A DNA stretch of 24,525 nucleotides from a virus: positions 1 to 24,525 of IMG/VR virus record IMGVR_UViG_3300047508_000082. The stretch is one strand, 5' to 3'. A program made the translations under genes and the position numbers. Positions 1 through 24,525 of the stretch are shown in pieces; the first letter of the stretch is position 1, and the number at the start of each line of letters is the position of its first letter. The notes under the pieces are model-generated. The model ran no database searches and had not been told where the DNA came from. It was given only the letters and a program-made list of their open reading frames with translations.

Positions 1-127
1 TGCGCGGAATCTTTAGGCGTTTTCTGATACATTTCGATACTCTTTTTTAGTGGTGGTCGCCTCGTAAAGCTAACTGCGTCATTCGGTAAAGTTCTCTTGG
101 CTAGTCTGTGCGAGCGTGGCGCTAGCC
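1..127. repeat. Left copy of 127-bp terminal direct repeat (circular closure)
   Basis: The first 127 bases are identical to the last 127 (24399-24525). Exactly 127 is the largest k-mer commonly used by de Bruijn assemblers, so this is most simply the overlap left when a circular or circularly permuted genome is assembled. It would not then be a biological terminal repeat. The repeat covers the non-coding lead-in and the 3' end of the gene at 79-378. The true circular length is then 24,398 bp. Confidence 0.9.
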
Positions 128-378
128 TGACTCACCGCTTGACGCAGTTCAATCCAATCCTCCTCAGTGGGATCCAGCGCAATACTTTCGTCAATTTGAA
201 TCTGGTTCTGCGTTGCGTTGGTGAGTCGATTCAGCGCATCCATAAGCGTCTGCACCTTCTCCCGCTCGGCGTCGAGTGCGTCGTTGTGGGCATCGACTAT
301 TTCTTTGGCATGTTGCCCAACAAACCTTCCAATCGGATAAAGCACGCCATCTTTATCCGATGTCCATTTTGTATTCAT
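79..378 (-). CDS. Hypothetical 99-aa charged, helical protein
   Basis: I do not recognise this family. The protein is acidic and rich in Ala, Glu, Gln and Asp, and the middle (about residues 25-65) looks helical and possibly coiled-coil. No membrane segment or catalytic motif is visible. The start ATG overlaps the stop of the 35-aa gene upstream by four bases (ATGA), and this is the last gene of the early minus-strand operon before the attP-like junction. A small DNA-binding or accessory early protein is possible, but nothing in the sequence decides this. Confidence 0.6.
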   Translation of the reverse strand: MNTKWTSDKDGVLYPIGRFVGQHAKEIVDAHNDALDAEREKVQTLMDALNRLTNATQNQIQIDESIALDPTEEDWIELRQAVSQASATLAQTSQENFTE

Positions 379-482
379 TTCTTTATCCTCTCAATTACTT
401 CCGCTGCTGTGACAAAATCATCGTCACTTAGGGTTCCGATAAGTTGTCTGTTGTTTCCTATTGATCTGGTGAGTTGGCTCAT
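375..482 (-). CDS. Hypothetical 35-aa peptide
   Basis: This short ORF is bounded on both sides by ATGA overlaps: its ATG overlaps the stop of the 63-aa gene and its TGA overlaps the start of the 99-aa gene. A GAGAGGATAAAG stretch near its 3' end gives a Shine-Dalgarno-like signal for the next gene. The peptide starts MSQLTRSIGN and ends EVIERIKK, with an acidic middle and a basic end. No family is recognised. The double translational coupling is the main reason to call it a gene. Confidence 0.5.
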   Translation of the reverse strand: MSQLTRSIGNNRQLIGTLSDDDFVTAAEVIERIKK

Positions 483-670
483 GCATTTGCTCTCCGCGCA
501 CTTTCCCTGCGCCATTTTGCGATCAGCCTTTTGAGTCGCGCTTCTTCTTTGCGATCCGCGTCAGTCAGCGCGAACGAACCTACAGGGTGCGACACCCAAA
601 TATCCTCTTTGGTGTTGCCAACGACCTTGTAGATGTCCTCGGCCTTGAAAATGTAGAAGGTTTTAGGCAT
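479..670 (-). CDS. Hypothetical 63-aa basic protein
   Basis: The protein starts MPKTFYIFKAEDIYKVVG and has a strongly basic C-terminal half (about residues 40-63: KEEARLKRLIAKWRRESARR) likely to be one amphipathic helix. The first half has the look of a small beta-rich fold. Its TGA overlaps the ATG of the next gene. It is preceded by a minus-strand promoter-like sequence at 872-901. No family is recognised; nucleic-acid binding is conceivable from the charge but not shown. Confidence 0.55.
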   Translation of the reverse strand: MPKTFYIFKAEDIYKVVGNTKEDIWVSHPVGSFALTDADRKEEARLKRLIAKWRRESARRANA

Positions 671-933
671 CGCCGTTCACCGCTCTGAGGATTCGTTAAG
701 CCATTGATGCACGGACTTGCGCTCTGACATTCGGGCATGACTCTTTAGTAATGCCACATGCAGATTTTCAAAATTTTTATTTTCAGCCGGAAGGCCGGAT
801 GTTTTGGTGGGGTCGGTTCAACTCATACGCCGTCGGTTTTACCTCGAAGGCGGGTATGTTGTCCGCCCTCTTCTATAGGTAAAGCGCTTCAATAGTATCA
901 ATAAGTATCACATTCACTGTCTGTTATGCTCAT
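671..933. other. Non-coding or weakly coding stretch with promoter-like site and short repeats
   Basis: No convincing gene lies here. On the minus strand there is only a 17-aa ORF (677-730, MSERKSVHQW...), whose stop lies seven bases before the ATG of the 63-aa gene. It could be a leader peptide. The stretch also holds CCGGAAGGCCGG at about 795, an AT-rich patch (765-785), and two GTATC units with a five-base spacer (895-909). The same unit pair occurs in opposite orientation at 26-40. Confidence 0.45.
872..901 (-). promoter_or_regulatory. Candidate sigma70-like promoter for the distal early genes
   Basis: On the minus strand TTGATA (-35) is separated by 18 bases from TATAGA (-10). The site lies downstream of the replication gene and upstream of the 63-, 35- and 99-aa genes, which otherwise sit about 450 bp away from it without clear coupling. 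The -35 box overlaps the GATAC direct repeats, so a regulator could bind there. Assigned from consensus similarity only. Confidence 0.35.
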
Positions 934-1128
934 TCACAGGCATGGACTGCGGTGCTTTGCGGCCGGCCCCAGGCCCCGGCTGCGCTGTTGTGAGGAGGGG
1001 GGCCAAGAGGCATGCGGCTTTGTATTCGTCGAGGTAGCATGCGCACTTATATGCGACTCGTGCTGGTAGCCCCTGCTTGCCATGTGGGTGCGCTCGCCAC
1101 CATGTAACGAAGCCACTGGGTGGGTCAT
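934..1128 (-). CDS. Doubtful 64-aa ORF coupled to the replication gene
   Basis: The ATG overlaps the TGA of the replication gene in the same ATGA arrangement used throughout this operon, which is the only positive evidence. The predicted protein is poor in hydrophobic residues and rich in His, Ser and Pro, unlike a normal globular protein. A second minus-strand frame is also open across 914-1124 but lacks a start codon near the replication gene stop. No family is recognised, and this may not be expressed. Confidence 0.3.
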   Translation of the reverse strand: MTHPVASLHGGERTHMASRGYQHESHISAHATSTNTKPHASWPPSSQQRSRGLGPAAKHRSPCL

Positions 1129-1925
1129 GGTGCGTGGCCTTGTGCATGTGCGGTCTCCTCAAGGCAACGCTCGTAGCGATCAGTGAGCCAGGCAGCGCGG
1201 TTGTGTATCTGGGCTTGCTGGTCTGGCGTGCGTGCGCTGAAGTCTTCGATGGCGTTGCGTAGTGCTTTGCGCTCTTTCTTCCCTGAGCGAATACGCATTC
1301 GCCAGATTGCTCCGTTGGATTCCAGTTCGCCGGTATGCAGTATTGATTCCAGTAAACCGAGTAGAATTCGCTCATTAGAGCGCGAGTAGGGCGCTTTGGC
1401 TGACTTATTCACAGGCAACGTAATACCCTTACTCGTGTTTACTCGTTCTGTATCTGCTTCTGCTTCTGAGATTGGCTGACCTTGGCTGACTGTGGCTGAC
1501 CTTGGCTGACGCTGGCTGACCTTGGCTGACGCTGGCTGACCTTGGCTGACACGCTCACGGTGGCGGCGTTGTGCTTCCCGGTTTGTATCGCGCCGATCCC
1601 CATCGTGGCGTAAGCCGCGGTAATGCAGGAAATTAAGAATCCTAAAACCACCGGGCACGGCTTCTATCCTGCGGCCTTCATTCTCTGGATTACGCAGCAA
1701 ATCGGAGCTGTCTTTGTCAGGGTCCAATAGCGCCTGAAACGGATCCGTTTGAGCGCACTCGTCTGGGTCGAGGTTAGCCAGTCGAGTCAGGCCGTTACGA
1801 GAACCGAAAACATACCCTTCCGAATCTGCGATCGCCAAGAGCGTGATGAACAGAATCCGAATGTGATCCGGTTCGGTCCACAATGAAGAGTGAACGATCG
1901 AGGAATGAAGTTTCGAGTAAGCCAT
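1125..1925 (-). CDS. Phage replication-initiation-like protein
   Basis: This 266-aa protein probably binds the phage origin and recruits host replication proteins. Residues 1-105 match the common phage N-terminal replication-type domain: a Y-[SR]-K-L start, HSSLWTEPDHIRILFITLLA, IADSEGYVFGS, then DPDKDSSDLLRNPENEGRRIE and GGFRILNF..YR. A low-complexity linker (126-153) of VSQ.QP repeats follows, encoded by the 10-bp iterons. Residues 180-266 form a basic helical C-terminal domain. The ATG lies eight bases after a strong hairpin and lacks a clear Shine-Dalgarno, so expression may be controlled there. An origin inside an initiator gene would parallel lambda O. Functional assignment is by family resemblance; no polymerase or helicase gene is present. 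Confidence 0.65.
   Translation of the reverse strand: MAYSKLHSSIVHSSLWTEPDHIRILFITLLAIADSEGYVFGSRNGLTRLANLDPDECAQTDPFQALLDPDKDSSDLLRNPENEGRRIEAVPGGFRILNFLHYRGLRHDGDRRDTNREAQRRHRERVSQGQPASAKVSQRQPRSATVSQGQPISEAEADTERVNTSKGITLPVNKSAKAPYSRSNERILLGLLESILHTGELESNGAIWRMRIRSGKKERKALRNAIEDFSARTPDQQAQIHNRAAWLTDRYERCLEETAHAQGHAP
1471..1550. repeat. Eight 10-bp iterons, candidate replication origin
   Basis: Eight perfectly phased 10-bp units, each NNTGGCTGAC on the plus strand, run without interruption from 1471 to 1550. The eight-base core TGGCTGAC is invariant and only the first two bases vary (at, ct, tg, ct, gc, ct, gc, ct). Ten bases is about one helical turn, so all units face the same side of the helix. 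They lie inside the replication gene, encoding the VSQ.QP linker. Because 10 is not a multiple of three, the DNA period, not the protein repeat, appears to be what is kept. Confidence 0.75.
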
Positions 1926-1933
1926 TAGACAAA

Positions 1934-1967
1934 GCGGCCCGGCGTATGCATTTGACCGCCGGGCCGC
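1934..1967 (-). terminator. GC-rich hairpin just before the replication gene
   Basis: The arms GCGGCCCGGCG (1934-1944) and CGCCGGGCCGC (1957-1967) are perfectly complementary over 11 bp around a 12-base loop. On the minus-strand transcript the stem is followed by UUUGUCUA and then the AUG at 1925. It could be a weak intrinsic terminator or attenuator, or a translational block on the replication gene. The U-run is short, so attenuation seems more likely than full termination. Confidence 0.55.
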
Positions 1968-1979
1968 CTCATTGCGTTT

Positions 1980-2042
1980 TTAGTCGCCGTTTGGTGGTGG
2001 CGGTGGGTTTGGGACCGGTTTCGGTTGTGGGTTTTCAGCCAT
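1980..2042 (-). CDS. Proline-rich 20-aa peptide
   Basis: A 20-codon ORF (MAENPQPKPV...NGD) has a strong Shine-Dalgarno, AAAGGAG, eight bases before its ATG. It overlaps the end of the Cys4 gene by eight bases and stops 13 bases before the GC-rich hairpin. Its position between a good ribosome site and a hairpin suits a leader peptide controlling the replication gene. A lone proline-rich peptide with its own function is the alternative. Very short, so confidence is modest. Confidence 0.4.
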   Translation of the reverse strand: MAENPQPKPVPNPPPPPNGD

Positions 2043-2232
2043 TGTTGTTTCTCCTTTCTAAATCTACGTAGCCCGCGCACGGCGCGCATGCTGCCGCGGG
2101 AAATTGGTTGATTAAAATCACTCGTTTGGCCGGGCGTTTGCACTGGTGGCCGGTTTCATCTGGTAGCTCGCAGTGGGCCGCGGTGGGCAGCACGGGCGGT
2201 TTAGGTAGCGGTGGTGTTACGATATTAACCAT
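2035..2232 (-). CDS. Small Cys4 (zinc-binding-like) protein
   Basis: This 65-aa protein has four cysteines at residues 21, 31, 49 and 52 with His20 and His29 nearby (HCELPDETGHQC...CAPC), a pattern suited to one zinc site. The first 18 residues are proline-rich and the last ten polar. The ATG lies inside the end of the membrane-protein gene (16-base overlap), and the gene is followed by an overlapping 20-aa ORF. Small zinc-finger proteins are common in phage early operons. The exact role is unknown. Confidence 0.5.
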   Translation of the reverse strand: MVNIVTPPLPKPPVLPTAAHCELPDETGHQCKRPAKRVILINQFPAAACAPCAGYVDLERRNNNG

Positions 2233-2363
2233 AAGAGGATGATGATTGTGATGCAGAGGATGACGAAACAGGTTGAAAGCATGGCGCGGCGCTCGGCGCG
2301 GGTCATCATTTGCACTTTGTCGCGCTGGGCCTGGTAAAAGTAGCGGCTGATGAAATGGATCAT
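2217..2363 (-). CDS. Small C-terminal-anchored membrane protein, 48 aa
   Basis: Residues 1-27 are basic and polar (MIHFISRYFYQAQRDK... RAERRAML) and residues 31-47 form one hydrophobic segment (CFVILCITIIILLWLI). This predicts a tail-anchored inner-membrane protein. The ATG chosen (2363) overlaps the stop of the gene before it by four bases. An upstream ATG at 2429 is also open but would overlap the previous gene extensively. A superinfection-exclusion or host-membrane role is possible but not shown. Confidence 0.5.
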   Translation of the reverse strand: MIHFISRYFYQAQRDKVQMMTRAERRAMLSTCFVILCITIIILLWLIS

Positions 2364-2566
2364 TCTGCTTCGCTGAAGCTTCGCAGAACTTTGTCCTGCT
2401 TTGGTTTTGCTACGTTTACGGTGATCCAATCGAGGGCGTGCTGCAGCATTCGTTGCATGTGCTGGCGTTTCCCAGCCCCGAAGCGACTCAGGGCTGGGTC
2501 ACTGTCGCCTTCTGCCTTTGGCGCGATGTGCCCACCGCGCTCATCTGGCGAGATTGGTTCGTTCAT
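2360..2566 (-). CDS. Hypothetical 68-aa early protein
   Basis: The ATG lies one base after the stop of the HTH gene, and its TGA overlaps the start of the 48-aa membrane protein. The N-terminal 25 residues are polar and acidic. The rest (residues 30-60) is basic with a probable helix (KRQHMQRMLQHALDWITVNV). I do not recognise a family. The tight packing between two other small genes supports its being real. Confidence 0.45.
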   Translation of the reverse strand: MNEPISPDERGGHIAPKAEGDSDPALSRFGAGKRQHMQRMLQHALDWITVNVAKPKQDKVLRSFSEAE

Positions 2567-2567
2567 A

Positions 2568-2798
2568 TTAATGGCGCCGGCCGGGATAGACGGTGCGTTT
2601 GGCCTGGTAATCGGCCAAGTCTTTGAGGCGGACGCTGTGGCTTTTGCGGCTGTGATAGATCACGGGCAAATTTTCGCGGACCCATTGCGGCGTTTTGTTG
2701 AGATGCTTGGCGGCATCGGGCACGGAAATTTCTTCTGTGTCGATGAGGAGCTGCAAAGAGCGGATGGCTTCGCGGGCCTGATTGCTGATGGCTCTCAT
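2568..2798 (-). CDS. Excisionase/MerR-like helix-turn-helix protein
   Basis: A 76-aa protein. Residues 23-70 resemble the short winged HTH found in phage excisionases (VPDAAKHLNKTPQWVRENLP, then a small wing and a helix LKDLADYQ). Such proteins bind next to attP and steer the integrase to excision, or act as regulators. The start at 2798 (MRAISNQ) is preferred over the longer frame because it overlaps the TGA of the 38-aa gene (ATGA). Whether it is the excisionase or another regulator cannot be told from sequence alone. Confidence 0.55.
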   Translation of the reverse strand: MRAISNQAREAIRSLQLLIDTEEISVPDAAKHLNKTPQWVRENLPVIYHSRKSHSVRLKDLADYQAKRTVYPGRRH

Positions 2799-2911
2799 TT
2801 TTGGTGTTCGATTTGAAATTTGGCGACGGTTTCCGCCGTTTTTAATGCCGCGCAGCATCCGACGACGGCCACCAGCAGACTGACAAAGATTATCGCAACG
2901 CGGTTTTTCAT
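2795..2911 (-). CDS. Lipoprotein-like 38-aa peptide
   Basis: The peptide begins MKNR, continues with a hydrophobic core (VAIIFVSLLVAVVG) and has CC at residues 19-20. VVG-C fits a lipobox, so it may be a tiny lipoprotein of about 20 mature residues, or a single-pass membrane peptide if it is not processed. Both ends are ATGA overlaps, with the RHH gene before it and the HTH gene after it, which strongly supports translation. A role in superinfection exclusion is a guess based on known small phage lipoproteins. Confidence 0.5.
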   Translation of the reverse strand: MKNRVAIIFVSLLVAVVGCCAALKTAETVAKFQIEHQK

Positions 2912-3078
2912 CTCAGCGCCGTCTTTTGTTCGAAGTCGCGGAGGAGCTTCTCGCGGATCGCTTCGCGCAGGATGTCGGAGACTTTCAAATGCCTTGAAAT
3001 GGCGATTTCGCGGAACTTCTTTTTATATTGCTTTGGCACGCGCGCTCTGACTTCAGCGTCTAGGACTTCGTTCTTCAT
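2908..3078 (-). CDS. Ribbon-helix-helix regulator A
   Basis: A 56-aa protein with the Arc/CopG pattern: a beta-strand segment VRARVPKQ (residues 10-17), a first helix KKKFREIAISRH and a second helix VSDILREAIREKLL. Such proteins bind DNA as dimers through the ribbon. The ATG at 3078 is used because the longer upstream frame would begin with GTG at 3174, across the control region. It is the first gene of the early minus-strand operon and divergent from a second RHH gene, suggesting a two-repressor switch. It lacks an obvious Shine-Dalgarno. Confidence 0.7.
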   Translation of the reverse strand: MKNEVLDAEVRARVPKQYKKKFREIAISRHLKVSDILREAIREKLLRDFEQKTALR

Positions 3079-3176
3079 TTCCCCACAGTGTGCTACAAGC
3101 GCCCACAGGTGGTCAATACATTTTTGCAAAAATTTAATAGACCGACGCTTGACGCTGGCGCTACAATGTGGCACAA
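3079..3176. promoter_or_regulatory. Divergent control region between two RHH genes
   Basis: The 98-bp gap between divergent regulators holds several likely protein sites. CCCACAG occurs twice, 20 bp apart (3082-3088 and 3102-3108), with an inverted TGTGG at 3167-3171. A perfect 14-bp palindrome ATTTTTGCAAAAAT spans 3120-3133. GCTACAA occurs at 3092-3098 and 3160-3166. TACAAT (3162-3167) could be a plus-strand -10 box just before the ATG at 3177, making that message almost leaderless. A minus-strand TTGACC (3111-3116) could be a -35. Confidence 0.5.
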
Positions 3177-3362
3177 ATGTCTATCCTGATGAGAAAAAAC
3201 AAGGAGGTAGACATCAGAGCGCGAGTCACGCGCAAGATGCGCTCCGAGGTCGAATCACTGGCCTATCAAAGAGGCGAAGCGGTGAGTTTGATCGTGCGCG
3301 AAGCGATAGGCGAATACCTCACTAAACGAAAAAACAAAGCTAAAACTCCAAATTCACAATGA
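3177..3362 (+). CDS. Ribbon-helix-helix regulator B
   Basis: A 61-aa protein with RHH features: strand VDIRARVTRK, helix one MRSEVESLAYQRGE and helix two VSLIVREAIGEYLTKR. Its ribbon and helix pattern (RARV....R...VS.I.REAI.E.L) is shared with the divergent regulator A, so the two may be paralogues acting on the same operators. Start choice is uncertain: GTG 3168, ATG 3177 and ATG 3189 are all in frame. The TGA overlaps the next ATG (ATGA). It heads the lysogeny-type operon leading to the integrase, so a repressor or integration-control role is inferred. Confidence 0.65.
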   Translation: MSILMRKNKEVDIRARVTRKMRSEVESLAYQRGEAVSLIVREAIGEYLTKRKNKAKTPNSQ

Positions 3363-3562
3363 AACAAACAAATCTGAAACCGTGCCCGGATTGCGGGCGT
3401 GAAGTATCGAAGAACGCCGGCAAGTGCCCGCATTGCGGCACCGAGCTGGGTGCCTTTAAACCGCTGATGTTGGGCATCATGTTCGGCCTGATAGGCATTG
3501 TCGTTGTCGGCGTGTTGTTGCTCGGCCTGTTTATGTTCGTGCCGGTATTGCTGCACCAATGA
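3359..3562 (+). CDS. Zinc-ribbon single-pass membrane protein
   Basis: This 67-aa protein has an N-terminal double CxxC zinc ribbon (CPDCG at residues 9-13 and CPHCG at 23-27) and a long hydrophobic segment (about 36-64, LMLGIMFGLIGIVVVGVLLLGLFMFV). It is a small zinc-ribbon domain anchored in the inner membrane. It is joined to both neighbours by ATGA overlaps, so it is co-translated with the RHH regulator and the integrase. Expression in the lysogenic state is therefore likely; exclusion of other phages is a possible role, not shown. Confidence 0.65.
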   Translation: MKQTNLKPCPDCGREVSKNAGKCPHCGTELGAFKPLMLGIMFGLIGIVVVGVLLLGLFMFVPVLLHQ

Positions 3563-4659
3563 AAATCGGGCACGTTGAGGTAAGGGTGCAGCAATATGGC
3601 GATGGCCGCTGGGGCTTTGATGATTATAGCCAGGGACCGCGCAGGATGGTGCGGCTTTGGAATAAGCGTAAGGCTGAGCAGCGCGCGGCGGATATTGTCG
3701 TGCTCATGGCAAATGGCCGCGGTGATTTGTTGCAGATTGATCCGGCGGAGCTGGCTGAGTTTCGGAAGTGGAAAGCGGCGAGCACGGAAAGCCCGGCGTT
3801 GGCGGATGCGATCGCTGAATTTAGTGAGCCTTTGGCGGAAAAGAGCACCCTCCATCGCAAATCGATCGAAGGCAATTTGCGGCTTTTCGAAAATTTCATC
3901 GGTGCCGGCCGCGCGATTGCGACCATCACAGCGGTGGAAATCCAGCGCTTTATTTCGTCGCGCGATGTGGGGCAGCGGCGCAAATTTAATCTGCGCGTAT
4001 CGATCATCAGCCTCTTTCGATGGGCGCGTCGAATGTCGTATGTGCCGGATCGCACCACCGAAGCGGAGAAGGTAAACAAGATTGATCTAGTCCCTGGCCA
4101 GGTGAACGTCATTACGCCGGATCAGATGCGAACGCTGCTGGATAAGGTGCGGCCGGAATATTTGCCGTGGCTATGCGTGGCGGCGTTTGCCGGGATTCGC
4201 AGCGAAGAGATTGCGCCCGATCCAACCAGCAAAAAGTCGCCGCTGATGTGGGAGGATTTTGATTGGAAGGACAAAGTCATCATTGTGCGCGCGGAAACGG
4301 CGAAGACGAAGCATGAACGCGAAACGCCGATTCTGCCGAATCTGGCGCGGTGGCTTGCGCCGTGGCGCAACGCAAAAGGGCCAGTGGTCAACGGCGTAGC
4401 GCAACCATCAAAACGCGAGACTGCGCGAATCGGGGCATTTATCGGCGGCTGGAAACATAATGCGTTGCGTGATTCATTCTGTTCTTATCGTGCGCGTATG
4501 ACGCAAAACGTGCCTCAAGTTTCTTATGAAATGGGCAACTCAATTGCGATGGTCAAGCGGTCTTATCACCGCCGGCAGCCGATCCGCACGGCACGCCAAT
4601 GGTTCAACATCGCGCCGGCGAAAGATGCGAAGGTGATCGCGTTTACGCGCGCAGCATAA
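3559..4659 (+). CDS. int: Tyrosine recombinase (phage integrase)
   Basis: The 366-aa protein catalyses site-specific integration and excision. Residues about 80-165 look like the SAM-like core-binding domain and 185-345 like the catalytic domain. Catalytic Arg214 (FAGIRSEE), a Lys in TAKTKHERETPI (about 249-251), the NALR box with Arg304, and nucleophile Tyr336 (KRSYHRR) are visible. The canonical His of box II is Asn301 and the second His/Trp is Asn327 (MGNS), substitutions I associate with integrases of Verrucomicrobiota. Activity is probable since Arg, Lys, Arg and Tyr are all kept. It is the last gene of the plus-strand operon and is followed by repeat copy A, which may end its transcript. 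Confidence 0.9.
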   Translation: MKIGHVEVRVQQYGDGRWGFDDYSQGPRRMVRLWNKRKAEQRAADIVVLMANGRGDLLQIDPAELAEFRKWKAASTESPALADAIAEFSEPLAEKSTLHRKSIEGNLRLFENFIGAGRAIATITAVEIQRFISSRDVGQRRKFNLRVSIISLFRWARRMSYVPDRTTEAEKVNKIDLVPGQVNVITPDQMRTLLDKVRPEYLPWLCVAAFAGIRSEEIAPDPTSKKSPLMWEDFDWKDKVIIVRAETAKTKHERETPILPNLARWLAPWRNAKGPVVNGVAQPSKRETARIGAFIGGWKHNALRDSFCSYRARMTQNVPQVSYEMGNSIAMVKRSYHRRQPIRTARQWFNIAPAKDAKVIAFTRAA

Positions 4660-4670
4660 AGAGTTTTTTA

Positions 4671-4757
4671 TCCGCAGATTCCCTCGGCCCCGATTTACAC
4701 AGATTTCCAGAGGGGAAATCTTTTCTTTAATCTGCGGAAATCTGCGAAATCTGCGGA
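4671..4757. repeat. Hairpin repeat, copy A (convergent junction)
   Basis: Imperfect inverted repeat with arms TCCGCAGATT...ACACAGATT and AATCTGCGG..CTGCGGA. As in all full copies, the left arm carries CCCTCGGCCCC. It lies between the integrase stop and the end of the convergent 49-aa gene, so it could terminate both transcripts. Its tip is inverted relative to the other copies (TCCAGAGG is on the left instead of the right) and pairs, with G-U wobbles, in the plus-strand sense. Confidence 0.85.
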
Positions 4758-4763
4758 CTTATT

Positions 4764-4913
4764 TCAGTGGCCGAGGATCGGGAAATGGGTGCCTAATAGA
4801 AAGGCCAGGGTGCCGGTCCAGAATAGGATGCGGCCGATTTCGTTGATCTTCGGGTTAGTGGCGAGGACATACATGAGCAGTCCGATTACGGCGACGATTA
4901 GTTGTAGGATCAT
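4764..4913 (-). CDS. Small two-helix membrane protein, holin-like
   Basis: A 49-aa ORF with two hydrophobic segments (residues 2-18, ILQLIVAVIGLLMYVLA, and 29-41, ILFWTGTLAFLLG) joined by a short polar turn TNPKINEIGR. Small proteins of the form GLLMYVLA.NPK..EIGR..F..G..AFLL are common in phages and are usually annotated only as membrane proteins. It is the last gene of the late operon. A holin or exclusion role is inferred from size and topology. It is preceded by an A-rich leader with ACGAAAGAA rather than a strong Shine-Dalgarno; a similar leader precedes the tail tube gene. Confidence 0.65.
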   Translation of the reverse strand: MILQLIVAVIGLLMYVLATNPKINEIGRILFWTGTLAFLLGTHFPILGH

Positions 4914-4944
4914 GGTTTTAGTTTCTTTCGTTTGTTAGTTACTT

Positions 4945-5589
4945 TTAACTGCAATCGTAAGCCAAATCTTCTGGCACGCTATGCGTTGAATTCGGAGTGG
5001 AGCTGGTTGGATCAATGGGCTCAATCGGAGTAAATGTCAGATCGTGCGTGTTACCGATTCCGGTTATGGTGAAGCTGAACGGCGTTTCATCTACCAGGCC
5101 GGCTAGGTCATCGCGCGTTCGAATGACCCCGCTCACCGTGCAATGGCCGCTAGGACTGTCCACTAATTGAAAGCGTGCCGGCTGATCGTCGGCCTCGGCC
5201 TGAAAGGATGTTCCTGCCTTAAATCCAAACGCCAGGCCACCACCGCTTGAAGCGCCGGCGCAACTGCCCCAGGCGCTAAAGGCGGCACTCCACGCCGCTG
5301 CATAAGAAGCGCCGAAGCCAGTCCCGCGGCAACCTGTTTGAAAGCCCAGGAAAGTAACTGTGCAGGTAGGTGGCGGCCCACCGCCACCGCCGGGGCGCCG
5401 CGCTGATGTGTCGGCAACGTTAATCACGGTGCCTTTGCCTGGATGTTCGTCCACGCTAACATGCCGGCCGGCGGTTGGCTGGGCTGATAGGATGGCAGCG
5501 CGCGCTGCGCTTAGCCACTTTTCCCAGCGTGGCGGAAAGGGATTATGCCCGTGATCTTTTGCATATTCGTTAGGTGTCGGGATTTGCAT
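4945..5589 (-). CDS. Glycine-rich tail-end protein with N-terminal repeat domain
   Basis: A 214-aa protein of unknown family. Residues 1-65 hold a short module (LSAARAAILSAQPTAGRHVS... GKGTVIN) that is repeated as a separate 56-aa gene at 5643-5813. A Gly/Pro hinge (67-74) follows, then a Cys-, Gly-, Ala- and Ser-rich stretch (75-125), then a beta-rich C-terminal domain (about 130-200) with a TFTPIEP segment. Location at the distal end of the tail operon suggests a virion tip or receptor-contact protein. No enzymatic motif is seen. Confidence 0.6.
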   Translation of the reverse strand: MQIPTPNEYAKDHGHNPFPPRWEKWLSAARAAILSAQPTAGRHVSVDEHPGKGTVINVADTSARRPGGGGGPPPTCTVTFLGFQTGCRGTGFGASYAAAWSAAFSAWGSCAGASSGGGLAFGFKAGTSFQAEADDQPARFQLVDSPSGHCTVSGVIRTRDDLAGLVDETPFSFTITGIGNTHDLTFTPIEPIDPTSSTPNSTHSVPEDLAYDCS

Positions 5590-5596
5590 TCAGCGC

Positions 5597-5638
5597 GTGA
5601 GGTGGTTTGGGAGGTCCCTCACGTTCGTTCGGGATGAC
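5597..5638. repeat. Short dispersed-type repeat between tail-end genes
   Basis: On the minus strand this 53-bp gap reads GTCATCCCGAACGAACG followed by TGAGGGACCTC, closely resembling the 'ATCCCGA.CGAA.G.GAGGGA' repeats scattered in many bacterial chromosomes. It contains an inverted pair GTGAGG (5597-5602) and CCTCAC (5617-5622). It separates the 56-aa gene from the 214-aa gene and leaves no Shine-Dalgarno before the ATG at 5589. Confidence 0.45.
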
Positions 5639-5642
5639 CGTG

Positions 5643-5813
5643 TTATGGACATGGCGCGCAGTCTTCGGCATTGACTACCGTGCCTTCGCCGTTATGCTCG
5701 CTGATGCTCGTGTTACGTCCTGCTATCGGTCGCGCGGTCATGGCGGCTTGCCGGAGTAATTCGAGGTATGCTTTGAGCTTCGGCGGGCAGGGAGGCGGTG
5801 GCGGGATTTCCAT
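5643..5813 (-). CDS. 56-aa protein homologous to the N-terminus of the 214-aa protein
   Basis: The ATG at 5813 lies four bases after the stop of the 215-aa gene. The sequence begins MEIPPPPPCPPK and continues LRQAAMTARPIAGRN... EHNGEGTVVN. The latter part aligns with ARAAILSAQPTAGRH... EHPGKGTVIN in the next gene, keeping the spacing of AGR, EH, G.GTV.N. The pair looks like a local duplication in which this copy kept only the module, ending in a CAPC motif. Function is unknown. Confidence 0.55.
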   Translation of the reverse strand: MEIPPPPPCPPKLKAYLELLRQAAMTARPIAGRNTSISEHNGEGTVVNAEDCAPCP

Positions 5814-5817
5814 GTTA

Positions 5818-6465
5818 TCACGGCGGCGGCGGCGCGTAGGGATAGAGCTGTGTTACTTTGCGCTTGGTTATTTGCCAGTATTGGCCAGGGACGATTTCGT
5901 CTGAGTTAATGGTTTCAATGACACGCTGAACGAAGGCAGCACTTAACAGCCACGCTGCTATGTCGGGGAAACTGCTGGCAGGCTGTTCCGCGGCCAGCGT
6001 CCAGCTTACAAGGTCATCTACCGTAACTGCGGCAGGATCGGGGCAAACCTCCGCCGATGTGTCTGCAATGCTAAAAAGCGTAATAACGCTTGTGTGCGCA
6101 TGATAACTGACAGAAGCGGGAACGGTGGCCACTGCCGGGAAAATGGCTGAGCTGGTGTAAGTGGTGGCGGAAGCTATGGCATCGCTGAGGCTGTGCTTTA
6201 TGGCCGGCAAATCAGGGTCGCCTTCATCACCTGATAGACTTCCCGTGTAAACCAGGTCAATGCGCGTGGCCGACTCGGCGCTTTCCGGCGTGCTGATGGG
6301 CATTAGGAACATGTTGGCGAACACTTCATCAGCATCACCCACCGCCGGCGCGGCGGCGATGGCGTCCTCGGCGCTTAGCGCGGTCTTGTAGCTGCGCCGC
6401 AATTGGTCGAGGCCGAATGGCGTTTTGCTGGGCACCACTTGAACGGGTATAAAACTTGAGTCCAT
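5818..6465 (-). CDS. Hypothetical 215-aa tail-operon protein
   Basis: I do not recognise this family. The protein is rich in Ala, Ser and Thr with few charged residues and no membrane segment, and ends with QITKRKVTQLYPYAPPPP. Its position between the tape-measure-like gene and the duplicated small tail-end genes suggests a virion or tail-tip protein. It starts four bases after the previous stop and ends four bases before the next start, so it belongs to the same operon. Confidence 0.55.
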   Translation of the reverse strand: MDSSFIPVQVVPSKTPFGLDQLRRSYKTALSAEDAIAAAPAVGDADEVFANMFLMPISTPESAESATRIDLVYTGSLSGDEGDPDLPAIKHSLSDAIASATTYTSSAIFPAVATVPASVSYHAHTSVITLFSIADTSAEVCPDPAAVTVDDLVSWTLAAEQPASSFPDIAAWLLSAAFVQRVIETINSDEIVPGQYWQITKRKVTQLYPYAPPPP

Positions 6466-6469
6466 TGTG

Positions 6470-7309
6470 TTATTGCCACTGCTGAATTAGTTTATCTATC
6501 CGGCTCAATAGTTCGGGATCGGCTTTTTGCGCCGCTTCGGCACCAATACGGTTGCGCTCGATTTGGTTAACCAAATCCTGCGATTCGCCAACTCCAGCAC
6601 GCCGCCCTACTATGCCTTCTTGTTGTCCTGTAATCTCCTCGCGTGATATGCCGCGCTTTAATGCCTCGGCTGTTTGCCGTGCCCGTTGTGCCCTGGGTGA
6701 ATCGCCGGCTTCGTCTGCCTCACGTGCTTCAGCTTCGTAAGCTGAGACTTCAAACTCGCGTCGGTCCGCCGATTCTTTGTTCCTCTTTTTTTCCTGGGCT
6801 GCAGCCTGTTTTTCTAAAGCTGTTGTGACCCGATCAAGTTGAGATTCTACAACTCCGAGTGCCGCTGCATATTTTTTAACGTCCTCATATTCGCCGGCCT
6901 CAAAAGCGAGTTGCATTTCTACTTTTAGCTCGCGGACTTTTTGTGTTAGACGATCAAATGATACTTGCAGCGGTTCGGTCTTGATGCGTTCCGCGGATTT
7001 CATCGCGTCGAGCATGTCAGCGACGGCTAACCCTAATTCATGGGACTTCTCCGTCGCCAGCATCATTTTTTCTGTTATTTTGTCTTGCTCATCCTCGAAT
7101 TCCTTCCACTTGCTTACGGCCATGGTCAGCGCCGAAATTATAGTGCCAACACCTGCCGCACTTCCTAACCCGCCAGCACTACCAGCCGCCATTTCGGCGT
7201 TGGTAACTTTGACTTGCGCGCCAAGTTTTTCGAATGACTGCCGAACCGCATCAACCTGCGCCGTGTTCGCGTTGACGCGGATGTTGATATCGAAATCCTG
7301 GTTAGCCAT
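6470..7309 (-). CDS. Short tape-measure-like tail protein
   Basis: The 279-aa protein begins MANQDFDINIRVNANTAQVD, a start typical of phage tail tape-measure proteins (FxIxxxxDxxxA), then FEKLGAQV and a Gly/Ala-rich hydrophobic segment (about 43-65). It continues with long, highly charged helices to the end (about 68-279), likely coiled coil. Tape-measure proteins set tail length. At about 0.15 nm per residue this one would span near 40 nm, a short tail. It lies after the fibre gene, an unusual order, so another internal tail or scaffold role is possible. Confidence 0.55.
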   Translation of the reverse strand: MANQDFDINIRVNANTAQVDAVRQSFEKLGAQVKVTNAEMAAGSAGGLGSAAGVGTIISALTMAVSKWKEFEDEQDKITEKMMLATEKSHELGLAVADMLDAMKSAERIKTEPLQVSFDRLTQKVRELKVEMQLAFEAGEYEDVKKYAAALGVVESQLDRVTTALEKQAAAQEKKRNKESADRREFEVSAYEAEAREADEAGDSPRAQRARQTAEALKRGISREEITGQQEGIVGRRAGVGESQDLVNQIERNRIGAEAAQKADPELLSRIDKLIQQWQ

Positions 7310-7315
7310 GGCGGA

Positions 7316-7339
7316 AAAGTTGAAAGTTGAAAGCTGAAA
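7316..7339. repeat. Short GTTGAAA tandem tract
   Basis: The plus strand reads AGTTGAAAGTTGAAAGCTGA, seven-base units GTTGAAA in tandem. It fills the gap between the fibre stop and the start of the tape-measure-like gene. It resembles the simple repeats found between genes in some bacterial chromosomes. No Shine-Dalgarno is left for the next gene. Confidence 0.4.
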
Positions 7340-9370
7340 TCATTGCTGCAGTTGCGCCTGCACCAGCTGCGTTGTTCCCGCAAACGCGGTGCTGCCGTTA
7401 AAGCTTATCCCGATGTTGGTGGCGCTGCTTGAGTTAAACCCGCTGGAAGGCGACGGCGATCCCAGCACCATCCAGCCAGCGGCGTTGTTAAAGAGGCCCG
7501 TGGTGGCGAGCTGGTGCGTGCCACGGCACATCCCCTGCATCACCGCAGAGGTGCCGCTGCCTACGGTGCGCCAAGTTGCGATTACCTCGAATAAACCGAA
7601 GTCCGCTACGCTTGTGCCGGCGCCAAAGGTATAGGTCTGGATCGCAGCGTCCGCTGTCGTTCCCGCTGTGCCTACGCGCAGCGTAATCACAATCGCACCT
7701 GTCCCTGTGCTTTTGGTCATGTCGAACACGCACTTGTATTGTCCTTTGGCTTTGAAATCCCCTGCCGTGACCACGATGTTTGAGCCAGTCAGGTAAACGT
7801 CACTGGTGGTAGGCGACTGGCTCGCGGTAGAGGAATTGACGAGCTGCGCCGGATAGGAGGCTAAATTTGTGGCATCACTTCGGATCGTGTATCCAACAGC
7901 CCCGGCAGTTGTAGGCCAAGTCGGAGTTGAGCTTAGCCAGTTGGTCCCGTTAGATTGGATCACCGTGCCGGCCCCGCCTGCCGCCGATGTTGGAAACGTC
8001 GGACCCGAGACCTGGTAATTCGTGCCGCCACTGCACACCACCTTGCCAGATGTTCCGGGGCTTACCGGCCAAAGCGCGGTGGAAGGCGAATAACTCCCGG
8101 AGTTCCCTTGTAATATCGCCCCGGCAGTTGCGGTGCCGCCGATCTTTAATGCACCACCGCTGGCGAGGTTCAAAATCCCAGCCCCATAGTCCGTGGCATC
8201 ATTTACAGATATTGAATTGTCGGAAAATATGTAAACGCCGCCACCGATGACCCCGGTCGAATCCGCTGGCCGCAACACCATGATTGATTTCCTGCTGGCA
8301 TCGGTGGCTACGGACCAATACGACAGTATTTCTCCAAGCGGTCGGTCAGCGTTGCCGTTGCTTTTTCCAGTGAACAAAACACCTGTGCCGAAACCCGTGG
8401 CCGGTGTTCCGCTGGAAGTATGGGTTAAAGTCAATGGGTCCACCGGCGTAGTTGTCGTGGCATCAGTGATGGTGAGGGTTAAAGGCGCGGTCACGCTGCC
8501 GCCTGTGGCATTGAGTGTTGTTCCGCTCATGGCCAGGTTCGTGCCGAGTGTGATTTCCTGCGGTATGCCGGCGCTGGCATCGGTGCGGCCGAGAAGCTTT
8601 GATGCGGTGGTGCTTGGCCCCTGCGCGAGGGTCCAGTTGCCAGCCAGCCCCGAAAAATTTTGTTGCGCGCTGGTCCAATTGGTTCCATCGCTGAGCATCA
8701 CGTTGCCGCTTGTCCCCGGAACAGCATAGGTTTCGGTTGATTGAACGAAATTAGTTGCGTTGCCGATCAGAATGCGGCGGTTGGCCGCGGCGCCGTTGAT
8801 CCGAAAACCTGTAAGGGGGCTTACGATGCCGGTGCTAAGAATGTTCGTGGATGAATCGAAGCTTAGATTGCTGTTGCCTTCTACGTGCGTGGCGTCTGTA
8901 AACACGGCCACCTGGTTATCGAGCGGTGATCCGGTGGTGCTGAGATTGCCGCCGGCAGTGGGCGTGACCCAGGTTGGACTTGCGCCGGCACCATGAGTAG
9001 TTAGAACGTCGCCAGCGGTCCCTGGTGAAAGTGCAATCCAATTTGAAACGCCGCGAAACAAAATTGCGCCCCAAGTGCTGCTGATTTGGTCGAGAATCTC
9101 CGGTGCGGTCCACGTTCGGTCCGCGCTTAAATCGTGCGCTGTGCCGCCTATGGTTAATGTGCGGGTGGTTGGCACGCCGCCGCCACCACCACCGCCTACG
9201 CTATCGGCATAAGCCTTGGTCGCAGCTTCGTTCCCAGCCGTAGGCGTCGGCAGTCCAAAGATTTTATGGCCGTTGTGGTTTTCATCGACAAAGATGCTGC
9301 CCGTTTGGGCAGCAGCAGATTGGAGATAGGAGATAGCAGATAGAAGGATTGCCCATCTCCCGACTCCCAT
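7340..9370 (-). CDS. Tail fibre / receptor-binding protein
   Basis: The 676-aa protein is Gly-, Thr- and Ser-rich with almost no Cys or Lys over long stretches, as in trimeric fibres. NHNGHKIFGLPTPTAGNEAATKAYADS (about residues 27-53) is the classic fibre-collar motif, followed by a glycine hinge. GTNW-type repeats recur in the middle and a beta-rich C-terminal domain (about 510-676) probably contacts the receptor. The start at 9370 has a strong Shine-Dalgarno (AAAAAGGAG, seven bases before ATG); the upstream ATG would overlap the previous gene. Its first 21 residues look like a signal peptide ending SAAA|QTG, odd for a virion protein and encoded by a repeat. Confidence 0.75.
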   Translation of the reverse strand: MGVGRWAILLSAISYLQSAAAQTGSIFVDENHNGHKIFGLPTPTAGNEAATKAYADSVGGGGGGGVPTTRTLTIGGTAHDLSADRTWTAPEILDQISSTWGAILFRGVSNWIALSPGTAGDVLTTHGAGASPTWVTPTAGGNLSTTGSPLDNQVAVFTDATHVEGNSNLSFDSSTNILSTGIVSPLTGFRINGAAANRRILIGNATNFVQSTETYAVPGTSGNVMLSDGTNWTSAQQNFSGLAGNWTLAQGPSTTASKLLGRTDASAGIPQEITLGTNLAMSGTTLNATGGSVTAPLTLTITDATTTTPVDPLTLTHTSSGTPATGFGTGVLFTGKSNGNADRPLGEILSYWSVATDASRKSIMVLRPADSTGVIGGGVYIFSDNSISVNDATDYGAGILNLASGGALKIGGTATAGAILQGNSGSYSPSTALWPVSPGTSGKVVCSGGTNYQVSGPTFPTSAAGGAGTVIQSNGTNWLSSTPTWPTTAGAVGYTIRSDATNLASYPAQLVNSSTASQSPTTSDVYLTGSNIVVTAGDFKAKGQYKCVFDMTKSTGTGAIVITLRVGTAGTTADAAIQTYTFGAGTSVADFGLFEVIATWRTVGSGTSAVMQGMCRGTHQLATTGLFNNAAGWMVLGSPSPSSGFNSSSATNIGISFNGSTAFAGTTQLVQAQLQQ

Positions 9371-9380
9371 CTTCCATCTC
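9322..9380. repeat. Imperfect hairpin of GGAGAT / CTATCTCC units at the fibre start
   Basis: On the minus strand one arm is GGAGATGGAAGATGGGAG... and the other is CTATCTGCTATCTCC..., built of six- to seven-base iterations that pair imperfectly. Its first arm carries the ribosome-binding site and ATG of the fibre gene, and the rest encodes the hydrophobic N-terminus. It occupies the same kind of stop-to-start junction as the long hairpin repeats. Confidence 0.55.
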
Positions 9381-9384
9381 CTTT

Positions 9385-9933
9385 TTATGAGCTTGCAGTG
9401 TAAGTCCATACGTCCTCCCATACGTCACTAGAATTCTTGACCTGTAGCGTCACGCCCGCGGGCGGGCCGGTAACAGTGACCAAACGCCATGCGCCGTCCT
9501 CAGTCGGCGGCGGTGGCGGCGTGAACCCGGTTGTCAACCAATCGCCGCCGTGCAGCGTGTAATCGGCAAAGAAAAAGTTGTTTTCAATGCGGGCGCGATA
9601 ACTGGTGATGACAGCATCAACAAGCGTGTCGGCCAGCCCGGTGTTCAGCCATTCAATCAGGCAATCAGCCGGCGCATCAGATAAGGAAACGGTTTGCTCC
9701 CGCTCGTAGGTGCGCGCTTCATCGTCATTCTCGAAATAGCGGACCTGAGTAAAGCTCGCGGTGTGCGAGACGTTCTTGCGGCCGAGGTTGGTGATCGCGT
9801 CACCGTGAAGCACCGCCACGCGATCGTTAGCGAAGGCCCGCTCGACGCGCGGTTCGCCTTCGCTAAAATCAGTCCAGTCCAGCAATACAACGCCGGCGTG
9901 CGTGACTTTCCATGTGGCGTTGATTAATGCCAT
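9385..9933 (-). CDS. Tail protein, 182 aa
   Basis: Encoded just after the tail tube gene. The protein has a beta-rich body (residues 1-125) with motifs such as HGDAITNLGRKNVSHTASFTQ and LIEWLNTGLADTLVDAV. A Pro hinge follows (138-142, TPPPPPT), then a small C-terminal domain (145-182) with tryptophans. Position between tube and fibre suggests a distal tail or fibre-attachment component. The family is not certain. Repeat copy B lies directly upstream and leaves no Shine-Dalgarno. Confidence 0.55.
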   Translation of the reverse strand: MALINATWKVTHAGVVLLDWTDFSEGEPRVERAFANDRVAVLHGDAITNLGRKNVSHTASFTQVRYFENDDEARTYEREQTVSLSDAPADCLIEWLNTGLADTLVDAVITSYRARIENNFFFADYTLHGGDWLTTGFTPPPPPTEDGAWRLVTVTGPPAGVTLQVKNSSDVWEDVWTYTASS

Positions 9934-9943
9934 TGGTCATTTA

Positions 9944-10031
9944 TCCGCAGATTCCCTCGGCCCCGATTTACGCAGATTTGAAGAGCTTCTCTTGCTTCTG
10001 GAAATCTGCGGTAATCTGCGAAATCTGCGGA
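9944..10031. repeat. Hairpin repeat, copy B
   Basis: It lies between the tail tube stop and the start of the 182-aa tail gene. Same orientation and arms as the other full copies; the tip GAAGAGCTTCTC..GCTTC is self-complementary but different from other copies. It starts 16 bases after the stop and ends 10 bases before the next ATG. Confidence 0.85.
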
Positions 10032-10047
10032 CCATTTTTCTTTTCTC

Positions 10048-10797
10048 CTACGCTTCGAGGCTCAGAGTGCCGGTGTTCTTGGCGTTGGCTAGCAACTCGA
10101 AATTGACTTTGCCCTTCGCAATATCGTTCCCGAATCGCGTGGCTTGCGCTGTGGCCCGGCCCCATGCGGTGAAGATGTTGTTCTGCGCATCATCCTGGCC
10201 GAATTGCGCGCACCGGAACCAGCCGCGGATTACGCCTGTCGCAGTGTAAGGCGAATACGGCCCGCCGCTTGACCCACTGCCGATTGGTCCTTTGGCGCTC
10301 ATGAGCATTTCGAAAAACAGCTCGCTCATGTCCTGCAGCGTAAATTCAACCGTAAGCCGGGAAAACTTGGTGAGCTTTTCGCTGAGCACGTAGTGACCGG
10401 GGAACGGCGAAAAGACTTCTACTTCGTCGCGGGTTGGATTGAAGTTGGCGTCTTCAATATCGCCCATGCTGATCCAGGCGGCCTCGCTGGCCGGCTGCGT
10501 GTTTATGTCGATGGAATTGGCTACGTTTTTCCACCAGGGCAACCCGCTGGCGCTGGGGCTATACCATACGGTGGTCATGTCGAAATGCGTGGCGTCGGCT
10601 ACGCTTGCCACCGTGACGGTCCGCCCGCCCGTTGATACCTTGGTGCCGGCAGTCATGCCGGTAAACGTGGTGCCGACTCCGGTCACCGTGGCGTTGCCGT
10701 TGGTCGCGCTTACCGTCCCGACCTGGTAGATGAAGTTATCGTTTGTATCCCGGCCAAACCACAAGTGATTGCCGATGATTAATTTTTGCAGGTTCAT
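10048..10797 (-). CDS. Major tail tube protein with inserted decoration-like domain
   Basis: A 249-aa protein placed after two head-tail completion genes, as expected for the tail tube. After the start MNLQKLIIGNHLWFG, residues about 26-77 form an inserted Thr/Val/Gly-rich module (SATNGNATVTGVGTTFTG... ADATHFDMTT) that resembles small Ig-like or adhesin modules. The rest (about 90-249) contains PTRDEVEVFSPFPGHYVLSEKLTKFSR and a C-terminal GKVNFELLANAKNTGTLSLEA consistent with tube beta-sheets. The module may decorate the outside of the tail. No strong Shine-Dalgarno; the leader contains ACGAAAGAA. Confidence 0.65.
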   Translation of the reverse strand: MNLQKLIIGNHLWFGRDTNDNFIYQVGTVSATNGNATVTGVGTTFTGMTAGTKVSTGGRTVTVASVADATHFDMTTVWYSPSASGLPWWKNVANSIDINTQPASEAAWISMGDIEDANFNPTRDEVEVFSPFPGHYVLSEKLTKFSRLTVEFTLQDMSELFFEMLMSAKGPIGSGSSGGPYSPYTATGVIRGWFRCAQFGQDDAQNNIFTAWGRATAQATRFGNDIAKGKVNFELLANAKNTGTLSLEA

Positions 10798-10827
10798 TTT
10801 GTTCTTTCGTTTTTAGTTGTTTTTTTA

Positions 10828-10902
10828 TCCGCAGATTCCCTCGGCCCCGATTTACGCAGATTAGAATTCTGGAAATCTGCGTAAATCTGCGAAATCTGCG
10901 GA
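10828..10902. repeat. Hairpin repeat, copy C
   Basis: Lies between the stop of the 168-aa gene and the tail tube start, same orientation as the other copies. The tip is the perfect palindrome AGAATTCT, as in copy E. It begins 10 bases after the previous stop. Confidence 0.85.
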
Positions 10903-10912
10903 TGATTTATCT

Positions 10913-11419
10913 TCATCGGACAATCAGGAAATATGGGCGCACTTCGAACAGGCAAATTCGGGAGGCGACCAGCTGGCCGGTTTCCGGGTGCGTATCGCGG
11001 TCCTTTAGCATTTCGGTGAAGGAAAGCGGCTTGTTAATTGATGCGGGTTTGAAGGTGTGGAGCGTGCTTATGATTTCGTAAGTGGCGCGCATCAGTCGCA
11101 CGCCGGTTCCGTCCGCGCCGCGATTAAAGATGATTGCTTCAGAGATCGAAACCGCCACCGATAGCGGATCGAATTGCACTTCGGGAACGGGCTTAGTGCC
11201 TGACGCCGTATGTGCCGTCGGCGATTGCACAATCACACTAAGCCCGCATGCCGAAATCATCTGTGTGAACATGAATTCAACGTCGCCTTCGTCTTCGGTG
11301 AGCACCCGCCAGGGCGTGCCATCGGGTGACTCGATGCCCTGAAACAAAGCCTTGCTCGCTATCTCCGCAGCGATTTCGTTCTGCAAGGTTTCGAAAACGT
11401 TGTCGGCGTCTGCAATCAT
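10913..11419 (-). CDS. Tail completion / head-tail joining protein, 168 aa
   Basis: The ATG overlaps the stop of the gp10-like gene by four bases. The protein starts MIADADNVFETLQNEIAAEI and includes LSVAVSISEAIIFNRG and CLFEVRPYFLIVR at the end, an alpha/beta pattern typical of tail terminator and completion proteins of siphophages. It lies directly before the tail tube gene, the usual place for the tail terminator. Assignment rests on position and overall pattern more than on specific residues. Confidence 0.5.
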   Translation of the reverse strand: MIADADNVFETLQNEIAAEIASKALFQGIESPDGTPWRVLTEDEGDVEFMFTQMISACGLSVIVQSPTAHTASGTKPVPEVQFDPLSVAVSISEAIIFNRGADGTGVRLMRATYEIISTLHTFKPASINKPLSFTEMLKDRDTHPETGQLVASRICLFEVRPYFLIVR

Positions 11420-11928
11420 TTAGCGTTGAGCGTTTTCTCTAACTCCTCTTGAATCTTGCGCTGGAAATTGATTTTATGGTCCGCGATCCCGGTGCGCATC
11501 GGCGCGCGTTCCGGTATGCTGTAGCCTTTGACCGGGATCATCAGGTGCTTGGGATTCTTCGCCCGGCTGCGTCTGAAGTGCGGCGCGACCTGTAAACCGT
11601 ATTCGTGCCATGGAAAATACTTGACGCCGAAACTGCCCATCGTGCCGGTCACTGCCACGCTGCTCCCTACAGTCTCAACGGTGGCCGGTTTCCAGAAAAT
11701 GCTTTGCTGTAAACGATCGCTGATGTTGCGCAATCGATGCTCGGAAACTGGGAACGGCTTTTTGCTTAGCCCGCGGAACCGCTTCGCCACAATCTCGCGC
11801 TGCGCAGTAAGCCCGGCGTCATCCATGCCGCGCTTAATGGCTTGCCCCATTTCCTGCGGGAACCGCCGCAGCTTCACGATGAGCGCCTGCGCCTGCGGTG
11901 TGACTTCAATGATGATGGGCGCCGGCAT
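11416..11928 (-). CDS. HK97 gp10-like neck / virion morphogenesis protein
   Basis: A 170-aa basic protein whose N-terminal helix (PQAQALIVKLRRFPQEMGQAI) is followed by KRGMDDAGLTAQREIVAKR. The middle is beta-rich (about 75-115) with YFPWHEYGLQ, and a PERAPMRTG segment precedes a helical C-terminus. This order fits HK97 gp10/Mu gpG-type head-tail connection proteins, which usually end with a [P]xRPF.. segment and a helix. It follows the MuF gene across repeat copy D and overlaps the next gene. It has a good Shine-Dalgarno, GGGGAGA, before the ATG. Confidence 0.6.
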   Translation of the reverse strand: MPAPIIIEVTPQAQALIVKLRRFPQEMGQAIKRGMDDAGLTAQREIVAKRFRGLSKKPFPVSEHRLRNISDRLQQSIFWKPATVETVGSSVAVTGTMGSFGVKYFPWHEYGLQVAPHFRRSRAKNPKHLMIPVKGYSIPERAPMRTGIADHKINFQRKIQEELEKTLNAK

Positions 11929-11952
11929 TACGATTCTCCCCAGAGTTTTTTA

Positions 11953-12039
11953 TCCGCAGATTCCCTCGGCCCCGATTTACGCAGATTAAGAGAGGTTTTT
12001 CCCCTCTGGAAATCTGCGGTAATCTGCGAAATCTGCGGA
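11953..12039. repeat. Hairpin repeat, copy D
   Basis: Lies between the MuF stop (four bases away) and the gp10-like gene. Same orientation as the others; tip AGAGAGG-TTTTT-CCCCTCT is complementary on its own terms. Confidence 0.85.
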
Positions 12040-12043
12040 CTAT

Positions 12044-12961
12044 TCATTTCGGTGCCTCCGCTGGTTGCGCGATGCAATGACAGTTGATCGTCATTTCCGG
12101 GCCGGCGCCGAGGCTGCTATCAGTCGGGAACATAAGACGTTCACCGCCGACCCGGAAAGGTTTGTCGATGGCGACTGTTTGCTGCGCGTAATGAGCTGCA
12201 GCGTGCGCCGGGCGCATGCCATGCAAAGTTCCTGGTGGGCGGCCGCTACCCAGCCACAGCTTGTGAGTGGCGCCGCTTTGTTTCATGGCTTCGTTGCGCG
12301 CGTAGCCGTAAGCGCTGGCCACTTCAGTGCTCGCAACGGTTTCGCCGCGGCCTTCGGATATCTCATCAAACTTGTTACTCAGCCGCCGGCTCAGTTCCCG
12401 GTAGGATTCGCCTTTGTCTAAACCCTCCTGCAGCTCAGCCTTAACTGAATCGAAGGTTTCCTGTGCGACGTTCGACATAAGGTTTTCCCGTTCATCAATG
12501 AACGCCTTTGCCTCTTCGGGTGGCGGAAGGAATGCTTCAAATACATCCTGCCCGGCAGCGAGCAGGATCGGCGGCAACTCGACGTCCAGGATTTCGGCCA
12601 GGTCCGCGGCGAGCTGGTCTGGGTCAAACATGAAATCAAAGCCGCTGGCCGATTTAATGTCAGCGTGCTTAAAATGCCTGCGCAACTTGCGTTGCACTTC
12701 GGCCTGGACCATGCGCAGCTCGCTCTTTATCTCGCGGTGCAGATGGTCAATGTCGGCTTTGCGCTTCTTATAGTGGGCGGCAAAGGTCGTATCGGTGAGG
12801 TGCCGCATGTCTTTGGGCTTGCTGGCCGCGGCGCTTACCGCGTTGATAAGGTTCCGCGCTTTGCCTGGATCGTTCATCCGCGCGGCCGCGCGGAATATCC
12901 GGGCAAAATCGATTTGCCGTTGGCCTTCTATCTCTTCAACGATGCGCTCGAAGTGGGTCAT
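12044..12961 (-). CDS. Mu F-like (MuF) head morphogenesis protein
   Basis: A 305-aa minor head protein. Residues 1-150 are helical, including a charged segment (66-97). Residues about 150-297 carry the MuF domain: GRGETVASTEVASAYGYARNEAM, THKLWLGSG.., RPAHAAAHYAQQTVAIDKPF, then FPTD..LGAGPEMTINCHC with the conserved final CxC. Mu F is needed for head assembly and often sits next to the portal. Here it is displaced to a point after the gp36-like connector, which is unusual. No toxin domain follows the MuF domain, unlike in MuF polymorphic toxins. Confidence 0.8.
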   Translation of the reverse strand: MTHFERIVEEIEGQRQIDFARIFRAAARMNDPGKARNLINAVSAAASKPKDMRHLTDTTFAAHYKKRKADIDHLHREIKSELRMVQAEVQRKLRRHFKHADIKSASGFDFMFDPDQLAADLAEILDVELPPILLAAGQDVFEAFLPPPEEAKAFIDERENLMSNVAQETFDSVKAELQEGLDKGESYRELSRRLSNKFDEISEGRGETVASTEVASAYGYARNEAMKQSGATHKLWLGSGRPPGTLHGMRPAHAAAHYAQQTVAIDKPFRVGGERLMFPTDSSLGAGPEMTINCHCIAQPAEAPK

Positions 12962-12985
12962 GGCGAAATCACCGGAGAGTTTTTA

Positions 12986-13060
12986 TCCGCAGATTCCCCT
13001 GGCCCCGATTTTCGCAGATTAGAATTCTGGAAATCTGCGTTAATCTGCGAAATCTGCGGA
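12986..13060. repeat. Hairpin repeat, copy E
   Basis: Lies between the gp36-like stop and the MuF start. Same orientation; palindromic tip AGAATTCT as in copy C, but with scattered base differences in the arms (CCCCTGGCCCC, TTCGCAGATT). Confidence 0.85.
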
Positions 13061-13073
13061 CAATTTTCCGTGC

Positions 13074-13592
13074 TCATGGCGTAGGCTCCGCGTCATCTGG
13101 CGCATCAGGGTTAGCGTAGGCATCGGTTCCCTGCGGTCCCGGCCTCACCACCGGATGTGTGCGCATAATGAGTTTGTTTTCAGAGTTCCAGCAACCGGCG
13201 GTTAAATCAGATGTCGGCGGGATCGGCGGCTCTACGTTGAATTGCTGGTCCGCGATTTTGTTCAGCTTCGCCATCGCGTCATCGAACGCCTTTTGACGTT
13301 CGGCAGTCTGTAGCTGCTTGAGTTGCGGCGCCGAAATCAGCACGCGCCACCGCGCGATGGCTATGGCATCGGCAAAAAGCCCCTTCGGCAATGTGTCGTC
13401 TGCGGTTTCGTCAATGGCGTAATCACCGGCCAGGATGAATCCGCGCACCTCATCAATGGTGCGCGCGGTGATAACGTCGATGTTGACGTAACCCGGCCCG
13501 CTGCCGCTGCCCTGCATGTTGCGAATTGAAGCGGCTTCGTTCGGCGTAAACTCGCTAAGGACGTGAGATGTTGTGAATGCGACCCATGCCAT
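13074..13592 (-). CDS. Mu gp36-like head-tail connector (DUF1320-type)
   Basis: A 172-aa protein whose N-terminus (LSEFTPNEAASIR) and the central DEVRGFILAG..AIDETADDTLPKGLFADAIAIARWRVL segment fit the DUF1320/gp36 connector family, in which such proteins form part of the neck. The ATG at 13592 is preferred because it follows the previous stop by four bases, whereas the longer start at 13631 would overlap that gene. The final 50 residues are a Pro/Asp-rich tail. Assignment is moderate. Confidence 0.6.
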   Translation of the reverse strand: MAWVAFTTSHVLSEFTPNEAASIRNMQGSGSGPGYVNIDVITARTIDEVRGFILAGDYAIDETADDTLPKGLFADAIAIARWRVLISAPQLKQLQTAERQKAFDDAMAKLNKIADQQFNVEPPIPPTSDLTAGCWNSENKLIMRTHPVVRPGPQGTDAYANPDAPDDAEPTP

Positions 13593-13596
13593 AGTT

Positions 13597-14148
13597 TTAA
13601 GCGGGCTGAAGTTTGTAGGTTTTGTCTCCAACTCTGGCAGGCATATCCGGCCAAAGCTCGTAGAGGTAAATCAGTTCGTCGTCGCCGGTGTTGTGCGTAA
13701 TTTCCGGGTTAAGAATCTTCGCCAGGCAATAAGCCGCCTCGCCGGTCTTAGTTTCCGGGCCGATGTCGCCTACCACGCCGGCGCTCCATACGCCGGTTTT
13801 CAAGTTAGTCGCGCGAGCCTGACAACCCATCACCACGCCCGGAACCATTGCGCGGATCTGCGGCGGCACCACTACGTAGCGGTCCACATCGGCATTTAGA
13901 AAGTTGCCGTTGTTCCAATAAGCGGTTTGCGCCTGGTGATAAGGATCGCCATGCTCCGGGCCGCTCCCATCGTTGCAGACATCCAGGTTACTCGTGAAAC
14001 GGACGTAATTTTGTTCCGGGTTGGTATAGATGTTAGTGCCGCCAATTTTAAGCAATACCTCCTCGGCCTCATCAGCCGGCGCCTTCGACCCCACCACCTG
14101 AATCACCAGGGTGTCGCCTTCAGTTAGATTGATGTGTTTCTCGCTCAA
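13597..14148 (-). CDS. GH75 (chitosanase-like) glycoside hydrolase, possible endolysin
   Basis: A 183-aa protein. FTSNLDVCNDGSGPEHGDPY (51-70), TAYWNNGNFLNADVDRYVVV (75-94) and VVGDIGPETKTGE (125-137) follow the order of conserved blocks in GH75 chitosanase-like proteins. There GD.GP....GE carries the proposed catalytic Asp and Glu, here Asp128 and Glu137. The N-terminal 45 residues are a separate beta-rich part with no signal peptide. It overlaps the end of a membrane/coiled-coil gene by 29 bases, so a lysis pair is inferred: this would be the cell-wall hydrolase. A virion-borne enzyme that degrades host surface polysaccharide is the alternative, given the surrounding surface genes. No other endolysin candidate was found. 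Confidence 0.7.
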   Translation of the reverse strand: MSEKHINLTEGDTLVIQVVGSKAPADEAEEVLLKIGGTNIYTNPEQNYVRFTSNLDVCNDGSGPEHGDPYHQAQTAYWNNGNFLNADVDRYVVVPPQIRAMVPGVVMGCQARATNLKTGVWSAGVVGDIGPETKTGEAAYCLAKILNPEITHNTGDDELIYLYELWPDMPARVGDKTYKLQPA

Positions 14149-14413
14149 GCTGTCTTATTTCCTTTTCCAGTTCTTTTATCTTTTCTTCCTGGCGATGCTG
14201 TGTCCGTTCGTATTCCTTATGGAATAGTTCAAAGGAAAGCGTGCCTGTAGTGTCCATGCGCTGAATCTTAGGCGCCGTGTCGGTTTTCCATGCAAGCAGG
14301 TCGTTAATCTTTGCCTCGCGGCCACCGAAAAAGAAAATGACGGCGATGGCGGCGATGACGCCGGAGACTGCGGTCCTGGCCAGTCCAACCCACATTTGGT
14401 TTCTCTCTGGCAT
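14120..14413 (-). CDS. Membrane-anchored coiled-coil protein (spanin- or holin-like)
   Basis: The 97-aa protein has one hydrophobic segment at about residues 10-30 (LARTAVSGVIAAIAVIFFFG) and a long charged helix at 60-95 with heptad character (HRQEEKIKELEKEIRQLERE). This is the layout of i-spanins and XhlA-like lysis proteins, although many other small phage membrane proteins share it. The 29-base overlap with the GH75-like gene supports a shared lysis role. The ATG at 14413 follows the LamG gene stop by seven bases. Confidence 0.6.
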   Translation of the reverse strand: MPERNQMWVGLARTAVSGVIAAIAVIFFFGGREAKINDLLAWKTDTAPKIQRMDTTGTLSFELFHKEYERTQHRQEEKIKELEKEIRQLERETHQSN

Positions 14414-14420
14414 GTCATGT

Positions 14421-15506
14421 TTAAAGAAGGGAGTCTGCTTTCCACCAACCCAGAAGACCAGTTACACTGTCAGGTTGCACCGCGGTCCCGCCGGCTACCG
14501 TGATGCCGTATTTCGTGCCAAGGTATTTCTCCACGTTCGCCCTGTCAGTGCCTGAAAGAGCAGAGTTATACATGATGATTTCGGCAATGTCGCCGTGACA
14601 ATATTGTGGGGTTGACGGTACCCAGCCGATTGAGGTGAAATCACCTGCGCTGGCGTTAGGGATAGCGGCAAATAAGCCCTGGGACGTGCCGTTCGCGTAA
14701 ACTGTATATGTGGGAGTGGTTGTTATTACGCCGGTCCAGATGACAAATAAGCCGGAGGTAACAAACGTATTAGCGTTAAATCCGTCCAGATTTGATCTGT
14801 CACCGATGTATAGATTTGTCTGAACGTTGGCATTAAGGAATGGCCCACATGGATTAACGGACGTGGTCGCTATAAGTGATGTCAGGTTGTCAACGCCAGG
14901 GCTGGGAGTAGCCGTTTGCATTACTGCAAGGATCGTGTATGGCGTCACACTCGAAATCTGCGTCACCAGTTCAAGTTTGCTTGCCGCGGCTGGGTTAAAC
15001 CGCACAACCGGCTTGCCGTTCAGGATGGCTGTCTTGAACGTTGGCCTATTACTGCCTGTCATTGCAGCATGGTGTCCGTTACCACTTGAATCCGTCCAGG
15101 TGCTCACCGGATCGTCATCAACCAATCCAGAAGCTGAAGCGGTGTAAGTCAGGTTTCCTGGATTAGTCAATGTCCCGGAATTGGTGCAGCTAATCGTTTT
15201 CGCCCCTGCAGATGCCGCGGTATAAGTGAACGTCGCAGAGGTTGAGCCGGTATTTAGTATGACTGTCGATGGCGTGAATGTCCCACCGCCACCACCAGCA
15301 CTTGGAGTTATCGTTACAGGTGCTGGAACAGTTGTGCCGCCAGTAAGCGCTACCGTGAAATTACTGGATGGCACTCCCACTATACCAGAGCTCGGCCCGC
15401 TTAACGAATATCCCGTTGCAGGCGTAGTGGTGCGAAGCCCCACCAGCATCCATTGCGATGCCGAAGCCGGGAAAGGCGACCTGCCTAATTTGTTCGGGTT
15501 AATCAT
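14421..15506 (-). CDS. Ig-like plus LamG-like surface protein, domain permuted
   Basis: A 361-aa protein. Residues 34-124 look like an Ig-type fold (GYSLSGPSSGIVG... TFTYTAASAGAKTISCTNSG). Residues 128-336 are LamG/concanavalin-like: DDDPVSTWTDSSGNGHHA, NGKPVVRF, DIAEIIMYN and RANVEKYLGTKYGI are typical. The strand that normally opens this domain, LLGWWKADSLL, instead stands at the very C-terminus (351-361). Such proteins bind glycans or receptors; here it may decorate the capsid or act as a receptor-binding protein. The ATG overlaps the methyltransferase stop (ATGA). No signal peptide is seen. Confidence 0.65.
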   Translation of the reverse strand: MINPNKLGRSPFPASASQWMLVGLRTTTPATGYSLSGPSSGIVGVPSSNFTVALTGGTTVPAPVTITPSAGGGGGTFTPSTVILNTGSTSATFTYTAASAGAKTISCTNSGTLTNPGNLTYTASASGLVDDDPVSTWTDSSGNGHHAAMTGSNRPTFKTAILNGKPVVRFNPAAASKLELVTQISSVTPYTILAVMQTATPSPGVDNLTSLIATTSVNPCGPFLNANVQTNLYIGDRSNLDGFNANTFVTSGLFVIWTGVITTTPTYTVYANGTSQGLFAAIPNASAGDFTSIGWVPSTPQYCHGDIAEIIMYNSALSGTDRANVEKYLGTKYGITVAGGTAVQPDSVTGLLGWWKADSLL

Positions 15507-16018
15507 CGGCGCAATTCCCCCAGTCCTTCGTGAACCTCGTGATACGTGTATTTAAGCCCCTTTTCAGCGGCGAACTGCTCCACCAGTCCCTTGATGTGCA
15601 TGTAACCGGAGTTTTGCATGTCATCGATGAACATGACGCCATCTTCACGAATAAGCGGCCACATCGCGGCCATGTCGCCGCTGCAACCATCAATAGTGTG
15701 ATCGCCATCAACAAAGCCGATGTCGAATTGCCGTTTGATCGTTGGCAAAACGGCGTGCGAATCGCCTGATTTGATTTCGAATATGCCATCGTAATCGCGC
15801 AGGTTATACTCAACGGTTGCGCGCGATGATTTAAGGTCGCCACAGTGTGTGTTTGAAAAGTTGTCGATCAACGTGGCCCATCGGCAATGCCCGCTCCCTA
15901 ACACGGCCAGCGCGCTGTTACCCGTGAACACACCCACTTCGATGTAATCAATCGCCCGGTGCAGTCGCCTGGCGTGTTCGGTCACAGTGTTCGCAATCAA
16001 CTGGTGATAATCATCCAT
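15503..16018 (-). CDS. Class I SAM-dependent methyltransferase
   Basis: A 171-aa protein. YIEVGVFTGNSALAVL (25-40) is motif I for S-adenosylmethionine binding, FDIGFVDGDHTIDGCSGDM (98-116) matches the acidic D.DH loop of the small methyltransferase_24/TylF-type family, and GVMFIDDM (127-134) is the following strand. These enzymes often methylate sugars or small molecules. Its partners, a GT9 glycosyltransferase upstream and an Ig/LamG protein overlapping downstream, suggest modification of a surface glycan or of virion-attached sugar. The substrate is not known. Confidence 0.75.
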   Translation of the reverse strand: MDDYHQLIANTVTEHARRLHRAIDYIEVGVFTGNSALAVLGSGHCRWATLIDNFSNTHCGDLKSSRATVEYNLRDYDGIFEIKSGDSHAVLPTIKRQFDIGFVDGDHTIDGCSGDMAAMWPLIREDGVMFIDDMQNSGYMHIKGLVEQFAAEKGLKYTYHEVHEGLGELRR

Positions 16019-16035
16019 GTTAAATAAGAGGTTTA

Positions 16036-16122
16036 TCCGCAGATTCCCTCGGCCCCGATTTACGCAGATTAGAAGAATTTCCTTCTTTCTGGAAATCTGC
16101 GTAAATCTGCGAAATCTGCGGA
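16036..16122. repeat. Hairpin repeat, copy F
   Basis: Lies between the GT9 stop (13 bases away) and the methyltransferase start. Same orientation; tip AGAAGAATTTCCTTCTTTCT is self-complementary but different from the other tips. Confidence 0.85.
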
Positions 16123-16135
16123 TAACTCTCCGTGC

Positions 16136-16957
16136 TCATGCGGCCTTGCTTCCCTCCATGTTGAGCAGTCCCAGCGCCACCGGCAAAACGTCCTCTGGAA
16201 ACGTCCGATAGAGTTCCCCGCACCCGATGCTGCAGGCGGTCCCCTTCGGGAACGGCGGCAGGCAATGACAACCCGCGCACGGCAATGCCTTTTTACGGAA
16301 TGACGTTACTTCCGGTAAATAACCGTAAATCCGTTCCTGAGTCGGACCGTGGATCGCCAGGGCGCGGGTGCCAATTGTGCCGGCAAGGTGCGCCGGGCCG
16401 CTATCGTTCCCGATAACTAAATCCGCCCATTGAATGGCCGCGGCTATGAAATGCCAGCTTTTCTTAAAAATGCCGTGGAAGCTCAGCAGCTCGTAATCCC
16501 GCTCTTCAGTGACCATCTTGACCGTCAACCCGCGTTTCATCAGCTCGTAGCCCAGCTCGATGAAATAGCTTTTAGGCCATGTCCGCGGCGGCCATACGCA
16601 ATGCGGAAATATCAGCACATTAGCCGATGCCCGCCGGCCCATCTCGCGCTCCATCGGAATCATGTCCAGAATGGGCCGCCGCGGCGCCACGTTGACGCCC
16701 AGCTTGTCCGTAATCCATTCCAGGTAGTTGAGTGGCGACTTATCCTGCACCGCGGTTTCGTAGCCTTCATGCGTCACCACCGCGCCTGTCGGATCGCTGG
16801 TTGAGTTAAACCCAAACAAGCTGAAAAGCTCCTGACGCCAGCCGTTGCAGTAAAAGGTGACATCACCGCCGGCTTCACGTATGCCTTGCCCTATCCAAGC
16901 GTAGCAAACGATGTCACCCACACCTTTGAACCAGCCAGTTTCAGCGTCGATTTTCAT
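16136..16957 (-). CDS. Glycosyltransferase family 9 (heptosyltransferase-like)
   Basis: A 273-aa protein. The N-terminal GDIVCYAWIGQGIREAGGDV (14-33) and the C-terminal LVIGNDSGPAHLAGTIGTRALAIHGPT (180-206) are hallmarks of the ADP-heptose:LPS heptosyltransferase family, which adds sugars to lipopolysaccharide core. A late Cys-rich loop (Cys227, 230, 232, 242, 246) may bind a metal. The start at 16957 is used; an upstream ATG in the same frame runs through a repeat and the capsid gene. It lies in the head gene cluster directly after the capsid gene, an unusual site for an LPS enzyme, and is followed by a methyltransferase. Serotype conversion and virion glycosylation are both possible. Confidence 0.8.
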   Translation of the reverse strand: MKIDAETGWFKGVGDIVCYAWIGQGIREAGGDVTFYCNGWRQELFSLFGFNSTSDPTGAVVTHEGYETAVQDKSPLNYLEWITDKLGVNVAPRRPILDMIPMEREMGRRASANVLIFPHCVWPPRTWPKSYFIELGYELMKRGLTVKMVTEERDYELLSFHGIFKKSWHFIAAAIQWADLVIGNDSGPAHLAGTIGTRALAIHGPTQERIYGYLPEVTSFRKKALPCAGCHCLPPFPKGTACSIGCGELYRTFPEDVLPVALGLLNMEGSKAA

Positions 16958-16963
16958 GGGAAT

Positions 16964-17045
16964 CTCACACGAAGGCCACGAAGGAACACAAAGGCCCACG
17001 GAGGTCTTAGTGAACCTTTGTGAACCATTGTGACCGTTGTGTGAG
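16964..17045. repeat. Second hairpin family, capsid/GT9 junction
   Basis: Imperfect inverted repeat with arms of about 40 bp made of iterated CACAAAGG / CACGAAGG units; ends CTCACAC (16964-16970) and GTGTGAG (17039-17045) are exactly complementary. On the minus strand it separates the capsid stop (17053) from the GT9 ATG (16957). It has a different sequence from the 7-copy family but the same architecture and junction position. Confidence 0.65.
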
Positions 17046-17052
17046 GTTTCTC

Positions 17053-18585
17053 CTACGCTCTGCTGGAACCGGAACCGGCTGCGGCTTTCAGCAATTGACC
17101 GGCGTTGGTTTGGCCGGCGGCCGTGCCATACATCAGCGAAACCCGCGACGTTGCGGCCGCGAGCTGGTGATTGACGTATTGCGTGAGCATCACCGAAATC
17201 CCGATGTCGGGTTCGGTCATCACCTGAACGCTGCCGTAATTCGCGCCAGGATTGGCGCTGGTGTAATCGTTCGGCAGGCGCGTGGCGATGATCAGCGCGG
17301 ATTTGCTGCAACCAAACCCCGTGACGTTTCCGTTATTCGTCGGCAGGTTCGGCGCGTTGACCACCTGGAACGTGTCAACCGGGATCACCAGTGACGCGCC
17401 GTTCTGCGGCGCCGTGATCAGCTCCGGCTTCTGGTAAGCCGCGAACGTGATTAAGGCCGTGTCCGCCACGAGCTTCGAAAACACTGTGGGATAAAGCAGC
17501 AGCGTCCTCTGGCCCAGCGCCAGCGGAACGCCGCGCAACGTGAGTTGCGTGCCGATGTCGATCACGCTTGTCCGCGCGAAGGATGAAGTCGCAGTGACGC
17601 TGTTGTTCGTGAAATTGGCGTCGGTGATGTTGGCATACAGATCGTCAACCATTTGCTTGGACAGGGCGTAAGCCGCTGCCGGCGCAAACTCATCGAACAA
17701 CCTGCGCACCGTGGAGGCCAGGATTTGCTCGTTAAACGTAAGATTGACGCCCTTGTGCTTATTGATCGTGACCGGCACATCAACGTTGGCTGCCGTCGAA
17801 TCGGCCCAGCCCGTCGTGGTGTTGTAATCGGTCACATTCGGGATCGTGACTGTGCGGGTGATGACCGTCTGATTGAATTGCGCGGCCGTATCGCTGAAGT
17901 CCGTGGTGAACATCGTGAGCGAGGGAAACGTGAATTTGAGCAGCTCAAGCGTGCGCTGCGTGACCAGCGACCCGGAAAGAGTTTTCAGGTTCGCGTCAGT
18001 TACATCCGCGCCCATGATTGCAGTTTCGAATTCCGAAACCGGGAACGACAACATCCGCTCTTTGTTGGAGCCTTTGAATTCCCGCGCGTAGATGGCCGCA
18101 AACTCACGGCTCAACGTCCTGCGCTGCTCCGGTTGCGAAGTGCGGCAGGAAAGCGAGCTGACCCGCGCCAGTTCCCCAAAGATGCGCGAAGGATCGTCAT
18201 CGCTGATCGTGACCCGGCCACCGGCGATGATAGCCGTGCCGAGTGCCGGCATATTGCCCGGAATCGAATCCAGAATTTCCTTATCCCTTGGATCGGCCGC
18301 GATGCGGGTTTCCCACATCTTTTGCTTCGGCAAATCGCGGGCCGCGATCGCGCCGCGCTTCACCGCCTCGCGCACCGCCTGGCGCGCATCATCAAGCTGG
18401 CGTTTGCGCACCTTGCCCTGCAACTCCTCATTGCGAGCTTTGATTTCGCTCAGCTCCATTTCCATTTCGCCGGCCCTGATTTCGGAGTGCAACGCCGCAC
18501 GTTTGGTTGCGGTCGATTCATCCTGTTCATCTCTTTCAAGCTCCTGATCTTTCGCCCGGAGCGCGGCGAGTTCTTCTGTCGTCAT
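17053..18585 (-). CDS. Nested in-frame capsid product (internal start), 510 aa
   Basis: Within the fusion ORF an ATG at 18585 (MTTEELAAL) is preceded by AGAGGA seven bases upstream (18593-18598), a better ribosome site than that of the full ORF. It begins exactly where the coiled delta-like region of HK97-type capsid proteins would start. Translation here would give a capsid precursor without protease, as nested starts do for lambda C/Nu3. It would allow far more capsid than protease from one gene. Supported by sequence only. Confidence 0.6.
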   Translation of the reverse strand: MTTEELAALRAKDQELERDEQDESTATKRAALHSEIRAGEMEMELSEIKARNEELQGKVRKRQLDDARQAVREAVKRGAIAARDLPKQKMWETRIAADPRDKEILDSIPGNMPALGTAIIAGGRVTISDDDPSRIFGELARVSSLSCRTSQPEQRRTLSREFAAIYAREFKGSNKERMLSFPVSEFETAIMGADVTDANLKTLSGSLVTQRTLELLKFTFPSLTMFTTDFSDTAAQFNQTVITRTVTIPNVTDYNTTTGWADSTAANVDVPVTINKHKGVNLTFNEQILASTVRRLFDEFAPAAAYALSKQMVDDLYANITDANFTNNSVTATSSFARTSVIDIGTQLTLRGVPLALGQRTLLLYPTVFSKLVADTALITFAAYQKPELITAPQNGASLVIPVDTFQVVNAPNLPTNNGNVTGFGCSKSALIIATRLPNDYTSANPGANYGSVQVMTEPDIGISVMLTQYVNHQLAAATSRVSLMYGTAAGQTNAGQLLKAAAGSGSSRA

Positions 18586-19140
18586 TTTTGTTTCCTCTTT
18601 GTTGGTTTCCTGAAGCCTCGCCGCCGCAGGATTGTTTGTTGATGTCGCCGACTCTCCGGCGTTTTTTGCCCACAAGGGCAAATTGAATGCGGGATTATTA
18701 ACCAGCCCGCCCATGTTCGGGGCCGCGTGTTCCATGCAAATCACCTTTGCCGGATCGCTGCGCTTGTTATCCACATGGAACACCGGCGAGAAGGCCCGGT
18801 AATCTTTGCCTTCTACAGCTTTGCGACCCCGCGCAGTCCATTCGCCCTTGGCAATTACGCCTTCACCGTTGCGCCAGGCGAAGCCTTCCGGCCAAAAACT
18901 CGCCGCGCCATCCTCGTGATCAAAATCGAAATAAGGCCGCTTCCCTTTGCCGGCCATGATCCGGCGCTGTTGCTCGATTGCCTCCGCGGTTGACGCATCA
19001 ACCTTAACTTTGATGGGCCGCCCGATGCCACCGGCGACAGGCGTGATCGAGTGAAGTCCGATCGGCAAAAACAAAACTTCATTGCGCGAGGTAGCCGAAA
19101 TCTCTACCGCGGCGCGGCATTCAATAGGTTCGTCGTTCAT
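17053..19140 (-). CDS. Fused Mu gpI-like protease and major capsid protein
   Basis: A 695-aa fusion. Residues 10-120 match the Mu I protease/scaffold: ISATSRNEVLFLPIGLHSIT, YFDFDHEDGAASFWPEGFAWRNG... WTARGRKAVEGKDYRAFSPVFH. From about residue 186 a helical delta-like stretch (MTTEELAALRAKDQEL... KRQLDDARQA) precedes an HK97-fold capsid domain (about 350-695) with SFPVSEFETAIMGADVTDANLKTLSGS and VNAPNLPTNNG. Protease and capsid are usually separate genes; here no stop separates them and the nested start at residue 186 may produce capsid alone. Processing by the protease to free the capsid is inferred. The ATG overlaps the 51-aa gene stop. Confidence 0.8.
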   Translation of the reverse strand: MNDEPIECRAAVEISATSRNEVLFLPIGLHSITPVAGGIGRPIKVKVDASTAEAIEQQRRIMAGKGKRPYFDFDHEDGAASFWPEGFAWRNGEGVIAKGEWTARGRKAVEGKDYRAFSPVFHVDNKRSDPAKVICMEHAAPNMGGLVNNPAFNLPLWAKNAGESATSTNNPAAARLQETNKEETKMTTEELAALRAKDQELERDEQDESTATKRAALHSEIRAGEMEMELSEIKARNEELQGKVRKRQLDDARQAVREAVKRGAIAARDLPKQKMWETRIAADPRDKEILDSIPGNMPALGTAIIAGGRVTISDDDPSRIFGELARVSSLSCRTSQPEQRRTLSREFAAIYAREFKGSNKERMLSFPVSEFETAIMGADVTDANLKTLSGSLVTQRTLELLKFTFPSLTMFTTDFSDTAAQFNQTVITRTVTIPNVTDYNTTTGWADSTAANVDVPVTINKHKGVNLTFNEQILASTVRRLFDEFAPAAAYALSKQMVDDLYANITDANFTNNSVTATSSFARTSVIDIGTQLTLRGVPLALGQRTLLLYPTVFSKLVADTALITFAAYQKPELITAPQNGASLVIPVDTFQVVNAPNLPTNNGNVTGFGCSKSALIIATRLPNDYTSANPGANYGSVQVMTEPDIGISVMLTQYVNHQLAAATSRVSLMYGTAAGQTNAGQLLKAAAGSGSSRA

Positions 19141-19292
19141 TTTGGTTTGATGTTGAAAAATGCCACTGATCCATCGTCATAAATCACTTTGGCAATCGTG
19201 GCGGTTTCCTTGTCGCTAAGTTTCAACTTGTCATCGAAATAGGAGACTTCCCCTTTGCGGCCGCCAAGCGTGATTGGTTGGGCAACGTTCAT
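19137..19292 (-). CDS. 51-aa head-operon protein
   Basis: A small ORF (MNVAQPITLGGRKGEVSYFDD... FFNIKPK) with ATGA overlaps on both sides: its ATG lies in the portal stop and its TGA in the protease-capsid start. The composition is that of a small beta-rich protein with a charged middle. No family is recognised. Possible roles are decoration of the head or a translational coupler that links portal and capsid synthesis. Confidence 0.65.
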   Translation of the reverse strand: MNVAQPITLGGRKGEVSYFDDKLKLSDKETATIAKVIYDDGSVAFFNIKPK

Positions 19293-21796
19293 TTCTCCCA
19301 TACGGCAAGCTCCTGGTATGGATGTTTGATCCGTTTGTATTGCACGCGAATATCACGCGCGAATTGCTCCCAATCGCGCGAAGGTCTGCTAAGATGCGCC
19401 GCGCCGGTGTGCTGCCACGAATTGACTTCGGCCACGGTTTCATCCACTGCGCGCGAGAGGCCCATGTTTTGATCAACTGCGCCTTTTGCCCAATAGGCTT
19501 TTGAATAATCGCTGATGCCATCATCCTTGATCATCTGCTGCGTCTTATCGGGGCCGGATGCTGACATATACGAATCGCCCCAGGTCCGTGCGAATGCAGT
19601 CGATGCCGGAAACTTTTTGGCAAATTCGGCTTTGGATTCCGGCCGCAGAAATCCGCCGGCTGTAAAATGTTTATGAAACTCGGTATCGTTCTTAATCAGT
19701 GTTGAAATCCGGGCATGTTCCAATTCCTGCGCCTGCTTCACCACATCGAATTGGGCGTGCGATACTTCGTGCGCCATCATCGAATCAACCGAAGCCGGAT
19801 TGTCCATTGTCATTGAATCAATCGTGATCCGCCCATTACTCGGAGAGTAAAAGCCACCGCGAACGAATTGCCTGTCTCCGACATTAAATTTTACAGGTTC
19901 GCCGGTTTCCAGGTAATCTATTTTGTCTGTTGGAAATCCCATTCTCTCAGCCATCGCGTTGCCACGCTTTCTGATTTCGTTTTTTTTTTGCTGATCCGAT
20001 TCCGGCGCGCCGCCCATTCCTTCGGTGTATTGGTTGCCGTGGAACGGATGCCCCTGAAAATCGCCGGCGGAAATCGGCAATTTGACGGCCCAGCCATTCG
20101 GCTTGCCGCCGGTCATTGCTTCTTCAACCCATGTGCCAGGGTGTTTCGAACTGAAATCATCCGCCGCGTTTTTCGTTATGAACGGCCGCGCGTGCCAGCT
20201 TTTACCAACCCGCGGCGCCGGCGGCGGTGGTGCAGCCGCCGCTTCCACATCATCAGCCAGGCGGTTCAGTTCGATGGCGAAAATCTCTTCATCTTCAATC
20301 GCTGAAATCCTTTCAAGCTTGGCCTGCATCTCCTTCGGGTTAGGCGTGCCGTTGCGCGAAGGCTCGCCCAGCGGCCTTGTTCCCTTTGGGCCTGCGCTGA
20401 TGTCCGAAGGCGCCATCGGTTTCGGTGGCGGCGTTGTTACCGGCTCCTCATTGGTGGCCGCGGGTATGCCATACTTGTGCCGAAGATGGCTGAGCGGAAT
20501 ATCCAGCCCCATGCCGGTCAAAATCTGGTCGCGCTGCGCATCCTGATAACCGCCTTCGGTTTCTTTTAAGAACCTGCACCGCGGCGCTTCCATCGCGTCG
20601 CCGTAATTGAGTTGCAGGATGTAGGGAATCAGTTGCCGGTTGAAAATGTTCGAGATGAAGAAACTCGCGGCATCGAGCCTGTCCGATTTGAGTTGCGCTT
20701 CAACCGTCCCAAAGCTTTGCCCGCCGCGCCCGCTTGCCAGCGTGTTGCCGGTCATCGTTTGGCCCAGGATGAGCAACCGGACATATGCGTCGGCGCGGTC
20801 GAGCAAATCTCCCTGCGGCGTCCGGTCGCTGCCGTGCGCCGCTTCCTTCAACTCCAGCGATGTGCCTTCGGGGAACGCCGCCCAACCGGCGCTCCCCATG
20901 TTCTGCAACATATTACAAACGGCCGAAACCGTTTCGTCTGGCGCAGAAGCAGCATAGTTCGCCCACCGGAATGGAAGGCCAAAGATTTGCGCGAGGTTAA
21001 GCAACCAATCGCTTGAAAAGTTGGCGGCGCACCACCACCAGGCGAGTGGACGTAGCAATGCACCGCCAATTGGACTACCGGATTGCGCCTTGTGAATCGC
21101 GGTAAGGAATTTGTAAGGCGGAAACGGCCGCACCTCGGCCTTGCGATAACCCGTTGTCGTTTCCGCATAATTGCTGTCATCGGTAAGACCTAAAACGCCG
21201 TCATCGCCGAAAGCGTAATTGCACGGGTGCGCAAACTTCGTTGCGCGCGGCGCCGTGATAAGCCCCTGGTTGACCGTGTCAGTCGTATGCCACATCACCT
21301 CGCACACGCTGATCCCGCGGAACCAGGCATCCATCAAATCCTCGATCGTGCCATCCAGCCCGTTCTCATCCGCTTCCGCCCGCGGCTGCATATTGCGCAG
21401 CGCTTCAGTCACAAGCTTTTCGCGTTCAATCGCGTTCGGCGTCGGCTCCTCATCCTCCTCCGCGTAAGGATCAAACTGCAGCTCGCGCCGGCTAATCCCG
21501 TAAAGCAACTCCTCCTTACACGCCGCCAGCGCCGGCCACGTATCGAGCATCAGCCGGAACAACTCCCATTGCTGCACCATGACGCCCGCCAGCGCACCGC
21601 GCAGAATGGATTCCACCATCACCGGCGTGTAAGACGCCACGTAAGGCATCATCCAACTCCGGTTCACTTGCGGCCGCAGGACATTGCGCATCACCGATGT
21701 CGGCACGCTCATCGTAGAAGCCGCGTCAATCGCGTGCTTCCCATTCTTGCGCACCTTCAGCGTCCGCTTGCGTGCTGGTTTTATGCGGGCTTTCAC
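19289..21796 (-). CDS. Mu gp29-like portal with C-terminal metallopeptidase domain
   Basis: An 835-aa fusion. Residues about 30-480 are the DUF935/gp29 portal: PVMVESILRGALAGVM.QWELFRLMLDTWP, the Gly-rich GQTMTGNTLASGRGGQSFGTVE, and DAASFFISNIFNRQLIPYIL are typical. A Pro/Gly linker (about 490-545) precedes HPFHGNQY (583-590), a motif seen at domain boundaries of phage-borne effector proteins. Residues 600-835 hold HEVSH (676-680), an HExxH zinc site, with DETVAE (785-790) as a likely third-ligand helix of a gluzincin. Such an effector could act in head maturation or be injected with the DNA. The usual portal ends soon after the DUF935 region, so the tail is an addition. Confidence 0.85.
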   Translation of the reverse strand: MKARIKPARKRTLKVRKNGKHAIDAASTMSVPTSVMRNVLRPQVNRSWMMPYVASYTPVMVESILRGALAGVMVQQWELFRLMLDTWPALAACKEELLYGISRRELQFDPYAEEDEEPTPNAIEREKLVTEALRNMQPRAEADENGLDGTIEDLMDAWFRGISVCEVMWHTTDTVNQGLITAPRATKFAHPCNYAFGDDGVLGLTDDSNYAETTTGYRKAEVRPFPPYKFLTAIHKAQSGSPIGGALLRPLAWWWCAANFSSDWLLNLAQIFGLPFRWANYAASAPDETVSAVCNMLQNMGSAGWAAFPEGTSLELKEAAHGSDRTPQGDLLDRADAYVRLLILGQTMTGNTLASGRGGQSFGTVEAQLKSDRLDAASFFISNIFNRQLIPYILQLNYGDAMEAPRCRFLKETEGGYQDAQRDQILTGMGLDIPLSHLRHKYGIPAATNEEPVTTPPPKPMAPSDISAGPKGTRPLGEPSRNGTPNPKEMQAKLERISAIEDEEIFAIELNRLADDVEAAAAPPPPAPRVGKSWHARPFITKNAADDFSSKHPGTWVEEAMTGGKPNGWAVKLPISAGDFQGHPFHGNQYTEGMGGAPESDQQKKNEIRKRGNAMAERMGFPTDKIDYLETGEPVKFNVGDRQFVRGGFYSPSNGRITIDSMTMDNPASVDSMMAHEVSHAQFDVVKQAQELEHARISTLIKNDTEFHKHFTAGGFLRPESKAEFAKKFPASTAFARTWGDSYMSASGPDKTQQMIKDDGISDYSKAYWAKGAVDQNMGLSRAVDETVAEVNSWQHTGAAHLSRPSRDWEQFARDIRVQYKRIKHPYQELAVWEK

Positions 21797-22047
21797 TCTT
21801 TCTCCTTCTGGAAATCTGCGGAAATCTGCGAAATCTGCGGATCATCATTTTCCCGGCCGAAATTGTTGATGCGCCCCGCCAGAAAATAGAGATGCAGATA
21901 CATCGCATGTTCCTGCATCTGCAGGAGCAGCTTTTCATCAGTGTCCAAAGCCTTAAAATCTTCGCTGCGATTAAATTCGGCTAATGCGCCCAACCGCTTT
22001 GCCAGCGCCGTCTGCTCGTTTACCGCGTCCTCTTCAAACTCTTTCAC
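21793..22047 (-). CDS. 84-aa helical head-operon protein with repeat-encoded C-terminus
   Basis: The ATG overlaps the TerL stop and the stop overlaps the portal start (ATGA at each side). Residues 1-64 are charged and helical. The last 17 residues (DDPQISQISADFQKEKE) are encoded by half of the hairpin repeat (copy G), so the repeat has supplied part of the protein. A TerL/portal accessory role is likely from position, but the family is unknown. Confidence 0.6.
   Translation of the reverse strand: MKEFEEDAVNEQTALAKRLGALAEFNRSEDFKALDTDEKLLLQMQEHAMYLHLYFLAGRINNFGRENDDPQISQISADFQKEKE
21803..21842. repeat. Hairpin repeat, half copy G
   Basis: Only the right arm (CTTCTGGAAATCTGCGG..CTGCGGA) is present; the CCCTCGGCCCC arm is missing. 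It lies inside the end of the 84-aa gene, in frame, so this copy has no separate intergenic position. Confidence 0.8.
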
Positions 22048-23537
22048 GAAGCCAGCCTCATAGGTTGAAATTGCCCAAAGCGTGATGCGGCCGGCCGCCC
22101 AAAATGAATCACCTTCGGATCACGAATCGCGCCCGCGGTGCTTTCCGCCGCCGCGCGCACCGCCAGCGCCAGCGCCGTGCAACGATCACTGTGACCTTCC
22201 CGCGTCCGCGGCGCCCAATAGGAATACTCGCCTTTGTTCACGACCTGCTGCATCGCGTGCAGGTCTTCCCGCACTTTTCTCGAAACCGGCACCCTGATCC
22301 TGCAAGGCGCCTCAAACCGCCGGCGCAACGTAGGAAACAAAAGCCGTTTCGATTTCGGCGTGAACGTAAACAGCTCCACCTTCCCGAAGTGATGCTCCTC
22401 CGGTTTCCACTCGCTCATCCCGGCATCCTTCACCGCGTAATCGCCAAACCCGATCCCTGGCCCCGTGTAATCCAGCGCCGTTCGCCGCGATGCTTTGATC
22501 CGCTGCGAAAGAATGTTGTTCTGCTCCGGCGTGCTCATCTTATCGAGCACCAGCACTTCGCGCGTCCAAAGCGTGTCGCCCACCAGTTCCAGCGTCCAAC
22601 ACACCGTCGGATCATTCGAGCGGCCAAAATCGATCCCGCAAAAGATTTCACGGCGCCGATTAGTTTCGAAAAAATCAGGATCGACCACTTCGGTGGCGCT
22701 AATCGTTTCCGCCTGCGCAATCAGGTCATACGGGAGGAGAACGTTGCTTGAATCAATCGGTTCGCATTCGTATTCTTGCGCCCAGATGTCGGGATCATCC
22801 AGCGCATCGCGCAACTCCTCCGCGTTAAGTTGCAACCCTTGCGCAATGGCATCATGGATTGAAACCTTATATGCGCTGTAGCCGTTCTTCTCCGCATTTT
22901 CCCAGAGCGTAAAAAACTTGTTTTGCCGCCCGTTAAACGTCGAAACCACGCGAATCTTCCGCTCATGCTTCAGCGCATCCACTTTTTGGCCCGCGAATAA
23001 AGCGCGGTAACGGCTCTTAAAATCTCCCAGCGGATTCGTTAAGGCCGGGAACATCGCCGCCCAGACCGCATCCGGGTCATCGTGATAAGCAAACTCATCC
23101 AGAATAATGTTTGCCGAGTAACCGCGGGCCGTGCTGGGATTCGCCGGGATCGCAATGATCCGCGAATCGTTCGCAAACCGGATTTCAGCCACGCGCAAAA
23201 GCGCCTGCCCCATCTCGCGGTCCTCCGTATAATTCTCGATCGCCAGGCGAAACGCATCCGCCCACTCCTTCGCCTTCTCCATCCACTCCAGCGATTGCCG
23301 TTCCCCGGAGCTGAGACAAACCCACTTCGTTCCCGGCTCGATGAACGCGCTCGAAATCGCCTCGCACGCAGTTTGGAAGGATTTTCCCGTCTGCCGCGCC
23401 TGCACGCAAATCTTGAACCGCGCCTGATCCATCACCCACCGCTTTTGATACGGCAAAAGCAATTCCAGCGGCGAAACCGTTGCTGGCGCTGCGCCGGCCG
23501 TTGGCTTCCGCTTCTGCACCTGGCGATAAGGTTTCAC
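22044..23537 (-). CDS. terL: Terminase large subunit (Mu gp28-like)
   Basis: A 497-aa protein with ATPase and nuclease parts. Walker A is QARQTGKS (46-53) and Walker B is IILDEF (144-149). The coupling motif STFNG lies at about 199-203. The nuclease domain has GIDFGRSNDPT (301-311) with Asp303, DYTGPG (356-361), and HSDRCTALALAV with Asp451. It cuts and packages DNA with TerS and the portal. TerS/TerL and TerL/84-aa junctions are ATGA overlaps. Headful packaging is inferred from the circular assembly, not from the sequence alone. Confidence 0.9.
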   Translation of the reverse strand: MKPYRQVQKRKPTAGAAPATVSPLELLLPYQKRWVMDQARFKICVQARQTGKSFQTACEAISSAFIEPGTKWVCLSSGERQSLEWMEKAKEWADAFRLAIENYTEDREMGQALLRVAEIRFANDSRIIAIPANPSTARGYSANIILDEFAYHDDPDAVWAAMFPALTNPLGDFKSRYRALFAGQKVDALKHERKIRVVSTFNGRQNKFFTLWENAEKNGYSAYKVSIHDAIAQGLQLNAEELRDALDDPDIWAQEYECEPIDSSNVLLPYDLIAQAETISATEVVDPDFFETNRRREIFCGIDFGRSNDPTVCWTLELVGDTLWTREVLVLDKMSTPEQNNILSQRIKASRRTALDYTGPGIGFGDYAVKDAGMSEWKPEEHHFGKVELFTFTPKSKRLLFPTLRRRFEAPCRIRVPVSRKVREDLHAMQQVVNKGEYSYWAPRTREGHSDRCTALALAVRAAAESTAGAIRDPKVIHFGRPAASRFGQFQPMRLAS

Positions 23538-24223
23538 GAATTCGAATTCCCATTCTCGAAAAACGCCGGCAAAAACTCTTGCCCATTGTCTTTCGGTTCG
23601 GCCGGTTCACCGAAAAGCGGCGCGAAAATCTGCCTGCACCGCGCCCCGATTTCCGCCGATGAAAGCTTCGGATCGGCAATAGTCCGTTGTGCCTCCTCAA
23701 ATTTCTTCTCTTTAAGCGTCAACTCGCGCTCCTTCGCCGCCAAATCGCGTTCGCGCAGCTCCAGATTCTTCTCCGAAGCTCTAAGGTTATTGAAAATGTG
23801 GACCCAGTTCGCAACAATCTTCGGATGCGCGCCCGGATTGCCGATCGTGTCAAAAGTCCGATCACCCAGCAGGTCTAAAATCGCCTTCGCATAATCCGCC
23901 GGGCTTTTGTCGATGTCCTCATTCACCAAAGCCACTACTCCCACCGACTTTTGCCGCTCCTCGATCACTTCATCCGCCACGAACCTCGCGTAATAAGGCG
24001 TGAGCGATTTCGGCCAAACCTGCAAATTCCATTCCGTCTTGATCCGGTTACAGATTTCCTGATAGCTCAGCGCCGGATTCTTAAGCCATTGGTGAAGCAC
24101 GGCGCGGCGATCATCCGAAAGACAGGCCAGCACGCCCCTCGGCCGGAGGTTGATATGGCGCCGAGTTCCCGGTGTTTCCGGTTCCGCACCCGGCGGGGCC
24201 GCGGAATCATCGTTACCGTCCAC
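23534..24223 (-). CDS. terS: Terminase small subunit, Mu gp27-like (DUF3486-type)
   Basis: A 229-aa protein, first in the late operon. After a polar N-terminus the region LACLSDDRRAVLHQWLKNPALSYQEICNRIKTEWNLQVWPKSLTPYY (32-78) matches the helix-turn-helix of gp27-type small terminases, which recognise phage DNA. A long charged coiled coil (about 150-185, ASEKNLELRERDLAAKERELTLKEKKFEEAQR) likely drives ring formation. The start is GTG at 24223, shortly after the attP-like junction. The stop overlaps the terL start. Confidence 0.8.
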   Translation of the reverse strand: MDGNDDSAAPPGAEPETPGTRRHINLRPRGVLACLSDDRRAVLHQWLKNPALSYQEICNRIKTEWNLQVWPKSLTPYYARFVADEVIEERQKSVGVVALVNEDIDKSPADYAKAILDLLGDRTFDTIGNPGAHPKIVANWVHIFNNLRASEKNLELRERDLAAKERELTLKEKKFEEAQRTIADPKLSSAEIGARCRQIFAPLFGEPAEPKDNGQEFLPAFFENGNSNS

Positions 24224-24270
24224 GGGTGAGCAGATTAGCCCAACCCAAAAACCCCAGCAAGAAAAAAATT

Positions 24271-24438
24271 GATACTTTTTTTAAAGGAAGTCTCATTTAC
24301 CTAGCTAAATTAGGGAGGCGGGGGAGGGAATCGAATCCGCCTTGGCTACCTAGCGAAAATTGCGTTTACTAGGTAAAACCCTTTTATCATCGCGCGATTG
24401 CGCGGAATCTTTAGGCGTTTTCTGATACATTTCGATAC
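24271..24438. other. attP: Candidate attP: tRNA 3'-end-like core with flanking repeats
   Basis: On the minus strand TTCGATT-CCCTC-CCCCGCC-T-CC (within 24311-24336) has the exact spacing of a tRNA T-loop, T-stem strand, acceptor strand, discriminator T and CC, as in many Cys or Gly tRNA genes. The 5' side of the T-stem does not pair, as expected for a phage carrying only the 3' part. Flanks hold an inverted pair TTTACCTAG (24296) / CTAGGTAAA (24369), a further TACCTAG (24347), and GATAC arm-like repeats (24271; 24424 and 24434, equal to 26-40). It lies outside the integrase neighbourhood, so it is a candidate only. Confidence 0.45.
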
Positions 24439-24525
24439 TCTTTTTTAGTGGTGGTCGCCTCGTAAAGCTAACTGCGTCATTCGGTAAAGTTCTCTTGGCT
24501 AGTCTGTGCGAGCGTGGCGCTAGCC
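24399..24525. repeat. Right copy of 127-bp terminal direct repeat
   Basis: Identical to 1-127. It should be removed when the genome is circularised. Confidence 0.9.

Follow-up and report, generated by a model that had tools for sequence, protein, structure and literature searches.

Intragenic origins are already known, in phage lambda and in oriL of phage SPP1. SPP1 oriL is located in gene 38, which encodes the replisome organizer gp38, and comprises direct repeats and an adjoining unwinding element, followed by the gp39 loader and the gp40 DnaB-type helicase (PMC6316719). The lambda record contains four 18-bp iterons over O residues 117-145 and then ACAAAAGACACTATTACAAAAGAAAAAAGAAAAGA; these palindromic iterons, also cited in an earlier note on the present DNA, bind O dimers (PMC5043065). 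In iteron plasmids (P1, RK2, F), monomeric initiators bind helically phased direct repeats (PMC5043065). The basal unwinding system of Bacillus subtilis consists of DnaA-trios (TAG-TAG-AAG) and a DnaD recognition element beside the initiator boxes (PMC10201434).

A stretch of 24,525 nucleotides from a virus (IMG/VR record IMGVR_UViG_3300047508_000082, the window) was analyzed here. On its minus strand, eight exact 10-bp direct repeats and an adjoining tract of CAGA hexamers were found inside one gene, and this two-part layout recurred in dozens of related phages with differing repeat sequences. From the sequence, we consider it likely (probability about 0.8) that the region is a phage replication origin inside the gene of its own initiator, whose N-terminal domain would bind the 10-bp iterons, and that the tract would serve as the site of opening and helicase loading. 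The one-turn iterons, the turnover of their cores between lineages and the CAGA tract set it apart from the known cases; a literature search of incomplete coverage returned no description of this layout. The features of the locus were as follows, all on the minus strand.

1125 to 1925: putative replication initiator gene, 266 aa (open reading frame; C-terminal PHROG modules of homologues; DnaB near the gene of relative L007)
1539 to 1925: N-terminal predicted winged-helix DNA-binding domain with a long helix, residues 1-129 (AlphaFold2; 70-73% identity in the closest relatives)
1471 to 1550: eight 10-bp units forming an array, each GTCAGCCANN on the gene strand, with the cores spanning 1473-1550 (10-bp period class-wide in homologues)
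1446 to 1469: tract of CAGA hexamers, TCAGAAGCAGAAGCAGATACAGAA, next to the array; a candidate element for unwinding or helicase loading
1397 to 1404: ninth exact core, outside the 10-bp register of the array at a distance of 76 bp; possibly a chance match
1392 to 1490: predicted disordered linker, residues 146-178 (pLDDT <50), which extends over the tract and into the array at its gene-3' end
1143 to 1385: helical domain at the C-terminus, residues 181-261, modelled as five helices (block means 86-96); presumed module for contact with helicase or loader

As in lambda ori, the repeats lay in the initiator gene between the parts for DNA binding and for the C-terminal module, a likeness of position only (about residues 126-151 here, O residues 117-145 in lambda). 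The lambda coding strand after the iterons is A-rich, purine-biased and weak, and a region predicted to be weak and strand-asymmetric adjoined the array here too. In lambda the initiator is followed by a helicase-recruiting partner; DnaB, Prim-Pol or IstB-like genes were seen after the initiator in relatives, while the window record ended earlier. Unlike the four 18-bp units with inverted symmetry and the A-rich weak element of lambda, eight 10-bp direct repeats and a regular CAGA hexamer were present. Pfam and PHROG searches gave no homology of the window protein to lambda O (Phage_rep_O), and some relatives were O-like by PHROG in the C-terminal module only. SPP1 oriL, compared by description only and with no sequence match seen, shares direct repeats inside the initiator gene and an adjoining unwinding element, for which there is a candidate here. 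Iteron plasmids share the helical phasing of direct repeats (exactly 10 bp here, 9-11 bp in homologues), but the window protein had no Rep-family (Rep_3/RepA-type) Pfam match, the unit was only 10 bp and the candidate origin lay inside coding sequence.

The putative initiator and its neighbourhood

The array was located inside the gene, as the earlier note had placed it, with its cores at 1473-1550 within the 1125-1925 reading frame. AlphaFold2 modelled residues 11-100 with block means of 90-98. Searches of the window protein against Pfam and PHROG returned no match, nor did the C-terminal domain (residues 181-261) match any PHROG family, and a PDB fold search with the model gave no match at E <1, only weak winged-helix matches. 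The C-terminal modules of relatives matched the replication initiation, O-like, primosomal and DnaD-like families of PHROG. In L007, a 72% relative, a DnaB gene was found 191 bp downstream of the initiator gene; the downstream gene was DnaB in L085, L089, L094, L112 and L113 as well, Prim-Pol in L111 and an IstB/DnaC-like, loader-like ATPase in L109. The phage replication-type N-terminus claimed from the sequence was thus not borne out by any Pfam or PHROG match of the window protein itself, and gained indirect support from the PHROG matches of relatives and the DnaB neighbour. No helicase gene adjoined the initiator gene within the window record, which stops 1.1 kb past it, so the phage's own helicase may be missing from the record.

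The other genes of the window included Mu-like portal, protease and F-type genes, together with those for a terminase and an integrase of the tyrosine type. The Mu-like protease (17053-19140) ran on into a long C-terminal part, possibly as a protease-capsid fusion, and the portal reading frame (19289-21796) had a long tail bearing a zinc-peptidase-like motif, MMAHEVSHAQF. A methyltransferase (Methyltransf_24) and a glycosyltransferase family 9 gene (15503-17311) lay amid structural genes.

Eight exact cores at one-turn spacing

The core TGGCTGAC occurred eight times without mismatch at a spacing of exactly 10 bp, starting at 1473, 1483, 1493, 1503, 1513, 1523, 1533 and 1543. In tandem repeat analysis (TRF), the score of the array was 116 for a period of 10 and 142 for a period of 20. 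The longest run of an exact 8-mer at 10-bp spacing was 8, compared with a maximum of 2 when the window was shuffled 200 times under a first-order Markov model, and the array was the top 10-bp periodic chain of the whole record (8.0 vs 3.3 elsewhere). Both the eight units and their invariant eight-base core were therefore recovered as the earlier note had described them. Successive cores fell in codon phases 0,1,2,0,1,2,0,1 (gene-strand unit GTCAGCCANN), so that the array was not codon-phased, again as claimed, and the encoded protein repeated only every 30 bp. The ninth core at 1397, the CAGA tract and the wide spread of the class among phages went beyond that note; the ninth core lay in the same gene and on the same strand as the array.

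Relatives of about 70% identity in the DNA-binding domain carried T[CA]AGCC cores at 10-bp steps in the same place while encoding other residues (window, VSQGQPASAKVSQRQP; L009, SRNKPRSANVKRVKP; L010, VSQSKPKSATVIHAK). The note had proposed related phages as a check on its suggestion that selection acted on DNA: in these relatives the spaced cores were kept and the encoded residues changed, and not the reverse.

The class in uncultured phages

Homologues were collected by scans of viral contigs and a further scan from the first relatives, and were reduced to 80 non-redundant sequences, mostly from uncultured phages; the alignment with which the scans were widened included one row (A2) that was a hand-written family consensus, which chose search patterns only, and every match was confirmed on real sequence. 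The N-terminal domains of the first-scan relatives were from 73% down to 34% identical to that of the window. The window phage genome was of soil type, and the nearest cellular match was in an Acidobacteria gp4 genome (L032), with a match in 6 of 199 genomes drawn around it. When DNA-binding domains were searched by tblastn against cultured phages and plasmids, no match was returned, though the terminase was found by the same search. Full-length queries matched named phages mostly via the C-terminal module, and the genes of these phages (L117, L118, L120, L123, L124, L127) had other, unrelated DNA-binding domains, some together with other central repeats.

Pattern matching located a CAGA tract in 63 of the 80 homologues. 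Over the 130 nt before the tract, the lag-10 autocorrelation of these 63 was 0.361, compared with 0.306 in shuffles that kept the protein and the codon usage of the gene (z = 14), and weaker echoes appeared at lags 20 (z = 7), 30 and 40. Selection on DNA was thereby supported as a property of the class. A per-gene test for chains of cores 9-11 bp apart (40 shuffles, lowest possible p 0.024, p values uncorrected for the number of genes) reached significance for 50 of the 64 genes with a tract; since the homologues are also phylogenetically non-independent, these figures describe a strong class pattern and not exact probabilities. The 14 tract genes without a significant chain reflect either decayed cores or an overly strict test. 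Five short paralogues that end soon after the DNA-binding domain (L040, L044, L045, L046, L057) had neither array nor tract.

The cores differed by lineage (GTCAGCC, GTAACGC, GTCAACA, GTGAACA, GTGGACA, GTCCACA, CTCGACC, TCCGACA and GTAGAAC); on the coding strand most lineages had a GTNNNC-like form, and some alternated between 10 and 11 bp. From the start of the last core to the tract, the distance was 7-12 bp in 27 and 18-23 bp in 17 of 50 genes, about one or two turns, which indicated that the tract shares the helical phasing. The array ranked first among the 10-bp chains of its record in 8 of 11 cases, and in 10 of 11 records the GC-skew extremes fell within about 6 kb of the gene, a measure confounded by gene orientation. 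A residue-level code for the iterons was tried and set aside, as domain identity and core motif were only modestly correlated (Mantel r = 0.39).

With the tract alone as query, a GCAGAAGCAGAAGCAGAAGCAGA scan of viral contigs gave at least 80 loci, with 70 distinct genes among the matches listed. The signature of the DNA-binding domain, a crude regular expression sought upstream, was present in 31 of these 70 genes. Among the main-orientation genes of the matches listed, a significant 10-bp chain was detected in 23 of 29 with the signature and 5 of 28 others (p = 4e-6), and four of those 5 (L148, L169, L184, L191) resembled initiators as well, with another domain.

Tandem initiator genes of the family were observed in the acidobacterial genome (L032:4001-5250). 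The first was shortened, with a decayed array and without a tract; the second combined units resembling iterons with a flipped (CTT)n tract and carried CTTCTTCTTCTACTTCTTC in the flipped sense, a form close to the B. subtilis element.

A CAGA tract conserved as DNA

The window tract TCAGAAGCAGAAGCAGATACAGAA was a run of NCAGAN hexamers directly on the gene-3' side of the array, with a period of 6 detected by TRF at 1453-1468. It was among the weakest 5-6% of duplex stretches of the record (60-bp windows). Over the homologues, the mean stability profile reached its minimum at the tract, where the purine fraction was 0.75.

Codon choice was examined with the tract defined by protein only, as alternating small and acidic residues. 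Within the tract, Ala was encoded by GCA in 188 cases and by GCC in 3 (98% GCA), compared with GCA in 361 of 1828 (20%) elsewhere in the same genes (Fisher p about 1e-113); ACA accounted for 42 of 49 Thr codons, TCA for 23 of 28 Ser codons and GTA for 19 of 20 Val codons. The third position was A in 77% of majority-frame tract codons vs 16% in the domain-coding part. Synonymous third bases were thus frozen while first bases and residues varied, opposite to what selection on the protein would give. In L023 and L026 the hexamer stood in another reading frame, encoding KQKQKQ, and it also occurred on the opposite strand, in L010 of the homology set and as ASASAS in L159 and L197 of the pattern scan. 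By these switches of frame and strand, the peptide passed from acidic to basic to neutral with the DNA unchanged. Taken with the 10-bp period in excess of synonymous shuffles and the GCA bias, this switching showed that array and tract are both selected as DNA.

The tract was phased by trinucleotides, CAG then AAG, with 240 CAG and 105 AAG in register. Like DnaA-trios, these CAG-AAG repeats are trinucleotide-phased and strand-asymmetric beside boxes, and their complement, TTCTGC, has TnnT steps. Unlike DnaA-trios, many hexamers kept A only every 6 bases. Against the polarity of DnaA-trios relative to their boxes, the tract was reversed in most genes, the 5' end of the purine strand adjoining the iterons, and only flipped tracts agreed. 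Membership among DnaA-trios was rejected, both strands being used and the majority polarity being opposite, and the likeness to DnaA-trios and the DnaD element is accordingly a lead. DnaG primase CTG sites were disfavoured as a reading of the tract, because GTAGAT and GGAGAA tracts lack CTG.

Possible mechanism and alternatives

In an origin of this kind, the winged-helix domain would bind the 10-bp units. As the spacing equals one helical turn, each unit would probably hold one protomer, all of them on the same side of the helix. The resulting nucleoprotein filament may strain the adjoining weak, purine-asymmetric CAGA tract, which would then open, and the C-terminal module, on the tether of the disordered linker, would bring in the replicative helicase, directly or via a loader. 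More tentatively, and with the odds against it, the tract could be recognized strand-specifically, in single-stranded form, by the initiator or the helicase loader, as the phage equivalent of the DnaA-trios or the DnaD recognition element. Together with one-turn iterons it might then form a portable two-part origin, which a very large set of uncultured phages would carry inside their initiator genes, and the AEAEAE, KQKQKQ and ASASAS peptides might be by-products of the DNA signal.

The repeats could also bind protein and yet serve as an operator, a copy-control site or a centromere-like partition site. Short phased direct repeats in or near the gene of a DNA-binding protein are typical of operators and centromeres. 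Here, the site lay within the coding region rather than at a promoter, with the DNA-binding module on one side and the C-terminal module on the other, and a weak, asymmetric tract came after it; helicase, primase or loader genes adjoined in relatives, and the array was missing from the short paralogues, which keep the DNA-binding domain only. We regard such a role as unlikely. Replication slippage in a sequence coding for a low-complexity linker, with no function of the DNA, would account for both repeats through the tolerance of a predicted disordered linker for simple repeats. It leaves unexplained the A at the third base of 188 of 191 Ala codons while first bases and residues varied, the switching of frame and strand, and the degenerate cores 9-11 bp apart in genes with different residues; nor can a 10-bp period come from protein selection alone. 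Slippage is therefore considered very improbable. Slightly less probable still is that the iterons alone act as DNA while the tract works on RNA or translation, for instance by a pause at A-ending codons. The run of such codons in the majority frame would fit, but tracts in the KQKQ frame end in G and those on the reverse strand in T, which means that codon identity is not the conserved feature.

The intragenic origin, as the preferred reading, is open to direct test by synonymous recoding. As a sequence rule, phased 9-11-bp GTNNNC-like cores followed about one or two turns on by a CAGA hexamer tract can locate candidate origins in genomes of uncultured phages with a precision of about 150 bp. 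In the homologues, binding domains and their sites form a naturally matched series from which an initiator-iteron code could be read, and selection on DNA would explain the puzzling AEAEAE and similar runs in phage replication proteins.

Other repeats and insertions

Central repeats of other kinds were present when cultured phages were examined for their replication genes. Andrew and Galaxy carried 11/22-bp GGGGTGNACG, phiPSA1 and Olaya had AGA-rich AGAGA runs, Lagaffe a 10-bp AGTAGACCAG repeat and Silvergun ACAGAT. The layout may reach beyond the present protein family. In L007, five 19-bp tandem repeats (ACACTAACTTATTGACATC) were situated just upstream of the initiator gene (587-679) and may be an operator or a second element of the origin. 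In L019 (1148-2533), an insertion of about 95 residues (LRDGYLFFVAANGCVKIGFSVNPW...) lay between the DNA-binding domain and the tract, with the look of a small nuclease and no Pfam match. In the window, AAATCTGCG-type units spaced at 9-10-bp steps formed seven clusters, at 4729-4757, 9997-10031, 10864-10900, 12005-12039, 13022-13058, 16088-16120 and 21807-21841; they lay in or near gaps between late genes, were unrelated to the iteron core and are possibly a dispersed host-type repeat.
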